A stretch of DNA of 64,000 bases from Planctomycetia bacterium (GTDB lineage: Bacteria > Planctomycetota > Phycisphaerae > Phycisphaerales > SM1A02), in assembly GCA_005790605.1 (NCBI GenBank), contig SXUI01000035.1:1-64000 (forward strand), written 5' to 3'. A model generated the notes under the pieces. The model did not search any database and was not told the DNA's origin. It saw only the letters and a program-made list of their open reading frames with translations. Shown piece by piece: positions 1-64,000 of the stretch. Within the stretch, counting starts at the first letter, position 1. Each line of letters starts with the position of its first letter. The position numbers and the translations under genes are program-made.

Positions 1-211
1 CAAGGGCGATGATCGGCCCGGGCCCGGAGCCGCCGGCCAGTTGCGGGTCGATCACGGCGGCCGCTTCGGCCCTCGCCTGATCGTCCAGCCAGATTTCCGG
101 GTCCAGGGGCGTGTCTGAGCCCATCAGCTTCGACACCATCTCGACCTTGCCTGCGCGGACCAGACTGGCAACGAGCAGCCTCACGACGTCGAAGTCCCAG
201 GACTCACCCAT
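1..211 (-). CDS. Unidentified partial protein at the left edge (possibly foreign sequence)
   Basis: The minus strand is open from an ATG at 211 to the window edge and gives about 70 residues of plausible, soluble, acidic protein beginning MGESWDFDVVRLLVASLVRA and continuing with GKVEMVSK. The start may not be real, because the frame stays open a few codons further upstream, where it runs antisense to the pilT remnant. Base composition is visibly richer in GC than the genes that follow. I do not recognise the protein with confidence. The WDFDVVRL...LVRAGKVE segment faintly recalls large ATPases of the DUF6079/BREX-associated type, but that is a memory impression only. It ends exactly where pilT homology begins, so it may come from another genome joined here during assembly. 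Confidence 0.4.
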   Translation of the reverse strand, partial: MGESWDFDVVRLLVASLVRAGKVEMVSKLMGSDTPLDPEIWLDDQARAEAAAVIDPQLAGGSGPGPIIAL

Positions 212-216
212 CAAGC

Positions 217-707
217 AGATCCTCGAAACCATCGAGGCGGCGATTCGTGCAGCAGAGACCGGCCACTTGGTGTTTGCAACCCTCCACACCGCCAGCGCGT
301 CCGGAACCATCAACCGCATCATCGACGCATTCCCGACAACCCAGCAGGCACAGGTGCGAGTGCAGCTTTCCACCTCGCTCATCGCCGTTCTGTCGCAGCA
401 GCTCTGCGCACGCTGCGACAAGGCAGGGCGCGTTGCGGCATACGAGTTCATGGTGGTGACCCCCGCCATTTCGAACCTCGTCCGCGAGAACAAGACCTTC
501 CGCATCGACTCCGCCATCCAGACCGGGAAGAAGTTCGGTATGCAGTTGCTTGATTCCCACCTGTGGGACCTCTACAGCAAGGGGTGGATTGCCGCGGAAG
601 AAGCGGTCGATAAGTGCAAGGACCCTGGCGCGTTCAGCGAGAAGATTCACCGCGCTGGCGGCACTGTTGGACGAGCCGAACTCGACGAAGTCCACGACGC
701 AAGTTGA
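217..707 (+). pseudogene. pilT: 3' half of a pilT-type twitching ATPase gene, truncated at a junction
   Basis: From about 219 the frame reads LETIEAAIRAAETGHLVFAT, the segment following the Walker B/Asp box of PilT retraction ATPases, with the His-box signature GHLVFATLHT. It continues through the usual C-terminal region (IIDAFP, QLSTSLIAVLSQQL, YEFMVVTPAISNLVRENK) to a stop at 705-707. The N-terminal PAS-like domain, Walker A and the beginning of the catalytic domain are absent. The bases before 217 do not resemble PilT in any forward frame, although the frame stays open to a GTG at 111. A full PilT is roughly 350 residues; about 160 remain. In life PilT hexamers pull pilins out of type IV pili, so an intact copy would fit the pseudopilin operon that follows. 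I call it a remnant rather than a working gene. Confidence 0.75.
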
Positions 708-982
708 CGAGGTTCGGAGTTCTTTCGATCGCTCCTGGAGGCGGATAACGGCTGATCTCCGCCAATCGAAGCGTGAGCCGAGCACGACTGCCGGGCCAAC
801 GCGGCGAGGAGAGGAAAGTGCATCAGGGCCGCGCTGTTCATGCACACCAATCCAAGAGTCCAATGGTATTGTGCGTTTTCTTGGCCTCCCGACGCAGCGG
901 AATCCTCGTATAGGACGGACACTCCATCTGCATCGCTCTGCAGCCGTCTTCGCCCGTGGCCTGATTGCTTGGACCAACCGTT
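708..982. other. Intergenic region before the secretion operon
   Basis: No convincing gene. A weak inverted repeat lies just after pilT (740-745 GGCGGA with 758-763 TCCGCC) but has no T-run. A -10-like TATAGG is at 909-914 with no good -35. Either could relate to the end of pilT or the start of the following operon, but the support is thin. No Shine-Dalgarno sequence precedes the next gene. Confidence 0.4.
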
Positions 983-2728
983 ATGCCGAACCTACCTATT
1001 GAGGAACTCAAGGGCCGCCGCATTGGCCGTGCCCTCATCAAGCTTGGGAAGGTCACTCGTGAGCAGGTGCATGAAGCACTCGCGCTTCAGCAGACCACCA
1101 AGAAGGGCGAGCTCATTGGGCGAATCATGGTCGACCTCGGACTCGTCACTGAGGACGACCTCCTCATGGGGCTGGCCGGACAGAAGGGAATCGATTTCGT
1201 CGATCTCTCGTCCGCGAACATTGCCTCGGATGTGCTCGAAGCGCTTCGCCCAGAATCCGCGATCACCTATCAAGTGATGCCGATTGCGTTTGACGCGCAA
1301 GCTCGAAGCATTACGGTGGCGATGAAGAGTCCGGAAAATTTTTCGGCGCTCGATGACTTGAAGATGCTGTTGGGATTCCGACGAGTGAACGCGGTCGTCG
1401 CTCGACCTGCCGAGATCGAAGCGCTGATCGCGAAGCACTACGCGGGGAAGAAGACCGATCTCGGGAAGGTGTTCGCAGAGGCGGCAAGCGCCGAAGGCTT
1501 GAAGGGTCTTTCTGGTCGTGGCGATTCGATCGATCTGGCGAATCTTGTTTCAGCCGCGGGTGACAACAAAATCGTCGATCTCGTGAACCAAACGCTCATG
1601 ATCGCCATCCGCGACAAGGCGTCCGACGTGCACTTTGAGCCGTTCGAGGATGAATTCAAGGTTCGTTACCGCATCGACGGCGTGCTCTACGAGATGCACC
1701 CGTTGCCCAAGCACCTCGCGATGGCAGTGTGTAGCCGCGTGAAGGTCATGTCGAAGCTCGACATCGCGGAGCGACGACTCCCGCAAGACGGTCGTATCGA
1801 ACTTTCAATCGGCGAAACCCCTATCGATTTGCGCGTCGCTGTGCTGCCGACCATGTTCGGCGAGTCGGTCGTGATGCGTATTCTCGACCGTTCGAATGTG
1901 CAGCTGTCACTCGACAAGGTTGGCTTCCGTCCGGATGAACTCGAAAAGGTGCGGGGCATCATTCAGCGGCCCAATGGCATCGTGGTTGTCACGGGCCCAA
2001 CCGGTTCGGGCAAGACCACAACGCTCTACGCCGCGCTCAACGATCTCAATGATCCTGAAGTCAAGATCCTCACGGCGGAAGATCCGGTTGAGTACGACAT
2101 CATTGGTCTGATTCAGTGCCAGGTGAATACTGAGCAAGAGTTGACCTTTGCACGATTGCTGCGATCGTTCTTGCGTCAGGATCCGGACATCATTCTCGTC
2201 GGCGAAGTTCGCGATCTTGAAACCGCGCAAATCGCGATTCAAGCGTCGCTCACCGGCCACCTCGTGTTTACGACGCTGCACACGAACGATGCGCCAAGCA
2301 CGATTCTTCGTCTCGTCGATCTTGGCGTCGAGAGCTTCCTTCTCACCGCAACGATTGAAGCGATCATCGCGCAGCGATTGGTGCGCCGCATCTGCACGAA
2401 ATGCAAGACCGCATTCGTGCCGACTGAAGAACAACTGCTTGAACTTGCACTCCGACCCAACATGGTTGAGGGTCGGACTTTCTTCCGCGGCAAGGGTTGC
2501 GACAACTGCCTCAAGACGGGCTACCGCGCGCGTATGGCCATCTTCGAAATCATGCAGATGGATGACGCGATGCGCGAACTCGTGATGAAGCAAGCGTCGA
2601 CCACCGTGCTCCGCAACGAGGCGAAGCGACGCGGCATGCGCACACTACGCGAGAGCGGACTGTTGGGCATTTATGACGGATTGACGACGCTTGATGAAGT
2701 GGTCCGAGAGACGATTGTCGAAGACTAA
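983..2728 (+). CDS. gspE: Type II secretion/type IV pilus assembly ATPase GspE/PilB
   Basis: This cytoplasmic hexameric ATPase powers pseudopilus or pilus assembly. About 581 residues are encoded from the ATG at 983; a TTG at 965 is a less likely start. The N-terminal part (about 10-150) is an MshEN/GspE-N domain. The catalytic half has Walker A (GPTGSGKTTT, about 338-347), an Asp-box region (KASDVHFEPFEDEFKVRYR), Walker B (DPDIILVGEVRD) and the His box (GHLVFTTLHTNDA). A late CTKC...CDNC tetracysteine forms the zinc site typical of assembly ATPases and absent from PilT. Whether the machine is a secretion system or a pilus cannot be settled from this gene, because no secretin or GspL/M genes are in view. 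It is followed after 62 bases by the platform protein gene. Confidence 0.93.
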   Translation: MPNLPIEELKGRRIGRALIKLGKVTREQVHEALALQQTTKKGELIGRIMVDLGLVTEDDLLMGLAGQKGIDFVDLSSANIASDVLEALRPESAITYQVMPIAFDAQARSITVAMKSPENFSALDDLKMLLGFRRVNAVVARPAEIEALIAKHYAGKKTDLGKVFAEAASAEGLKGLSGRGDSIDLANLVSAAGDNKIVDLVNQTLMIAIRDKASDVHFEPFEDEFKVRYRIDGVLYEMHPLPKHLAMAVCSRVKVMSKLDIAERRLPQDGRIELSIGETPIDLRVAVLPTMFGESVVMRILDRSNVQLSLDKVGFRPDELEKVRGIIQRPNGIVVVTGPTGSGKTTTLYAALNDLNDPEVKILTAEDPVEYDIIGLIQCQVNTEQELTFARLLRSFLRQDPDIILVGEVRDLETAQIAIQASLTGHLVFTTLHTNDAPSTILRLVDLGVESFLLTATIEAIIAQRLVRRICTKCKTAFVPTEEQLLELALRPNMVEGRTFFRGKGCDNCLKTGYRARMAIFEIMQMDDAMRELVMKQASTTVLRNEAKRRGMRTLRESGLLGIYDGLTTLDEVVRETIVED

Positions 2729-2790
2729 CCAAGGACTTGCGCTAGCCCGTGCCTCATGACTGCGACCTGTTCGAGTGAAGGATTCCCGCT

Positions 2791-4095
2791 ATGTCGAACT
2801 ACACCTACGAAGCGATGAACGCGTCTGGAAAGAGCCAGAAGGGCAATGTCGAAGCCAATTCGGCCGACGAAGCAGCGAAGAAGATTCGCGAGCTCGGGTT
2901 CTTTCCAACCGCGGTCCGTGAACAGAAAGTGAAGGGCGGCTTCGGTGACGATGGCAAGAAGGCAGGCGTCAAGCGCGAAGCCAAGAAGAAGAAGGGGATG
3001 AGCCTCAATCTTTCCTTCGGAGGGGTTTCGACCAAGAAGCTCACGCTTTTCACGCGACAACTTTCGACCCTGCAAGACGCAGGTCTTCCGCTGTTGCGCT
3101 CCCTCCAGATTCTTGAAAGTCAGCAGCGACCAAGCTCATTGAAGACCACGCTCCAAGGCGTGTGCGAGGCAGTGGAGAGTGGCGAAAGTCTCTCCGAAGC
3201 GATGCAGAAGTTTCCGCGCGCGTTCAATCGCCTCTACTGCAAGATGGTTGCCGCAGGCGAAGTCGGCGGTGTGCTCGACACGATTCTTCAGCGACTCGCC
3301 GAGTTCATGGAAAAGGGACAGCGACTGAAGCGACGCATCACGGGTGCGCTCATCTATCCGACCGTCGTCATCTTGATCGCTGTCGCCATCGTGACTGGCA
3401 TCATGTACTTCGTCATTCCGAAGTTCCAAGAGATCTTCGAGGACTTCGATGTGGAACTTCCCGGCCTCACGGTCTTCCTCATCGATGCAAGCAAGTGGGT
3501 CGCAGGCACTGCGACAAAGGATCAGTCGATTCCTGGCGCAGTGTGGATTGCGCTTTCGCCGGTGCTGATCTTCCTGTTCTTCAAGCTCATTCGGAAGACG
3601 GAGTTTGGGCGTGCCGCAACAGATCACATCATCATTCGGATCCCCGTGATTGGCACGCTCGTGCGCAAGACCGCTGTCGCGCGCTTCACTCGCACGCTTG
3701 GCACCTTGATTGGCGCAGGCGTTCCCATCCTTGAGGCGGTGCTCATCACACGCGACACCTCAGGGAACTATGTGTTTGAGAAGGCGTTGACGAAGGTGCA
3801 CGACTCGATTCGCGAGGGCGAGTCTTTCGCGACGCCGCTGCGTGAGTCAAAGGTGGTTGACGCCATCGTCGTGAACATGATCGATGTCGGCGAAGAAACC
3901 GGTGACCTCGACCTCATGCTCATGAAGGTCGCCGACAACTACGACGAAGAAGTCGATGTCGCCGTCGCGAGTCTGTTGAGCTTGCTTGAACCGTTCATGG
4001 TCGTTGTCCTTGGCGGCATCGTGCTCATGATCGTTCTCGCGCTCTTCCTCCCACTCGTGTCGATGATCGAGTCGGTGTCGAGTCCAAAGAAGTAA
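2791..4095 (+). CDS. gspF: Type II secretion inner-membrane platform protein GspF/PilC
   Basis: A polytopic inner-membrane protein of 434 residues that couples the GspE ATPase to pilin extraction and assembly. The N-terminal segment (YTYEAMNASGKSQKGNVEA) is typical of the family. A lysine-rich linker of about 30 residues follows, then two T2SSF domains, each starting with the FTRQLSTLQDAGLPLLRSL / FTRTLGTLIGAGVPILEAV pattern. Three membrane segments are visible: around 191-211 (YPTVVILIAVAIVTGIMYFV), a middle one (VWIALSPVLIFLFF), and the C-terminal GGIVLMIVLALFLPL. Length is normal for GspF. An AAGGA Shine-Dalgarno sequence sits upstream of the ATG. It lies between gspE and the prepilin genes, the standard arrangement. 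Confidence 0.95.
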   Translation: MSNYTYEAMNASGKSQKGNVEANSADEAAKKIRELGFFPTAVREQKVKGGFGDDGKKAGVKREAKKKKGMSLNLSFGGVSTKKLTLFTRQLSTLQDAGLPLLRSLQILESQQRPSSLKTTLQGVCEAVESGESLSEAMQKFPRAFNRLYCKMVAAGEVGGVLDTILQRLAEFMEKGQRLKRRITGALIYPTVVILIAVAIVTGIMYFVIPKFQEIFEDFDVELPGLTVFLIDASKWVAGTATKDQSIPGAVWIALSPVLIFLFFKLIRKTEFGRAATDHIIIRIPVIGTLVRKTAVARFTRTLGTLIGAGVPILEAVLITRDTSGNYVFEKALTKVHDSIREGESFATPLRESKVVDAIVVNMIDVGEETGDLDLMLMKVADNYDEEVDVAVASLLSLLEPFMVVVLGGIVLMIVLALFLPLVSMIESVSSPKK

Positions 4096-4134
4096 CCCAT
4101 TCGTTCCCCCAACGATCGAAAGGAAACTCCACTG

Positions 4135-5157
4135 GTGCCGCAAATCGCTCGACACATCCGCGCCGCACGCCGCTTGCATGCGTTCACGCTCACCGAGCTC
4201 CTGGTGACCATTGGCATCATCGTGGTGCTTCTCGGCGTCTTGAGCACTGTGATCGGTGTTGGGGCGCGTCGCGCACAGATCGCGAGTACGAGTTTTCTGA
4301 TGAGTAGTGTGTCGGAGGGCATCGAAGCATTTCGAGGCGATCACGGATTCGTTCCTCCCGTCCTCGGTCTGCGAGACTCGTTCGCCAACGGACAGGGGCG
4401 CGATGTGCTTCTTCCTCCAGCGACCGCATCGCAAACCTACAAGTCGTACACCACACTCGCGGAGTATCTCTTGGGATACGGGAATCGTCTCGAAGACGGC
4501 TACGGAGGCGTCGGTGTACCAGCGTCGAATTCGCCAGGTTCGCGCGAACTGCCTGCGCTCGGTTTCCGCAGTCCAACGAGCGATGGGTGTTGGGGATCAA
4601 TTGACAATCCATGGCTGACAACCCTTCCAGCGAGCGCGCGCGGTTACTACCGATACCGGAATCCTCTTCGCGTCTCGTCGAATCCGACTTCCGCAGGGAA
4701 CACAGCGGTGCTTGAGGGTCGAGTCTTCGGCCCGTACCTCGACCTCAAGGATGAATCGTCACTTGCAGGCCTCGCTGGCTACAACACCGATGGCAGTCCG
4801 ATTCTTGTGATGCAAGATCAAGGCGCGCCGAACTTCGACACGCTTCCCAAAGTCATTGTCGATTACTGGGGTCAGCCCATCACCTTCTACCGTCGCCCGT
4901 ACTTGGGCACCGATCTCAAGTCGCCTAATCTGCAGTTGAATCTCGGTGATGTGATCGTCTTGCGGCCATGGCAGTTTGGCACGACGGAAACGGCGACCGG
5001 CTTGGCAGATGCAGTTGGTGATGCGTCCACAAGTGCTTCGCTGGTCGGCGCAACCTTCGCGCTCTTCAGCGCCGGACCAGACAAGCGATTCAACGCGACC
5101 GTGCGCGCGGATACGGATCTCTTCAATCAAGACAATCTCGTGGAGACAGGGCGATGA
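4135..5157 (+). CDS. Type IV prepilin-like protein 1 (major-pseudopilin position)
   Basis: 340 residues from a GTG start, chosen because AAAGGAAA lies about 10 bases upstream and the signal peptide then has the normal length. The N-terminus has basic residues followed by HA/FTLTELLVTIGIIVVLLG, a class III (prepilin) signal with Glu at +5 and a long hydrophobic helix. The residue before the cut is Ala rather than Gly. After processing the helix would pack into a pilus or pseudopilus, with the remaining roughly 300 residues as a periplasmic head. The head is much larger than in a classical GspG (about 140 residues) and lacks the recognisable GspG calcium-loop sequence, so I do not assign a Gsp letter. 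Prepilin 2 starts inside its stop codon (ATGA). Confidence 0.85.
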   Translation: MPQIARHIRAARRLHAFTLTELLVTIGIIVVLLGVLSTVIGVGARRAQIASTSFLMSSVSEGIEAFRGDHGFVPPVLGLRDSFANGQGRDVLLPPATASQTYKSYTTLAEYLLGYGNRLEDGYGGVGVPASNSPGSRELPALGFRSPTSDGCWGSIDNPWLTTLPASARGYYRYRNPLRVSSNPTSAGNTAVLEGRVFGPYLDLKDESSLAGLAGYNTDGSPILVMQDQGAPNFDTLPKVIVDYWGQPITFYRRPYLGTDLKSPNLQLNLGDVIVLRPWQFGTTETATGLADAVGDASTSASLVGATFALFSAGPDKRFNATVRADTDLFNQDNLVETGR

Positions 5158-5993
5158 CGGGCGCGAACTTCAAGTTCAATCAGTCTCATGCATCTCGAGC
5201 GCAACGGTCGTTCACACTGCTCGAGCTGCTCGTCGTGATTGGCATCATTGTCATCGTCGCGAGCCTTGTGCTCGCAGTCTCGAGTGCTGTTGCTCGCGCG
5301 GGAGAGCAGCGAAAGACCGAAGCTGCGCTCACCACTCTGCAAGCGGCAGTGGAGGAGTATGAACGCGCGCTCGATCGTCGCGTCACTAGTTTTTCAACGG
5401 CAACGGGGACAGGGGTTCCGCCGGCGGGTGAGTTCTGGGATACCCAGCAAGCTCCGGCAACGCCTCCTGCGCCGCCGCCACCAACGACATACGCGTGGGC
5501 CTCACTCCCCAAGCCGTACTCATCGATCTCGACTCCTCCGGGAGATCTTCCGCATCCGCGCACAGAACCATTCCGTCGCACCGCGCAACTGATCGACCTC
5601 ATGTCGAAGCAGAGCACGACGCAAGCCATGCTCCTGCAACTTCCTGCGGACATGTATCGACGCATGCAGACTCCAGGTCTCAACGCGCCGACCTTCTACG
5701 AACTCAAAGAAGTCGTCGATGCTTGGGGCAATCCGATCGTCGCGATCTTCCCAGGTCGCGAATGGGTTCCCGCCGATCAAACACTTTGGGGCGGCCCAGA
5801 TGCGGACGGCACGGTGCGCACGCCTGGCGAGAAGCCCAACAACGGCGCAAGTGCTGGGATGGACGCCGTCTGCCGTGATCGCAAGGTGCTCTTCGTGAGC
5901 GCGGGACCGAATGGACGCTTCTTGAAACCACTTCCTGGCCAGACGATCTCGACGATTCGAGACGACGACAACATCTTTAGTTACGCACCGTGA
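5154..5993 (+). CDS. Type IV prepilin-like protein 2
   Basis: 279 residues. The ATG overlaps the stop of prepilin 1 by four bases, so the two are probably translationally coupled. The prepilin signal reads RAQRS/FTLLELLVVIGIIVI, with Glu at +5 and Ser at -1. A helix with charged residues (EQRKTEAALTTLQAAVEEYE) follows the hydrophobic stretch, as in major pseudopilins. The middle has a proline-rich patch (around 100-112). The C-terminal part contains DAWGNPIVAIFPG and SAGPNGRF motifs. DxWGxP and SxGPDxxF motifs occur in GspG/TcpA-like major pseudopilins, and the similar pieces VDYWGQPI and SAGPDKRF occur in prepilin 1, so the two are probably GspG-like paralogues. Confidence 0.85.
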   Translation: MTGANFKFNQSHASRAQRSFTLLELLVVIGIIVIVASLVLAVSSAVARAGEQRKTEAALTTLQAAVEEYERALDRRVTSFSTATGTGVPPAGEFWDTQQAPATPPAPPPPTTYAWASLPKPYSSISTPPGDLPHPRTEPFRRTAQLIDLMSKQSTTQAMLLQLPADMYRRMQTPGLNAPTFYELKEVVDAWGNPIVAIFPGREWVPADQTLWGGPDADGTVRTPGEKPNNGASAGMDAVCRDRKVLFVSAGPNGRFLKPLPGQTISTIRDDDNIFSYAP

Positions 5994-6033
5994 TTGAGTT
6001 CCCCCGCGGGAGTTCCCGTTGATTGGAACGAAC

Positions 6034-6984
6034 ATGCAACGCACCCTCACTCCACTGACCTCTCGACACAGCGCGCGCGCGAATGCGTTCACGCTCGTGG
6101 AGCTGATGGTCGTCATCGCGATCATCGGAATTCTCGCGGTCGTGACTGTCACTTCCTCGCGCAAACTGAGTGCAGGCGCGCGAGTGGCGACGGCAACCAA
6201 CGCGGTGACAAGCATCTTGGCGAACGCCCGCGCAGCGGCGATTCGTGACAATCTTCCAACAGCGGTTGTGTTCCGCGCGTATTGGGATGCGACAAAGCCG
6301 CATCTGCCGCAACGAACCGAGTGCGTTGTTGTGCGTTCCACGGGAGATCTCGTGCAGTTCGGTTCTCCATCAAGCGCCGGACCCAATGTCGCCGAACGAT
6401 TCGTTCCCGTGACGGATGTGCAGTCCGTGCAACTGACCGAGGGCATCAAAGTCGCCGGTCCACTCTACGAGGGCGATGCAGCGGTCGGCGCCGGCAACGC
6501 GAGCGACTTCGCCTGGGTGACGCAAGGCGAGATGCCGTTGATCATGAACGGTTGTCAGGAAACGCCAAGATTCTCGCGTCAGTTTGGCGTGTTCTTTGGT
6601 GCCGATGGATCGTTCCTCACGCGGCCACCGAACGCTTCGGCGGGTGACCACAAGTGCTATGTCGATTGGAATCGCAACGGCGATTCGATCACGCCGCCGG
6701 CAGATCCTCAAGATGTGACACTGGGATCCTGCAACTCGGGCAATTACGAACTCTACTGGTTGCAGGACCATGTTGATGACGAGTGCAATCTCGTCTTCGT
6801 TCCGTTTCTTGCGGTGTTTGATGATCGAGCTGCGCGTGAACGCAAATCAGTCGTCTGGGATGACTCGAGTAACTACTCGGGCATTCTGAACGAACTCACC
6901 GGTCCGGGCGGGTACATCTCGGTGTTCTCTGATCGCATCCAGTTCAACCGTTATAGCGGCGTACCGGAGGTGCGCGGACGATGA
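6034..6984 (+). CDS. Type IV prepilin-like protein 3 (GspH-like)
   Basis: 316 residues from the ATG at 6034; a TTG at 6019 in the same frame is possible. Signal SARANA/FTLVELMVVIAIIGILA has Glu at +5 and Ala at -1. The segment after the helix (RVATATNAVTSILANARAAA then IRDNLPTAVVFR) matches the way GspH/FimT-type minor pseudopilins continue, and the globular part is larger than usual. It is separated from prepilin 2 by 40 bases that contain a direct repeat of GAGTTCCC. Its last four bases overlap the next start (ATGA). A GspH-like assignment is inference from layout and the post-helix sequence. Confidence 0.82.
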   Translation: MQRTLTPLTSRHSARANAFTLVELMVVIAIIGILAVVTVTSSRKLSAGARVATATNAVTSILANARAAAIRDNLPTAVVFRAYWDATKPHLPQRTECVVVRSTGDLVQFGSPSSAGPNVAERFVPVTDVQSVQLTEGIKVAGPLYEGDAAVGAGNASDFAWVTQGEMPLIMNGCQETPRFSRQFGVFFGADGSFLTRPPNASAGDHKCYVDWNRNGDSITPPADPQDVTLGSCNSGNYELYWLQDHVDDECNLVFVPFLAVFDDRAARERKSVVWDDSSNYSGILNELTGPGGYISVFSDRIQFNRYSGVPEVRGR

Positions 6985-8258
6985 TTCCACAAAGCACACG
7001 TGGTTCGAGAGGCTTCGCTGCGCGCGCGTTCTCCTTAGTGGAGATGCTGCTCGCGATCTTCATCCTTGGGATCGGCATCATCTCGATTTCCGCGCTGTTT
7101 CCGGCCGGAATCGTGATGCAACGGCAATCGACGGACGACATTCTTGGCCCCGTCGTTGCCAAGAACGCGCTCGGTCTACTTCGCGCTCGTTTGAACCAGT
7201 CGGACTTCGGCGGTTTCCAAGACTTCAACCCGACACAGACCCCACTTCAGATTCAACCGATTGGCGCTGCGGCCATTCGAACCGTCGAAGGCGATTGGCC
7301 ATGGATGCGACCAGGATTCTTGTTTGACGATCCGAACACTCCGTTTGATGAAGGTGCGATCGACATCTTTTCAAGCGAAGTCACTCGCATGCAGATCGGC
7401 CTGCCGACCTACACCTTCAACTCGCGCGCTTCAGAGCTCTTCCTTGGATGGCCTCTCGCGCAGCGCGTGCTTTGGGGCATTCCGTACAACACCAACAAGT
7501 ACCCGCTGTATGGAAAAGTCCTTGCGAACGGCCCTGCATCCGCGGGCACAAATGTGCTTGCGCAACGACTCATCGAACCCGATGTGATCATCACGCAGCG
7601 CGAGCGATACTGGCCGCAAGGTTCAGAGTTGGGGCCCAATGGCTTGCTCGCGCAACGACCGCAGTATGTCTGGGAGTGCATGTTCCGCCGATACGGCGGA
7701 AAGGTGCAAGTCTGCGTGTTCGTGTATCGCGTCCAAGCGCCCGGCGGGGAGACCCGCGCGTACTCGGTTGCGCCCTGCGAGATCAACAGTGCATCTCCTC
7801 CGAACACAATCCTGACGCCGTTCACCCCGCCATTGCCGATGTTCTACGCAGCGCCTGCGGGATCTGCGAATCAGACATGGCCTGATTCGCAGGCGACGCC
7901 GACCGTCCCAGCGGACGAGATTCCGAACACGCAAGGCGGTGCCACGGGATTTGCGCCGCTCGACATCACGAAGACCTTCGACGATTGGCAGAGCCCAGGG
8001 CAGCTCTGGATCGACAACAACGCGGAGATTCACAAAGTTCTCGTCGGGCGTAAGACAACTTATGACGGCCGAGTGAAGTTGAGTCGACCGATTGCGAAAT
8101 CGATCGATGCCCCAGTGAACGGCGTTCAACCGAATGTCACGGCGCTTCCAACAGGTTTTTGGCCCACGCGCTGCATCGGCGGCATCTGGTTCCTTCCTGG
8201 GCGAGACGCGAATGGAAACCAACTCGTTCCGGTCTACCTGACCGTGGAGGAACTGTGA
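6981..8258 (+). CDS. Type IV prepilin-like protein 4 (GspI/PilV-like)
   Basis: 425 residues, starting in an ATGA overlap with prepilin 3. Signal FAARA/FSLVEMLLAIFILGIGIIS has Glu at +5 and Ala at -1; the GIGIISISALFPAG continuation resembles PilV/GspI-type minor pilins. The rest is a large, presumably extracytoplasmic domain with no family I recognise. The stop codon shares one base with the next start (TGATG). Its place among the minor pseudopilins suggests a role in the tip complex, but this is inferred from position only. Confidence 0.82.
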   Translation: MIPQSTRGSRGFAARAFSLVEMLLAIFILGIGIISISALFPAGIVMQRQSTDDILGPVVAKNALGLLRARLNQSDFGGFQDFNPTQTPLQIQPIGAAAIRTVEGDWPWMRPGFLFDDPNTPFDEGAIDIFSSEVTRMQIGLPTYTFNSRASELFLGWPLAQRVLWGIPYNTNKYPLYGKVLANGPASAGTNVLAQRLIEPDVIITQRERYWPQGSELGPNGLLAQRPQYVWECMFRRYGGKVQVCVFVYRVQAPGGETRAYSVAPCEINSASPPNTILTPFTPPLPMFYAAPAGSANQTWPDSQATPTVPADEIPNTQGGATGFAPLDITKTFDDWQSPGQLWIDNNAEIHKVLVGRKTTYDGRVKLSRPIAKSIDAPVNGVQPNVTALPTGFWPTRCIGGIWFLPGRDANGNQLVPVYLTVEEL

Positions 8259-9883
8259 TGCGTGCAACATACGCAGAGCAACCGCGAGGCGCGCAGGCGT
8301 TTACGCTGACTGAGCTTTTGGTTGCGATCGCAGTCCTCGTCGTGGTGTTGATTGCAACGGCGCGCATCTTTTCGAGTGCGTCGAAAGTCGCGGGCACCGG
8401 TGAAGCGACCTCGAGTCTCTTGCAGACCGCCGCAGCGATTGAGTCACAGATTCGTGCAGACTTCGCCAACATTTCGCGCGATGGATTCTTCGTCGTGCAG
8501 TGCGTGAGTGGTGGGGGTACGCGAGCGGATCAACTTGTGTTCTTCACGCAGCGCAGCACAACTTCACAGCAGTTCATGGGCTCGCGTGAATCGAGTGCGA
8601 CCAACCAAGTCGCTTCAACTTGGCTTGCCGAAAGCGGTGTCGCGCGCGTGTACTACGGTCATGGCATCACCGCGCCAAATCTTGGTGCGGATCAAGACAC
8701 GGATGGCTTCAATAGCAACCTGTGTGATGGAAGCGCGCTGACGCCCTGGGCTTCGACGGCGGGGTCCGGCAACTCGACGATTGACGCTCACAACTGGACC
8801 GCGGGAACAACCCAAGGCTCCAAGGGCCAGCCCAACACGCCCAAGGAAAACTGGCCGCTTCTACGCCAAGCGCTTGTGCTTGCCAAAGATGGAGCGGGAC
8901 CATCCAACCCAGACCTCGTCTACGCCGCCAACTACAAGAACGCAACGAGTGTCCTCTCAACGGAGAAGCAGCGCCCGTGGGTTGATCCGTGGTTTGTTTC
9001 AGGCAACCCGAACCCCAGTGGTTCCAACTACGACCCGACATGGCTGAGTTCGCGCGTCGATGTTTGCACGATGTCGCTTGGTGATATCAAGCGGCAGATC
9101 ACCGGGAATGGCGCCCTTCCGTTCTTGCTCGGGTCGAGCGCAAACCCTTGGGTTGATTGCCAGCGCACGCGGATGTTGCAGTGCGTGGGCTTTCCAGATC
9201 CATTCATCGGGAGCGGCGCAGAGGACCAACCATTCCTGCGTTACCCGCGCGCCGAAAAGGTTCCGCCGAGCATGGGCCGAGCGGACAGCATGCTTGCGAG
9301 TTCGATCCTGAGTGCGAACTGCAGCTCTTTCCGCGTCGATTGGACATGGAGCGAAGGCATTGGGCGAAGCGGATCCGGATTGGGCATGGTCGTCGCAGGG
9401 CGAACCCAAACTCCATGGTTTGGCATGTTCGATCAACCGTGTCCAACCTATGCGCCAGGCGCGAACAATGTGCGACCTGTCTCGAATCACGCGAATTTCG
9501 TGGGCAATCAGAATGGCGAGGCGTTCGGCACGATCGATGCGCCGCTCGTCGTCGACAATGCCGCTTTCCCCACCGACGGTACTGCGCCATCGATCAATCT
9601 CGTCTGTTCCGCTGAGGGATTTCTGAACCTCGAGCCCGCGAGTTGCGAACTGCACCTCAAACCAGTTTGGGCGCCGACGCCATGCCAAGCGGCGACCGTA
9701 TATGCCGCCGCGTTTGGCTACAACTCGACAGACCCTAGCGTGATGGCGCCTGCGTCGACCGGCAACGGTCCATTCACTCCATGGCCAAGTGCGGTGCGTA
9801 TCACGATGACGCTGAATGACCCCAATGCGAGGCTCGAAGGCGGGCGTGTTTTCCAGTTCATTGTTGAGTTACCACGGCCATGA
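8258..9883 (+). CDS. Type IV prepilin-like protein 5 (GspJ-like)
   Basis: 541 residues. The start at 8258 is fixed by a very good Shine-Dalgarno sequence (GGAGGA) and by the signal peptide; the frame is open further upstream but that part lacks signal features. Signal RGAQA/FTLTELLVAIAVLVVVLI has Glu at +5 and Ala at -1. The post-helix region (TSSLLQTAAAIESQIRADFA followed by NISRDGF) resembles GspJ/PilW-type minor pseudopilins, in which a helix is followed by DL..I.RDGF. The C-terminus has a short amphipathic segment (VRITMTLNDPNARLEGGRVF) also reminiscent of GspJ. It is about twice the length of typical GspJ. It overlaps the GspK-like gene by four bases. Confidence 0.83.
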   Translation: MRATYAEQPRGAQAFTLTELLVAIAVLVVVLIATARIFSSASKVAGTGEATSSLLQTAAAIESQIRADFANISRDGFFVVQCVSGGGTRADQLVFFTQRSTTSQQFMGSRESSATNQVASTWLAESGVARVYYGHGITAPNLGADQDTDGFNSNLCDGSALTPWASTAGSGNSTIDAHNWTAGTTQGSKGQPNTPKENWPLLRQALVLAKDGAGPSNPDLVYAANYKNATSVLSTEKQRPWVDPWFVSGNPNPSGSNYDPTWLSSRVDVCTMSLGDIKRQITGNGALPFLLGSSANPWVDCQRTRMLQCVGFPDPFIGSGAEDQPFLRYPRAEKVPPSMGRADSMLASSILSANCSSFRVDWTWSEGIGRSGSGLGMVVAGRTQTPWFGMFDQPCPTYAPGANNVRPVSNHANFVGNQNGEAFGTIDAPLVVDNAAFPTDGTAPSINLVCSAEGFLNLEPASCELHLKPVWAPTPCQAATVYAAAFGYNSTDPSVMAPASTGNGPFTPWPSAVRITMTLNDPNARLEGGRVFQFIVELPRP

Positions 9884-12800
9884 CGCGTTTCAAGAGCCGC
9901 GATTTTTTCTCGGAGCCAACCATGCATGCAGTGCACGCCACACCAGCCTCAAGTCGTCGCGCGAACACCATCGTGTTCGTAATGTCGATCTTGGTTCTGC
10001 TCGTGATTGTTGGAACGGCGTTCGTCACACGCGCACGATCGGGTCGACAGATCGCGACCGCGCAGCAAGCGGCGAGCGCTCGCGATGGTCGCGCAGATAG
10101 CCTCGCGCGCGATGTGGCCAAGGAGATCGCAGCGAGCCTCTTCCCGAAGCCGGTCGATCCAACGGATGCGTTCGGGCAGTTTGATAACAGCACGACGCCG
10201 CCAACCGCGGTCGGGAGCGCGTCTTGGCCGCGGCTTGCGACTCCTTCCTTCGCGACGCGATACGAAACTGATCGCGATTGGAACAACGACGCATCCCCGG
10301 ATTTTCCGACGAACACAACCGCCTTTGATGTGAAGCCGTGGACCAATTGGCCGGATGATTTCGTCTCGCCGAACAGCGCTTGGCCTCGGGGCCCTGGCGC
10401 GCCAACGGGTCAGTTGCTCACGATGATGGGGGCGCCGATGGGCGACTCCAACCCATACGGCAACCCAGGAACAGGCGACACTCGTTGGCTTCGTTCGACG
10501 GAGCCGCAACGCACAGACTTCACGGGTGACGGTGTACCTGATGGGTTCTCGCACTGGACACACCTCACATGGCTTCCGAGTGCGAACAACGCGTGGCGAG
10601 CGGTTCGGGACATTTCGGATATCGAAGGGACCACGCTGATCAACCTGAATCAGGCAGACCTCACCAAGTCGTTCGGCGTTGCCGTTCCGTACGAGCAGTG
10701 GCTTGGGAATGTGGTGCCCGCAGGCTTTGCGACCGCCGCTGACATCGTCACCAACTTCCCAGCGCGCCGCGATCAATGGTTTGCGCCGCCGAGCCAAGCG
10801 AACTGGTACGGCCAGAACTATCGACTTCCATCCGCGTTGCCGAACTTTTTCCAACTCGCGGCGCTCGGACCCGTGAGTGACGAGTATCAACCCAACACCG
10901 CGCGGCAGATGGTCACGAGGACCTTCGCTGATGCTGATGGCGATGGCTACACCGACAGCTTCTGGTTCCTTGCACCTGCGCCCGTTGATCGCGGGGTGCG
11001 AACACTCGTGGGTGTTTCGATCATCGACAACTCGTCGATGCTCAATGTGAATGTCGCGACCAAGGGTGGATTCTTCGAGACAACCACCAATGCCGCAGGC
11101 ATCGTGGTTCCAGCGGGCGGCACGACCGGTCAGACACCGGCGGATCTTGCGATGGTGTGGAGCAAGAACGACTTGCAAAACAGAGCGGGGCTTCTCGACA
11201 CTCCGATCAATACCTCGAACGATTACTCCGACCCCGCGACGAGTCCATACTTTCCTGATTACTTCCCATCGTTGTGGAGCGGGCAGGGCGCGCAACTCTT
11301 CAAGATTGGAAATGGGACTTCGGTCAATGCATCGATGCACATGGGGCGCGGCCCGAACGGACTTGAGTCGGGATCTGCAGACCTCTACGGCGATATCGCC
11401 ACGGTCGCTGCGGGCGTGAACGATTTCAGCGTGCTCAAGACACTGGGCGTGAAAGATCTCAATGTGGCGCAGCAGGCTCTCGCTGTGCAACTCGGATACC
11501 CGCTGATCGATCCTGATGTCGCGCTGCTTCTTCCCCAAGAAGTTGGTCGATTCGAACTCGCATCAGAGCGGCTTGCTTGGTTCAAACTTGCCGGCATTGA
11601 TCCCAACGGTGCGCTTGCGTCCACGCTCGGATTGCGGCCATTCTCAATGGCCGACGAAGTCGAACTTCGCATGGCGAATGGCTTGAATCAGCCGTACACA
11701 AACACACGACTTGAGCAAGCATTCAGCCTCTTTAGCCCAACCGTGCTAGCGGGTAACGCGAATCGCTTCCAAATGCTCCGCTCGACTGTGCAACGCGAAG
11801 AGGCGAATCGCGAGCTTGAACCACTGAGCCAGCGCGAACTCCTTGTCGACATGCGTCACCGCATCACGACGATCAACGGCGCGCGCAACGATCAACTGCC
11901 AGCGTGGCTCTGGCCAACCCCGTTCTACAACGCAACGCGGAACTATCTCCACCCGCGTAATCCCGCGATCACCAACACAGCTGATCCGCTGTACCCACAA
12001 TTCGATGCAGAGAATCGCGCGGAGTATGCGCGACAGAAGTTGAAGGTTGATCTTCGCCGACCGATGTTCGCGCTCGAGGATGGAACCGCGGTGGGGACAG
12101 GTGTTCGCGAGGCGCGTGAGCAGCAGTGGCGCAACGACATCGCGCGACTGCTCGAGCGATCAGTTTCGTTCTACGGCGACCGCGACGGAGATGGAACCAC
12201 GGATCACTGGCGAAGTTATCTCGATTCCATGGATCCCACGGCCACCGATCCTGACGAGCAGTACCTCAAGACGCTCTCCATGATCGCGAGTTACACGGCG
12301 AACCTGCATGCGGCAAGTGATCAGCCGGTGAAGGCACCTGGCTCCGCAGTCACGGTGTGGTACGACCCTCCGATGGTCGCAACTCCAGCCGGCGGCAATC
12401 CGGAGAGCCAGTTCAAGCCAAGCCTCGATCATGTGGTGTTCGACCCCAACACACCTGGTCGGTTCTACAACGGCATGGAGAAGCAGCCCTTCATCATGGA
12501 AGTGTTCATTGGTGTCGTGTACCCCAAGAGCAAGATTTATCCTGCAGATTGGAACGCCGAGTTCGCGATGTGCGGACCAGTCGAGGCAATCTCGAGCCCG
12601 CAACTTAAGTTACCTACGACAGTCGCGGACGGTGGTGGCGAGACTTTCGTGGACGACACATCCAAGCCGGCGGCCGTCATCGCGGTGCAAATCGCGAACC
12701 CGTACGACACGCCACTTCCGCTCTTTGACTTCGAACTTCAGTTCTACGGTCGCTCTTACAGTTTCGCGACGGGGCAGTATGGCTTTGTTCCTGTGCTGCC

Positions 12801-15510
12801 ACCGGCGACGAGCGCCGGACCTGCCACCGCGATCGTCTACGCCGTGCCGGATTACATCTACTCCGATACCACGGAAGCGTCGACGCCTCCAGCGAATCCA
12901 GCGAGTGCGGAAACGGAGTTAATGATCTCCACCAAGATGTTGGACTTCCTCGACATCGAGTATGCCTCTACCGATGTTGACGGCGACGGTGACGCGAACG
13001 GGACCTTCAATGTGCGTGAGTACATCGGTCTCTACGACAGTCATCCCACCGGCGCAACCGACCCCTTCGACGCGCAGGATCGCACACTCGTGTTCAACGC
13101 CACCGGCTCGTGGTACTGCAAGCAGAACGACCCGATTGCGGCAACCTATCAATCGAACACGACAGAACCTGTCGTGCTCCTCCGTCGCGTTGCGACGCCT
13201 GGTGGTGTCGTGCGCATGGTCGTTGACCGCCTCGAGAACGATGTATCAGGCGACGAAGAGAGCTTCCGGACTGAAGTGCGTCGGCTCTTCAATGATGCTC
13301 GGCTGCAGCCACCGGCAAAGAAGTACAAGTGTCGCCAGGGCGAAAAGGAAGTCGACGGCATTCGATTGGGCTCGAATGATCTCTTCATGACCTACGCACG
13401 CTGCGCTCGCCCATGGATGTGGGATCCACAGAGTTGGGTTCGCGACCCTTCGACGGGGCAATGGGCGTCACTGGCGTCAACAGCGAACGCAACCTCGATC
13501 TGCTCGCGCGATGTCGACAGTTGGGAGATCAATCCTCGCTATGTCTTCTCTACCCACACACAACCAATCCGCTCTGGTTCGGTCTCCGCGAACGGCGGAG
13601 TCGTCGGTCGCCCGTGGGATGGAATCATCGACGGCGGCGATGAGGAGTTTGTCGGCGATGCGATGTCGCTGATTGCGGGTGATGATCCGGATAGCAATGC
13701 AGGCTCCGGGAGCGGTCCAAAGCGGAGTCTCTGGCCTCGTACGACCTTCGTTGATATTTTCGGTCGGAACCTCAGAGCAAAGCCGACTTTCTTCTCGATG
13801 CAGACCGTGACCGCGGAGGAAGATTGCTCGAACCCGCAACCCAATGCGGTTTTCGATGCGGTGTACGCCGATGGTTCGGGTGCACTCCCATACCTACGCA
13901 ACGCTGAAAGCCTTGGAGCAGTGATTGATTACAGCGCTGCAGGCATTGGCCATTCACGCATTAGTTTCAATGGCGCGAACTACGATGTTGTGTTGGGCAA
14001 CAAGGGCGCAAGTAGCCAGGATTGGCTGCGTTGGCTTGACAACACAAGCACTCCAGGCGCGCACAAGTATGCGTCACTTCGCAACGCGCTGCAGTTGACA
14101 CAGAAGGACGACGACTTCGAACAGGTTGGCGAGGTTCTTGATGTCTTCTTGTGGGGACATGTCTACGAGAATCCTGGCGCTTCACCAACTTGCGTTGCGA
14201 CCTTCTCCGAGATCATGCTGAATGCGGACCCGGCGAGCGATTTCCCAGCGGGGTCGGGACCGTTTGTGAATCGGTTGCACGCGCGTGCGCCTGGTGAGAA
14301 CAGCGTCTTTGATATTGCTGGAAACCTCGTCACCTACGACCCGGGCACACCCGTGCTCGGCGCGCGCTGGTACTACCCACCAACTCCACCCAACGCACCT
14401 GCGGAGAACGACCTTTCCTTCGTCGCTGGCCAGCCAGCGCTGCCGATGGGTATAAGTTGGCTCGATGCGCTCGTTTGCGACGGGTTCGGTCGAGGCACAC
14501 TCGATCGCGATGGCGACAATGATCGAGACGCTGTCGACGACGCATGGCTTGAGCGTCGCCGCTTTGCGCTTGGAAGTGACTTCTTGGGCACGAAGACTCC
14601 CGGACTGATCAACATCAACACGGCGCCGATTGAAGTGCTCCGCACGCTGCCGATGATGACGCGGCTGCCGAAGTACGACCTCACAAATCCAACGCTCCCG
14701 TGGGTCTACAACCGAATCCCTGATGCGATGATCAAGTACCGCGAGGGCACGGTTTCGACCGACAACGCGGGCAACCCTTTCATTACCGATGTCATCCGTC
14801 CTTCGACGATGGCTGCGGCGGAAATGCCAAGCTACTCCGATCGTGGCTTGACGCAGTATGAGGTCGACACCGTCGCAGGTGGCCCAGTGGCGATGGTGCC
14901 AGGCGCGAATCGTTTCTACCCAGGCATGCGCGCAGAGAAGGGGTTTGCTTCACCCTCCGAGTTGCTGCTCATGCGTCGAACTACGTTGACTGATCCCACT
15001 GTTGCGATGGGCGACCTCAGTATTCGCCAAAGCTACAGCTCGCAGTTCTTCGCCCTTGATCCTTACGACCTCACCTACGACCCGAACAGCAATAGCATCG
15101 ATCCGGGCGAGTTCCTCAACCTTGCGATCAACCAAGTTCCTGGATATCGATTCTCGATCGATCGCGCGGCGCCGAAAGCACGCTTCGCACCGCTCGACAC
15201 GCTGCAAGCGAGCTTCCCCTTGCTTCTGAATCTTCCCGTTCGCTGGGATGAACCGCTTGGCGATGCAGAGGACGCAACCCTTGCGTACAAGGCGATCTCC
15301 AATCTCGTCTCCACGCGAAGCGATGTGTTCACCGTGTATCTCAAGGTGCGACAGGTGAAGCAAGACCCGGTGACCCGCAAGTGGGATGCGACCAAAGCAG
15401 AGCATGTGATCGATGACAGCCGCTATGTGATGGTGGTTGACCGGAGCGAGTGCAACGCGCCAAGCGACCAACCCAAGATCCTCTTCTTCGAGAAGTGCTC
15501 GACGAACTAA
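9880..15510 (+). CDS. Giant GspK-like pseudopilin / minor-tip protein
   Basis: 1876 residues from the overlapping ATG (ATGA with prepilin 5). An ATG at 9922 has a better Shine-Dalgarno sequence (CGGAG) and may be the true start. The N-terminus RRANTIVFVMSILVLLVIVG is a membrane helix without the +5 Glu, as in GspK. Around residue 1571 a segment TPGLININTAPIEVLRTLP matches the GspK/helix-hairpin-helix pattern. The protein is about five times longer than classical GspK (about 320 residues). Asp-rich motifs that may bind calcium occur repeatedly: near 213 (DFTGDGVPDG), 350 (DADGDGYTD), 766 (DRDGDGTTD), 1032 (DVDGDGDANG) and 1543 (DRDGDNDRD). GspK caps the pseudopilus tip together with I and J; that role is inferred here from order and motif. 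A terminator follows. Confidence 0.8.
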   Translation: MTRFKSRDFFSEPTMHAVHATPASSRRANTIVFVMSILVLLVIVGTAFVTRARSGRQIATAQQAASARDGRADSLARDVAKEIAASLFPKPVDPTDAFGQFDNSTTPPTAVGSASWPRLATPSFATRYETDRDWNNDASPDFPTNTTAFDVKPWTNWPDDFVSPNSAWPRGPGAPTGQLLTMMGAPMGDSNPYGNPGTGDTRWLRSTEPQRTDFTGDGVPDGFSHWTHLTWLPSANNAWRAVRDISDIEGTTLINLNQADLTKSFGVAVPYEQWLGNVVPAGFATAADIVTNFPARRDQWFAPPSQANWYGQNYRLPSALPNFFQLAALGPVSDEYQPNTARQMVTRTFADADGDGYTDSFWFLAPAPVDRGVRTLVGVSIIDNSSMLNVNVATKGGFFETTTNAAGIVVPAGGTTGQTPADLAMVWSKNDLQNRAGLLDTPINTSNDYSDPATSPYFPDYFPSLWSGQGAQLFKIGNGTSVNASMHMGRGPNGLESGSADLYGDIATVAAGVNDFSVLKTLGVKDLNVAQQALAVQLGYPLIDPDVALLLPQEVGRFELASERLAWFKLAGIDPNGALASTLGLRPFSMADEVELRMANGLNQPYTNTRLEQAFSLFSPTVLAGNANRFQMLRSTVQREEANRELEPLSQRELLVDMRHRITTINGARNDQLPAWLWPTPFYNATRNYLHPRNPAITNTADPLYPQFDAENRAEYARQKLKVDLRRPMFALEDGTAVGTGVREAREQQWRNDIARLLERSVSFYGDRDGDGTTDHWRSYLDSMDPTATDPDEQYLKTLSMIASYTANLHAASDQPVKAPGSAVTVWYDPPMVATPAGGNPESQFKPSLDHVVFDPNTPGRFYNGMEKQPFIMEVFIGVVYPKSKIYPADWNAEFAMCGPVEAISSPQLKLPTTVADGGGETFVDDTSKPAAVIAVQIANPYDTPLPLFDFELQFYGRSYSFATGQYGFVPVLPPATSAGPATAIVYAVPDYIYSDTTEASTPPANPASAETELMISTKMLDFLDIEYASTDVDGDGDANGTFNVREYIGLYDSHPTGATDPFDAQDRTLVFNATGSWYCKQNDPIAATYQSNTTEPVVLLRRVATPGGVVRMVVDRLENDVSGDEESFRTEVRRLFNDARLQPPAKKYKCRQGEKEVDGIRLGSNDLFMTYARCARPWMWDPQSWVRDPSTGQWASLASTANATSICSRDVDSWEINPRYVFSTHTQPIRSGSVSANGGVVGRPWDGIIDGGDEEFVGDAMSLIAGDDPDSNAGSGSGPKRSLWPRTTFVDIFGRNLRAKPTFFSMQTVTAEEDCSNPQPNAVFDAVYADGSGALPYLRNAESLGAVIDYSAAGIGHSRISFNGANYDVVLGNKGASSQDWLRWLDNTSTPGAHKYASLRNALQLTQKDDDFEQVGEVLDVFLWGHVYENPGASPTCVATFSEIMLNADPASDFPAGSGPFVNRLHARAPGENSVFDIAGNLVTYDPGTPVLGARWYYPPTPPNAPAENDLSFVAGQPALPMGISWLDALVCDGFGRGTLDRDGDNDRDAVDDAWLERRRFALGSDFLGTKTPGLININTAPIEVLRTLPMMTRLPKYDLTNPTLPWVYNRIPDAMIKYREGTVSTDNAGNPFITDVIRPSTMAAAEMPSYSDRGLTQYEVDTVAGGPVAMVPGANRFYPGMRAEKGFASPSELLLMRRTTLTDPTVAMGDLSIRQSYSSQFFALDPYDLTYDPNSNSIDPGEFLNLAINQVPGYRFSIDRAAPKARFAPLDTLQASFPLLLNLPVRWDEPLGDAEDATLAYKAISNLVSTRSDVFTVYLKVRQVKQDPVTRKWDATKAEHVIDDSRYVMVVDRSECNAPSDQPKILFFEKCSTN

Positions 15511-15561
15511 GCCCCAAAATAGCCCCAAAACGAACCAACGCACAACACGATTGCCACATCC

Positions 15562-15608
15562 AACCCGGTCTCGTCACGCCCATCCGGCATGCGAGGCCGG
15601 GGTTTTTT
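15562..15608 (+). terminator. Rho-independent terminator of the secretion operon
   Basis: The left arm 15562-15573 (AACCCGGTCTCG) pairs with 15592-15604 (CGAGGCCGGGGTT) in a stem of about 12 pairs with one bulge and one G-U pair. It is directly followed by six T (15603-15608). It lies about 50 bases after the GspK-like stop. On the opposite strand there is no T-run, so it serves the rightward operon only. Confidence 0.85.
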
Positions 15609-15639
15609 ATGGCATCACTTCCTCAGCGGTGGGTCGAGT

Positions 15640-18600
15640 TCAGTTCTCATTCCAGGCATTGGCAAGTGCGTCTGAGGCTTTGCGCGGGGAAGGCACTGGC
15701 ACTGCAGAGGCATCCATGGTGAACGGGGCGACCTCAAGTTCCACTCGCGCATTTCCGGAGCCTTGGGAGGCATCGACCTGCGGCTCCTGTTCGGCTCGTT
15801 CAGCCGCCGCCTTGGACAGACGACCGTCGGCAGAGACCTCATCGAAGCGAACGCTCACGCGGCGACTGACGCCCCGTTGTGGCATCGTGATGCCGTACAA
15901 CTGATGACACGCCTGCATGGTTCGCTTGTGGTGGGTGATCACGATGAAGTGACTGCGATCAAGGAACGGCTCAAGCGACTTGCAGAAGCGTTCGACATTG
16001 GCTTCGTCGAGCGCGGCATCGACTTCGTCGAGGATGCAGAAGGGGCTGGGCTTCGACTGGAAGATCGACATCAACAGCGCAACCGCGGTCATGGTCTTCT
16101 CGCCACCGCTGAGCTGGCTGATGAGGCGTGGTTCCTTGCCTGGGGGCTTCGCGCGAATCTCGATGCCACTCTCGAGCCAGTCCGTCTCCCCGTTCTCAAG
16201 CGGAACGAGGTAGAGGTCTGCAGATCCACCACCAAACAGGCGACGGAACATGCCGTTCTGTCCGGCGAAGTGCTCGCGCACGGTTTCGAACGTCGACTGG
16301 AATCTCGACCGACTCGCCAGATCGAGTTCCTCGATCAACGCGAGCAGGAGGGTTCGGGCACTGTCGATGTCGGTCAGCTGCGTCGCGAGTTCTTCATTCT
16401 TCACTTCAAGCTGGGTCAACTCTTCGAGGGCGTCGAGGTTCACATTGCCGAGTCGGCGAATCTCTTCGCGCAAGACTTCAACTTCCTTCGTCGCCTCATC
16501 ACGATCGATGGAAACAAACGCTGGTTGCGCGCGCTCGATTGCGTAATCGATGTAGAGCATTGGCAGATCGACGAGCGTTTCCATGAGCGTCGACTCTTCC
16601 AATGTCTCCCTGCGAACCTCAAGCTCGCGTCGAGAGAGTTCGATCGCATGCGCGTTCCGCTCAACGCGGCTCGCTTCCGTTCGCGCTCCTTCAAGCAGCC
16701 GAGCCGCCTCTGCAACTGCGCTCGAAGCAGCCTCAAGCGAACTCGACGCCGTTGCGAACTCGCTTGCGACTTCGACGAGCACGACATCCGTCCGCTCGAT
16801 CTCGGCCTGCGCCTCTTCTGCTTGCGCCTCGGCGCGCTCGATGGCGCTGAGGCGCCGATTGATGCCGTCCTGAAGGACGGTGACCTGTCGTTCAAGTTCA
16901 GACTTGGTGGACTCAAGATGCCGGCGCTCGCGTCGGGCCGCTTCGAGATTTCCCGCTGCTTCCGTTTGGCGAACGCGCGCCTGCGAAAATGCCTCCGCCG
17001 CTTCGAGCGCCACTCGCTTCGATTCCTCGCCCTGGGTTCGGAGCTCTCGCGCGTGCCCGCTTGCTTCGACGACGCCAGCGGCAAGGCTTTCCAAACGATC
17101 GAGCACTTCTGCTCGTTCCTCGCCACCTGCGCGAAGTCGGTCAAGCAACAGATTGCAATCATTAGAAGCAGACTCGCGATCGCGTTCGATGCGCCGAATC
17201 ATGCCGTCGAGGCGCTCCGTCGCATGCTGCGTTTCAAGCAACGCGCGGCGAGCCTCCTGCAATCGGTGCGTCAGCGCCTTCGCTTCGTCCTGGGCCTGCT
17301 TTGATTCGATCTCGAGACGGATGGCTTCTTCTTCATGCGCAGCCAAGGTCAGCGCGAGCGCGTCACCGCGTGCCACGAGTTCTGTCAGTTCTGCGCGACG
17401 AGCAAGCACGCCAACGGCTCCCTCAGATCGAGCAGCGGCGTTCGCGATGCAGCGGCCGTTTTCGTCGATGACCAAGCCGGTCCGTGTGACGAAACGACAT
17501 CCGCGTAGTGCCGCCTGCTGAGAGCAAGCAAGGGCTTGTGCGGCATCGTCGACAACAAAGGCGTGGGCGCAGAGTCGCTCCACAAGTTCTCGCGCCCCTG
17601 GTTGCACCTGAAGAAAATGCAGCAGGGGAGTCGCACCTGAGACCGCGCCGACCTTGCTGCCAAGAGTCGTCGCGCGCAATGCGGACTGCGAAGCCTTCGT
17701 GCGATTGGCGATGAATGCCAATTTGCCCTTAACTGAACGCGCGCTCTCCACGCAAGAGGCGAGCGCAGATTCATCAGCCACAACCAAGAGTTCAAGATAG
17801 TCGCCGAGCGCCGCTTCCACGATCTCCGCGTCAGCGCGGCTGGCTTCCACAAGATCGGAAAGGACGCCAACGACGGCTCCAAAGCGAGTGCGATCAGCGA
17901 GTGCGACACGAACGGCGCTTCCAAGTCCCTCGTGCGCTTTCAACATCTCGTCGAGCACACGACGACGGGACTCAACCGCGGTGCGTTCATCCCGTAACTG
18001 TGCGAGCTCACGAAGTTTCCCCGCGTGCGAAACGCTCAGGCTCGATGCCACACTCGTGCGTTGTTCAAGTTCACCCGTCGCGCGAGCGATCTCATCCTGT
18101 GCGACTGTTCCACGAACGACAAACTGCAGTCGCTGTGCGCGCGAACTGTCGAGTTCCTGCGCGAAGGGATCAAGCCTCGCTTCGAGGCGCAGGAACTCCT
18201 CGTGCAACGATCGTTCACGAGCCTCAATGCCTGCGAGTCGCGTCGAGAACTGTCCGCGCTCACGATCGAGTCGAAGCGCAGCCTCGTTCGCACGGACATG
18301 CGCCTGATCGGCGAGGAGGGCGGCCTGTTCTGCCGCGCGCCTTCGTTCACCCGAGGTGTGCGTCTCGGCGTCGGCTGATTTCGCCGCCTCCGTCGACTGT
18401 GCGAGTTGCAGTTCAGCGGTCGCGAACGCTTCTCGGAGTTTCTCGTTCTCCGACGCCGTCGTCGCAAGCCGCGCACGCTCTTCTTCAAGCGCCGTCCGCG
18501 AGTCACTCAGCGTGCGCCGAGCGAAATCACTGCGTTGCCGAGCCTGCGCGCTCGTCGCGACAAGTTCGAGTCGGCGCTGTTCAAGTGCGTGCATGGACTG

Positions 18601-19569
18601 CTGAACATCGCTGCGCGCGATCTCTGCATCCTGCCGATTTCCCTCGGCAATGCCGAGCGCACTCGTCAGTGCATGCCGTTCTTCTTCGATCTTGCCCAGT
18701 TCACTCGTCAGGCCTTTGAGCCGCTCAACAAGTTCGTGGTACTGCTCAAGCGACAATGCCCGTCGAAGTACTTGGCGACGCGTATCGAACTCTTGGAATC
18801 GCTTCGCCTTCTCCGCCTGACCTCGCACGATGCGGAGTCGGCGTTCAGTGGATGCAAGTTGCTCTCGGAGTTGCACGAGATTGCGTTCTGCGGAGTCAAG
18901 TTTGCGGGTCGCTTCGACCTTGCGCACTCGGAACCGTGCAACGCCAGCAGCTTCTTCAAGGATGGACCGCCGCTCCGCTGGGCTCGCGACCAGCATCGCT
19001 TCGACTTTGCCCTGTTCGATGATCGAATATGCGTCGTTGCCGATGCCCGTATCAAGAAACAGATCGCGAATGTCTTTGAGACGCGCCTTCCGTCCGTTGA
19101 TGATGTAGTCGCTCTTGCCATCCGCGGCGAGTCGACGGGTCACTTCAACGATCTCGCTATCTATCGCCAAGCCACGATGCTTCACGCGATCACGGTCCAC
19201 GACGCTCTCAGTTGCACCGTCTTCACCAAGTTCGCCCTCAGCGTCTGGCTCAACGAGCGTGACCGCACTGAGTTCCGACGGAGCGCGCTCGATCGGCTGC
19301 GAGAGCACTGGATTTTCGAAGGTAAGCGTGACACTCGCCATCCCGGCAGCCTTGCGTGACGCGCTGCCCGCGAAGATCACATCGAGCATCGCGCCGCCGC
19401 GCAAACTCTTCGCGCTGCGTTCGCCAAGGACCCATTTGATCGCATCGACGACATTCGACTTGCCGCAACCGTTTGGACCGACAATGCCGGTAATGGGGGC
19501 GTCGAACCGGAACTCGGTTTCGTCAGCAAAGCTCTTAAAGCCACTGACTGTCAACTTTGCAAGACGCAT
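15640..19569 (-). CDS. smc: Chromosome segregation ATPase SMC
   Basis: 1309 residues. The protein is a dimeric condensin ATPase that folds and segregates the chromosome. The ATG at 19569 is chosen over a GTG nine bases upstream because AGGAGGT lies 10 bases before it and the protein then begins [16 protein letters not shown], as SMC proteins do. Walker [10 protein letters not shown] is at about 31-39. Long coiled coils flank a hinge ([20 protein letters not shown] region, then GDYLELLVV). The C-terminal head has the signature LSGGEKT (about 1153-1159) and Walker [14 protein letters not shown]. About 65 residues after the head form a low-complexity tail not usual in SMC. No scpA or scpB is nearby. 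It converges on the secretion operon. Confidence 0.96.
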
Positions 19570-19698
19570 CGAGTTCACGACCTCCTGTCGTGGTTGTGGA
19601 AATGCTCACAAGAGTAGTTCCACGGATCATCGCTCCGCGAGATCCATACAAGAACAACTTCACTGATCTCGGCTCGCGACACCGCGCCGGAGTAGAAA

Positions 19699-21618
19699 TC
19701 AGCGAGGGACAGTATCGCGCGGCACGAGCGGCGATGCAACTGGTTCTGGCGATTCTGCGGGAGAAGGAATGGCCGCGAGATCGCTCGAACTTCCGTCAAG
19801 CGCCGTACCGTCCGCCGCACGGGCGGGCTCAATGACCTCAGGCTCAAGTTCGAGCCGATCGAGCCGCTCATCTTCACGCTGATTTCGCAAAATCGCCGCC
19901 AAAACGCGGTCCTGTTCCGCCTTGAAATCACTCTTCAGGAAGCCTTGCCGCCACAACAAGTGCAGTGCTCCCACCGTCTCGCCGTAGGTCAACCCGAGTC
20001 CGGGAAACGGCTTCTCGACGCTTGTTTGGTGACCGAGAAATGGAATGAACTCGGACAGTTCCGGGCGGACTTGCTGCACTTCCTGCGAGGCGCCCGGAGC
20101 CGGTCGATAGGCGACCGTGAGTTTGTCCTCGTCGATGTCCCCTCGGACGATCAACCGGTCGCTCCACGCGAGAAGGGTGATCGGTCGATCCACGCTGATT
20201 CCGTTGCCAAACACGGCGATCTTCGGCTTGCCGGACTGCGAGACATACAGCATCGGTTGCGAGCTCGGCACGAGATCGACCTCAAACTTGCCATCGATCG
20301 ACATGCGTCCAATCGTCGGATCCTTCCGCGCGACGAGCGTTTCGTACGCGGCGAGTCGGACATCTGGTTCTTTGTCATCGAGGAGCAGTCGAAGCGAAAG
20401 GTCGACTTTGGGATTCGTCCCGAGCTTCCGGAGGAGCTCGATCGCCGAGAGTCGATTCGTCATGTCCGCCGTCTGCGCCATCGCGAGCAGCGAATCGGCT
20501 GTCGTTGGATCATCGAGGTAGGCGCCCGCTTCGAGCGCGGCAAGTCTTGGCGCAACTTCGACATAGTCGTACAGGTCCTGAATGACGGGAATCGCACGCT
20601 TGCCAATCGCTTTGAACCGCCAGCATGCGTCCGCACTTGAACCGGGATTCGCGACAAGGGCACGACGAACGGCAAGCGCATTGGCTTCGGGTGCGCTGAT
20701 ATCAAGCGAAGCGTGTCGGAGGAGCTGCAGGAACTCTTCGGTTCGCTTGCGATAGCTCGGAGGAATCGTGATCGCGATGGAGTCAGCGTTTTCGCCGTGC
20801 GCGGTCTCTCGACCCTGGTGCGGTTCCCTTGGAAACACCGAGTTCAGGGCGCTCTGAATTGTTCGCGCGCGTGAAGTGCTCGAGTTTGCGAGGCGCAGTT
20901 TGACCGGCATGTCCTTGGTCGCAATGCCTCCGTCAAGGATGCGACCAACGAGCCGATTGACGCTATCTCGCGCCGTCGCGCCTGGCTCAATGAACGGATT
21001 GATGAAGACATTCCCGCTCGCGGATGCGATGATCGCAGCCTGTCGACTACCGATGAGCAACGGTCCGGGGTGTAAGTCGCAACTGTAGAGGCGACCGCCC
21101 TCGAGGCTCGTGGAATCTGTTCCCGGCAACGCACTCACGCGAAGGTCAAACTTAGAACCCTTCGGCGCGCCCGGAGGAATGACGCCTTCAACAACAACCA
21201 CTGCCGTGTCCTCACTGTTGAGGAACTGCTCGGGAGTCATGCCGAGCTCTGCCTTCAGCGCATCAGCCACTCCGCGGCGAGCAATCTCTTGCAGCAGCGC
21301 CGCTCGCACTTCGGCAGGCATCAATCGTCCGCCGGTTCCCTTCAGGCCCACGACGATCCCGTACCCACGAACCACAGTGGGATTGATGCCCACCATGATG
21401 GCCTCGGCGCCGACGGTGCCCCGCATGATCGGATCGACATCGAGCGTGATGCCGGTTCCAGATGCGCGCTCACTCTTCGGTTTCTCGGGAACCTTCTCGA
21501 TGATCTCGCAGCCCAAGAGGCCGAGCGCCGCAAAGGTGCAGAGCACGAGCAAGCCTCGCCGAACGCATGAAGCATTCGAAGGATGCAGGGATTCCCGACA
21601 AACGACTGCTCGAGGCAT
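19699..21618 (-). CDS. FlgI-like (flagellar P-ring-like) lipoprotein with HEAT-type repeats
   Basis: 639 residues from the ATG at 21618. A lipoprotein signal ends in LGLLGC (Cys about 37), so the protein is probably anchored to a membrane facing the periplasm. The next 240 residues resemble FlgI, the flagellar P-ring protein: VVRGYGIVVGLKGTGG, FDLRVSALPGTDSTSLEGG, SGNVFINPF, and DSVNRLVGRI. A helical region with HEAT-like pairs follows (around 330-410: RLAALEAGAYLDD, RLSAIELLRKLG, DVRLAAYETLV), then a beta-rich part and an acidic, proline-containing tail. No flagellar gene is nearby, and classical FlgI has a Sec signal rather than a lipobox and no HEAT repeats. I infer a structural envelope protein, perhaps a ring component of another machine; function unknown. 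Confidence 0.72.
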   Translation of the reverse strand: MPRAVVCRESLHPSNASCVRRGLLVLCTFAALGLLGCEIIEKVPEKPKSERASGTGITLDVDPIMRGTVGAEAIMVGINPTVVRGYGIVVGLKGTGGRLMPAEVRAALLQEIARRGVADALKAELGMTPEQFLNSEDTAVVVVEGVIPPGAPKGSKFDLRVSALPGTDSTSLEGGRLYSCDLHPGPLLIGSRQAAIIASASGNVFINPFIEPGATARDSVNRLVGRILDGGIATKDMPVKLRLANSSTSRARTIQSALNSVFPREPHQGRETAHGENADSIAITIPPSYRKRTEEFLQLLRHASLDISAPEANALAVRRALVANPGSSADACWRFKAIGKRAIPVIQDLYDYVEVAPRLAALEAGAYLDDPTTADSLLAMAQTADMTNRLSAIELLRKLGTNPKVDLSLRLLLDDKEPDVRLAAYETLVARKDPTIGRMSIDGKFEVDLVPSSQPMLYVSQSGKPKIAVFGNGISVDRPITLLAWSDRLIVRGDIDEDKLTVAYRPAPGASQEVQQVRPELSEFIPFLGHQTSVEKPFPGLGLTYGETVGALHLLWRQGFLKSDFKAEQDRVLAAILRNQREDERLDRLELEPEVIEPARAADGTALDGSSSDLAAIPSPAESPEPVASPLVPRDTVPR

Positions 21619-21625
21619 GGGGATT

Positions 21626-21631
21626 AGTGTA
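21626..21631 (-). promoter_or_regulatory. -10-like box TACACT just before the FlgI-like lipoprotein
   Basis: TACACT on the minus strand ends seven bases before the ATG at 21618, and no Shine-Dalgarno sequence is present. This is the spacing expected of a leaderless promoter. The -35 region is not recognisable. Confidence 0.4.
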
Positions 21632-21676
21632 GCCCCCGAGACCTTGCGCAAGGGCGTCGCATTTGTGGCTGCAAAA

Positions 21677-21748
21677 TGGGCGCTACAGGGATCGAACCTG
21701 CGACCATCGCTGTGTAAAAGCGACGCTCTACCGCTGAGCTAAACGCCC
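21677..21748 (-). tRNA. tRNA-Val (anticodon UAC)
   Basis: A complete 72-base cloverleaf on the minus strand: acceptor GGGCGTT pairs with AGCGCCC. The D arm is GCTCAGCGGTAGAGC. The anticodon stem TCGCT/AGCGA encloses the loop TTTACAC with anticodon TAC. The T arm contains TTCGATC. The discriminator base is A and the 3' CCA is not encoded. A TACACT box lies 10 bases upstream (21759-21764) and may be its -10 element. Confidence 0.95.
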
Positions 21749-21758
21749 GACGCGCACA

Positions 21759-21764
21759 GTGTAG
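21759..21764 (-). promoter_or_regulatory. Possible -10 box of tRNA-Val
   Basis: TACACT on the minus strand, 10 bases before the tRNA 5' end. It is the same hexamer as the box in front of the FlgI-like gene. No clear -35 is visible at the right spacing. Confidence 0.3.
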
Positions 21765-21805
21765 CGAGCGATGGTCGCACTTCCCTCTACCATCGTCCCG
21801 ACGCG

Positions 21806-24800
21806 ATGCTTGCCGAATGCCAACATCTTCACGCGCTGCTCGATCGATCATTGCTCGCCGATCGGTCGAGATTTGGGGGCAGCCTCGTTTCGCTTGAGCG
21901 AAAACTTGCCGCCGCGCTCGCGCAGATCCCGCCTGATGCGTCGGCGATCGCAGAACTCTGGCGCCAGCTGTCGAAACTCGAGCAACTGCTCCTTCGATCG
22001 AATGCGGAGGTGACCCGTCGGGTTGCGCTTCGGCCCACGGTGAGTTACCCCGCCGAGTTGCCCGTCTCACTGTCCATGGAGGAGATCCGCGCCGCCATTG
22101 AGGCATCCTCCGTTCTGATCGTCGCTGGCGAAACTGGCTCGGGAAAGTCAACGCAGCTCCCAAAGTTGTTGTTGAGCATGGGTTTTGGGGACACCGCGCG
22201 AATCGCGCACACGCAACCCCGGCGGCTTGCCGCGCGAAGCGTTGCGCGGCGCGTTGCAGAAGAACTCGGCGCGCGCGTGGGACGGGATACTGGCGCGATC
22301 GTCGGCTGCAAGGTGCGATTCGGTGATGAGACCGGACGCGACACACTGCTGTCGGTCATGACCGACGGCATGCTTCTCAGCGAGATGCGCCGAGATCCGC
22401 TATTGCGCGCCTATTCCGCGATCATTGTGGACGAAGCGCATGAGCGCAGTCTGAACCTCGACTTCCTGCTCGGCGCGCTCACGCGGATTCTCGCTCGGCG
22501 CCCAACGCTCAAGGTCATTCTGACGAGCGCCACGATGGACACCGGGCGACTCGCCGAACACTTCGCTGCATTTGGCGCGCGAGTGCTTGAGGTATCTGGT
22601 CGCCTCCACCCAATCGACATTCGATATCGGAGCCTTGCGAAGGACGAAGTCGCCGAACCGGAACTCGACGAGGAAGATCCGAGAGTCCTTGAGGCAATCG
22701 CAAGCGCGGTGGAGGAGATCGATGTATCGCGCAAGGAGCAGGGGAAACCGCCTGGAGACATCCTCGTCTTTCTGTCTGGTGAACGACCCATCCGCGAGTG
22801 CGCGAGTTTCCTTGAGGGCCGGTTGCGTGACGGCACCGAGGTCCACATGCTCTTCGCGCGCCAGTCGATCGAAGAGCAAGAGCGGATCTTTCATCCCGCA
22901 GCAGCGCGACGCATCATGCTCACGACCAATGTCGCGGAAACTTCGCTCACCGTCCCGCGGATCCATGCGGTGATTGATGCTGGATATGCGCGCATCAGTC
23001 GGTACTCACCCAAGTCTCGAGTGCAACGGCTTCCTGTCGAGCGAATCTCCCAAGCGAGTGCGCGGCAGCGAGCGGGACGCGCGGGTCGTTTGGAGCCAGG
23101 GATTGCGATCCGACTGACGAGCGAGGAGGAGTTCGCGGGACGAAGCGCGTTCACGCCTCCGGAGATTCAGCGCACGAATCTCGCAAGCGTGGTGTTGCAG
23201 ATGGAAGCACACGCGCTCGGGCGTTGCGAGGAATTCCCGTTTGTGGATCCACCATCACAACGACTCATCGGTGAGGCGCGTCAGACGCTTGTGGAACTTG
23301 ATGCGATGGAGCCGGACAAGCACGGTGGGATTGGAAAGATCACGCCCATCGGTCGACAGATGGCGGAGATCCCTCTCGATCCGCGGCTCGCACGCATTCT
23401 GCTCGCAGGCGCGAAGGAGTTTGTGCAAGCGGAAGTGGCGGTGATCGTCGCCGCTCTCGCAGTCCAAGACCCGCGCATTCGCAGTGCAGATGATCGTGAG
23501 GCGGCCGATCTTGCTCACTTACGCTTTCGAGATGAAGGGAGCGACTTCATTTCGTTCCTCAAACTCTGGGGGATCTATCGCAGCGAGACCGCGACACTCG
23601 GCAGTAGTGCGCTTCGGCGTTGGTGCGAGAAGCATCGACTGTCATTTGTTCGGATGCGTGAGTGGCAAGACACCATCGCACAACTCCGCGACATCTGCGC
23701 AGAGCGGTTCAAAGTGAAGTTTGGCGAGCCCGCAAGTGAGACGGATGCCGGAAGAGTCCACCGCGCGCTCTTGACCGGACTCGCGCTTCAAGTGGCGTGC
23801 AAGGGCGAGAAGGGGGAGTACCAAACCTCAACCGGGCAGACCATCTTTCTCCATCCGTCGAGCGTGCTCGCGCGGAAGTCACCGCACTGGGTGGTCGTCG
23901 CTGAGATCGTCGAGACGACGCGAAAATTTGGGCGCATTGCCGCGAAGATTGCGCCAGAGTGGATCGAACGCGCTGTTCCGAATCTGTGCACAAAGCATGC
24001 GTTTGAACCGCACTGGCTTCGTGAGAGTGGACAGGTTGCGGCGTGGGAACGCGTTCGTTTAGGGACACTCGTCATCTGTGCGAAACGACGCGTGCCATGG
24101 GGCCCGATCGACCCTGTCGGCGCGCGTGACATTTTTCTTCACGAAGCCCTCGTCGCGGGCGAGATTCGAACGAAAGGCGTGTTTCTAGAGAAGAACGCAG
24201 CGCTCCGCGCGACACTCGAGGCAGAGGAAGTTCGCGGTCGTAGGCGAGGACTGCTCGTCGAAGACGAGGGCGCCTATCGGTTCTATGACGCACGCGTTCC
24301 GGCACATGTGCATGCGACGCCGTCCTTCGAACAATGGCGCCGCGAAGCAGAGCGCACGCAGCCCAATATCCTCATCATGGAGGAGCAGGATTTACTGCGT
24401 GACGAGGCCGTCCGTCCGGACGCGCGACTCTTTCCATCGCATCTCCAAGTGGGAGGATGCACGCTCCCGCTCACCTACGCACATGACCCGCTTGACGCAC
24501 AGGACGGCGTCACCGTTTCCATTCCGTACGAAGCCCTCCCTCATCTCCCTGCCGCGCCGTTTGAGTGGCTCGTTGAAGGCATGTTGCTTGAGAAGATGGA
24601 CGCGCTGGTGCATGCGCTGCCCAAAGCGCTGCGGGTTCGGCTGTTTCCACTCGCCGAAGTTGCGGCGGGGGCGTTTGAGTCCATTCCATTTGGACAGGGC
24701 GCGCTTCGCGTGGTGCTTGCCGCGCATCTCACACGACTCGCGCAATCCGAGGTGCGGCCTGAGGACTTTGACCTTTCGAAAGTCCCACCGCACTTGTGCA

Positions 24801-25822
24801 TGCGATTCGCTGTGCTCGGTGCCGATGGCAGTGTGCTTGACACAGATCGCGACCTGAGCGCGCTCCGTACTCGTGTTCGCCAGTTGGCGCCGAACATTCG
24901 ACTCCAGGAGCGCGACGCTCGTCTGCAATTCGAGCGCGAGATCGTCGATGGTTTTCCCGCGGAACCGATCCCTTCGGCGGTGCAATATCAGCGCGCAGGC
25001 ATGGAGGTTCGAGGCTACTACGGATTGTCGAGTGAACTGCGAGCGGGGAAACGACTCCTCATGCTCAGGGTGGCAGCGACCGAAGGCGAGGCGCTTGCGA
25101 TGCATCAAGATGCCATCGCGCGGATGCTCGCCGAGGAATCGAAAGACGCGCTCGTACATCACCTCCAATACGCGCCTTCGTTTGAGGCGCTCGCGTCCTG
25201 CTGGCGATCACTCCGCGCGACGGAACCGCTGGAAAGTGCAGCGATGTCTCGCATCGCTTCGCTTTGGCTCGCGCAGCGGGCGAGTACTGAACCCTTCCCG
25301 CGAAGCGCGACGGCGTTCGCGCCGCTGCGCGACGAATTTCAGCGCGCGCTCCATGCCGCCACAACTGCCGCGTGGGATCCGATCGCGCGATTCGTCCGCG
25401 ATGCGGCGGCAATCAGTGCATGGATAGCGTCGGATCATCCAGCCTCCATGCTCGCATCGAAACTCGCCATTCGAGGCCGGTTTGATGCGATGCATGTGAC
25501 GAGCGCACTGAGCGAAGGATCGTCATCGAGCTTTCTTGAACTTCAAGCGGAGCTCGCCGTACTCGCAGCCAGAGTGGAGCGACTTCGCGACGGAAGCCCA
25601 CAGCAAGACATCGCGCGAGAACAAGAAGTTCAACCCTTCCGCGCACAACTTGAGGCGTGGAAAACCGCTGGATCGCCGAGCGCAACGTTCGAGAGCGCCC
25701 AGCGCTTGCTCAGACTCTACGAAGCGCAGATCTTTGCGCCGCGCCTCGTCACGAGCAAAGGCACAAGCCTCAAGCGGCTTCGCGAAGTCTTCGCAGCGGT
25801 CGACGAATTGACAGACGGATGA
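21806..25822 (+). CDS. hrpA: ATP-dependent RNA helicase HrpA (DEAH box)
   Basis: 1338 residues, close to the 1300 of E. coli HrpA. The helicase core shows motif I GETGSGKSTQLP, motif Ia (TQPRRLAARSVARRVAEELG), motif II IIVDEAHERSLN, motif III TSATMD, and motif VI QRAGRAGR. The HA2/OB-fold region and the long C-terminal DUF3418 domain (after about 750) follow, as in HrpA rather than the shorter HrpB. HrpA-type helicases act on mRNA and collided ribosomes in the cytoplasm. The start ATG has no Shine-Dalgarno sequence; TACCAT lies 12 bases upstream. The stop is one base from the stop of the convergent ATPase gene, with no terminator between. Confidence 0.94.
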   Translation: MLAECQHLHALLDRSLLADRSRFGGSLVSLERKLAAALAQIPPDASAIAELWRQLSKLEQLLLRSNAEVTRRVALRPTVSYPAELPVSLSMEEIRAAIEASSVLIVAGETGSGKSTQLPKLLLSMGFGDTARIAHTQPRRLAARSVARRVAEELGARVGRDTGAIVGCKVRFGDETGRDTLLSVMTDGMLLSEMRRDPLLRAYSAIIVDEAHERSLNLDFLLGALTRILARRPTLKVILTSATMDTGRLAEHFAAFGARVLEVSGRLHPIDIRYRSLAKDEVAEPELDEEDPRVLEAIASAVEEIDVSRKEQGKPPGDILVFLSGERPIRECASFLEGRLRDGTEVHMLFARQSIEEQERIFHPAAARRIMLTTNVAETSLTVPRIHAVIDAGYARISRYSPKSRVQRLPVERISQASARQRAGRAGRLEPGIAIRLTSEEEFAGRSAFTPPEIQRTNLASVVLQMEAHALGRCEEFPFVDPPSQRLIGEARQTLVELDAMEPDKHGGIGKITPIGRQMAEIPLDPRLARILLAGAKEFVQAEVAVIVAALAVQDPRIRSADDREAADLAHLRFRDEGSDFISFLKLWGIYRSETATLGSSALRRWCEKHRLSFVRMREWQDTIAQLRDICAERFKVKFGEPASETDAGRVHRALLTGLALQVACKGEKGEYQTSTGQTIFLHPSSVLARKSPHWVVVAEIVETTRKFGRIAAKIAPEWIERAVPNLCTKHAFEPHWLRESGQVAAWERVRLGTLVICAKRRVPWGPIDPVGARDIFLHEALVAGEIRTKGVFLEKNAALRATLEAEEVRGRRRGLLVEDEGAYRFYDARVPAHVHATPSFEQWRREAERTQPNILIMEEQDLLRDEAVRPDARLFPSHLQVGGCTLPLTYAHDPLDAQDGVTVSIPYEALPHLPAAPFEWLVEGMLLEKMDALVHALPKALRVRLFPLAEVAAGAFESIPFGQGALRVVLAAHLTRLAQSEVRPEDFDLSKVPPHLCMRFAVLGADGSVLDTDRDLSALRTRVRQLAPNIRLQERDARLQFEREIVDGFPAEPIPSAVQYQRAGMEVRGYYGLSSELRAGKRLLMLRVAATEGEALAMHQDAIARMLAEESKDALVHHLQYAPSFEALASCWRSLRATEPLESAAMSRIASLWLAQRASTEPFPRSATAFAPLRDEFQRALHAATTAAWDPIARFVRDAAAISAWIASDHPASMLASKLAIRGRFDAMHVTSALSEGSSSSFLELQAELAVLAARVERLRDGSPQQDIAREQEVQPFRAQLEAWKTAGSPSATFESAQRLLRLYEAQIFAPRLVTSKGTSLKRLREVFAAVDELTDG

Positions 25823-25823
25823 A

Positions 25824-28800
25824 CTAGGAAGGTTGCCAGATCGCGTAGGGGCGGAACTTCTCGGTCACGCCGAGTTCCTCGCTATGCAGAATGCCGCGAT
25901 TCGCACCCAATCGACTCGCAGCAGGGGAGTCGATGAGCGCGCTCGAATCCGTCGCGCTCAGTTGATACATCGCCTTCCAGTCAAACTCGCGCTGACCATT
26001 ACGGTCGAACGAGCGAGAGAAAGATGCGAGGTTGTCGGTGACGACGATCGTGTGCACACCCGCGCTCGGTCCTTCGCGCACAATCCCAAGCAGCAACTTG
26101 TCTGGCGTCGGCGGTCCGTCGGACGCGGAGAAGCTGAAGTCGTCTTCCGCGCGGCGAAGGGGACGAAACCGTTGCAATAGATGAATGTGGAGGAAGATCG
26201 GCGGTGCCTTCGAACTGTCGCCACGCGCTTGCACCTCTTTCGCGAGAGCCAAGAGCGCTTCATCAATCTCGCGATAGGGCAAGACTTCCACCGCGAGTCC
26301 ACTCGCGCGCGCAATGCGCTCGAGCGTGCCTGCTTCGGGCGCATCCGCGGGCGTCCCATCAAGCAAGAGCACTCGCGCGCCGGGCACCTCTTTGGCGAGC
26401 GAAAGCAACACGCTTGAACTTGTCGTGAGTGCCTGATCGTCTCGCGAGGCGAGCACCGCGAGATTCGCGCCACTCGAGCGCTGGAGGCGCACGCAAGTCG
26501 GCGGCTTGATCGCAACGGCTTCTCCGAGCCACAATCGCATCGCACCGCGTGGATCCGGTTGCGCACCCGTGAAGTGCGGATGCAACTGCGCCGATGGTTT
26601 CGCGTCGCCTTCAAACACGATGCGTGGCAGCGCGTCGTACTTCGTCCCGGATTGACGCTGTACCTCGTCGAGCCAACGATCACGCACCGCATCCGGAAGC
26701 CATGCAACTTGGAATGGACAGTTTCCTTCCACCCGACCGCCCGCATCGTTGTAGATCGCCTCGCCTGGTCGCTCAAGCAAGCGAGCCGCAACATTTTCAT
26801 CCGACAGAATCAGCTGGGAATCAGCCTCGTTGCACTGCAACGCGATTCGAACACCCATCTGTCCCATCGTCGCGCGAGCGAGCGTGAAGGCCCCGCCGAG
26901 CGTCTGCGATCCAAGCAATGCGTGCATTCCGAACGCGCGACCTTGACGGACGAGTCGATCAAGCAACTGTGCAGCATTCTGCGAGATGCGATCGTCCTCG
27001 AGGAAGAATTCCTGGAACTCGTCAATGAGAAGCAAGACTCGAGGGAGGCGCGCCTGCGGCCGCGCTTTGCGATAGCTCGCGATGTCTTGCACGCTCGCTT
27101 CTCGAAACAACTCACCGCGCCGCGTGAGTTCCGCGTCAAGACCCTCAAGCACACTCAGCCCAAACTCACGGTCGCTCTCGATGGCAACGGCGCGCGCATG
27201 GGGAAGATGGTGTTCCGCATAGGTCTTGAACTCAACGCCCTTCTTGAAATCGACGAGCCAGACTTCCACTTCATCGGGCGAGTACCAAGTCGCAATGCCC
27301 GTGACGACGGTGTGCATCAACGAGCTCTTGCCCGACCCTGTCTTGCCCGCAACCAGCGCGTGCTGACTTGTACCCTCGCCAAGCACAAGTTGTTGAATTC
27401 GCGTCGCGCCCGTTCTTCCGAGTGGAATCCGCAAGCTCTGCGCACTCGAAAGACTCCAAAACGCTGGGGATTTCGGCGCAATCGTGTCGAACGGAACCTC
27501 GACGCGTGATTGGGATCGCGCGGCAGCTCCAAGTCGACCGAGCAGCGGAATCATCTTGGCATCCTGCGCGGGCACATCAAGTGTCAAGGGAAGCTGCGAG
27601 AGCGCGCCCACATCAACAGACCAACCGACCGGCGCCGCCTTCGCAGAGTGCTTCACGATCTGACAAGCCTGTGCGAGATCTTCCTCTTTGATGCCCTCTG
27701 GAAGTGGCTCCCGCGGATCGCGGATAAGAATCGTCTGCACACCACATCGAAGACCAGAGCGAAGGATGCTCGCGAGTCGCTTCGCAGCCTGATCGCTAAA
27801 CGCGTGAGGGAAGTCCGCCACAACGAGGAACCTATACGGCTCAGCAATCTCGCCCGCGGTGCGGTTGTACGCATCAATCGATTCGTACTCGTTCCTAAGG
27901 TACTTTTGAATCACCGTCTCCATGTGCTCCGCGAGATCGGCGAGGCGTTGCTCGATCGCGCGTGGCTCGGTCCAAATGCGCTCGCCCACAAGCGGTTCAA
28001 ACTCGTCTGCGAGGTGCATAAAGAGGGCGAAGCTCTCACCGAGCGCGACTGGATCGACAAAGGTGAATCGCGCCTTGCTTGGAGGCACGCTGAGCAGGAT
28101 GCGCGTGATGAGCGATTGCACCGCACCCAGTGCCTCGGCACGAACATCGGGTGCTGCCGTGAAAAGCACATTGCCGTGTGACGGAATCGAGAGCGCGGCG
28201 GGAAGCGTCCAGGCGGCAGGGGCGGTGCGATCAAGCGCGAACTCCCCGCTCGTTGGCACGCCACCCTGGAGCAACTGTGCGTCAAGACGCAGGCGTCCAA
28301 ACCGGAACCACGGGCCAGTCTGCGTCGCAAACTCCGCGGCTGCAAAGTCGAATCGCTCCCACGACGGTGACGCACCTTCGTCGGTACTCACCGCTGCATC
28401 AAGCAAATCCATGGTCCGCTTCGCTTCACACTTCCATGCATCGCGAATGGACGCGGTGGTGGACTCCCGCGCCTCGACAAGATGCGCTGCACGCTCTGCC
28501 CCGGTCTCGCGCTCGAGAACGTCTGCGGCATCCGAAGCAATCTTGTTCGCTTCAAGGTCGCGCACACGCTGCTCCCGCGCCTCTTCAAGTGCGTGCGCGC
28601 GCTCCGCCTCGATCGAGGCTCGCTTCTGACTGACTTGCGCCTCGAGTGCGCTCAGTTTCTCAATCTTCCGCGCTTCGATCTCAAGCATGCGTGGCAAGTA
28701 CTTCTCGCGCGCCTCTCGCTCCTCATTTGCTTGGATCAACTTTGCCTCTTGCAGCTTTTGCGTGCGCTCGGCGGTTGCATCAGCGACGGCCTTATCAGCG

Positions 28801-29720
28801 GCCGCGAACGCAATGATGAAGTCGGCGCCTAAGGGCGCCCAAACCGAGCGGAGGGCGCGCGCGCTCCGCGAGCGAAGCACAAGAAATGCGACAAGGCAGA
28901 GGAAAAACGCGCTTCCCCCGCCAAGCATCATGCTTGACTGCCAACCTTCTCTCGAAAACTCTTTCGCTGCGCCGCCGGCGAACAAACCGAGAGCGATGAA
29001 GAGGGCCGGGACGACGATGGGGGCGCGGCCCGAAATCAAACGTGCGGTTTTCGTCTCACGGAGCGACTGGATGTGTTGCTGTGCAGCACTGAGTCGGAGC
29101 GTGACCGCAGACTGCGGGTGCTCAATGGCATGCGCGATTTCGGCTGGCGTCGGATCGTCTTCGTGCGGAATTGGGAGTCGGCACGCGCGAACGAATTCAT
29201 GCGATTCGGTTCGAAGCGCTTGCAGCGTCGAGATCGTGGCCGACAGACCGTCTCGCAGGTCTTTCACGCACTTCGTCGCTTCGTGCTCCGCGATCTCGTA
29301 GACCTGCTCAGCCAACAGCAGAGCCCCGTCGAGATGATCCTTGGTACTCGCGGTGAGTGTCTCCGCTTCCTCGTGAATCGCGTTCTTCGCCTTCGGATAC
29401 TCCTCATTCAAGCGACCGCTTCGCGCTGCGTACCGTTCTTCAGCGCGCTCCGCAGCACTCGCGGCACTCGCCATCGCCTGACTCGCCCCGTCCGTGCGAC
29501 CTTGCACCGCAGCAGCCGTCGCCCGCTGATGGCGAACTCGCTCCGTCTCCGCATCACGCGTGGATTGTTCGAGGAATGTTGCCGCGTCGCGCGCACGCGT
29601 GACACATGCAACACCGAGCGCAGCGACTGCATTTTCGATGCCTTCCACGGCGTCGCCTTTCCCAGCTCGTTTGAGGGTCTCGCTGCGATTGTCCGTGGGA
29701 GAGTGCAGAGTCGAGTCCAT
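25824..29720 (-). CDS. FtsK/EssC-like membrane ATPase with coiled-coil N-terminal half
   Basis: 1298 residues. Residues 30-230 are Ala/Glu/Arg-rich and probably coiled coil; two membrane helices follow (about 233-253 and 262-283), then a second coiled coil (310-435). Three FtsK/SpoIIIE-like modules follow. Module one (about 500-690) lacks a Walker A. Module two has Walker A AGKTGSGKS (791-799), WLVDFKKGVEF and Walker B RVLLLIDEFQEFF (894-906). Module three (about 1050-1280) again lacks a P-loop. No FtsK gamma DNA-reading domain and no FtsK-type four-helix N-terminus are present. The triple-module layout and WLVDFKKGVEF text are closer to type VII secretion EssC/EccC or phage-like DNA/protein translocases than to division FtsK. 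No WXG100 gene is visible here, and the substrate is unknown. topA lies upstream on the same strand, 21 bases away. Confidence 0.75.
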   Translation of the reverse strand: MDSTLHSPTDNRSETLKRAGKGDAVEGIENAVAALGVACVTRARDAATFLEQSTRDAETERVRHQRATAAAVQGRTDGASQAMASAASAAERAEERYAARSGRLNEEYPKAKNAIHEEAETLTASTKDHLDGALLLAEQVYEIAEHEATKCVKDLRDGLSATISTLQALRTESHEFVRACRLPIPHEDDPTPAEIAHAIEHPQSAVTLRLSAAQQHIQSLRETKTARLISGRAPIVVPALFIALGLFAGGAAKEFSREGWQSSMMLGGGSAFFLCLVAFLVLRSRSARALRSVWAPLGADFIIAFAAADKAVADATAERTQKLQEAKLIQANEEREAREKYLPRMLEIEARKIEKLSALEAQVSQKRASIEAERAHALEEAREQRVRDLEANKIASDAADVLERETGAERAAHLVEARESTTASIRDAWKCEAKRTMDLLDAAVSTDEGASPSWERFDFAAAEFATQTGPWFRFGRLRLDAQLLQGGVPTSGEFALDRTAPAAWTLPAALSIPSHGNVLFTAAPDVRAEALGAVQSLITRILLSVPPSKARFTFVDPVALGESFALFMHLADEFEPLVGERIWTEPRAIEQRLADLAEHMETVIQKYLRNEYESIDAYNRTAGEIAEPYRFLVVADFPHAFSDQAAKRLASILRSGLRCGVQTILIRDPREPLPEGIKEEDLAQACQIVKHSAKAAPVGWSVDVGALSQLPLTLDVPAQDAKMIPLLGRLGAAARSQSRVEVPFDTIAPKSPAFWSLSSAQSLRIPLGRTGATRIQQLVLGEGTSQHALVAGKTGSGKSSLMHTVVTGIATWYSPDEVEVWLVDFKKGVEFKTYAEHHLPHARAVAIESDREFGLSVLEGLDAELTRRGELFREASVQDIASYRKARPQARLPRVLLLIDEFQEFFLEDDRISQNAAQLLDRLVRQGRAFGMHALLGSQTLGGAFTLARATMGQMGVRIALQCNEADSQLILSDENVAARLLERPGEAIYNDAGGRVEGNCPFQVAWLPDAVRDRWLDEVQRQSGTKYDALPRIVFEGDAKPSAQLHPHFTGAQPDPRGAMRLWLGEAVAIKPPTCVRLQRSSGANLAVLASRDDQALTTSSSVLLSLAKEVPGARVLLLDGTPADAPEAGTLERIARASGLAVEVLPYREIDEALLALAKEVQARGDSSKAPPIFLHIHLLQRFRPLRRAEDDFSFSASDGPPTPDKLLLGIVREGPSAGVHTIVVTDNLASFSRSFDRNGQREFDWKAMYQLSATDSSALIDSPAASRLGANRGILHSEELGVTEKFRPYAIWQPS

Positions 29721-29741
29721 GTTGCGCCAGTACAGATTCCG

Positions 29742-32597
29742 TTACGCGAGCGAGTCTGGATGCACCGTCAGTGACAGTGCAGAGCCGGGAATCATAAGGT
29801 CTCTGATCGGCGTCCCCTCTGGCACGGGAGTCCCGTCCTTCTGCACAAGCGAAATCTTCGTCTGACCAGCCTCGTGTTTCTCGAGCGCCTCAAGGAGTCG
29901 CTTGAGGTGCGCAGGATCGAGTTTCTTCAAGTCTCCGCGTCCACGGCACTTTGGAAAGCCAGAACATCCAAGCCACGGCCCTCGCTTGCCGCTGCGAAGA
30001 TTGCAGGGTTTCTTGCACTTCGGGCATTCAACATCCGTGAGCAGCGGTGGGGCGGATGGAAGTCGGATTCCGCCCTTCTTGTCGAGGTTCAGAATGAACT
30101 TCACATCCGGGTAGGTGGACGCGGCGATGAACTTGCCGAACCGGCCGGAGCGAAGCACCATGGGCTTTCCGTCTGCCGGACAGAGCAGATTCACTTCTTC
30201 TGGCGCAACCGGTTGCCAATCGTCGTCGAGCCGGATAGCCGCGTCGCACGGCTTCGCCTTGTCGTGATACCCAGGGCAGGAGAGGAAGTAACGACCTCCG
30301 CCGAACACTTTGCGAAGTCGGCGTCCACACTTGGGACACGCGAAGTCTGACGCAGGCCACTCGGGCTGCGGTTTCGTCGAGCCTTCATGGAGTTCCGAGG
30401 CAAACTCTTCCCAGAACGCTTTCAGCATAGGAACACGACCGAGTTGTCCCTCTTCAATCTTGTCGAGTTCGAGTTCCATCTCCTTGGTGTAGTCAACCTC
30501 GATCACTTTCGTGAGGATTCGAGTCAAGAGATCGGTGGTGAACTCACCAAGCATCGTTGCGGAGAGCGAACGACCTCGGATCGACACATATCCCCGTTGC
30601 TCAATCGTCTTCATGATCGAGGCGTAGGTCGACGGACGGCCGATGCCCCGTGCCTCAAGTTCTTTGACAAGGCTCGCCTCGGTGTATCGGTTCGGTGGCG
30701 GCGAGAACTTCTGCACGCACGACGCCGAGAATGCGCCTGTTTTCAAGCCCTTTTCAAGTTTCGGGAGTCGCGAACCTTCTGCGTCGGAGTCGTCCTCCTT
30801 GACCAATCGAGTCCATCCATCAAAGGTCTCAACCCGACCGGACGCTTGTACGACTGCGCCAGTCTTGAGATCGCTGCGACGAAGTCGAACGGTGGTTTGG
30901 TCATAGCGAGCAGCTTGCATTTGGCACGCAACGAAACGACGCCAAATGAGCGCGTACAGATCTTGCTGTTCGGCCGACAATGCGTCTCGCAATCGCTTGG
31001 GCTCGCGGAATGGATCGGTTGGACGAATCGCTTCGTGTGCCTCTTGCGCCTGCTTGTTGGAACTCCCAAAGAAGTTTGGTTTCTCTGGCAGATACGCAGC
31101 AGGGAAGTGCTGCTCGATGTAGCGACGAACCGATCCAAGTGCCTCGCCGGAGAGATGTGTGGAGTCGGTTCGCATGTAGGTGATGAGACCGACTCGTCCC
31201 TCACCAGGAATGTCGACGCCTTCATACAACTGCTGCGCGATGCGCATCGTGCGATCCGACGCGTACCCAAGTTCGCTCGACGCCGCCATCTGGAGCGAAC
31301 TCGTGATGAGCGGCCCGCGAGGTCGCTGCGATCGCTCTGCAGTTTCGGTGCTCTCGACGGTGTAGAGCACGCCCAGTGGAAGTGTGCCTGTGATCGTCGA
31401 AGACTTGCCTGCACGACCGACCCCGCGTTCCATCGATTGCGTCGCAACCTTGAGATCCACGAGGCCCGCGGCTTCCGCCGCACTCTGCGCGAGCGGGAGC
31501 AGATCGCGTGATTCGTCGGCGCTCGCCTTGACATCAAACGCCTTTCCGTCCACCTCGATGAGTTTGGCTTCAAATGCAGTGTTTTCGCGCAGCCACGCGG
31601 CCAATTCGAGTTGACTTGGCCCCTTCGCGCGATCGTTCTTGCGCGCCAGCAATTGGCCGAATCCGACAGCGCGCTCCGCAACCTTCTGAAGTTCCGGCGT
31701 CAGACGGAGCACAATGTTCCACTCTTCCGACGGTCGGTGATTTCGGATCTCTCGCTCTCGCTCCACGACGAGTCGAACCGCAACACTCTGCACTCGTCCC
31801 GCGCTGCGTGCGCCTTGGCCGATGCGCCAAAGAATCGGTGAGAGTTTGTATCCAACGATGCGATCGAGAATCCGTCGTGCACGCTGCGCATTGACCTTAT
31901 TGAGATCGATCGGATGCGGATGCTCAAACGCGCGCTGAATCTCAGCCTTCGTGATCGCGTTGAACACGACGCGCTTGGCCTGCGTCGGATCGATTTCGAG
32001 GACCTCCGCGAGGTGCCACGAAATTGCTTCGCCTTCACGATCAAGATCGGTTGCGAACCAAACTTCCTTCGCGTTGCGCGCTTTGCTTCGCAGTTCTTTG
32101 ACAAGCGTCTTTCGATCGGTACTGATGTCGTAGGTTTCTTCGAACGACTCGAGGTCAACACCAGGCACATCATCCGTGCGAGGTGTTTTCGACTTCGGAT
32201 CCTTCTTCGCGCCTCGCTTTGCTTTGGGCTTGGGGGCAGGGGCAATCGGCGAACCATCTGCGTCCTCTTCGAGCGCGGCCTCAGCCTTGGCCTTCGCTGA
32301 CGCGCGTTCCGGGAGATCACGAATGTGTCCCTTGCTCGCAATGACTTCGAAGCCAGTGCCTAAGTACTTCTCGATCGTCTTTGCTTTCGCGGGGCTCTCG
32401 ACGATGACCAAAGTCGGCCCCGTTCCACTCATGGAAGAGCGCTTTGCACCGCGAGGCTTCGTCGCTGCAGGCGCGCTACCCGCGTCGCTTGCCGCGGGGG
32501 ACACCGCGTCAGTCGGAGCGGACTTCGCCTTCACCTTCTCGGTGGCGCTCTTCTTTGAGGTCTTCGCGGAGGGCTTCTTTGCGGGGGTCTTAGCCAT
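29742..32597 (-). CDS. topA: DNA topoisomerase I (type IA)
   Basis: 951 residues from the ATG at 32597 (a TTG at 32642 is in frame but less likely). The enzyme relaxes negative supercoils. The Toprim domain starts at about 61 (TLVIVESPAKAKTIEKYLG) and contains ATDLDREGEAISWH. The catalytic tyrosine is Tyr474 in GLITYMRTDS. The C-terminal zinc-ribbon repeats include CPKCGRRL...CPGYHDKAKPC and CPKCKKPC...CSGFPKC; the repeat between them has lost its cysteines. Two additions stand out: an N-terminal tail of about 55 residues rich in Lys, Ala and Pro, and a Lys-rich insert (about 100-145) inside Toprim. Confidence 0.95.
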   Translation of the reverse strand: MAKTPAKKPSAKTSKKSATEKVKAKSAPTDAVSPAASDAGSAPAATKPRGAKRSSMSGTGPTLVIVESPAKAKTIEKYLGTGFEVIASKGHIRDLPERASAKAKAEAALEEDADGSPIAPAPKPKAKRGAKKDPKSKTPRTDDVPGVDLESFEETYDISTDRKTLVKELRSKARNAKEVWFATDLDREGEAISWHLAEVLEIDPTQAKRVVFNAITKAEIQRAFEHPHPIDLNKVNAQRARRILDRIVGYKLSPILWRIGQGARSAGRVQSVAVRLVVEREREIRNHRPSEEWNIVLRLTPELQKVAERAVGFGQLLARKNDRAKGPSQLELAAWLRENTAFEAKLIEVDGKAFDVKASADESRDLLPLAQSAAEAAGLVDLKVATQSMERGVGRAGKSSTITGTLPLGVLYTVESTETAERSQRPRGPLITSSLQMAASSELGYASDRTMRIAQQLYEGVDIPGEGRVGLITYMRTDSTHLSGEALGSVRRYIEQHFPAAYLPEKPNFFGSSNKQAQEAHEAIRPTDPFREPKRLRDALSAEQQDLYALIWRRFVACQMQAARYDQTTVRLRRSDLKTGAVVQASGRVETFDGWTRLVKEDDSDAEGSRLPKLEKGLKTGAFSASCVQKFSPPPNRYTEASLVKELEARGIGRPSTYASIMKTIEQRGYVSIRGRSLSATMLGEFTTDLLTRILTKVIEVDYTKEMELELDKIEEGQLGRVPMLKAFWEEFASELHEGSTKPQPEWPASDFACPKCGRRLRKVFGGGRYFLSCPGYHDKAKPCDAAIRLDDDWQPVAPEEVNLLCPADGKPMVLRSGRFGKFIAASTYPDVKFILNLDKKGGIRLPSAPPLLTDVECPKCKKPCNLRSGKRGPWLGCSGFPKCRGRGDLKKLDPAHLKRLLEALEKHEAGQTKISLVQKDGTPVPEGTPIRDLMIPGSALSLTVHPDSLA

Positions 32598-32722
32598 GAA
32601 CGGTCTGCTGTCCTTAGAAGTGGCGTCTGGGAGGAGGCGCAACCTCTATCGGTGGTTCGCGCGGCGGCGGAAGAAGAAGAGCAATCGGTACTGAAAGTCA
32701 AGCCGCTCCCTGAGTACGGCTA

Positions 32723-32728
32723 CTTATA
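32723..32728 (-). promoter_or_regulatory. Possible -10 box for topA
   Basis: TATAAG on the minus strand in the 157-base gap between miaA and topA, about 125 bases before the topA ATG. The -35 is poor. A TTGACT closer to topA lacks a matching -10. This is the best promoter candidate in the gap but weak. Confidence 0.25.
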
Positions 32729-32754
32729 GGACGAGCGTGTCCTTGGGAAGCCCC

Positions 32755-33744
32755 TCACGCGGTGGTCGTCAGATCTGGCCACTGCGCGAGCACGAGGTCA
32801 GCCCAAGCGGAAGGGTCCGTGACATTTGCGTCAATCCTCAACACGCCCTCAATGGACGCGAACCGGCGGAGCCATACTCGCTGCTGCTTCGCGTACTGGC
32901 GCGTTCGAATCTTGATCGATTCGAATGCGGCGTCGAGACGCAACTCCCCAGAGAGCACTGCGCCCAGCTCTCGATATCCAACCGCCTCGGCAGCCTGTCG
33001 CCCAAGTTGCCCCTGCGCATGAAGTGACTCGACCTCGCGAAGGAAACCCGCTTCAAGCATCGACTTCACTCGCGCATTGATTCGGCGATTGATCAGTTCA
33101 ACCGGCCAGTCGAGAATCACGAGTCGAGTGCGATCGCGCATCATGCGCGGCGACGCAACATCCCACTGCGTCGCCATGGAACTCATCGGTTTGCCCGTGA
33201 GATGATGCACTTCAAGCGCGCGTATCGTGCGACGACGATCGTGAAGGTGTAGTTCGCTCGCTCGAATCGGATCGACGGCTTGCAGGAGTGCGCGAAGGCT
33301 TTCATCAGACTCTCGCTCAAGCGTGGCGCGAAACTTCATGTCAGCGGCTGGGGCCGTGTCGAGTCCTTCAAAAAACGCGCGCAGGTAGAGATTCGTACCA
33401 CCGACAAGAATCGGGAGCTTGCCGCGCGTGTGAGCCTCGAGCACCGCTTCGTTCGCTAAACGCAACCAATCGGCCACGGTGAATCCATCGCCGTATGGAT
33501 CTGCGACATCAAGGAGTGCATGTCGTATCTCGGCTCGTTCGGCACTGATGGGCTTCGCCGTTCCGATGTCGAGACCTCGGTAGATCTGCATCGAATCGGC
33601 GCAAACGATTTCGCCTCCAACACGCCGCGCGATTTCCATCCCGAGTGCACTCTTGCCACCAGCGGTCGGACCAGCAAGCACGAGAATCCCGCGCGACGGC
33701 GCGCTGCTTCCTTGCGAGGTTGAGGATTCCGTCGTTTCGCGCAT
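32755..33744 (-). CDS. miaA: tRNA dimethylallyltransferase MiaA
   Basis: 329 residues from the ATG at 33744. The frame stays open far upstream, but that part is antisense to pgk and the MiaA fold starts here. MiaA transfers a dimethylallyl group to A37 of tRNAs reading UNN codons. P-loop GPTAGGKSALG, then DSMQIYRGLDIGTAKP, LVGGTNLYLRAFFEG, DRRRTIRALEV and the C-terminal GYRELG...IKIRTRQYAKQQRVW are all family signatures. The length is normal. It is divergent from pgk with fewer than 40 bases between starts. Confidence 0.95.
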   Translation of the reverse strand: MRETTESSTSQGSSAPSRGILVLAGPTAGGKSALGMEIARRVGGEIVCADSMQIYRGLDIGTAKPISAERAEIRHALLDVADPYGDGFTVADWLRLANEAVLEAHTRGKLPILVGGTNLYLRAFFEGLDTAPAADMKFRATLERESDESLRALLQAVDPIRASELHLHDRRRTIRALEVHHLTGKPMSSMATQWDVASPRMMRDRTRLVILDWPVELINRRINARVKSMLEAGFLREVESLHAQGQLGRQAAEAVGYRELGAVLSGELRLDAAFESIKIRTRQYAKQQRVWLRRFASIEGVLRIDANVTDPSAWADLVLAQWPDLTTTA

Positions 33745-33752
33745 CGGGAGGG

Positions 33753-33758
33753 ACAGTA
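33753..33758 (-). promoter_or_regulatory. -10-like box TACTGT before miaA
   Basis: On the minus strand TACTGT ends eight bases before the miaA ATG and there is no Shine-Dalgarno sequence. It fits the leaderless pattern seen elsewhere in this window. Confidence 0.3.
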
Positions 33759-33783
33759 TCGGCACCGTATGCTGCCCGACAGT

Positions 33784-35019
33784 ATGAAGAAACTGCATCT
33801 TGAACGGGTTCCTGTCTCTGGCAAGCGCGCGCTCATGCGCGTCGATTTCAATGTGCCCATGGAAGGCGGAGTGATCTCGGATGACCGAAGAATCCGCGCG
33901 AGCTTGCGAAGCATTCGATCCGTGCTTGAGCGGGGCGGAAGTGTTGTCCTTATGACGCACCTCGGTCGCCCCGAGGGCACGGGATTTGAAGTTGAGTACT
34001 CCGTGCAACCTGTCGCGAAGCGACTCGCGGAATTGCTGAGCGACGCTGCGCCTCGCGGCGTGACCTGCGTGGGTGAGAGTTGCGTTGCTCCAGAGGCGCT
34101 GAAAGCGGTCGAGGCGCTGCCGCCAGGCGGCGTGCTGCTTCTTGAAAATCTCCGTTTCGAAAAGGGAGAGAAGAAAGGCGACACCACCTTCGCGGCTGCG
34201 CTTGCGAAGCTTGGCGACTTCTATGTCAACGACGCGTTTGGTACGAGTCATCGAAGCGATGCGTCCATGCACGCCGTTCCACTCGCGATGCGCGCGGAAG
34301 GAAAGTCGACTTGCGCCGGGTATCTCCTCGACGCAGAACTCGAGTTCCTCATCGCGCGCATTGCGCAGGCGCAGAAGCCATTCACCGCGATTCTCGGGGG
34401 TGCCAAAGTGAGCGACAAGTTGCCGACCATTCTTAATCTGATGCAGAAAGTCGATCGCATCATCGTTGGCGGAGCGATGGCGTACACGCTGCTCAAGGCG
34501 CAAGGCATTTCCGTTGGCGCGTCAAGAGTCGAGGATGGGCTCGTCGAGAAATCGCGGGAACTTCTCGCGCTCGCGGCGCAACGAGGCTGCGAGATCATGC
34601 TTCCGGTGGATCATCATTGCGCGACGGCCTTCAACGCGGACTGCGCGCGGAAGATCTGCACACAAAGCATCGACGAAGGATGGATGGGGCTCGACATCGG
34701 ACCTGCAACCATCGCGCGATTCGGCGAAGCAATTCGCACCAGTCACACAGTGGTTTGGAACGGTCCGATGGGTGTTTTCGAAATGCCGCCGTTTGATGCG
34801 GGCACCCGAGCGGTCGCACAAGCGGCAATCGAGGCGACCAAGCGTGGTGGGGTGACGATCGTTGGCGGCGGGGACACCGCCGCCGCAGTAGAGGAGTTCG
34901 GTCTCGCAACCCAATTCAGCCATGTCTCGACGGGCGGCGGCGCGAGCCTCGAAGTGCTTGAAGGCAAGCACCTCGTCTGTCTTGATGCGATCGACAGCGC
35001 GGCAACCGCCTTGGGGTGA
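33784..35019 (+). CDS. pgk: Phosphoglycerate kinase
   Basis: 411 residues from the ATG at 33784 (MKKLHLERV, the usual Pgk start); an in-frame ATG lies at 33769. The enzyme makes ATP from 1,3-bisphosphoglycerate in glycolysis. Signatures: [13 protein letters not shown] near the N-terminus, [55 protein letters not shown], and [15 protein letters not shown] with STGGGASLE at the C-terminus. The length is typical. No gap or tpi gene is nearby. The following thioredoxin gene is separated by 56 bases. Confidence 0.97.
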
Positions 35020-35049
35020 AACCACTATCAATGAAGGTCGCCGCTCCCG

Positions 35050-35055
35050 TATAGT
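35050..35055 (+). promoter_or_regulatory. Possible -10 box for the TlpA-like gene
   Basis: TATAGT lies 20 bases before the ATG at 35076. A -35 hexamer is not clear at 17 bases. The gap after pgk contains nothing else recognisable and no terminator. Confidence 0.35.
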
Positions 35056-35075
35056 GGACACACTGGACTCTAGCC

Positions 35076-36137
35076 ATGATGACGCGAATCACCTCTGCCA
35101 TCGCTCTCGCACTCGCCGTCTGCAGTTTCACCTTCGCGCAGGAGTTGAAGGTCGGCGCCGCGCCGCCCTCGCTCAGCGTCGAAATGGTGCAAGGCGATAA
35201 GCCCGATTTCTCCGACACGAAGGCAACCTTCGTCGTCGAGTTCTGGGCAACGTGGTGCGGACCATGCATGCGTTCCATCCCACACCTCAACGAGTTGTGG
35301 AACAAGTACCAATCAAAGGGACTCGTCATCGTCGGGATCTCCGACGAACCGATGGGAACCGTGCGACCATTCCTGAGCCGCAAGGGAACGACAATGGCGT
35401 ACCCAGTCGCCGTAGACGAAAAAGACAAGCCAACAGGTCAAGCGTGGATGAAGGCTGCAGGACAAGAAGGCATTCCTTGCGCCTTCGTCGTGAAGGAGTC
35501 GAAGATCGTGTGGATCGGAAGTCCTCTCGATCCCAAGTTTGATGAAGTTGTGGTTGGTTGCGTCACCGGCCGCTACAACCCCGAACTGCTCCGAGCCGCC
35601 GAACCACTCAAGGCCGCCGCAGTCACGGCCGCGAAGGTGAAGAACTGGAGCGATGTCTGGAAGCACTACGACTCGCTGATCGCCACTGATCCGAAGATCT
35701 TCGGCGACATCGCGGTGAAGAAGTACCGAACGATGCTCGTCGACGCGCAGGACGCGCAAGGCGCGAAGACATGGGGCGAAGAACTTCTTACGAAGTATGA
35801 GGAAGATCCTGTCACACTCGAAGAGTTTGCGCGGCTCATTCTTTCGGATAGCGCGATCCACGACCGCGACTACGCGCTCGCGCTCGCGGCAGCATCTCGA
35901 TTCCAAGTGCTTTCTTCCAACGACGCCCCCTCTATCGCGCTCGTCGCTGAGGTTGACTACCACGCAGGCGAACTCGATCGCGCCGTCGCACTGCAGCAAG
36001 AAGCTTGGATGGCGAGCAGCCCAGCGCAGAAGGCGGAGTACCGCCGCGTTCTCGATACCTATCGCAAAGCTGCGAAGAAACCAGCGTCTGCCAAACTTTC
36101 CACCGACGCACCAGCGGCGGGTTCCACGGCTCCATGA
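35076..36137 (+). CDS. Exported TlpA-like thioredoxin with helical C-terminal domain
   Basis: 353 residues. A Sec signal peptide (cut after FAQ or FTFA, about residue 21) sends it to the periplasm. The thioredoxin domain has FWATWCGPC (Cys61/Cys64) and the cis-Pro segment EGIPCAFVV. After about 165 a second half begins that is mostly helical and Ala-rich (LKAAAVTAAKVKNWSDVWKHYD, DAQGAKTWGEELLTKYEE). It resembles tetratricopeptide-type helical pairs without clear consensus. The role is probably reduction of periplasmic disulfides, with the helical half binding a partner; that is inference. Its stop overlaps the rpe start (ATGA), so the two are translationally coupled even though they have no obvious functional link. 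Confidence 0.85.
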   Translation: MMTRITSAIALALAVCSFTFAQELKVGAAPPSLSVEMVQGDKPDFSDTKATFVVEFWATWCGPCMRSIPHLNELWNKYQSKGLVIVGISDEPMGTVRPFLSRKGTTMAYPVAVDEKDKPTGQAWMKAAGQEGIPCAFVVKESKIVWIGSPLDPKFDEVVVGCVTGRYNPELLRAAEPLKAAAVTAAKVKNWSDVWKHYDSLIATDPKIFGDIAVKKYRTMLVDAQDAQGAKTWGEELLTKYEEDPVTLEEFARLILSDSAIHDRDYALALAAASRFQVLSSNDAPSIALVAEVDYHAGELDRAVALQQEAWMASSPAQKAEYRRVLDTYRKAAKKPASAKLSTDAPAAGSTAP

Positions 36138-36856
36138 GCGACGCCTGCGCGACTTCCACCTCTCGCCCGAGTTTTCGTTCCTTCGCCGCGCGAAAACCCC
36201 TGATCGCCGCATCCATTCTTTCGGCAGATTTTGCACGGCTCGCGGAGGACGCATCCTGCGCACTCGTTGCAGGAGCGGATCTCCTCCATGTTGATGTGAT
36301 GGACGGGCACTTCGTCCCGAACTTGTCAATGGGACCTGCACTCTGCGCGTGCGTCCACCGAGCGCTGCCCAGTGCGATGCTTGATGTGCATTTGATGGTC
36401 ACGGATCCGTCGCAGTACTTTGAGCCATTCGCACGCGCCGGGGCGAGTCACATCACCTTCCACATAGAGTGCGCGTCAGGCGCCCAAGATGCCTGCGCCA
36501 ATGCTGTCGAACTCGCGGCGCGAGTGCATGCACTCGGTATGTCGGCGGGTATTGCGATTAAGCCTGATACGCCGACGAGCGCGATCGAATCGATCTTGTC
36601 CCACTTCGAGTTGCTCTTGGTCATGAGCGTCCACCCTGGGTTTAGCGGTCAGAAGTTCCTCCCAAGCGCGCTTCCGAAGGTCGCGCGTCTGCGTTCGCTT
36701 GTGCCCGACACCGTGCGCATTCAGCTTGACGGCGGAGTCTCCCCGACAACGGCTGCGAGTTGCCGTGAAGCCGGTGGCGATGTGCTTGTCTCCGCCTCCG
36801 CACTCTTCAGCACTCCGGATTATTCCATCCCGATCGCGCAGATGCGCGGCTCGTGA
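36134..36856 (+). CDS. rpe: Ribulose-phosphate 3-epimerase
   Basis: 240 residues from the ATG that overlaps the upstream stop by four bases. It interconverts ribulose-5-phosphate and xylulose-5-phosphate (pentose phosphate pathway). TIM-barrel signatures: IAASILSADFARL, HVDVMDGHFVPNLSMGP with the metal-binding His and Asp, DVHLMV, ITFHIE, LVMSVHPGFSGQKF and IQLDGGV. All the expected metal ligands are seen. About 20 residues precede the barrel, slightly more than usual. It is followed by accD after 22 bases. Confidence 0.95.
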   Translation: MSDACATSTSRPSFRSFAARKPLIAASILSADFARLAEDASCALVAGADLLHVDVMDGHFVPNLSMGPALCACVHRALPSAMLDVHLMVTDPSQYFEPFARAGASHITFHIECASGAQDACANAVELAARVHALGMSAGIAIKPDTPTSAIESILSHFELLLVMSVHPGFSGQKFLPSALPKVARLRSLVPDTVRIQLDGGVSPTTAASCREAGGDVLVSASALFSTPDYSIPIAQMRGS

Positions 36857-36865
36857 ATGATGCGC

Positions 36866-36871
36866 TACGAT
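36866..36871 (+). promoter_or_regulatory. -10-like box TACGAT before accD
   Basis: TACGAT ends seven bases before the accD ATG and no Shine-Dalgarno sequence is visible, which suggests a leaderless transcript. Confidence 0.4.
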
Positions 36872-36878
36872 AGATGGC

Positions 36879-37724
36879 ATGTCTCGCACACCCGCGGCTC
36901 AATGGGATGCCGCATCCAATCTCGCTGAAAAAAAAGGTGTCCCAGCGGGCATCTGGATGCAATGCCCCGAGTGCGAGGAAACGCTCTTCCGCAAGGCTGT
37001 CGAAGCGAATCTGTGGGTCTGCCCGCGTTGCCAGCATCACCTGCGACTGAGTGCGCGGCAGCGTGTGGAACAACTGCTCGACCCTGGCTCGTTTGAGCCA
37101 TTTGACGATCACCTTCGCCCAGTCGATCAACTTCAGTTTGTCGACAACAAACCGTACCCGCACCGACTCGCGGAGAGCCAGCGAAAGACGGGGAACAACG
37201 ACGCGATTCTTTCTGGCTTCGGGTTCATCAAGGGACGACGCGTTTCGCTTGCAGTGATGGACTTTTCGTTTCAGGGCGGATCGATGGGCTCCGTCGTAGG
37301 AGAGCGCATCACTCGAGCGATCGAGCGAGCGACCGCGCACGATCTTCCTGTCATCGTCGTGTCATGTTCTGGTGGCGCGCGCATGCAGGAGTCGGGTTTC
37401 TCGCTGATGCAGATGGCAAAAACAAGCGCCGTCCTCGCGCGACTCGATGATGCGGGCGGACTGTTTATCTCGGTACTGGCAGATCCGACCACCGGCGGGG
37501 TCACCGCAAGTTTCGCGATGCTCGGTGACGTGATCCTCGCCGAACCACGCGCGCTCATTGGCTTCGCCGGTCCGCGCGTCATTCAACAGACGATTCGGCA
37601 AGAACTCCCCGAAGGATTCCAGCGCAGCGAGTTTCTCCTCGAGCGTGGATTTGTCGATCGCATCGTGCATCGACGGGATCTCCGAAGCGAGATCAGTCGC
37701 GTGATTGACTATGCAGGCCGCTGA
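36879..37724 (+). CDS. accD: Acetyl-CoA carboxylase carboxyltransferase subunit beta
   Basis: 281 residues. With AccA it transfers the carboxyl group from carboxybiotin to acetyl-CoA, the first step of fatty-acid synthesis. The N-terminal zinc ribbon has CPEC (29/32) and CPRC (48/51). The crotonase-like core shows GGSMGSVVGERITRA, VSCSGGARMQE, LADPTTGGVTASFAMLGD and IGFAGPRVI, all family signatures. Its length is normal. A run of eight A at about 36928-36935 (reading EKKG) would be a slippage-prone spot but the frame is intact. The last 14 bases overlap lnt. accA is not in the window. Confidence 0.96.
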   Translation: MSRTPAAQWDAASNLAEKKGVPAGIWMQCPECEETLFRKAVEANLWVCPRCQHHLRLSARQRVEQLLDPGSFEPFDDHLRPVDQLQFVDNKPYPHRLAESQRKTGNNDAILSGFGFIKGRRVSLAVMDFSFQGGSMGSVVGERITRAIERATAHDLPVIVVSCSGGARMQESGFSLMQMAKTSAVLARLDDAGGLFISVLADPTTGGVTASFAMLGDVILAEPRALIGFAGPRVIQQTIRQELPEGFQRSEFLLERGFVDRIVHRRDLRSEISRVIDYAGR

Positions 37725-39435
37725 AGCCGCAACTCCGTCCTGGCGACGGAGCGCCGTTCTCTCAAGCGCGGCCGCACTCTCTCTCTACCTCGCGTTTCCT
37801 CCGCTGGCCCTGTGGTGGTGCGGGTTCCTCGCTCCGATGTTTCTGCTGCTTGCTGTGCGTGCCGCGCCATCGTGGCGGTCATGCGCGCTCATCGTCGGTC
37901 TCACGCACATGCCGCTCTTCGCAGTGCTGCAGTGGTGGATCATCGATGTCAGCGCGCTCGGACTTCCGGCATTCATCGTGTATCTCAGCGTGTGCTGGAG
38001 CATTCTCGCGCTCCTCTTGCGCGCACTTGATAGGAGTGTCCCCGCCTGTTGCTTGCGCGCGACCATCGTGCTTCCCTTGGGATATCTCACGAGCGAGTTT
38101 CTCCGCGGAGATCTGGTGTGTGGTGGATATCCATGGTTCTTCGCCGGTCATCCGCTCATCGCGAGCACGATGCTCTCGCAGTGTGCTGACCTCTTTGGCG
38201 CAGCGACGCTCACGATCTTCGTTGGTGTGATGGCTGGGAGCGTGGTCGATGCGCTGACGGCAAGCCGAGCGGGGAACATCCGAGGACTCCTGCTCGCGGG
38301 TTTCGTTTCGATCGCGACCTTCTTGTTGACATTCGGATACGGGCTCGCGCGACTCGGGCAGTACCCACTCGCAACCCCTTCAGACGCAAGCAGTGTGCTG
38401 ATTGTGCAGACGAGCGTGCCTACTTCCAACAAGATTGCATGGACGCCGCAGGCACAAGTCGACGACACCCAGCGCAGCATGCAACTGACCCTTGCGGGGA
38501 TTCGCGATGCGCGCCAAGCAGGGGAGTCTCCAGTTCTCGCTGTTTGGCCCGAGACCATGCTGCCTGGATTTGGGCTTGAACCCGATGCGATTCGTTGCCT
38601 CACGGAGAGTGGTGCGTGGCCAGGTTCGAGATTTAGTAACGCGGCCACCGATGTCGTTCGCGCGACGGGAGTACCTCTGATGCTCGGAAGTGCCGCATAC
38701 CTCGGCTTGCGTATCGAAGGAGAAGGCAACGACCGACGCTTTGCCTGGGACGAACAGTTCAACAGCGTCTACCTCGTCGAAGGCAACGCTCCCTTCGCGC
38801 GATACGACAAGATTTTCCTCACTCCCTTTGGCGAGCGCATGCCAGTCATTAGCTCATGGCCATGGCTCGAGTCGAAGCTGCTCGCTCTTGGTGCGGATGG
38901 AATGACTTTCGATCTCGATGCCGGAACTGCATACACGCGGTTTGCCGTGCAGACCAAGGGTGGGGCGCCGTTGCGAATCGCGACGCCGATCTGTTTCGAG
39001 GATTCGGTCGGCTGGGTCTGCCGACGCATGATCTTTGGCGATGACGACTCCACCCCGTGGGATCGATCGCGTCACGCGGATCTGCTGATTACCCCATCCA
39101 ACGACGGATGGTTTGGCGACAGCGCGTCCTCTCGCGCGCATCATTTCGATTTCGCCAGACTGCGCGCAATTGAATTCCGCACGCCCGTCTTGCGTTGTGT
39201 GAACACCGGCTTTTCGGCGTGGACCGATGAAGCCGGACGCGTTCGGGCAACGGTCGGCGCTGCGCCCCGAGGCGAGGTGGATCTCGAAGGCACACTGATC
39301 GCAAAGGTGCAACCGCTCAGCGAGGTGCCTCTCGCTGCCCGTGTCGCGGATCTGCCATCCTGGGGTAGCCTGCTGCTGTGCGCGGGGTTACTTTTCCGAT
39401 ACTGGCGGCGTACGAAACACACGCCAGCTCTATAA
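37711..39435 (+). CDS. lnt: Apolipoprotein N-acyltransferase
   Basis: 574 residues from the ATG at 37711, overlapping accD by 14 bases; a TTG at 37705 is also in frame. Lnt adds the third acyl chain to lipoproteins at the periplasmic face of the inner membrane. The N-terminal half has about six or seven membrane helices. The nitrilase-like half carries the catalytic triad: Glu281 (VWPETMLPG), Lys367 (YDKIFLTPFGER) and Cys428 (TPICFEDS). LLITPSNDGWFGDS is also typical. One more hydrophobic segment ends the protein. Several lipobox proteins in this window would be its substrates. Confidence 0.95.
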   Translation: MQAAEAATPSWRRSAVLSSAAALSLYLAFPPLALWWCGFLAPMFLLLAVRAAPSWRSCALIVGLTHMPLFAVLQWWIIDVSALGLPAFIVYLSVCWSILALLLRALDRSVPACCLRATIVLPLGYLTSEFLRGDLVCGGYPWFFAGHPLIASTMLSQCADLFGAATLTIFVGVMAGSVVDALTASRAGNIRGLLLAGFVSIATFLLTFGYGLARLGQYPLATPSDASSVLIVQTSVPTSNKIAWTPQAQVDDTQRSMQLTLAGIRDARQAGESPVLAVWPETMLPGFGLEPDAIRCLTESGAWPGSRFSNAATDVVRATGVPLMLGSAAYLGLRIEGEGNDRRFAWDEQFNSVYLVEGNAPFARYDKIFLTPFGERMPVISSWPWLESKLLALGADGMTFDLDAGTAYTRFAVQTKGGAPLRIATPICFEDSVGWVCRRMIFGDDDSTPWDRSRHADLLITPSNDGWFGDSASSRAHHFDFARLRAIEFRTPVLRCVNTGFSAWTDEAGRVRATVGAAPRGEVDLEGTLIAKVQPLSEVPLAARVADLPSWGSLLLCAGLLFRYWRRTKHTPAL

Positions 39436-39436
39436 G
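39431..39436 (+). promoter_or_regulatory. Possible -10 box for the HEAT lipoprotein
   Basis: TATAAG overlaps the lnt stop and lies 16 bases before the next ATG, which also has its own AGGA Shine-Dalgarno sequence. The -35 is weak. Confidence 0.3.
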
Positions 39437-39452
39437 TTCGCAGGATTTCGAG

Positions 39453-40589
39453 ATGCACACGGCACTTCCACATTTCACTGCAGTCGCGCCGAGGACCGCG
39501 CTCCGTTATGCCTTGAGCCCGCTGGTCCTCTCCATCTGCCTCGCAAGCGCGAGTGGCTGCGCGCCTCGATCCGCCAGCGAGCCGTGGAGCACGAAAGCAC
39601 AGTCGACGACCTCACGCACGCCACCTCCGTCTGCGCCCGCCGCGGGAAGTCCGCGACCGAATCAAACATCGCCAGCGAACGCCGCTCTTTCCTCGCGCGC
39701 CGATGCGGTGATTCGTGAAGCTGCAGCAAGTCCAGACCCGTCGACGCGCGCGCACGCCATCGAGGGCTCGATCCGCCAACCGAGTCTCTTGCAAGAACTC
39801 GCACCTAAAGCGCTTGTTGATCAGAATCGAGGCGTGCGATTCGTCGCTTGCATGGCGGTGGGAGAGGCTCGACTCTCCGAGTTCACGCACCTCGTCCAAC
39901 CCTTGCTCACCGATGACAGTGCTTCGGTTCGCGCAGCGGCGATTCTGACACTCACTCGTCTCGGCGTTACGGTCGACCCAACTCCACTCGGCGCGATGGC
40001 GGCATCAGATGACCTTGAAGCGCGAGCGAACGCGTACCTGGTCCTCGGACTGCTCGGCAATCGAAGCGCTGTACCCATCATTCGTTCAAGCCTCGGTAAC
40101 GCGACGCCGCTCGCAAACCCGATCCGAGTTCGGCTCGTTGATTTGCAGGGTGCCGAAGCGCTCGTCCGTCTCGGCGAAACGCGTGAGATTGACTCGATTC
40201 GTGCGGCGGTGTTCTCGCCGCCTGAACAGGAGGAACTCGCCGTCGTCGCATGCGAGTCGCTAGGTCGACTCCATGACGAAGTCAGCGCGCCGATGCTTCG
40301 AAACATCCTTGCCCCAAACGCAGGAAGAGCGCGCGCGCCCGAAGTTCGACTCGCAGCAGCTTCTGCACTCCTCTCGCTCGGCGCGCCGAGCAAGCCGATT
40401 CTCACCATCGCTCGAGAATATGTCGGGGATGCCGATCCTCGTGTGCGCGCCCAAGCAGCGGTCCTCCTCGGGAAACTTGCGAGCGCCTCGAGCACTGAAT
40501 TCCTCAACGCGCTCCGCGTCGATAGCGACCCAACTGTCCGCCTTTGCGCGAGTGCGGCAAGTCTGTCTCCGGCTGAAACCGGCGAGTGA
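39453..40589 (+). CDS. HEAT-repeat lipoprotein
   Basis: 378 residues from the ATG at 39453, picked because GCAGGA precedes it and the lipoprotein signal then has a normal length; the frame is open further upstream within lnt. The lipobox ends in ASGC (Cys about 36). A Ser/Pro/Thr-rich linker (about 40-75) leads to PBS-lyase/HEAT-type helical repeats: VRFVACMAVGEARL, VRAAAILTLTRLG, ARANAYLVLGLLG, LAVVACESLGRLHD, VRLAAASALLSLG and VRAQAAVLLGKLA. It is probably an envelope-anchored scaffold protein; partners are unknown. Confidence 0.85.
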   Translation: MHTALPHFTAVAPRTALRYALSPLVLSICLASASGCAPRSASEPWSTKAQSTTSRTPPPSAPAAGSPRPNQTSPANAALSSRADAVIREAAASPDPSTRAHAIEGSIRQPSLLQELAPKALVDQNRGVRFVACMAVGEARLSEFTHLVQPLLTDDSASVRAAAILTLTRLGVTVDPTPLGAMAASDDLEARANAYLVLGLLGNRSAVPIIRSSLGNATPLANPIRVRLVDLQGAEALVRLGETREIDSIRAAVFSPPEQEELAVVACESLGRLHDEVSAPMLRNILAPNAGRARAPEVRLAAASALLSLGAPSKPILTIAREYVGDADPRVRAQAAVLLGKLASASSTEFLNALRVDSDPTVRLCASAASLSPAETGE

Positions 40590-40627
40590 ATGCTGGTTTC
40601 AAGAGTTGTCGTGCACCTTGTGGCAGA

Positions 40628-40656
40628 TTGACAGTCCAAGGCGTGGACGATACAAA
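40628..40656 (+). promoter_or_regulatory. Sigma70-type promoter before the coiled-coil/mre region
   Basis: A perfect -35 TTGACA (40628-40633) is followed after 17 bases by TACAAA (40651-40656). It lies in the 207-base gap after the HEAT lipoprotein gene and about 140 bases before the GTG at 40797, leaving a long leader. I see nothing else in that gap. It could drive the coiled-coil gene and the small membrane gene up to the terminator at 41955. Confidence 0.55.
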
Positions 40657-40796
40657 ACCACACCTCTTGAGATCCATTTGTGTAGGAACTCTTGGGGCAC
40701 CGCGTGCTCATTGTTGAACGATGAACGCTCGGTTCGCCTGTACGCGTCTGATATTCGTTCTCACCCGTTCTCACAGTTGTCTGCCGGAGCACCACC

Positions 40797-41687
40797 GTGC
40801 ACATTCTGACCAAGGCATTGCTCGTCATCGTCGCCCTCCTCGCCGTCGCGATCGTCCCGCTCGCAGCGGTGAACGCGTACAACGATTCCCGCTTCGAGTT
40901 GAAGTACCGCGACGCCGATGCGGCACGCGCCGCTTCCGATGCGGCACTCTCTAGCGAGCGCAACGCGAAGGCAGTCATGCAGCAGAAGGCAGAGGACGAC
41001 GCCAAGTCCGCCGCTGAGCGACTCGCGTCATCGCAGAAGGAAGTCGACACCAAGAGCGCCGCGTTGCGCAAGGCAGAGTCGGAACTCGCAAGCATGCAAG
41101 CGACGCAGCAGGGCATCCTTTCGCATCTTGAGTCGCTCGACGCGACTTTCAAGGCGAACCAACTCATCACTGATTCACTCGCGAGCGAGCTTCGCGATGT
41201 CCGCGGCAAGGCGATCGAAGCGCAGCGCCGCATGGCTGAGCTCGACGCTGCACTCGCGGAGCGGACTGCCGAACTCGAAGTCGCCGAGGCGGCTCGTCGT
41301 CTGCTTGAAGAAGAGCGCAAGCGACTTGAGGATGAGAACCTCGCCGCGAAGACCTCGATTGAGCAGTACATCGCCGCATACGGCCAGATCGGTGGAAGCC
41401 GCGCCGGTGCGGTGACCCAACCAGTTGCCGATCGCAATGTCTCCGCGACCATCATCGATGTCCGTCAGCGAGACGGCTCGACCTTCGCGGAAATCAATGC
41501 AGGCAGCCGCGATGGCGTGCAGGTTGGTTGGACGATGATGGTTGGCGACGGCGCCACGTACATCGGCAATCTCAAGATCACCCATATTGATGTCAATCGC
41601 GCCGTTGGCGTAGTCGAACTTGAGAATGCAGCGGCACGCGGCGAAGTAAAGGTCGGTCAGCGCGCCATCGCTCGCGCTGGCGAGTGA
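40797..41687 (+). CDS. Membrane-anchored coiled-coil protein with C-terminal beta domain
   Basis: 296 residues from a GTG start. One N-terminal membrane helix (about 5-25) is followed by a long Ala/Glu/Lys/Arg coiled coil (about 35-190) and a beta-rich domain (about 205-290: VSATIIDVRQRDGSTFAEIN, GVQVGWTMMV, GNLKITHIDVNRAVGVVEL). The beta domain resembles the small barrels seen in FlgT-C or MreC-like proteins. I do not recognise a named family. The topology (short inside, coil and barrel outside) matches MreC and the gene lies 380 bases before mreB, so I suspect a cell-wall or shape role. A terminator separates it from mreB, so it is not in the same basic operon. Confidence 0.75.
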   Translation: MHILTKALLVIVALLAVAIVPLAAVNAYNDSRFELKYRDADAARAASDAALSSERNAKAVMQQKAEDDAKSAAERLASSQKEVDTKSAALRKAESELASMQATQQGILSHLESLDATFKANQLITDSLASELRDVRGKAIEAQRRMAELDAALAERTAELEVAEAARRLLEEERKRLEDENLAAKTSIEQYIAAYGQIGGSRAGAVTQPVADRNVSATIIDVRQRDGSTFAEINAGSRDGVQVGWTMMVGDGATYIGNLKITHIDVNRAVGVVELENAAARGEVKVGQRAIARAGE

Positions 41688-41762
41688 TCGGTTGCTTGAG
41701 ACCGCGACGACACCGATTTGTTTCTTGAAGTCTTCCCCTGACCGCTTTCAGAACTGACTGCC

Positions 41763-41909
41763 ATGATCACCAAGTCCAACCGCACTTCCGATCCTGATGT
41801 CTTCACCGCGCTCCTCGCAGCCGCGGCAATCGCGCTGCTGTTCGGCGTGATCGCGTTGGTCCTCGCCAACGGCTCACAGGCCGGTGGCCCCTTCGACCTC
41901 GTGAAGTGA
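41763..41909 (+). CDS. Small single-pass membrane protein (48 residues)
   Basis: ATG to TGA encodes 48 residues: a polar N-terminus (MITKSNRTSDPDVF), one membrane helix of about 22 residues (ALLAAAAIALLFGVIALVLA), and a short Gly-rich tail ending in DLVK. It lies 75 bases after the coiled-coil gene, on the same strand and before a strong terminator, so it is likely co-transcribed with it. No clear Shine-Dalgarno sequence is present. Hydrophobic design and clean ends make it a plausible real gene; the function is unknown. Confidence 0.6.
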   Translation: MITKSNRTSDPDVFTALLAAAAIALLFGVIALVLANGSQAGGPFDLVK

Positions 41910-41954
41910 CCTAGCCGCATGAGGTTGGGCGCCTTCGCCTGATGGATAACCCCC

Positions 41955-41997
41955 AGACGCCGCGCGATGCCTATTGCGCGGCGTCTGTGTTCTTCTG
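41955..41997 (+). terminator. Strong stem-loop terminator before mreB
   Basis: CAGACGCCGCGC (41955-41966) pairs perfectly with GCGCGGCGTCTG (41977-41988): 12 base pairs around a 10-base loop. TGTTCTTCTG follows, a T-rich but not pure run. It separates the coiled-coil/small-membrane genes from mreB. It could also work as an attenuator for mreB, which starts about 80 bases later. Confidence 0.7.
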
Positions 41998-42069
41998 ATA
42001 GGCTCTTGATTGACGCACTAGCACCATGCCACGCCGACGCCAGACAAGTGCGAGGGAGCAGCAAAGTTG

Positions 42070-43116
42070 ATGTTCGAACGAGTACTCAGTTTCTTCAGTG
42101 TCGACATGGGTATCGACCTCGGTACCTGCAACACCCTCGTGTGTGTGAAGGGCGAAGGCATCGTGCTCAACGAGCCATCCGTTGTTGCAGTCCGAAAAGG
42201 CACCAACAAGGTGCTGAACAACGGCAACGCGGTCGGTGCGGCGGCGAAGGAAATGCTCGGCAAGACACCAGGCACGATCAGCGCGATTCGTCCGATGAAG
42301 GACGGCGTGATTTCGGATCTCGAAATCACGGACGCGATGTTGGCCTACTTCATCCGAAAGGTGAATGGCAATGGTCGCATCTTTGGGCCCCGCGTCGTCA
42401 TCGCCGTTCCTTCGGGCATTACCGCGGTCGAGAAGAACGCGGTCTTCGAGAGCGCCACACGCGCCGGAGCGCGCAAGGTCTACTTGATCGAAGAAGCCAT
42501 GGCCGCAGCAATGGGAGCAGGGCTCCCGATCGCTGACCCCGTCGCGAGCATGATCGTCGATATCGGCGGCGGCACAACCGATGTTGCCATCATTAGTCTC
42601 GCCGGAATCGTGACCTGTGAGTCGCTCCGCGTGGCTGGCGATGACTTCGATGAAGCAATCATCGAACACATGAAAAAGTCCTATGGACTCACGATCGGCG
42701 AGCAGACCGCTGAGCGCATCAAGATTCAGATCGGTTCCGCAGCGCCCATCCCAACGCTTGAAATGGATGTCCGTGGTCGCGACATGGTCGGCGGACTTCC
42801 ACGCCGAACCGTGGTGACCAGTGACGAGATTCGAGAAGCCCTGCAAGCTCCTATCGCAAAGATCATCAAGGCAGTACTCGCGACGCTTGAGCGCGCGGAT
42901 CCCGAACTTGCGAGCGATCTCGTCGAACGCGGGATGACGCTCGCGGGCGGCGGCGCGCTGCTTCGCGGGATCGACACGGTGCTCGCCGAAGCGACAGGTC
43001 TCACAACCACGATCGCGGTAGATCCTCTCACATGCGTCGCCCGTGGGACGAATCGTTACCTTGAAAACCTCGAGGAGTGGAAGGCAACGATGGAGAGTGA
43101 CGGCGACGACAGTTGA
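42070..43116 (+). CDS. mreB: Rod shape-determining actin homologue MreB
   Basis: 348 residues from the ATG at 42070; a TTG three bases earlier sits at a better distance from GAGGGAG. MreB forms membrane-bound filaments that direct wall synthesis. Actin-fold motifs: phosphate 1 MGIDLGTCNTLVCVKG, connect and phosphate 2 MIVDIGGGTTDVAIISL, the adenosine motif LAGGGALLRGI. FERVLSFF at the start can form the amphipathic helix that binds membrane. IVLNEPSVVAVRK is also characteristic. mreC starts in its stop codon. Confidence 0.97.
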   Translation: MFERVLSFFSVDMGIDLGTCNTLVCVKGEGIVLNEPSVVAVRKGTNKVLNNGNAVGAAAKEMLGKTPGTISAIRPMKDGVISDLEITDAMLAYFIRKVNGNGRIFGPRVVIAVPSGITAVEKNAVFESATRAGARKVYLIEEAMAAAMGAGLPIADPVASMIVDIGGGTTDVAIISLAGIVTCESLRVAGDDFDEAIIEHMKKSYGLTIGEQTAERIKIQIGSAAPIPTLEMDVRGRDMVGGLPRRTVVTSDEIREALQAPIAKIIKAVLATLERADPELASDLVERGMTLAGGGALLRGIDTVLAEATGLTTTIAVDPLTCVARGTNRYLENLEEWKATMESDGDDS

Positions 43117-43982
43117 CGCTCCTCGCGTGGCGAAGCTCTCGATGGAGGCCTGAACTCCTCGCGCTTGTGCTAGCAGGAGTCTGCGCAATGCTTCCATCTC
43201 GATGGCTTGCGGTGTGGACCAATCCACTCGCGCTCGTCGTTTCGATTCCAACGGCACCGATCACGCACTTCGGTCGCGCGGCACGAGACATCCTCAGACC
43301 TTACAACCAACCGTGGGACCTCAACTCCCCAGAAGCGCTCGCCCTTCGAAGCGAGGTGGATCTCTATAAGACGCTCTATGCACAAGCGAATCTCGACCGT
43401 GAGTTTCTTGAGCGTTCGCTCGCATCGGTCGGTGCGATCAGCGCTCGCGGCGGTGGTCCAGTCCGACTCGTGGAATGCTCCATCGTTGGAACCAGTGCCG
43501 GCACAAGCGGAGGAACTGCGCAACTCCTGAGACTGAATGCGGGAAGTTCGCTTGGACTGCTTCCAGGCGCAACGGCGTTTCTCGACAATGACTCCATCGC
43601 AGGAGTCGTGGGGAGTGAGATCTCCAGTTTCAGCGCGTTTCTTGTGCCAGTCGAGCGCCTCTCTGGCATCGCTGTGCGATTGTTTCCAGACGTCCCCAAG
43701 AGTTCGGACATCGCTTCGTATCCCGGCGCGGTGCTCCGCCCGACGGGTCGTGGAACTTGGAGCGCAGAGGTTGCGAGTGGCGCTGCGCTCACCATTGGCA
43801 TGACCGCGCGCCTCGCCGACGAGCGCTGGCCACGCATCGCGCTTGGTGCGCGCGTCGGCGAAGTGATCGCCATCGAACCGATTGAGCAAGCACCGCTCGC
43901 CTCGCGCATCGAAGTTCGCCCGATCGTCTCCGCGAATTCCATCTCAAGTATCACGATCGCCATTCCGGAGTCGCAGCCGTGA
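43113..43982 (+). CDS. mreC: Rod shape-determining protein MreC
   Basis: 289 residues from a TTG that overlaps the mreB stop (TTGA); no other start gives a complete membrane helix. The order is one membrane helix (about 10-30), a short coiled coil (about 65-95, LRSEVDLYKTLYAQANLDRE), then a beta-rich domain with LRLNAGSSLGLLPGATAFLD, GVVGSEISSFSAFLVPV and MTARLADERWPRIALGARVG, which follow the MreC pattern. The overall identity with classical MreC looks low, but the place between mreB and mreD is decisive. The protein links MreB to wall synthases. The stop overlaps mreD (GTGA). Confidence 0.88.
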   Translation: MTLLAWRSSRWRPELLALVLAGVCAMLPSRWLAVWTNPLALVVSIPTAPITHFGRAARDILRPYNQPWDLNSPEALALRSEVDLYKTLYAQANLDREFLERSLASVGAISARGGGPVRLVECSIVGTSAGTSGGTAQLLRLNAGSSLGLLPGATAFLDNDSIAGVVGSEISSFSAFLVPVERLSGIAVRLFPDVPKSSDIASYPGAVLRPTGRGTWSAEVASGAALTIGMTARLADERWPRIALGARVGEVIAIEPIEQAPLASRIEVRPIVSANSISSITIAIPESQP

Positions 43983-44551
43983 ACTGGCCAGTCTTTCTCA
44001 TTGCCAGCCTCATCGCCGTCGCGCTCGATGGATCACTCGTGCAAGTGCTTCGCGTCGGTGATGCCAGCCCTTCGCTGTTGATGTTCGTCATGGTGTATGC
44101 GCTTCTGAATGCGAGCAAGCGAACCGCGCTTCGCGCTGCAATGGTCGCGGGCCTCTTCGTTGATCTCCTCAGCCCACTGTTGACGGATGCCGATGGATCG
44201 ACCGTGGTCATCGTTGGACCGCATCTGCTCGCCTTCGCCCTTGGCGCTGCAGCATTCCTCTCCTTCCGTAACCTGCTCTACCGCAAGAGCCCACTTGCCC
44301 TTGCCTTTGGCTGCGTCATCTTTGCGCTGCTCGTCGCCCTAGGAACCACGACGGTCTTCCTGTTGCGCTCGATGTTCACTGGCGACGCGCCTTGGGGGGA
44401 TGCGACTGCAACCGGATATCTCCTCGTCGGCTTCGCCCGCGCTGGCCTCACCGCGATCCTCGCCGCATTTCTGCTTCCGACTCTTGATCGGTCGCGTGCG
44501 CTCTGGGCGTTCGAGGGCTCCGGGAGACTCGTGGGCGGCGCGGCGCGGTAG
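43979..44551 (+). CDS. mreD: Rod shape-determining membrane protein MreD
   Basis: 190 residues from a GTG that overlaps the mreC stop by four bases. There are five or six membrane helices with few charged residues: VFLIASLIAVALDGSLVQVL, LLMFVMVYALL, HLLAFALGAAAFLSF and others. The length and topology match MreD. No rodA or pbp2 follows, although they often do elsewhere; the next gene after 66 bases is the GlmU-like protein. Confidence 0.85.
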   Translation: MNWPVFLIASLIAVALDGSLVQVLRVGDASPSLLMFVMVYALLNASKRTALRAAMVAGLFVDLLSPLLTDADGSTVVIVGPHLLAFALGAAAFLSFRNLLYRKSPLALAFGCVIFALLVALGTTTVFLLRSMFTGDAPWGDATATGYLLVGFARAGLTAILAAFLLPTLDRSRALWAFEGSGRLVGGAAR

Positions 44552-44605
44552 CCGCGACAGCGGTCGGGAGTCACGCCGCGACACCCATGAAACTCCGATC
44601 AACCG

Positions 44606-44611
44606 TAAAGT
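44606..44611 (+). promoter_or_regulatory. -10-like box TAAAGT before the GlmU-like gene
   Basis: TAAAGT ends six bases before the ATG at 44618 with no Shine-Dalgarno sequence, again the leaderless arrangement. No -35 is visible. Confidence 0.4.
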
Positions 44612-44617
44612 GCGTAC

Positions 44618-45787
44618 ATGCCTGAGAGCGCACTCATCGTGTTCGATGACTCACGAGGTTCCTTTGGTCCTCTGACTGATTTGCGCGCGGCATTCGAGTT
44701 GCGGGTTGGCCTGACGACAGGGCTGCAGCGCATCGAACAGATGCTCGGGCGTCGAGCAGCCGCCCTCTACTGCGACCCAGCGATTGCGGGGCTCATCGCA
44801 ACCCGACACGCCGCGCGGATCAACGCGCTACCCGAAGGCGACTCCTTCGACTTCGTCAATGGCCGAACACTCGGTCAGCCCACTGTGAAGCACTGCGATC
44901 GCTCTGCCGCAGTCGCGTTTATCGCATCTGGATGCACCGAGTCATCCCTCAAGCCTGACCCTTCGCTCGTGACTTTCCCATGGGACATCCAGTCGCGCGC
45001 CAGCACAACGCTCGCGGAGGACATCGAACTCTTCAAATCGGCTTTGCCGCTTGAGGGATGTGTCGCACGCTCGCTCCGAGCCAATGAAGGGGTGTCGGTG
45101 GGCTCTCATCCGACGCTCGTGCACCCAAGCGCCCGTATCGGGCCGTCTTGCGTCATCGATTCCACGCAGGGACCGGTGATCATCGACAGGGGCGTCAGTG
45201 TCGGACCGCTTACCGTCCTCATTGGACCATGCGCACTTCTTGAGGGAAGCGTGATTTCCGCACATACACATCTGAAAGCAGGCACCGTCATCGGTCCGCA
45301 CTGCCGGATTGGTGGCGAAGTAGGCCGATGCATCTTTCAAGCGCATTCCAACAAGTCACACGACGGGCATCTCGGCGACAGTTTCGTTGGAGAATGGGTC
45401 AACATTGGCGCGGGCACGACGAATTCGAATCTACTGAACACCTACGGCGAAGTCATCGTCCGACTTGAAGCTGACGGGGGATTGGTCCGTACGGGCCGCC
45501 AATTCTGGGGCTCGATCATCGGCGATCACGCGAAGCTCGCAATCTGCACGCGCGTGATGACAGGGACGACCATCGGGACTGGAGCGATGATTGCCTCGAC
45601 GCGTCCGCCTTCACCCCTTGTCGAGCGATTTGCGTGGCTCACCGATAGCGCAGAAGCGGCGCGACATTTTCAAATCGAGAAATTCCTCGAGACCGCGCGC
45701 GCAATGATGAGTCGCCGTGATCACGCAATGTCGCCTGCACTTGAGGCGCGCCTGCGCGCATTGCACGCCGAGGCAGCGCCGCGATGA
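44618..45787 (+). CDS. GlmU-like sugar nucleotidyltransferase-family protein with left-handed beta helix
   Basis: 389 residues. The N-terminus (ALIVFDDSRGSFGPLTDLRA, then FELRVGLTTGLQRIE) follows the NTP_transf_4 pattern seen in 'putative sugar nucleotidyl transferase' proteins; it lacks the LAAGxGTRM signature of classical GlmU. From about 165 the sequence has hexapeptide repeats of a left-handed beta helix (VHPSARIGPSCVID, VIIDRGVSVGPLTVLIGPCA, VISAHTHLKAGTVIG) and the segment GEWVNIGAGTTNSNL found in GlmU-type acetyltransferase domains. It probably makes or modifies an activated sugar for envelope polymers; the substrate is unknown. polA starts inside its stop codon. Confidence 0.82.
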   Translation: MPESALIVFDDSRGSFGPLTDLRAAFELRVGLTTGLQRIEQMLGRRAAALYCDPAIAGLIATRHAARINALPEGDSFDFVNGRTLGQPTVKHCDRSAAVAFIASGCTESSLKPDPSLVTFPWDIQSRASTTLAEDIELFKSALPLEGCVARSLRANEGVSVGSHPTLVHPSARIGPSCVIDSTQGPVIIDRGVSVGPLTVLIGPCALLEGSVISAHTHLKAGTVIGPHCRIGGEVGRCIFQAHSNKSHDGHLGDSFVGEWVNIGAGTTNSNLLNTYGEVIVRLEADGGLVRTGRQFWGSIIGDHAKLAICTRVMTGTTIGTGAMIASTRPPSPLVERFAWLTDSAEAARHFQIEKFLETARAMMSRRDHAMSPALEARLRALHAEAAPR

Positions 45788-48657
45788 GCGCGCCATTCGC
45801 AGCATCCGCAAACGCGGTGTGGGGCATCGTGGATGGACACGCGCATTTCTTCCGCGCGTACTACGCGATTCGGACGCCGCTCTCCTCCAAGGTGACGGGT
45901 GAACCAACCCGCATGGTCTATGGTTTTCTCGCGAGCCTCTTCAAGTTTCTTCGCGAGGAACCGCCGGAGAACTTCATCGTCGTGATCGATGCGAGCGGCG
46001 ACACGGAAACATTTCGCAGCCAACTCTATCCCGAGTACAAGGCACATCGCGATCCTCCTCCTGAAGACTTCGGCGGCCAAGTTCGCCGATGCCTTGAAGC
46101 GCTCGACATTCTTGGCATTCCTGTCATCGGCGTTGAAGGCGTGGAAGCGGATGATGTCATCGCGACGCTCGCGCGCGGGATTCGCCGCATCCATCCAAGT
46201 GATCGAGTGCGCATTTTGTCGCGGGACAAGGATCTCGGACAACTCATCGACGCGCATACGACGCTCTATGACACGCAAGCGGGCCGCGAGATCGGGTTGG
46301 AAGAGCTCTTTGAGTCCAAGGGTGTGCGACCCGAGCAGGTCATCGACTTCCTCACGCTCATGGGCGATAGCGCGGACAATGTGCCGGGCGTCCCAGGTGT
46401 TGGCCCCAAGACGGCGGCGCAGTTGCTCGGGGAGTTCGATTCGATCGAAGGCATCTACGCCAACATTGACAAGGTGAAAGGAAAGCGTCGCGAGTCACTC
46501 GAGGCGTCCAAAGATCTCATCGCGCTCTCACGCACGCTCGTGACACTCAAAGATGATTGCGAACTCGGGTTCTCGCTCGACCAGGCACGCTTCGACAAAT
46601 CGCGCGCCGACATGGCGCGCCTGACCGAGTTTCTGCGATTACTCGGCATCACGAGTTTGCAGAAGTCGGCAGAAGAGTTGTTCGGAACCGCCCCGCACAC
46701 CGCCCCAGCAGTCACGGAGACACCTCAACAAATCAACCTCTTTGGAACGGCCGCGACGAAGGCGCAAGATCCCAGCGGAGTCACTCGGAGCGCCCCAACC
46801 GAGCCCCTTCCAAAGCGCGAAGCGACAGCGAATCTGATGTCGACAAAGGCGCAGTTGCAAGACCTCGTGCTTCGTTTGCGCTTAGCGAAACGCTTCGCAT
46901 TCGATGTAGAGACGGACAGCCTCGCGCTCGAAGCGGTCAAACTGATTGGCGTCAGCGTTTCCATCGCGGTCGGCGAGGGCTTTTACATTCCGGTGCAAAG
47001 CCCAGAGCCCCACACGCATCTGAACACGGAAGAAGCGCTTGCGATTCTTCGCCCACTCTTCGAAGACGCGAGCATCAGCAAGGTTGCGCACAATTTGAAA
47101 TTTGATAGCGCAGTACTCGCTGCTCACGGTGTCGCGATTCAAGGCTGTGACGGCGACACGATGATCGCAAGTTGGATGCTCGAGCCCGAGCGTGCAGGGC
47201 ATGGTCTCAAGGCACTCTGTGAAACCGTGCTTGGCTCGCGAATGGAGGAGTACGAATCGGTCGTTGGCGGAAGCGAAGGGCTGTTCAGTCGTTCTTTCGC
47301 GGATGTCCCTCTCGAGCGCGCGGCGCAGTATGCCGCGCTCGATGCTGAGGCGACCTTTGCCCTCGCAGAGCGCCTCGAGCCGAGGCTTGTGGCGTCAAAC
47401 CTGCACGCGCTGTACGCACAAGTCGAGGTGCCACTCGCCATCGTGCTTGGAGCAATGGAACGGGCGGGTATCAGCGTCGATCGGACGGAACTTTCGAGGC
47501 AACGGAAGGAACTCGAAAGCCGAGTGGCGGAAGTCCGCGCGTCGATCGCATCTGATGCGCCATGGGCCTTCAACCCAGATAGCCCCAAGCAACTCGCGGA
47601 GGTGCTCTTCGGATTGCCGACTGATCCCAAGCCGGGATTGGGTCTCAAGGTCGTGAAGCGACTCAAGAGCGGGCCGAGTACGGACTCTGAAGTGCTTGAG
47701 AAGTTGGTGGATGACCCAACGGTTACCTCGCGCTTACCCGAGCGAATTCTTGAGTACCGACAGTTGTCGAAACTCGTCGGAACTTACCTCGTCGCTCTTG
47801 GCGACTACATCTCGGCGACCGATGGGCGAATTCACGCACGATTCAATCAAACCGGAACCGCCACCGGGCGGCTCTCTTCGAGCGAGCCCAACCTCCAAAA
47901 TATTCCGATCCGAAGTGAAATCGGGCGAGCGATCCGGCGCGCGTTCGTGGCGCCCGAAGGCATGTCGTTCGTCGCAGCGGATTACTCGCAGATCGAGCTC
48001 CGAATCCTCGCGCATCTCTCAGGCGACCCTGGTCTCACGCGCGCGTTCGAAAGCGGTCTCGATATCCATCGCGCGGTTGCAGCGGAGGTCTTCGGCGTTG
48101 CGCCAGATCAGGTGGACGACAACCAACGCTCCGCTGCGAAGATGGTGAACTTCGGCATCGTGTATGGCATCACCGCCTCAGGCCTCGCGAGGCGCCTCGG
48201 CTCTGGCTGCACGATTTCGCGCGCGAAGGAGATCATGGAGGGATATCGCGCTCGTTTCCGTGGCATCGATGCGTTCCTTGAGGAGTGCGTCACATCCGCG
48301 CGGAACAACGGGTTTGTGCAGACCATCCTTGGTCGCCGCAGGCCTACGCCGCAGCTTCACTCGCGCAATCCATCGGAGCGCGCCTTTGGTGAACGCATCG
48401 CGGTCAACAGCGTGGTGCAGGGATCGGCCGCTGATCTCATCAAGCAAGCGATGCTCGCAGTTGCGAGCGCACTTCCCAAGGAGATCCCCTCCGGACGCAT
48501 GCTCCTGCAGATCCACGATGAACTGCTCGTCGAGGTGCAGGAAGCGGATGCACTCGGCGCCGGAGCACTTCTTGAGCGTGAGATGCGACAGGCAATGCAA
48601 CTTCGCGTGCCGCTTGAAGTCAGCTGGAGTCACGGAAAACGCTGGTCCGACGTGTGA
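45784..48657 (+). CDS. polA: DNA polymerase I
   Basis: 957 residues with three domains. The 5'-3' exonuclease (about 1-300) contains YPEYKAHRD, GVEGVEADDVIATLA, GDSADNVPGVPGVGPKTA. The 3'-5' proofreading domain (about 365-560) has intact FDVETDS and NLKFDSAVL, so proofreading is likely active. The polymerase domain shows motif A VAADYSQIELRILAHLSG, motif B RSAAKMVNFGIVYGI and motif C LLQIHDELLVEV. About 70 variable residues with Pro and Thr link the first two domains. It fills Okazaki and repair gaps. Four-base overlap with the GlmU-like gene implies shared transcription. Confidence 0.97.
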   Translation: MSAPFAASANAVWGIVDGHAHFFRAYYAIRTPLSSKVTGEPTRMVYGFLASLFKFLREEPPENFIVVIDASGDTETFRSQLYPEYKAHRDPPPEDFGGQVRRCLEALDILGIPVIGVEGVEADDVIATLARGIRRIHPSDRVRILSRDKDLGQLIDAHTTLYDTQAGREIGLEELFESKGVRPEQVIDFLTLMGDSADNVPGVPGVGPKTAAQLLGEFDSIEGIYANIDKVKGKRRESLEASKDLIALSRTLVTLKDDCELGFSLDQARFDKSRADMARLTEFLRLLGITSLQKSAEELFGTAPHTAPAVTETPQQINLFGTAATKAQDPSGVTRSAPTEPLPKREATANLMSTKAQLQDLVLRLRLAKRFAFDVETDSLALEAVKLIGVSVSIAVGEGFYIPVQSPEPHTHLNTEEALAILRPLFEDASISKVAHNLKFDSAVLAAHGVAIQGCDGDTMIASWMLEPERAGHGLKALCETVLGSRMEEYESVVGGSEGLFSRSFADVPLERAAQYAALDAEATFALAERLEPRLVASNLHALYAQVEVPLAIVLGAMERAGISVDRTELSRQRKELESRVAEVRASIASDAPWAFNPDSPKQLAEVLFGLPTDPKPGLGLKVVKRLKSGPSTDSEVLEKLVDDPTVTSRLPERILEYRQLSKLVGTYLVALGDYISATDGRIHARFNQTGTATGRLSSSEPNLQNIPIRSEIGRAIRRAFVAPEGMSFVAADYSQIELRILAHLSGDPGLTRAFESGLDIHRAVAAEVFGVAPDQVDDNQRSAAKMVNFGIVYGITASGLARRLGSGCTISRAKEIMEGYRARFRGIDAFLEECVTSARNNGFVQTILGRRRPTPQLHSRNPSERAFGERIAVNSVVQGSAADLIKQAMLAVASALPKEIPSGRMLLQIHDELLVEVQEADALGAGALLEREMRQAMQLRVPLEVSWSHGKRWSDV

Positions 48658-48706
48658 CCGAGCGACGAAACCGCTGCGAGGTCGCGCGCGGGCTCGGTTC
48701 TCCCCC

Positions 48707-48734
48707 TTGACTCGTGACTGATTCCTGCTAACCT
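48707..48734 (+). promoter_or_regulatory. Promoter of tRNA-Asp
   Basis: -35 TTGACT (48707-48712), 16 bases, -10 TAACCT (48729-48734). The tRNA begins 32 bases after the -10. The -35 is good and the -10 mediocre, but placement is right. Confidence 0.5.
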
Positions 48735-48765
48735 TTGCACCCCGTCGAATGAGGACGGATCAGTT

Positions 48766-48839
48766 GGGGCGGTAGCTCAATTGGTTAGAGTACCGGCTTG
48801 TCACGCCGGTGGTTGCGGGTTCGATTCCCGTCCGCCTCG
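48766..48839 (+). tRNA. tRNA-Asp (anticodon GUC)
   Basis: A 74-base cloverleaf: acceptor GGGGCGG pairs with CCGCCTC (one G-U). D arm GCTC...GAGT. Anticodon stem CCGGC/GCCGG with loop TTGTCAC, anticodon GTC. T arm GCGGG-TTCGATT-CCCGT. The discriminator is G, as expected for tRNA-Asp. The 3' CCA is not encoded. Confidence 0.97.
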
Positions 48840-48845
48840 CTTTGA

Positions 48846-48890
48846 AAACGCGCCTGTTCGCAGACTCTGCGGGCAGGCGCGTTTCGTTTC
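48846..48890 (+). terminator. Terminator of tRNA-Asp
   Basis: AAACGCGCCTG (48846-48856) pairs with CAGGCGCGTTT (48874-48884). An inner CGCAG/CTGCG extends the hairpin. TTTCGTTTC follows. It is the downstream end of the tRNA-Asp transcript. Confidence 0.8.
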
Positions 48891-48974
48891 AGACACGCTT
48901 GTGATTGGCTAGCGGCACACGACCAATGCTGCTCTACGCTCGCACGCTGCTTCCACAACGCGCCACTTCTCGGC

Positions 48975-49529
48975 TTAAGGGCGCCACTTGATATTGCAGC
49001 CAATCGAGGGCCGCTGCTCAGCCTTTGGCGACGAGCCCTCGCCGAGGGCAAGAATCGCTGCACGCAAATCTGCGCCTGTGACGGGTCGTCCGTTGGAGGG
49101 ACGGCTGTCGTCAAGCTGGCCACGGTACGCAAGCCGCAGTTGCGCGTCGTAGAGAAAGAAATCCGGTGTGCACTGGGCGCCGAATGCACGAGCAATCTCT
49201 TGGGAGGCGTCGAAGAGATAAGGGAAGGTGTAGCGATGAGCGTGCGACTCACGGACCATTTCCGCGGGCCCATCTTGCGGATACGCCACTGCGTCGTTCG
49301 CGTTGATCGCCGCGACAGCGAATCCCTGTTCCTGTGCCATCTGAATCACCGCGAGCAAGCCCGTATGAATGTGCTTAACATACGGGCAGTGGTTACAGAG
49401 AAAGATCACGAGAAGACCTTTCATTCCTTCCGCGTCTTCCCGCGCCATACTAAAACCGCGCCCATCCCGGAGGTGGAATGGAGGGCAGGGCGTGCCCAAT
49501 GGAATCATCGAACTCGGGACGGCGGCCAT
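48975..49529 (-). CDS. Thioredoxin-family protein with CNHCPY motif
   Basis: 184 residues. The start is set by AAGGAGA close to the ATG. It has an AhpC/TSA-like thioredoxin fold: PPFHLRDGRG, LLVIFLCNHCPYVKHI (Cys45/Cys48), YTFPYLFDASQEIARAFGAQ, and the cis-Pro site CTPDFFLYDAQ. The CNHCPYV active site defines a common group of uncharacterised cytoplasmic thioredoxin-like proteins. No signal peptide is visible. It is probably a peroxiredoxin-like or disulfide reductase protein; the substrate is not known. Confidence 0.88.
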   Translation of the reverse strand: MAAVPSSMIPLGTPCPPFHLRDGRGFSMAREDAEGMKGLLVIFLCNHCPYVKHIHTGLLAVIQMAQEQGFAVAAINANDAVAYPQDGPAEMVRESHAHRYTFPYLFDASQEIARAFGAQCTPDFFLYDAQLRLAYRGQLDDSRPSNGRPVTGADLRAAILALGEGSSPKAEQRPSIGCNIKWRP

Positions 49530-49572
49530 AAATCTCCTTCCATCGGATGCGGAGAGGAATCAGGGAGCGCCG

Positions 49573-49578
49573 TATTCT
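49573..49578 (+). promoter_or_regulatory. -10-like box TATTCT before the zinc-ribbon membrane protein
   Basis: TATTCT ends seven bases before the ATG at 49586 and there is no Shine-Dalgarno sequence. It is the best example of the leaderless pattern. Confidence 0.4.
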
Positions 49579-49585
49579 ACAAGTC

Positions 49586-49849
49586 ATGCCTAGGCACTTG
49601 GACGATGATGGGTTCGAAGAGGCGGAGGAGTCGGAGGCCGCCGAGAACCGCGCCCTTGAGACCGCCTGCCCCGAGTGCGGCGCATCCCTCGATCCAATGG
49701 CGGACATCTGCCCAAAGTGCGGCATGTGGGTCGACGGCGAGTCGCTGCGCGTAGGAAATCGGCGTACCCGTGCGATGCGCTATGTGAGCCTCATCGTGGT
49801 CCTTCTGCTGATTCTCGCGCTGACGCTGCCGGCCCTAAGATGGCTCTAG
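49586..49849 (+). CDS. Small zinc-ribbon protein with C-terminal membrane helix
   Basis: 87 residues from the ATG at 49586 (an upstream ATG at 49547 would add 13 Arg-rich residues). An acidic N-terminus is followed by a zinc ribbon, CPECG (about 29-33) and CPKCG (about 45-49), a basic linker (RVGNRRTRAM) and a C-terminal membrane helix of about 20 residues. It would be tail-anchored with the ribbon in the cytoplasm. It lies between two minus-strand genes; its function is unknown. Confidence 0.75.
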   Translation: MPRHLDDDGFEEAEESEAAENRALETACPECGASLDPMADICPKCGMWVDGESLRVGNRRTRAMRYVSLIVVLLLILALTLPALRWL

Positions 49850-49868
49850 CCGAGGCTCACGGAGAGAC

Positions 49869-50474
49869 TCAACCAACATCACCGAGTTGGGCTGACCAAC
49901 TGCCACGACCGCGATCGACGCTATGTCCATGGTCACCATTCTCGAGGAGTTCCCGGAGCTTGCTGATGCCTCGGTGCTTCCAGTTATTGATTGTTGTCAC
50001 GCTCACACCGAGCGAGTCAGCGGCATGCTGGTAGCTCTTTCCTTCGAGAACGATGAGGTGAATGGCATCCCGCTCGTCCCGCGAGAGAAGCCCTAGGGCT
50101 GTCTCGAGCACGCCAGGGTCAAGGATCCCATCGCTAGCAGGCGCCGGCGGAAGCTCGCATTCCCCTCGCTCGGCCAGCAGTTGGCGCAAACGGGCTGCCC
50201 GGGTGTAACGCCGACGGAGCAGGTTGTGGGCAATCTTGAGGAGGTAACTGATGGAAATCGTCAGACCTTCGAGATCCGGGTGCTGCAGAAGGCGCACAAA
50301 GACCTCTTGGGAGAGATCCTCCGCGATATCGCTTGAGGTTGACTTGCGCAGGAATGCGTACACCCGCTCGTAGTAGCGGTCAAAGAGGTCTAGAACGAGC
50401 GTGGCGCGCTCGCTATTCCTCGCAAGGGATGCGGTCACGAGACGGGGCTGGGGGGACTTGTCTTCGGATGTCAT
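49869..50474 (-). CDS. ECF-type RNA polymerase sigma factor
   Basis: 201 residues; the start has AGGAG nine bases upstream. Region 2 (about 30-85) includes FDRYYERVYAFLRKS, DIAEDLSQEVFVRLLQHPD and SYLLKIAHNLLRRRY; region 4 (about 120-180) includes LGLLSRDERDAIHLIVLEGK and the helix-turn-helix YQHAADSLGVSVTTINNWKH. The length is normal for an ECF factor. The C-terminal 20 residues are Gly/Ser-rich. No anti-sigma gene is adjacent, so how it is controlled is not visible. The gene is divergent from the response regulator across 316 bases. Confidence 0.9.
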   Translation of the reverse strand: MTSEDKSPQPRLVTASLARNSERATLVLDLFDRYYERVYAFLRKSTSSDIAEDLSQEVFVRLLQHPDLEGLTISISYLLKIAHNLLRRRYTRAARLRQLLAERGECELPPAPASDGILDPGVLETALGLLSRDERDAIHLIVLEGKSYQHAADSLGVSVTTINNWKHRGISKLRELLENGDHGHSVDRGRGSWSAQLGDVG

Positions 50475-50790
50475 GTGCCTGGACTCCTCGGTCTGCGACC
50501 GACAAGCACTTTTTCTGCTGCGGGTTCAGTGTGCCCAATGAAACCGCGAGATTCGCCGCGCAGCCCGTGTTTCTTGGACCTCCGGAAAGACGTCCACGAG
50601 CTGATTTCAATGAACATACGCAGTTCCCTGGGGATGTCTCTCAGGCGATTACCCCGAGTCGGACAATTAAGACATAAAAAGGCTCGATTCGGGAACTTCT
50701 GCAAGACCTCGCTTGGGAAGCCGCGGGGCCATCGGTGGAAATGAAAGTCCGGCCGATCGGGTTTCTACCGCCTTGCGGTAGGATCTTCGC
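50475..50790. other. Divergent intergenic region between sigma factor and response regulator
   Basis: No convincing gene. It holds a small hairpin near 50490 (TCGGT-CTGCG-ACCGA), an AT-rich stretch around 50667-50680 (ATTAAGACATAAAAAG) and, just before the response regulator, a perfect hairpin CTACCGC-CTT-GCGGTAG (50765-50781). The right arm of that hairpin overlaps TAGGAT (50779-50784), which sits six bases before the next ATG and looks like a leaderless -10. The hairpin could be an operator or structure controlling the response regulator gene. Confidence 0.45.
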
Positions 50791-51450
50791 ATGGTTCCAA
50801 AGTCGCTCACAGTCCTCGTGGTTGACGATCACGCGCTCATCCGCGCTGCGTTGGTCTCGGTACTGAACGACTCTTCGGATATTCGCGTCATCGGTGAGGC
50901 CTCCAACGGTGCGGAAGCAGTCGATCTCGCACACAAGCTTTCACCGCGCGTCGTGATTATCGATATCGAGATGCCAGGCGTCGACGCATTTCACGCCGCG
51001 AGCCACATTCTCCAACTTCGTCCAGCGACCGCGATTCTCTTTCTAACTGCGACACAACAGGATCGCGCAATCGAGCAGGCCCTCAAAGTTGGCGCACTTG
51101 GCTTCTTCCTCAAAAATGACAATACGAATCTCTTACCCGATGCGATCCGCGCGGTCGCTCGCGGCGAACAATATTTTTCGCCGACCGTGCTCGCGCGCGT
51201 GAACGGCGATCCTGGCGCATTTCGGCGCAAGAAGATTTCGGGAACGAAGGGCGACACGCTCTCGGATCGCGAGGTCGAGGTGCTCCGCTATGTTGGACGC
51301 GGGTTTGCGAAAAAGCAGATCGCGGACATGCTCGGCATCAGTGTCAAGACCGTCGACAAGCATGTGACGAGCGTCATGGAGAAGTTGGAGATTCACGATC
51401 GCGTGGAGTTGGCTCTGTATACGGTGCGTGAAGGACTGATCTCTGCCTGA
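50791..51450 (+). CDS. NarL/FixJ-type response regulator
   Basis: 219 residues. The receiver domain (1-120) has acidic Asp12/Asp13, phospho-acceptor Asp58 (VVIIDIEMPG), Thr87 and Lys109 (FFLKND), all intact. A linker leads to a LuxR-type helix-turn-helix (about 155-215: LSDREVEVLRYVGRGFAKKQ and GISVKTVDKHVTSVMEKL). It is a phosphorylation-controlled transcription factor. No histidine kinase gene is in the window, so it is an orphan here. No Shine-Dalgarno sequence; see the upstream hairpin and -10-like box. Confidence 0.93.
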   Translation: MVPKSLTVLVVDDHALIRAALVSVLNDSSDIRVIGEASNGAEAVDLAHKLSPRVVIIDIEMPGVDAFHAASHILQLRPATAILFLTATQQDRAIEQALKVGALGFFLKNDNTNLLPDAIRAVARGEQYFSPTVLARVNGDPGAFRRKKISGTKGDTLSDREVEVLRYVGRGFAKKQIADMLGISVKTVDKHVTSVMEKLEIHDRVELALYTVREGLISA

Positions 51451-51491
51451 GAGAGGGCAAGACTTCCTGTGTTACGTCGTTAGGCGATCCG

Positions 51492-52235
51492 ATGGAATTG
51501 CCCCGAATCGTGCAAGACGAATGCGAAGACGCGGTGCTGTACAAGCCCGCCGGTCGCAGTTGCGAAGGAGATGCGGACGGCAATACGCCAGAACCGCTCG
51601 ACCGATGGGCTCGACACGCTTTGCAGTGCGCGACGCTGAAGTTTCCGCACCGCCTCGATCGCGCGACGCGCGGTTTGGTCGTCGTCTGCAAGACGGGAGC
51701 GTCGATCGCGAAAGCAAATGAAGAGATCCGCAAGCGATTCTGGAGGAAGTACTACGTCGCGCGAATCCCTGCTGCTGCCGGAGAGTTGAGCGACCGCTTA
51801 CTCGGCGAACAAAAGCTCTTTCTGCGTCGAAGTGGAACCCGTGCGGTCGTGGTGAGAAGCGGGGGCGACGCCTGCGCTCAATCAGGGCTCCTCCTACGTA
51901 ACGCCACGGACGGAAGTCCTGATGCACACCTACTGATCGAGCTGAAGACAGGGCGGTTCCATCAGATCCGGGCGATGCTCGCCCACTTTGGATTTCCGCT
52001 CGTTGGTGATCGCTTGTACGGCTCCCTCGCCAACCCTGACGAGTTTGAGCTTGAGCATGCACTCCTCATCCGTGGAGGAGGGACCATGGCTGCTGCAGAT
52101 TTGGCGCGGTCGACCCTACTACCGCCGCATGTGCTTCGGCGAGGATGGCACCCCGACATCCACGATCGCCTCCGCGAACTCTCTATCGAACCTGTACGAG
52201 CGGGGAAGTTGGTCCAGCCGCCGCAGGCGAGTTGA
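51492..52235 (+). CDS. RluA-family RNA pseudouridine synthase
   Basis: 247 residues. Catalytic segment FPHRLDRATRGLVVV holds the essential Asp in HRLD. LIELKTGRFHQIRAMLAHFG and PLVGDRLYGS are the other RluA-family signatures, and LLPPHVLRRGWHP is close to the usual LHA...F.HP end. No S4 domain is present, so it resembles RluA/TruC-sized enzymes. It isomerises specific uridines in rRNA or tRNA; the target cannot be told from sequence. Its 3' end overlaps the convergent lipoprotein gene by 53 bases. Confidence 0.87.
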   Translation: MELPRIVQDECEDAVLYKPAGRSCEGDADGNTPEPLDRWARHALQCATLKFPHRLDRATRGLVVVCKTGASIAKANEEIRKRFWRKYYVARIPAAAGELSDRLLGEQKLFLRRSGTRAVVVRSGGDACAQSGLLLRNATDGSPDAHLLIELKTGRFHQIRAMLAHFGFPLVGDRLYGSLANPDEFELEHALLIRGGGTMAAADLARSTLLPPHVLRRGWHPDIHDRLRELSIEPVRAGKLVQPPQAS

Positions 52236-52896
52236 CCATCCCTTCGAACCAAGCGGCTGCGGAAGCGAACCCCTCCGGTCGTTGTGCGCCGACCCAGCGC
52301 GGCGCCTCCAAGGTGTCCGTCATGAGTTGTGCGGCAGCTCGCCGGAAGCGGACCGAGTCCTCAGGGGCGAGCCTGGCCGCGACATCCGCGTTGAAGGCGC
52401 CGGGCGAGAGCAGGTCGGTGAACCCGGCTGTCTTCGCAACGAGTGTGACCGAACTCCCCATGACGACTAGTTCGACGAGTTCTTCACCCGCGTCGCCGCT
52501 CGGATCGCCGAACCCACCGCCGCTGTAGAGCCCGAGCTGGCCGCTGGAAATGACGAGCACCCGAACCGCGAGATTCAGTGCGCTCGCTCCGGTCGGAGTC
52601 TTGCCCGGGTAGGGACGCCAAAGCAGTTGGATATGCGCCACGACTCCGTCTCGGACCTTCCCGGACGCGAGATCCTCGAGCGGGACACTGGACATCCAGT
52701 ACGACTCGCTCGCGTCATTGAGCGAGTACACGACATGATCAAACGCGAGTGGAAGCATCATCGTCGAAGCGCCTACGGCGCTCAGATCGCCTCCGCCGCC
52801 CTCAGACTTGAGCCCGAGCATCCGGGTCATGCCGCAACTCGCGAGGAAGCACGCGGATACCAACACAAAACCAAGACGAAGCGCGGCACTCTTCAA
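52183..52896 (-). CDS. Lipoprotein of unknown function
   Basis: 237 residues. The lipoprotein signal ends in FLASC (Cys21). The mature part has a short Gly-rich stretch (about 33-37) and mixed alpha/beta character (HVVYSLNDASESYWMSSVPL, VVAHIQLLWRPYPGKTP, LAVRVLVISSGQLGLYSGGG). I recognise no family. It starts in the stop codon of the amidohydrolase-like gene (four-base overlap), so both are probably translated from one mRNA. The 3' end overlaps the pseudouridine synthase gene on the other strand. Confidence 0.8.
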   Translation of the reverse strand: MKSAALRLGFVLVSACFLASCGMTRMLGLKSEGGGGDLSAVGASTMMLPLAFDHVVYSLNDASESYWMSSVPLEDLASGKVRDGVVAHIQLLWRPYPGKTPTGASALNLAVRVLVISSGQLGLYSGGGFGDPSGDAGEELVELVVMGSSVTLVAKTAGFTDLLSPGAFNADVAARLAPEDSVRFRRAAAQLMTDTLEAPRWVGAQRPEGFASAAAWFEGMVNSPAAAGPTSPLVQVR

Positions 52897-53816
52897 GCGG
52901 TCTCTCCTGAGATTCGAAGTCGGGGTGATTCAACGGCCGGCAGACGCGCTCGATCGCGCGACGGCGGGGGCGGCACTCCGATGCCAAGCAAACTAATCGA
53001 GTCGCGCTCCACGATGTCCCTCAGCGCGCTTCGTGCGATGTGCGGAAGCGCAGTCGCGTGGACCCAGCCATTCACGGAGTACACCGCTTCGACCGCGCGA
53101 GCCGGCGTGTCAAACGGAAATCCTGAGGCGAACAAGACCTTGCCTTCGACACCGAGATCTCGGCAGATTTCGAGTGCATGCAGGAGTTGCCATGGCCGCG
53201 AGGCGATCCCCGCAACATGGGTAAACACTCGATCATGCTTGGCAAGAAGCGTGAGTGTTTCTTCAACAAACGGCGCCCCGAGCCCGCCGATCACGAGCGC
53301 AAGTCGCGGGAAGGAGCGCGCAACCTCATCGAACAGGTGCGGCCGACCAAACTCCAGTCTTCCGCTCGCGGGCAACGCACCGCTCCACCCAGTGATCACC
53401 GGAAGTTGCAACGCTTCAGCGCGATCGAAGATGCGCATCGCAGCGGTGGACGCTGGGTGGTAACCCTGGAGCATCGGATCGGTCCACAGGAGGTGCGCGC
53501 CTTCGCTGCGAGCGCTTTCAACTTCGTCAAGCGCGCTCGGTTGGGTCGGGTCAATCGCCCGCGCGAGAAACAACCTGCCACCGCTCGCACCGACGGCGTC
53601 CTTCAACAAACTTTCAGCGATCGCCGCGCGAAGCAGTGCGCTTCGAAATCCAACCACAACCGCCGCGTCAACCGCACCCAGCGCGGACGCGTGCATCTCG
53701 GGCGAAGCATCGGGCTTCACCCAACGCTGGGCGGCTGTTCGGCGAATCTTCGCGGCGAGTTCACTCCCGAGATCCTCGAGTCGAGTCCAAAGGCGAGTGT
53801 CAAGGTCCACGATCAT
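52893..53816 (-). CDS. Amidohydrolase-fold protein lacking metal ligands
   Basis: 307 residues from the ATG at 53816; the frame is open for another 62 codons upstream but these run into the divergent menG gene and look non-coding. The layout follows amidohydrolase-2 (PF04909) TIM barrels: start MIVDLDTRLW, middle LPVITGWSG, PRLALVIGGLGAPF, and LFASGFPFDTP. In active members these spots read like DxHxH, a His after beta-4/5, GHxG, and FGSDxP. Here the HxH is D6/R8, GH is GG (177) and the last Asp is Gly (232). All recognisable metal ligands are therefore missing, so catalysis is unlikely. It could be a regulatory or structural relative. It is coupled to the lipoprotein gene. Confidence 0.72.
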   Translation of the reverse strand: MIVDLDTRLWTRLEDLGSELAAKIRRTAAQRWVKPDASPEMHASALGAVDAAVVVGFRSALLRAAIAESLLKDAVGASGGRLFLARAIDPTQPSALDEVESARSEGAHLLWTDPMLQGYHPASTAAMRIFDRAEALQLPVITGWSGALPASGRLEFGRPHLFDEVARSFPRLALVIGGLGAPFVEETLTLLAKHDRVFTHVAGIASRPWQLLHALEICRDLGVEGKVLFASGFPFDTPARAVEAVYSVNGWVHATALPHIARSALRDIVERDSISLLGIGVPPPPSRDRARLPAVESPRLRISGETA

Positions 53817-53888
53817 GCAGTGGGCAATGTTACGCCAAACGGGACGAACGGTTGACGCGCTTCGCACACCAACTTGGCAGCGATGCCC

Positions 53889-53894
53889 TACAGT
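53889..53894 (+). promoter_or_regulatory. -10-like box TACAGT before menG/ubiE
   Basis: TACAGT ends seven bases before the ATG at 53902, with no Shine-Dalgarno sequence. It fits the leaderless pattern. Confidence 0.4.
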
Positions 53895-53901
53895 TCTTGC
53901 G

Positions 53902-54660
53902 ATGTCGCAAGGTGCCTGGCAAGAGCAACAACTCGCTTCGAATCCGCACGAACTTGGCGACAAGCCGACTCGTGTCAAGGCGATGTTCGCCGCCATCGCC
54001 AAGAGCTACGACCTGAACAATCGACTGCACTCATTCGGTCTAGACCAGTCGTGGCGACGGGCGACCGTGCGGTTCGCCGATCTCACACCAGACGACGATG
54101 TCGTTGATGTCGCGTGCGGCACGGGCGACCTCGCCGAGGCCTTTCTTGCGGCTGGGGCTCGTAGCGTGCTTGGTGTTGATTTCACTCCCGAGATGCTTGC
54201 GGTCGCAGAGGAGAAGTCAGATCGGAAACGGCGCGGCAGCGGCTCGCGCGTGCGGTATTGCGAAGGCGACGCGACAGCGTTGCACCTGCCCGACGGATGC
54301 GCAGATGTGGTTTCCATTGCGTTTGGAATACGCAATGTTGGGAACACACCCCAAGCGCTGCGCGAGTTTCATCGCATCCTCCGGCCGCGCGGCCGCCTGC
54401 TTATCCTCGAGTTTGCGCAGCCGACGAACCCGGTCATTCGTGCGGCCAATCGTTTTTACACGCACCATGTTATGCCTCGAACGGCGACACTCCTTGCGGG
54501 TGATAAGAGCGGTGCGTATCGCTACCTCCCACGATCAGTCGAAACCTACCTCGACCCAGCAGCGCTCGCGCAGGGCGCGCGCGAGGCGGGCTTCCATGAA
54601 ATCGCGCAAAAATCGCTTACTTTTGGCACTTGTGCGATCACTCGGGCGCGCAAACATTGA
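53902..54660 (+). CDS. ubiE: Demethylmenaquinone/ubiquinone C-methyltransferase
   Basis: 252 residues from the ATG at 53902 (the frame is open to 53797 but the extra part is antisense to the neighbouring gene). It catalyses the last C-methylation of menaquinone (MenG) or ubiquinone (UbiE). Family signatures: MFAAIAKSYDLNNRLHSFGL, the SAM-binding DVACGTGDLAEAF, GVDFTPEML, VVSIAFGIRNV, and PRGRLLILEF. The length is normal. Planctomycetes use menaquinone, so menG would be the better name if the host is one; that is inference. Divergent from the amidohydrolase-fold gene. Confidence 0.93.
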   Translation: MSQGAWQEQQLASNPHELGDKPTRVKAMFAAIAKSYDLNNRLHSFGLDQSWRRATVRFADLTPDDDVVDVACGTGDLAEAFLAAGARSVLGVDFTPEMLAVAEEKSDRKRRGSGSRVRYCEGDATALHLPDGCADVVSIAFGIRNVGNTPQALREFHRILRPRGRLLILEFAQPTNPVIRAANRFYTHHVMPRTATLLAGDKSGAYRYLPRSVETYLDPAALAQGAREAGFHEIAQKSLTFGTCAITRARKH

Positions 54661-54773
54661 GCGAGATTTCCTGAAAAAAGTTCTGCGCATGATGCTTGTC
54701 TCTGTGCGCTGATCACGCACCCGCCGGATCAGACTGCACTCGAGTCGGAACGGATGCCGACTTCACGACCATC

Positions 54774-54802
54774 GCGCTGCGCCATCGGAGATCACGCAGC
54801 GC
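54774..54802 (+). promoter_or_regulatory. Stem-loop in the leader of the B12-binding-fold gene
   Basis: GCGCTGCG (54774-54781) pairs perfectly with CGCAGCGC (54795-54802) around a 13-base loop. It lies 26 bases before the ATG and its TTGGAG Shine-Dalgarno sequence. No T-run follows, so it is more likely a leader structure than a terminator. A smaller GTGCG/CGCAC hairpin lies near 54710. It does not match the cobalamin riboswitch in any way I can recognise. Confidence 0.35.
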
Positions 54803-54828
54803 ACAGTTCCACGGATTGGAGCTAGGCC

Positions 54829-55536
54829 ATGCCTCAGGCCCTTGCAGTAGAACATCTTGTGACCGCACTGATATCAGGAGATCGCGCCGACGCGCGCGAC
54901 AGTCTTCGCGACGCCATCAACAACGGATACTCCGCCGAAGCAACCGCTGAGCGGTTGGTTTGGCCGGCCGCGCTCACACTCGATTCGTTCTGGCGCAAGG
55001 ATCAGATCGAACGCAGCGCATATCAAGGCGCTGTCTTGATGCTGAGTCAACTCGTGCAGAGGCTCGAGTGCGGATACACGCGAGCACCGCAGCATGGGAA
55101 GGTCTATGTGGTCGTGTCGGGAACGGAAGCAGGGGAAACGCTCGCTGGCGAGATCTTCAGCGGGCTCGCGGAAGCTGCCGGAGCGGAAGTCGTGTTTCTT
55201 GGTCCGTGTGGCGATGCCGACGATCTCTTTTCGGCACTCTCGCGTCGCGCTCCGGATGCGTTCGTCGCATTCGCCTCAAGCGCGGGTGACGCACCAAGAC
55301 TTCGAGCCCTGATCAACCGCTTAAGGACGACCGGCGCGATCCCCGGGCTGATGATCGCCTTTGGGGGCGGTGTCTTTGCGCGCGCGCCGGGACTTGCCGA
55401 GGAAATGGGCGCCGACCTCTGGGCCGACGACCCATTCGAGCTCGTCCGATCACTTGGCTCTCGATCGACGACGACCCGAGACTCCACTCAGGCCACCCGC
55501 GCTGCCTGCCGCGAGCGTCGCCGAAACGCTGCCTAG
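54829..55536 (+). CDS. B12-binding-fold protein without the cobalamin histidine
   Basis: 235 residues, with TTGGAG upstream. An N-terminal helical cap (about 1-90: VTALISGDRADARDSLRDAI, LTLDSFWRKDQIERSAYQGAV) is followed by a Rossmann-like domain (about 95-205) like those of CarH/MetH-type B12-binding proteins: GLAEAAGAEVVFLGP, FVAFASS, and IAFGGGVFA. The DxHxxG motif that coordinates cobalamin is not present; the matching stretch reads GTEAGE. So it may bind another ligand or none. The C-terminal 25 residues are Arg/Thr-rich. No adjacent partner suggests its role. Confidence 0.75.
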   Translation: MPQALAVEHLVTALISGDRADARDSLRDAINNGYSAEATAERLVWPAALTLDSFWRKDQIERSAYQGAVLMLSQLVQRLECGYTRAPQHGKVYVVVSGTEAGETLAGEIFSGLAEAAGAEVVFLGPCGDADDLFSALSRRAPDAFVAFASSAGDAPRLRALINRLRTTGAIPGLMIAFGGGVFARAPGLAEEMGADLWADDPFELVRSLGSRSTTTRDSTQATRAACRERRRNAA

Positions 55537-55818
55537 CACGATCCAAGCCATTCGTACATGCCTGCGACCCCCGGGGACTTCGGAGGGCTCATCGTTGAGC
55601 CAGTTCGAGGTGCTCGGGGGTTCGCCTTTACCGCCGTCGCAGCAGGGAGACCGCCGAGAACCTTGCTTTGGGAATTTGTTCGCCTTTCCGGCGACTTTCG
55701 GACCTGAGAGCGCAACGGATCACCCACTCCGCTCGTTCAATTCTCTGCCCGCCCTCCAATGCGAGCGAACGATTCCACCCCCTCCGTAGTAGGATGCAAA
55801 CAGACGAGTTGGAACTCT
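55537..55818. other. Intergenic region before the ECF sigma factor
   Basis: No convincing gene on either strand. There is a hairpin GGCTCA-TCGT-TGAGCC (55586-55601) about 50 bases after the B12-fold gene, without a T-run. TAGGAT at about 55792-55797 may be a -10 element for the sigma factor gene, 21 bases before its ATG. The rest is unassigned. Confidence 0.4.
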
Positions 55819-56472
55819 ATGGAAGCTGCAGCAGAAAGACTTCTGATCCGCCGAGCCAAGGCGGGTGACCGCGAGGCGATTGCGGAGCTCATTCGAGCTC
55901 ACCATCGCCCGGTTGAGATGTTTTTGCTTCGATTGTGCGGGCGTCCAGACCTCGCGGAAGACTTGGCGCAGGAAGCGTTCATGCGTGTCATGCGGTCACT
56001 CGATCGATTCGACGAGCGATTCCGCTTCTCCACTTGGCTCTTCACGATCGCGAAGCGGCTTCTCGTCAACAACCTCCAGAAGATGAAGCCAGCGAGCGAC
56101 AGCGAACTCGTCGAGCTCCGAGCCGCTGCCTATACGACACCAGCCACCGAAAACGAAGCACTCGAAGAGTCAGCGCTGGATCGAGGCATGCTGACGACGG
56201 CGCTAGGTTCACTTGAAGAGCCGCAGCTTGAGATTGTCCTGCTCTTCCACCAGCAGGGCTGGCCTGTGCACCGCATTGCGGCGCAACTCAAGATGCCCGA
56301 GGGCACGATCAAGAGTCACCTCTTCCGTGCTCGTCGCAAGATGCTCGCCGCCATTGAGATTGAGCAGGAACACGCAACACAGAAACTGCGCCATACGCGC
56401 GAGACGGCAGACGCCTCGCGCGTGATGACTCGCCGGACACATGAGAGCACGACTGCGGAGCGAATCGCATGA
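55819..56472 (+). CDS. ECF RNA polymerase sigma factor
   Basis: 217 residues from the ATG at 55819 (TTGGAA lies just upstream; the frame extends 20 codons further back without sigma-like text). Region 2: RRAKAGDREAIAELIRAHHR, DLAEDLAQEAFMRVMRSLDR, and FRFSTWLFTIAKRLLVNNLQ. Region 4: ALGSLEEPQLEIVLLFHQQG and the helix-turn-helix VHRIAAQLKMPEGTIKSHLFRARRKM. It is a typical ECF factor. The last 35 residues are basic. Its stop overlaps the next gene, a membrane protein in the position of an anti-sigma factor. Confidence 0.93.
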   Translation: MEAAAERLLIRRAKAGDREAIAELIRAHHRPVEMFLLRLCGRPDLAEDLAQEAFMRVMRSLDRFDERFRFSTWLFTIAKRLLVNNLQKMKPASDSELVELRAAAYTTPATENEALEESALDRGMLTTALGSLEEPQLEIVLLFHQQGWPVHRIAAQLKMPEGTIKSHLFRARRKMLAAIEIEQEHATQKLRHTRETADASRVMTRRTHESTTAERIA

Positions 56473-56915
56473 GACTGCGTGAGCTTCGTTTTCTCTCCTC
56501 CGTGCTTCGATCGTTGCGCAGCGAGACTCGCGGAAGTTCCGTGGAGGAATGCTCGGCGCGCCATGCATCCAACGAAGAAGTGCTGATTGCACAAGTCACG
56601 ACTTCGATCCACCGCCGCATCGCGATCTTTGGTTCAGGCGTTTTGCTCGGTTTGCTTTTGGCGGGTATCGCCGTGGTGGTGCGGAACTCTCGATCATCAG
56701 AGGGAGCGCCGGTCGCCACGCTCATCGGCAACGGTGTGCATCGTCACGGCGAGGCGCTTGAAGCAATCAACACGATGTTTCCCGATGTTCCAGCGGGTTG
56801 CGTCGACTGTCCGGCCCGCCTCCGCATGCGCGAGGCATCCGCAGAACAATCGCCTGACGAGGGCGCGTCGGTCCCCCCGACGACCTCAGCCTGCGCGTTC
56901 TTCGTGAAGGGCTGA
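56469..56915 (+). CDS. Small single-pass membrane protein in anti-sigma position
   Basis: 148 residues, starting in an ATGA overlap with the ECF sigma gene. About 50 N-terminal residues (Arg/Ser-rich, then VLIAQVTTSIHRRIAI) are cytoplasmic. One membrane helix follows (about 51-72, FGSGVLLGLLLAGIAVVV), then a roughly 75-residue external part with a CVDC pair. The position and topology are those of anti-sigma factors, but the zinc-binding HxxxCxxC motif is not seen. It is therefore a candidate anti-sigma factor or partner by context only. Confidence 0.6.
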   Translation: MRLRELRFLSSVLRSLRSETRGSSVEECSARHASNEEVLIAQVTTSIHRRIAIFGSGVLLGLLLAGIAVVVRNSRSSEGAPVATLIGNGVHRHGEALEAINTMFPDVPAGCVDCPARLRMREASAEQSPDEGASVPPTTSACAFFVKG

Positions 56916-56920
56916 GACAG

Positions 56921-58492
56921 ATGCCATCCATCATGCGAGCCGCAACGCGAATCAAGTTCCGAAGGTTGCTGCCTTTCTCTCACCCCCGCCTCGGCGCATG
57001 TGTTCTTCTCTGCGTAGCGCATTCGATCGCGCTCGCCCAAAGCGCGACTCCGGAGCAACGCCCTCCTTCGAAGCCGGTCGTGAGTGAGCACCGGGTTACG
57101 GTCATCGTGACGCCAGGCCTTCCGCTCGCTTCGCAAGGTGCAGATATTCGAGTCGTCGTCGAAGGTGCCCATCTCAACTCCATCGTGCAAGCACTTGGGA
57201 GTGAATCGATCAAGACCGTTGTCCGCGGACTCCTTGGATCGAGCGCATTCGACGGATTGGACGACATCTTCTCCGATTCCTCAAACGATCATGGCGCCCT
57301 AAGCGCTGCACTCGACGGGCGCATCATCATGCTCGCGGGAGATGGATGGGCGCTGGGCGTGGACGCCGGTCCGGCGGGAAATCGTGCGCTCCTGCAGTCA
57401 CTCGGAGCCCAGCTTGCGTCGCCCGGCGTGTACGAAATCAAGAGTCAGGGCGCTCAGGCTCGCACGCGGAACGGTTGGTTGGTGATCTCGCCTCGCGACA
57501 TCGCGAGCGAACAGGTCGCGACCGCATTGTTCGCAATGCTTCCGATGCAAGACGCCGCGCTTCCGCCAGAGGTTGGGCTTCGAATCGGTCTTCGACACGG
57601 CCCGCCAAATCGCGGCGCGACCGCGATTTCCGTGACCACCGCCGATCGACAACTCGTCGTCGCCATCGAAGGGCAATACAAGCAGTCTCCCATCGGTGAA
57701 CTGCAACCGAGTGCTCCGCTCAGCAGGGCGGTCGTGTCGAAGTTTGAGCGCGCGGGTTGCGCTGCGATCGTGCAACCCTGCGACGGACTGCCGTCCGCGA
57801 AGCAGGCCTTTTGGGTCGCAGTTCTGCCGGAGGTGTTGCCACCACCAGCGATGCGTGCAAATCTGAGTGGCGAAAAACTCTATGTGGTCGGACGCGGGTG
57901 CCAGAGAGGCTCCCCCAGCCTCGCCTGCTGCGTGCGCGTCGACGATTACGAACAAGGCTCACAAGATCAGCGCGCTTACATGATGCGGATTGAGAGCGGG
58001 ATCATTCGCTCACTCTCCGGCGGCGCCGGTGTGGAGAACGGCGTTGCTGGCGGCGGAGGCGCCGACCGCCCGTTACTCGGACGATTCCTTGAGCAGCAGT
58101 TTGGTCCGGCTCTGAAGCTCGCACCCATGGCACTCTGCTGGCGAACCGTGCCAACGCCGTGTGGCGGTTGGCAGGTTTACGCAAGCGATTCTGCATGGCT
58201 TGAAAGCGTGTGTGGAGAACTTGAGAGCGCGGGCTGCCCACAAGGAACAACGGAACTGAATGCAGGCATTGGGTTCATTGATGGACCGCATGCGGGCGCG
58301 ATTCTCAGGGAGTGGAGACCGCTCGCAAGGAATGAGGGGGAGCAGGGGAATCCTGGAATTGACGCCCTCGCCTCGCTTCTTGAAGGGTTGGGCATGGTTC
58401 GTTTCCGATATGCAACGCCACAGGATGGAAGAGTGACCGCAGAATTGCGCATCGATCCACCCTCTGCGCTCACAACGAATTCCCTGCATTGA
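56921..58492 (+). CDS. Secreted protein of unknown function
   Basis: 523 residues, five bases after the anti-sigma-like gene. A Sec signal with a long basic N-terminus (RIKFRRLLPF) and hydrophobic LGACVLLCVAHSIALAQ is followed by a large domain rich in hydrophobic beta pieces (HRVTVIVTPGLPLASQGADI, RVVVEGAHLNSIVQALG, IIMLAGDGWALGVDAG). A Gly-rich loop is near 370-380. Several cysteines are found late in the protein. No family is recognised. Close spacing suggests co-transcription with the sigma factor, perhaps as an envelope component under its control. Confidence 0.75.
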   Translation: MPSIMRAATRIKFRRLLPFSHPRLGACVLLCVAHSIALAQSATPEQRPPSKPVVSEHRVTVIVTPGLPLASQGADIRVVVEGAHLNSIVQALGSESIKTVVRGLLGSSAFDGLDDIFSDSSNDHGALSAALDGRIIMLAGDGWALGVDAGPAGNRALLQSLGAQLASPGVYEIKSQGAQARTRNGWLVISPRDIASEQVATALFAMLPMQDAALPPEVGLRIGLRHGPPNRGATAISVTTADRQLVVAIEGQYKQSPIGELQPSAPLSRAVVSKFERAGCAAIVQPCDGLPSAKQAFWVAVLPEVLPPPAMRANLSGEKLYVVGRGCQRGSPSLACCVRVDDYEQGSQDQRAYMMRIESGIIRSLSGGAGVENGVAGGGGADRPLLGRFLEQQFGPALKLAPMALCWRTVPTPCGGWQVYASDSAWLESVCGELESAGCPQGTTELNAGIGFIDGPHAGAILREWRPLARNEGEQGNPGIDALASLLEGLGMVRFRYATPQDGRVTAELRIDPPSALTTNSLH

Positions 58493-58517
58493 ATTGCGAC
58501 TATATTTCACGCGCTTG

Positions 58518-59516
58518 ATGCATCGTGCAGACCCACTCGTGTCCGTTGGGCGAAGCCCGCTCGCGCTGCGATTCGCCCACGCGCTTGAGGAGCAATGTCA
58601 ATGCACCGTTGGTGCGCCACTGCTCCTCGCCGTCAGCGGCGGTGCAGACTCTCGCGCGTTGCTCCTGCTCACTGCGGCGCTTTGGAAACGCAAACGCGCG
58701 CTTGATCAGCTTGCGGTGATCTGCGTCGATCATCAACTCCGCAACGAGAGCGCTCAAGAAGCGCGCGAAGTTGAAAAGTTCGCACAATCGCTCGGCGTTC
58801 GACGAGTCGTGGTCCAAACGGCGAAGGTCTCGCGCGTTGGAAATCTCGAAGCAGCGGCTCGCGCAGCGAGGTGGAAGGCCATTGCCACGGCGATGCGGCG
58901 GCTCGATATCGCGCACGTCGCGACGGCCCATCACGCCGACGATCTGTTCGAGAGTTTCCTCTTTCAACTTGCACGCAAGCGTGGGATGGACGCACTCGCT
59001 GCACTTCCATCTCGTGCGGCCATTCCAGTTCGATCGCCGCGAGGTTGCACGCTGATTCGCCCGCTGCGCGGAATCCGAAAACACGAGCTCGTTGCGCTTC
59101 TCGAGTCGTGCCAGATCGATTGGAGCGAAGATCCAACGAACGCCGCTCCAAACCAGTTTCGTGCTCAAGTGCGTCGCCTCTTGCAAGCGAGCGGCGCGAC
59201 TCTCGATCCGTGTGTGGATGGTCTCGCTCGACTCTGCAATGAGTACGCACATGAGGCTGATCAGACCGCAATCGCCACGAGCCCCGACACGCGGATCGCA
59301 TCCCGTGTGTCGCTCGGGGCGATGTCAGTCGCACAGCGACGACGCGCCGTCCTCCAGCTGTTGCGACGCGCTGGCTGCACCGCTCCGCAACGCAAGACGC
59401 TCGACATGATGCTGCGCGCGATCTTGGACGACGAGGTCCGCCCTCGCGTTTTTCGCTTTCAGGGCGCAACGGTGAAACTCACGCGCGTCTCACTTTGCGC
59501 TGAAGCAATCCCCTGA
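58518..59516 (+). CDS. tilS: tRNA(Ile)-lysidine synthase
   Basis: 332 residues from the ATG at 58518 (a TTG at 58494 is also in frame). TilS converts C34 of the AUA-reading tRNA-Ile to lysidine. PP-loop LLAVSGGADS (about 40-45), VICVDHQLRNES, ARAARWKAI and VATAHHADDLFESFLFQLAR are family signatures. It is close to the short TilS form without a long C-terminal domain. The 3' end overlaps the convergent membrane protein gene by 27 bases. Confidence 0.93.
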   Translation: MHRADPLVSVGRSPLALRFAHALEEQCQCTVGAPLLLAVSGGADSRALLLLTAALWKRKRALDQLAVICVDHQLRNESAQEAREVEKFAQSLGVRRVVVQTAKVSRVGNLEAAARAARWKAIATAMRRLDIAHVATAHHADDLFESFLFQLARKRGMDALAALPSRAAIPVRSPRGCTLIRPLRGIRKHELVALLESCQIDWSEDPTNAAPNQFRAQVRRLLQASGATLDPCVDGLARLCNEYAHEADQTAIATSPDTRIASRVSLGAMSVAQRRRAVLQLLRRAGCTAPQRKTLDMMLRAILDDEVRPRVFRFQGATVKLTRVSLCAEAIP

Positions 59517-60404
59517 GATCTTGTCGCTGTAGCAAGTCACGATGCCGTTCTCGACGCGAAGCGCCGCAGGTGGGGCGACGAGCCACAACGGCCCCTTGGG
59601 TAGCTCAACAAACTCACAGCTCGTGCATGAGATTTGCCCAAGATCGTCGCCCACTGCCGCGACTTCGCCGTCGGCCAAAGGAATCTCAACAGCGATGATG
59701 GGTTCCGCTTGCGGTCCTTGGAAATGCTCGTCGAAGAAGGAGTGGCAAGCAGAACAATGCGGGTTGAAAAACACGACCCACCCGGTGTTTCCACCCGCAG
59801 CAAGCATCGCCTGCACCGTCGGGAGGTATGTTGCGATCAGCGTGGAATTGAGCGGTTGCCCGACCGACTTCTCCAACTGCATGTCAATGACTTGCGCTGG
59901 TGGCGTGAAGCGATCTTCGCGGTGGAAGTCAAGCCGGGCAGCGAGCGACGCTCCGAGCGCGAGTGAGAGGACGACGGCAAGCACACGCCATGCAGAGGAA
60001 AGCCCGAGACGCCCTCGCGACGAAGTCGCCGGAGGCGCCGAGCGCATCGCGAGGATGACCGTCGCTATCCCAAGCGTAAACCCGAACACCATCGAACCGG
60101 ATACTTCGCCGTCGCGGAACGCCCGCGAAATGCTCATGAGTGCGAGAAACGAGAGGAACGCGCCGGCGAACAGTGCAACCCATCGTTCGCGAATGAACAG
60201 GCAGATCAGCGCGAGTGCGAAGAACCCTGCGACGATCGCCTTCGCCGAGGGCTCAATGGCGAGATCAAACCCTCGCATGAGGAATTCACGCAGCGGTGCT
60301 GGGGCCGATTGCGCGCCTTCGAACAAGATCCAAACGCCCGCGAGCGCGAATGCGCTCGTCGCGAAGAGTGGGGGAACGATGGCCGGAACAGAAACTCGCT
60401 TCAT
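59490..60404 (-). CDS. Membrane protein with double-CxxC thioredoxin-like domain
   Basis: 304 residues. The N-terminal half has about four membrane helices (1-155), with charged loops and a strongly hydrophobic helix near 140-156. The C-terminal part (about 165-304) is thioredoxin-like and probably periplasmic. Its active-site-like VVFFNPHCSACHSFFDEHF has Cys217/Cys220. A second CTSC pair is at 260/263, followed by APPAALRVENGIVTC, a cis-Pro-like site. The same layout of two CxxC pairs recurs twice in the next gene. Together they look like a thiol-disulfide relay in the envelope. No DsbA or DsbB family text is seen. It lies 18 bases downstream of its partner gene on the same strand. Confidence 0.75.
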   Translation of the reverse strand: MKRVSVPAIVPPLFATSAFALAGVWILFEGAQSAPAPLREFLMRGFDLAIEPSAKAIVAGFFALALICLFIRERWVALFAGAFLSFLALMSISRAFRDGEVSGSMVFGFTLGIATVILAMRSAPPATSSRGRLGLSSAWRVLAVVLSLALGASLAARLDFHREDRFTPPAQVIDMQLEKSVGQPLNSTLIATYLPTVQAMLAAGGNTGWVVFFNPHCSACHSFFDEHFQGPQAEPIIAVEIPLADGEVAAVGDDLGQISCTSCEFVELPKGPLWLVAPPAALRVENGIVTCYSDKISGDCFSAK

Positions 60405-60422
60405 GTCGATTCGACCGTCGTG

Positions 60423-62006
60423 CTACTTCACGCCTCGAATGCACGCCTCAAGCCGCTCTGCGTCGTCGACATCTTCCACCACGCATGTCACCACGCCATC
60501 CTGCATCGACAGCACGATTGGCGTCGCGATGACATAGTCAGGACCCTTCACAAGCTGCGCGAGTGCGCAGGTGTCGCACGCCATGTCAAGGATCCCGTTT
60601 GGATCAGCGTCAGGGATGGCAACCGCGAGCGTGGGAATGAGCAATGGACCTGTGAAGTGCGTCATCATCAATTCTTGACAGTGGTCACAATCTTGTCGGT
60701 AGTAGATGACGATCTTGCGTCCCTGATTGAGATCCGCAGGCGGCTGCTGGATGAGCTTGCCGAAGTCATTTTCATCGAGTCTTTTTCCGACGAGTCCACC
60801 GAGCTCCGCGACATAAAACCCTTGGAGTTGTGCGGGAGGCGACGGCCACGACTTGACCTGCGGAGTCGGGGGCGAGATCGGAGGATTGGGCGGGAGAGGA
60901 GGCTGCACGGGCACTTCCGTGCTCGCCGCAGCAGTGCCAAGAATGCGATGCAGCGCAACTTCATCATCGACATTGGTACAGACATCCGTGATCACGCCGT
61001 CCTGCGCGCGGATGATGATCGGCGGTGTTCCAAGCATGTACTCCGGCGGCTTAGCTGATTTCGGCGCGAACAACTTCGAGGACGCGCAACCCTCGCAATG
61101 CATGGGCAGTGGGCGAACTCCGCCAAGCGGGATAGCGACCCGAAGGACTGGGATCTTCGATGGCTTGGAAAAGTGTTTCTTGAAGAGCGCTTGACAGTGA
61201 TCGCAAGTTTCGCTGTAGAACACGACAAGTTGCGGCCCCTGCAACATCGTCGCAGGGACAGGACGATCGATCGCGAGGAAGACCGGGATGTCGATCATTC
61301 GCTTCCCGATGGCGTCTTTCCACTTGACGAAAAACAGACTCTGGTAGGACGCGGGAGCATCTGGCCAAGTCGATTGGGTGACGGCGGGCACGGCCGGCTG
61401 TGCTCCATCAGGATTGCTTGCCGTGTCGATGATCGGCGACGGCCGAAAGAATGCGATTCCGAACGAAACAACGGCGATCACCGCCACCATGCCGAATCCA
61501 GGCCCAATGGATCCACGCCGAGGCGGCGCGATGATGGCAAATCCAAGCAGCGTGACATCCATGAGGAACATCAGCCACGCGGGAAGACTTGTTTTCCCGA
61601 AGCAACCGCATCCACCCTTCGCGACATCGGCGAAGCCGCCTTTGGCAAACTGTTGCGCAATGAGAATCGCGAGAATCGCACAGAAGAGTCCTAGCACGGT
61701 TGTTGCGAGCATTCGCGCGAACCGAGGCGCAAACAAAATCGTCAAGGCGACAAAGAGCTCAGCACCGATGAAAAACCGAAAGGCGGCGCCGACGAACACA
61801 CCGAGATCAACGCCAAGCGCACTACCGATTGAGAGGACAGCGTCAAGAACGGGCGGCGGGAGCGTCTTGGGATCAAATGAGGTGAGCTTCCCAATCGCGC
61901 CCGCGCCGATCCAAAGCGGAACAACGAGACGAAGCGCGAAGAACGCAACGACTTGGATTCGGGTCAGAGGCGTCGACGAAACGGAGTCGTTGGATTCGGT
62001 GTGCAT
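60423..62006 (-). CDS. MauE-like membrane domain fused to two thioredoxin-like domains
   Basis: 527 residues. The first part (about 15-190) is a four-helix MauE/DoxX-type domain with the GGCGCFG motif (Cys133/Cys135) typical of MauE. Two related thioredoxin-like domains follow: one with VVFYSETCDHCQALFKKHF (Cys268/271) and CEGC (304/307), the other with VIYYRQDCDHCQELMMTHF (Cys440/443) and CDTC (477/480). Each ends in a cis-Pro-like site (TPPIIIRAQDGV, TPIVLSMQDGV). A proline-rich linker (about 366-392) joins them. MauE is thought to assist disulfide chemistry in methylamine dehydrogenase maturation; no mau genes are present here. The layout suggests a membrane oxidoreductase passing electrons or disulfides through its own domains. 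Confidence 0.8.
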   Translation of the reverse strand: MHTESNDSVSSTPLTRIQVVAFFALRLVVPLWIGAGAIGKLTSFDPKTLPPPVLDAVLSIGSALGVDLGVFVGAAFRFFIGAELFVALTILFAPRFARMLATTVLGLFCAILAILIAQQFAKGGFADVAKGGCGCFGKTSLPAWLMFLMDVTLLGFAIIAPPRRGSIGPGFGMVAVIAVVSFGIAFFRPSPIIDTASNPDGAQPAVPAVTQSTWPDAPASYQSLFFVKWKDAIGKRMIDIPVFLAIDRPVPATMLQGPQLVVFYSETCDHCQALFKKHFSKPSKIPVLRVAIPLGGVRPLPMHCEGCASSKLFAPKSAKPPEYMLGTPPIIIRAQDGVITDVCTNVDDEVALHRILGTAAASTEVPVQPPLPPNPPISPPTPQVKSWPSPPAQLQGFYVAELGGLVGKRLDENDFGKLIQQPPADLNQGRKIVIYYRQDCDHCQELMMTHFTGPLLIPTLAVAIPDADPNGILDMACDTCALAQLVKGPDYVIATPIVLSMQDGVVTCVVEDVDDAERLEACIRGVK

Positions 62007-62026
62007 GGAATGCTCAAGAAGAGAAT

Positions 62027-62644
62027 CTAGATTGTCGTCGGCGCAAGTTGGTCGCAGGCTTCACATACCGCGTGCATGATGATCTGATGCGCTTCTTGAA
62101 TCATCGCGCTGTCGCTGCCGCCGACGACCACTGCCAAATCACAGAGCGGGAGGAGTTTTCCACCTCCCTTGCCAAGAATGCCAAGGACCTTCGCGCCCTG
62201 CGCGCGGGCGGCCCGAGCCGCGGCGAGGAGATTCTCTGAGTTGCCGCTCGTTGAGAAGAGCACCAGCAGGTCATCGTTGCGCAGAACCGCCGCGGCCGGT
62301 CGCGCAAAGACCTGTTCAAACCCGAAGTCGTTTGCGATGCAACTCATCGCCGTCGGATCAGCGCACAGACAAACCGCTCGAAGTGGTGCGCGATTGCGTT
62401 CGTAGCGACCGACGAGTTCTTCAGCGAGATGCAGTGCCTCCGCGGCGGATCCGCCGTTTCCTGCGGTCGCGATGAGTCCACCCCGAGCAAGCGTTGCGCG
62501 CGCAAGATCACACCCCGATTCCACAAGACTTGCCTGCGCCGCAAGCAAGCGAGTTGCCTCAGCTGCTCGAGTAAGTCGCCGCCCGACAATCTCCCGGGTG
62601 GTCGCTGCAGCAGAGTTCGCCTGTGAAAGCGGCGGAGTAGTCAT
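62027..62644 (-). CDS. gmhA: SIS-domain phosphoheptose isomerase-like protein (GmhA family)
   Basis: 205 residues. The GmhA family turns sedoheptulose-7-phosphate into glycero-manno-heptose-7-phosphate for lipopolysaccharide or S-layer heptose. Family text: LIATAGNGGSAAEALHLAEE and LVGRYERNRAPL, DPTAMSCIANDFGFEQVF, LLVLFSTSGNSENLL, LGILGKGGGKL, AMIQEAHQIIMHAVCE with the expected metal and catalytic His/Gln region. DiaA is a related non-enzymatic alternative, but the RYERNRAPL segment and the catalytic region favour GmhA. No other heptose gene is near. A -10-like TACAAT precedes the ATG closely. Confidence 0.87.
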   Translation of the reverse strand: MTTPPLSQANSAAATTREIVGRRLTRAAEATRLLAAQASLVESGCDLARATLARGGLIATAGNGGSAAEALHLAEELVGRYERNRAPLRAVCLCADPTAMSCIANDFGFEQVFARPAAAVLRNDDLLVLFSTSGNSENLLAAARAARAQGAKVLGILGKGGGKLLPLCDLAVVVGGSDSAMIQEAHQIIMHAVCEACDQLAPTTI

Positions 62645-62650
62645 TGGAGG

Positions 62651-62656
62651 ATTGTA
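62651..62656 (-). promoter_or_regulatory. -10-like box TACAAT before gmhA
   Basis: TACAAT on the minus strand, five of six bases of the consensus, ends six bases before the ATG at 62644, with no Shine-Dalgarno sequence. It suggests a leaderless transcript. Confidence 0.45.
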
Positions 62657-62698
62657 CGAACTTCACTTCCGCCCGCTGCATTGCCCTCGACACCAAGG

Positions 62699-62704
62699 CA
62701 CAAT
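62699..62704 (+). promoter_or_regulatory. -10-like box CACAAT before the TIGR01777 gene
   Basis: CACAAT ends six bases before the ATG at 62711, supporting that ATG as the start over 62750. No -35 is seen. Confidence 0.3.
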
Positions 62705-62710
62705 GCGCGC

Positions 62711-63676
62711 ATGCAGCGCACGGATAACCCAAATCACGCCGCTCGACCCATGCGGATCGCTGTGAGTGGTTCGCACGGGCTCGTCGGAAGAGAGCTCTGC
62801 GCAGTCTTGAGCGCGGCAGGCCACCACGTAGTACGGATTGTTCGAGTGAATTCAGGAGAGCAGCCGACGCGCGACTGCATCGCGCTCACCATCGACCCGA
62901 CGGGTGCGCAGCGCGCACTTCCTACGGAGTTCGAAGGCATTGACGCGGTCGTTCACCTTGCAGGAGCGGGTATCGCCGACAAGCGTTGGAGCGCCGCGCG
63001 CAAGCAGGAGATCCTCGACAGTCGCGTGAAGAGCACGCGTGCGATCGCTGAAGCGATGGCGACTGCACAGCGCACGTGCGAGCGGCCACCTCGCGCCCTG
63101 ATCTGTGCGAGCGGCGTCGGTTACTACGGACCTGGATCGTCCGTTGTTGACGAGTCGTCCGGCGCTGGACTTGGGTTTCTCGCCGATGTGGTGCAGCAAT
63201 GGGAAGAGGCGAGTCGGAGCGCACGCGATGTCGGCATTCGTACCGTGCACCTTCGCTTCGGAGTGATTCTCAGCAAGCGTGGTGGCGCGCTAGGCGCGAT
63301 GCTTCGGCCGTTTCGATACGGACTCGGAGGACCGATCGGCAGCGGCGAACAAGGCTTCCCTTGGGTTGCGATCGACGACGCGATTGGCGCATTGCGGTAT
63401 TGCCTCGCCCGTGAGTCGATCGATGGCGCGGTCAATGTCGTCGCTCCGGAGCAGGTCTCGCAGAGAGCGTTTGCGAAGGAGCTGGGAAAGGCAATCCATC
63501 GACCCGCCATCGCGCGAATGCCAGCGTTCCTCGTGCGAATCATCTTTGGCGAGATGGGGCAAGCGCTGCTCCTCGAAGGATCGTTTGTCGCGCCGCGCGT
63601 GCTTACAGAGCATGGATTTGTCTTTGCTCAACCTACGCTGCGTGGCGCGCTCGGACGCATTCTCCAGCCCGCGTAA
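62711..63676 (+). CDS. TIGR01777-family NAD(P)-dependent epimerase
   Basis: 321 residues from the ATG at 62711; the ATG at 62750 (MRIAVSGSHG) would start directly at the Rossmann fold. Rossmann motif VSGSHGLVGRELC, VHLAGAGIADKRWSAARKQE, ICASGVGYYGP (Tyr as in the SDR active site), LRFGVILSKRGGAL, GSGEQGFPWVAIDD and the C-terminal DUF1731 part (FVAPRVLTEHGF) match this family, of which E. coli YfcH is a member. The substrate is unknown. It overlaps the convergent transporter gene by 49 bases. Confidence 0.87.
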   Translation: MQRTDNPNHAARPMRIAVSGSHGLVGRELCAVLSAAGHHVVRIVRVNSGEQPTRDCIALTIDPTGAQRALPTEFEGIDAVVHLAGAGIADKRWSAARKQEILDSRVKSTRAIAEAMATAQRTCERPPRALICASGVGYYGPGSSVVDESSGAGLGFLADVVQQWEEASRSARDVGIRTVHLRFGVILSKRGGALGAMLRPFRYGLGGPIGSGEQGFPWVAIDDAIGALRYCLARESIDGAVNVVAPEQVSQRAFAKELGKAIHRPAIARMPAFLVRIIFGEMGQALLLEGSFVAPRVLTEHGFVFAQPTLRGALGRILQPA

Positions 63677-64000
63677 GTCCCGGCGATGCACAACACCCCG
63701 AGCACGAGCGCGATGAACACTGGCGTCCCCGCACCCGCTCCAGCCGCGAGCAATCCGAGCAACGGTCCAGTGAGGTATCCAATGCCAACCAGCGCCTCGT
63801 GCGTTCCTCCCGCATCCACCTGTGCGCTCCCAATCGCCATCGCGTAATAGATCGCGTTGTAGTAGATCGCGCCCTGTCCTAGACCAAGCGCAGCGAGTCC
63901 GATCACGAGCATGGTCTCAGAGGAACTCCACGCCGCGAGAGCGAATCCACCGCTCAGCAAGATGCCCGCGACAAGCAATGTCCCGCCACGGCCATGCCAA
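63628..64000 (-). CDS. MFS transporter, C-terminal part (continues past the window)
   Basis: About 124 residues are visible and the frame stays open to the window edge, so the start lies outside. Four membrane helices are seen (LLVAGILLSGGFALAAW, TMLVIGLAALGLGQGAIYY, GIGYLTGPLLGLLAAGAG, VFIALVLGVLCIAGTYAGW), ending in a short basic tail. The GLGQGAIYYNAIYYAMAIG and TGPLLGLL text resembles the last helices of major-facilitator proteins. The substrate cannot be told. It overlaps the TIGR01777 gene at the 3' end. Confidence 0.72.
   Translation of the reverse strand, partial: WHGRGGTLLVAGILLSGGFALAAWSSSETMLVIGLAALGLGQGAIYYNAIYYAMAIGSAQVDAGGTHEALVGIGYLTGPLLGLLAAGAGAGTPVFIALVLGVLCIAGTYAGWRMRPSAPRSVG

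Follow-up and report, generated by a model that had tools for sequence, protein, structure and literature searches.

Adjoining MauE-type membrane proteins carrying three thioredoxin-like domains in a planctomycete: most likely a machine for making disulfide bonds in exported proteins

The window that we analysed, a stretch of 64,000 nucleotides from an aquatic planctomycete, carries on its minus strand two adjoining genes for membrane proteins that together contain three related thioredoxin-like domains (all features below lie on this strand). Protein A (60423..62006; 527 residues, model pLDDT 84) joins a MauE-like membrane part to two such domains, d1 and d2. Protein B (59490..60404; 304 residues, model pLDDT 88), encoded 18 nucleotides downstream, joins a MauE-related membrane part without the CGC pair of A to a single domain. 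These open reading frames bear out the layout proposed in a sequence-only reading of the same DNA, namely two domains fused to MauE in one protein and a third in the neighbouring membrane protein. In 31 of 80 named loci B lies beside A.

The membrane part of A (residues 16-187, 61446..61961) is modelled with five long helices and belongs to a family in which PF07291 matched 29 of 31 membrane parts at E values up to 1 (best 4.7e-10). Three of six scanned relatives of A passed the curated cut-off of this profile (38.8, 31.3 and 27.9 bits). The window protein alone reached 16.7 bits (E 0.0092), under the cut-off of 27, and a PF07291 search of its own genome returned nothing over threshold because the protein is too diverged for the model. 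The loop between TM3 and TM4 contains the motif CGCFG (residues 133-137, 61596..61610), of which C133, G134, C135 and G137 are invariant in 54 sequences; this cysteine pair was absent from the sequence-only reading. Across the A family the TM2-3 loop holds on average 1.87 K/R versus 0.00 D/E and the TM4-5 loop 2.84 versus 0.39, charges which suggest that the CGC loop faces the outer side of the membrane, together with the thioredoxin-like domains.

Domain d1 of A (residues 209-357, 60936..61382) and d2 (residues 383-525, 60432..60860) were delimited from the model and sequence comparison, the domain of B (residues 164-304, 59493..59915) from an alignment and its model. Each has an active-site CxxC: CDHC in d1 (C268/C271, residues 268-271, 61194..61205) and d2 (C440/C443, residues 440-443, 60678..60689), and CSAC in B (C217/C220, residues 217-220, 59745..59756). 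A second CxxC follows in all three, CEGC in d1 (C304/C307, residues 304-307, 61086..61097), CDTC in d2 (C477/C480, residues 477-480, 60567..60578) and CTSC in B (C260/C263, residues 260-263, 59616..59627). The spacing between first cysteines is 36, 37 and 43 residues respectively, in line with the roughly 35-45 residues of the sequence-only reading. The motif had been given as CxxC-x4-F-x2-HF; the HF after CxxC is present in all three domains, but the spacing was wrong and the pattern is CxxC-x3-[F/M]-x2-HF (CDHCQALFKKHF, CDHCQELMMTHF, CSACHSFFDEHF), with Met at the variable position in d2. A Pro precedes DGV, DGV and NGI, in agreement with the cis-Pro-like site of that reading, and this Pro and both active-site cysteines are invariant in 38 domains. 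Of 152 distinct domains, 108 have CDHC or CEHC at the active site. A His before the second cysteine is a feature of DsbA and PDI, and C[DE]HC is oxidant-like. A third cysteine pair, not mentioned in the earlier reading, lies at the end of d2 (C508 and C522, 60441..60485; cysteine positions and family pattern) and of B (C291 and C300, 59505..59534; cysteine positions and alignment). A domain-profile search of the genome at E up to 10 found no domain beyond these three.

The suggested thioredoxin fold held up in structure models and fold searches, with middling scores. The models show a strand, then the CxxC at a helix start, and the conserved Pro before a strand. The nearest solved folds were SdbA, DsbE, CcmG and ResA (VIA-align, Z 7.5-8.8 over 100-132 residues, the rows for A spanning residues 225-527 and not telling d1 from d2), some of which, ResA and CcmG, are reductants in cells. 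Sequence-only matches in the PDB around the active site were mostly thioredoxins and PDI. Foldseek gave no match at E up to 0.001 for the model of A or that of B; its top rows for B were mostly unrelated helical bundles, and thioredoxin proteins surfaced only via VIA-align.

Profile comparison, run with controls, aligned the membrane part of B (residues 10-157, 59934..60377) to that of A with E 1.3e-11 and a gap at the CGCFG loop. As far as sequence profiles can tell, the membrane part of B is thus related to MauE and lacks this loop, a relationship new here and absent from the sequence-only reading. In structure it fits NACHO/TMEM35A with Z 8.2 (rmsd 3.7 over 114 residues), a Z easily reached by helical bundles; NACHO/TMEM35A, which we take to be DoxX-like, has no thioredoxin domain. 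No publication naming both DoxX and NACHO was found in the literature searched, which included few subscription papers. All six cysteines of the B domain are conserved in each of the 32 aligned proteins, and 28 of the other 31 share at most 34% identity with the window protein, so that the cysteine pattern of B is not due to chance.

The duplication proposed earlier is supported by a quick domain tree, which separates A-type from B-type domains (SH-aLRT 100), with the exception of two very long branches placed among the B rows, and shows doubling inside A. Judging from these sequences, the A-type and B-type domains are old paralogues and the domain was doubled within A on at least two occasions. 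A was matched in 35 of 37 genomes of the same family, the host's included, and was absent from 24 genomes of the order's other families except for two weak partial matches; most of the genomes searched have a single A locus. The MauE-thioredoxin fusion is retained across one planctomycete family and scattered elsewhere.

The anatomy, fold, homology, conservation and gene pairing of A and B are shown by these results, and our analysis leads us to propose that the two proteins are most likely a little-studied machine for making disulfide bonds in exported proteins. We lean slightly towards A being a self-contained exoplasmic thiol oxidase in the manner of VKOR-thioredoxin or DsbB-DsbA, with MauE as the engine and B as a carrier or substrate-facing partner. 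A would sit at the outer face of the cytoplasmic membrane, where substrate thiols would reduce the CDHC disulfides of d1 and d2. These pairs could then be reoxidised by CGC, in the loop between TM3 and TM4, and the MauE part would pass the electrons on into the membrane, with quinone as the most likely acceptor. The MauE part would thereby do the job that VKOR or DsbB does for a fused or separate thioredoxin partner. The MauE part of B has no CGC, so that B would not be reoxidisable in that way and would most likely act as a carrier or an isomerase-like partner that swaps disulfides with A (or DsbB). Both the second CxxC and the tail pair may serve as accessory pairs beside the active site, unvarying in B. 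In favour of an oxidase we count the thioredoxin fold, with thiol-disulfide enzymes as the nearest solved structures, the C[DE]HC active site, the invariant CGC, the loop charges that place CGC and the thioredoxin-like domains on one side, and the alignment of the two membrane parts with a gap in B at CGCFG. VKOR-thioredoxin fusions are described as working in the oxidase manner proposed here (PMC3842002, PMC3800646), and a role of MauE in forming disulfides in methylamine dehydrogenase has been put forward as speculation (PMC7794033). Against an oxidase speak the N-terminus of A, which this topology places inside and which is yet not positive on average (K/R 0.84, D/E 1.13), the presence of the reductants ResA and CcmG among the nearest folds, and the fact that no cofactor site was identified.

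Least certain in this scheme is what the second CxxC does. This pair is found in 122 of 152 distinct domains, including 36 of 36 of the B-type, and was lost in several A lineages, loss not being seen in the B-type; it is real, though accessory. We favour a redox-active disulfide, with a shuttle or regulatory role, over a zinc site; the relay and the shuttle disulfide proposed in the sequence-only reading are plausible. The chance that the pair is instead structural, either binding zinc or forming a fixed disulfide that braces a loop that replaces the usual helix, we put not far below even, and such a role would fit either direction of electron flow. In the models the pair indeed falls after the third strand and before the conserved Pro, in a region of strands and loop that has no long helix, and it is invariant in B. 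CxxC is also a common zinc motif, and there was a sub-threshold TRASH metal-binding-type match in the window protein B (PF24273, E 0.15, residues 244-264) and a zinc-ribbon match in one of 32 B relatives (E 0.099). A Cys4 site with the tail pair would however need both pairs, and these are kept and lost independently: of the 30 domains that lack the second CxxC, 19 have an intact tail pair, and of the 36 that lack a full tail pair, 25 have an intact second CxxC. This disfavours an obligate Cys4 zinc site formed by both, the simplest form of the zinc-only role that had been named as a refutation and that was not confirmed; a fixed disulfide or a His/Asp-containing site is compatible with the data. 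An initial impression that the second CxxC is always lost as a whole pair proved wrong, since 11 of the 30 domains keep its second cysteine, 8 of them with another cysteine nine residues on.

A more elaborate version of the proposal, which we hold only tentatively and consider doubtful, is a MauE-driven relay, with three pairs of cysteines in each domain, from substrate to active CxxC, second CxxC, tail pair or CGC, and quinone, in which B would be a dedicated six-cysteine carrier on a "dead" MauE docking on A. If true, this would add to DsbB and VKOR a third membrane engine for forming disulfides, and a bacterial thioredoxin domain would contain an internal shuttle pair like that of Ero1/QSOX.

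It is unlikely, in our judgement, that the electrons run the other way, with MauE sending them outward and the thioredoxin-like domains acting as reductants or isomerases, as CcdA/DsbD does with ResA/CcmG. ResA and CcmG, which like DsbE are among the nearest folds, are described as reductants (PMC3842002), and 25 of 80 named loci have a thioredoxin reductase-like gene 3-7 open reading frames away from A. Yet in the clade examined this gene is on the opposite strand and several genes off, the C[DE]HC active site is oxidant-like, and MauE is linked, speculatively, to disulfide formation (PMC7794033). DsbD was moreover found in 60 of 61 genomes, which we count for an oxidase since the reducing direction is already covered; DsbD/CcdA (PF02683) itself had no match listed for A or B, and in the host it matched on another contig.

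The distribution of the known oxidases also bears on the oxidase proposal. Neither A nor B had a listed match to VKOR (PF07884, E up to 1) or DsbB (PF02600). In the host genome VKOR had no match and DsbB one, on another contig, so that A is not its only candidate oxidase. Fifteen of the 37 genomes of the same family have no match to DsbB or to VKOR; each of these 15 has a match to A, which speaks for an oxidase. In the 24 genomes of the order's other families, where A is down to two weak partial matches, DsbB is absent and 12 are without VKOR too; arguments from absence are therefore weak. A and DsbB-or-VKOR did not exclude each other, the latter being found in 20 of 35 genomes with A and 2 of 2 without (p 0.50, ignoring kinship). 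For B, VKOR was found in 3 of 17 genomes with it and 11 of 20 without (p 0.04, in the 37-genome set only and ignoring kinship). A link between B and DsbB (p 0.0002 in 37 genomes) was dropped, as in 151 genomes it fell to 25 of 68 versus 19 of 83 (p 0.07), kinship again being ignored. That A serves a single client rather than being a general oxidase is improbable, for all the precedent of MauE in methylamine dehydrogenase (PMC7794033) and the one A locus of most genomes searched, as no client gene is common to the loci among the neighbours identified, and the recurrent ones are housekeeping (GmhA-like SIS, TilS, M20 peptidase, NAD kinase and ABC ATPase), several further recurrent clusters carrying no assignment.

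Among known systems, ResA, CcmG, DsbE and SdbA share the fold of the soluble domains but mostly only 7-17% identity, and they are not known to carry the second and third cysteine pairs. The BT_3928 family (NF045576) is alike in its MauE-like part, to which 15 of 54 A-family members match (E up to 0.01), and differs in that the match in the five members shown is confined to the membrane part (inside positions 45-168 of 358). MauD is thioredoxin-like, and the MauE-MauD system, which serves the maturation of methylamine dehydrogenase, likewise pairs a MauE-type membrane protein with a thioredoxin-like partner; A, however, fuses both in one chain, with extra cysteine pairs and the paralogue B, and no mau gene was among the identified neighbours of A loci. 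MauE has been suspected of a role similar to that of DsbB and VKOR, the recognised prokaryotic engines for disulfide making (PMC4555120), without proof, and its fusion to thioredoxin-like domains makes this suspicion directly testable. The MauE paralogue without CGC, and an extra pair lost several times in the A-type and never seen lost in the B-type, offer natural variants for dissecting each pair. No named system with exactly this layout was found in the literature searched (few subscription papers included), in keeping with the sequence-only reading, which had nevertheless left unnamed the close VKOR-thioredoxin fusions such as LTO1. In these fusions (Synechococcus VKOR, plant LTO1) a helical membrane part is likewise joined to an exoplasmic or lumenal thioredoxin-like domain, which in the plant forms, according to PMC4555120, has four conserved cysteines. 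The membrane part of A is of the MauE type with no VKOR match and has one cysteine pair, CGC, where VKOR has a loop pair and a CxxC; A also has two thioredoxin domains and is accompanied by a second protein whose membrane part has no CGC. The plan of A and B is thus close to that of the VKOR-thioredoxin fusions, but built on a different membrane base.

Two adjacent genes on the minus strand were confirmed by ORF calling where the sequence-only reading had placed them, B (59490-60404, 304 aa) and A (60423-62006, 527 aa), lying head to tail with 18 nt between them; by ORF calling and domain matches a SIS-domain (GmhA-like) gene lies 20 nt upstream of A. A has a MauE-like membrane part with a CGCFG loop followed by two thioredoxin (Trx)-like domains, d1 and d2, and B a related membrane part and one Trx-like domain. 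As that reading had proposed, each of the three domains carries an active-site CxxC, a second CxxC spaced 36-43 residues from it and a Pro preceding DGV/NGI. The CxxC and HF pattern of its motif also held; the proposed x4 spacing is in fact x3, and the Phe is replaced by Met in d2. On the other side of B, tilS (58494-59516, plus strand) overlaps it tail to tail by 27 nt (59490-59516). Before tilS (55759-58492) come an ORF resembling an ECF sigma factor, recognized by eye, then a short ORF and a 523-aa protein that looks secreted and contains 11 cysteines. A Pfam scan of this last protein gave no match; its cluster recurs close to A, in 21 of the 80 named loci, and the protein is a possible candidate client.

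The membrane part matched MauE at E up to 1 in 29 of 31 A members, and a Pfam scan of B-family membrane parts gave no consistent match. The A and B membrane parts aligned with hhalign over 133 columns, leaving the CGCFG loop opposite a gap (probability 97.4, E 1.3e-11). A rerun scored 63.7 (E 8.5e-10), and 53.7 (E 4.4e-8) with our own genus removed. Controls were column shuffles and reversals rather than unrelated membrane families: 30 shuffles scored at most 14.8 (best E 0.14), reversing either membrane part gave at most 10.8, and the top control, the A membrane part against its reverse, reached 26.6 (E 0.0023) over eight columns. B membrane parts have some Cys in 19 of 26 rows, at scattered positions, none invariant or nearly so. 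In A, judging by loop charges and the structure model, the CGC would lie on the same side of the membrane as the Trx domains, the outer one, although the absence of net positive charge at the N-terminus runs counter to this topology.

Structure models were obtained for B (pLDDT 88, pTM 0.62) and A (pLDDT 84, pTM 0.69). VIA-align, which warns that Z below 8 may reflect just a common arrangement, matched B to SdbA (Z 8.8; 3.1 A, 106 residues), DsbE (8.2) and ResA (7.5). For A it returned SdbA (8.7), DsbE (8.6), CcmG (8.5 and 8.3) and ResA (7.9), in rows covering d1 and d2 together and thus no separate proof for each; the two domains have a similar secondary-structure order in the model. Foldseek with A listed ResA and DipZ close to the top (E 0.05-0.2), and profile searches against PDB sequences aligned the active-site region with Trx/PDI proteins (E 6.4e-5 at best). 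The second CxxC follows the third strand and precedes the conserved Pro, in a region modelled as strands and loop.

Searches found 191 domains, 152 of them distinct. The active CxxC is present in all 152 (CDHC in 67, CEHC in 41), which is partly built in since the search model was made from domains selected for it. A complete second CxxC occurs in 122; 11 keep just its second Cys, and it is absent from 19. It is whole in 36/36 domains of the B-type paralogous class, and all six Cys of B proteins are invariant among 32 aligned sequences. The third, tail pair is whole in 97/122 domains with the second CxxC and 19/30 without it (tail Cys were read by column ranges and counts may be slightly off), so the two pairs are separable. 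In the Trx domains of eight loci (L077, L087, L152, L160, L161, L162, L165 and L171) the second CxxC has lost its first Cys and kept its second, with a further Cys nine residues later, which looks like a rewiring of the pair. A quick tree of the 152 domains (SH-aLRT support, without bootstrap) split A-type from B-type domains at 100, the very long branches L075 and L100 excepted. The second CxxC is old, since both paralogues have it; conservation suggests that it is most important in B and that some A can do without it. Within the window's clade d1 forms one clade (SH-aLRT 99) and d2 another (98), with 11 rows each, and in the doubled proteins L076 and L091 the domains group with one another instead (98), so the Trx domain doubled inside A at least twice.

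In the first genome set (n=61, own included) A was matched in 35 of 37 same-family genomes, and weakly, within the membrane part alone, in 2 of the 24 genomes that represent other families of the order. Long B-like matches, counted by hand as starting before residue 65 of B, occurred in 17/37. Among 151 genomes of a wider same-family draw the B profile matched 129 at E 1e-20 or better, a count that includes A proteins as well; 68 had a B-type match (E 2.5e-60 or better, the cut lying in a gap between 2.5e-60 and 7e-40). Phylum-wide, the domain profile matched 15/199 genomes, own included. This draw gave 16 matches outside our genome; among the 11 that were read, 10 are MauE-Trx fusions carrying just one CxxC, and L204 is a Trx-like ORF. 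Named records gave 107 matched stretches, 95 of which encode relatives. Among the best 80 of these 95, B adjoins A in 31, A has two Trx domains in 12, and most record titles name planctomycetes; six loci have a small separate Trx ORF after A (L112, L119, L123, L125, L127, L176). Six others are titled Acidobacteria(ota), Thermoanaerobaculia or Sulfomarinibacter (L134, L163, L167, L172, L173, L175), all with the second CxxC. The closest named records to the window are L101-L103, one titled as from deep Lake Baikal.

Recurrent genes around A vary by clade, and those identified are mostly housekeeping. Up to eight ORFs away, the 80 named loci had SIS in 27, TilS-like in 38, M20 peptidase in 30 and thioredoxin reductase-like genes in 25; ORFs were chosen by a simple rule that takes up false ones as well. 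The reductase-like gene lies at a distance of 3-7 ORFs from A and on the opposite strand (L170:6689-7660 and 24 more). Our own genome has one DsbD and one DsbB match and no match to VKOR. Neither DsbB nor VKOR was matched in 15/37 same-family genomes, all 15 of which matched A. The own DsbB match (G000:C62:29586-29858) spans no more than positions 5-88 of the 148-position model, and the same partial coverage recurs in 44 of the 45 DsbB matches listed, suggesting that DsbB of this family is shortened or diverged.

A is best read, by analogy with VKOR-Trx fusions, as an exoplasmic oxidase whose engine would be the MauE part; B, having no CGC, would rely on A or DsbB. A role of MauE in disulfide formation is treated as speculation in PMC7794033. 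According to PMC3800646, VKOR-Trx fusions transfer substrate electrons first to the Trx pair and then, by way of the loop pair and the membrane CxxC, to quinone. These fusions share with A the plan of a membrane engine plus Trx. The A/B layout is real and coherent, and it appears to be a variation, little described in the literature searched, on this known plan.
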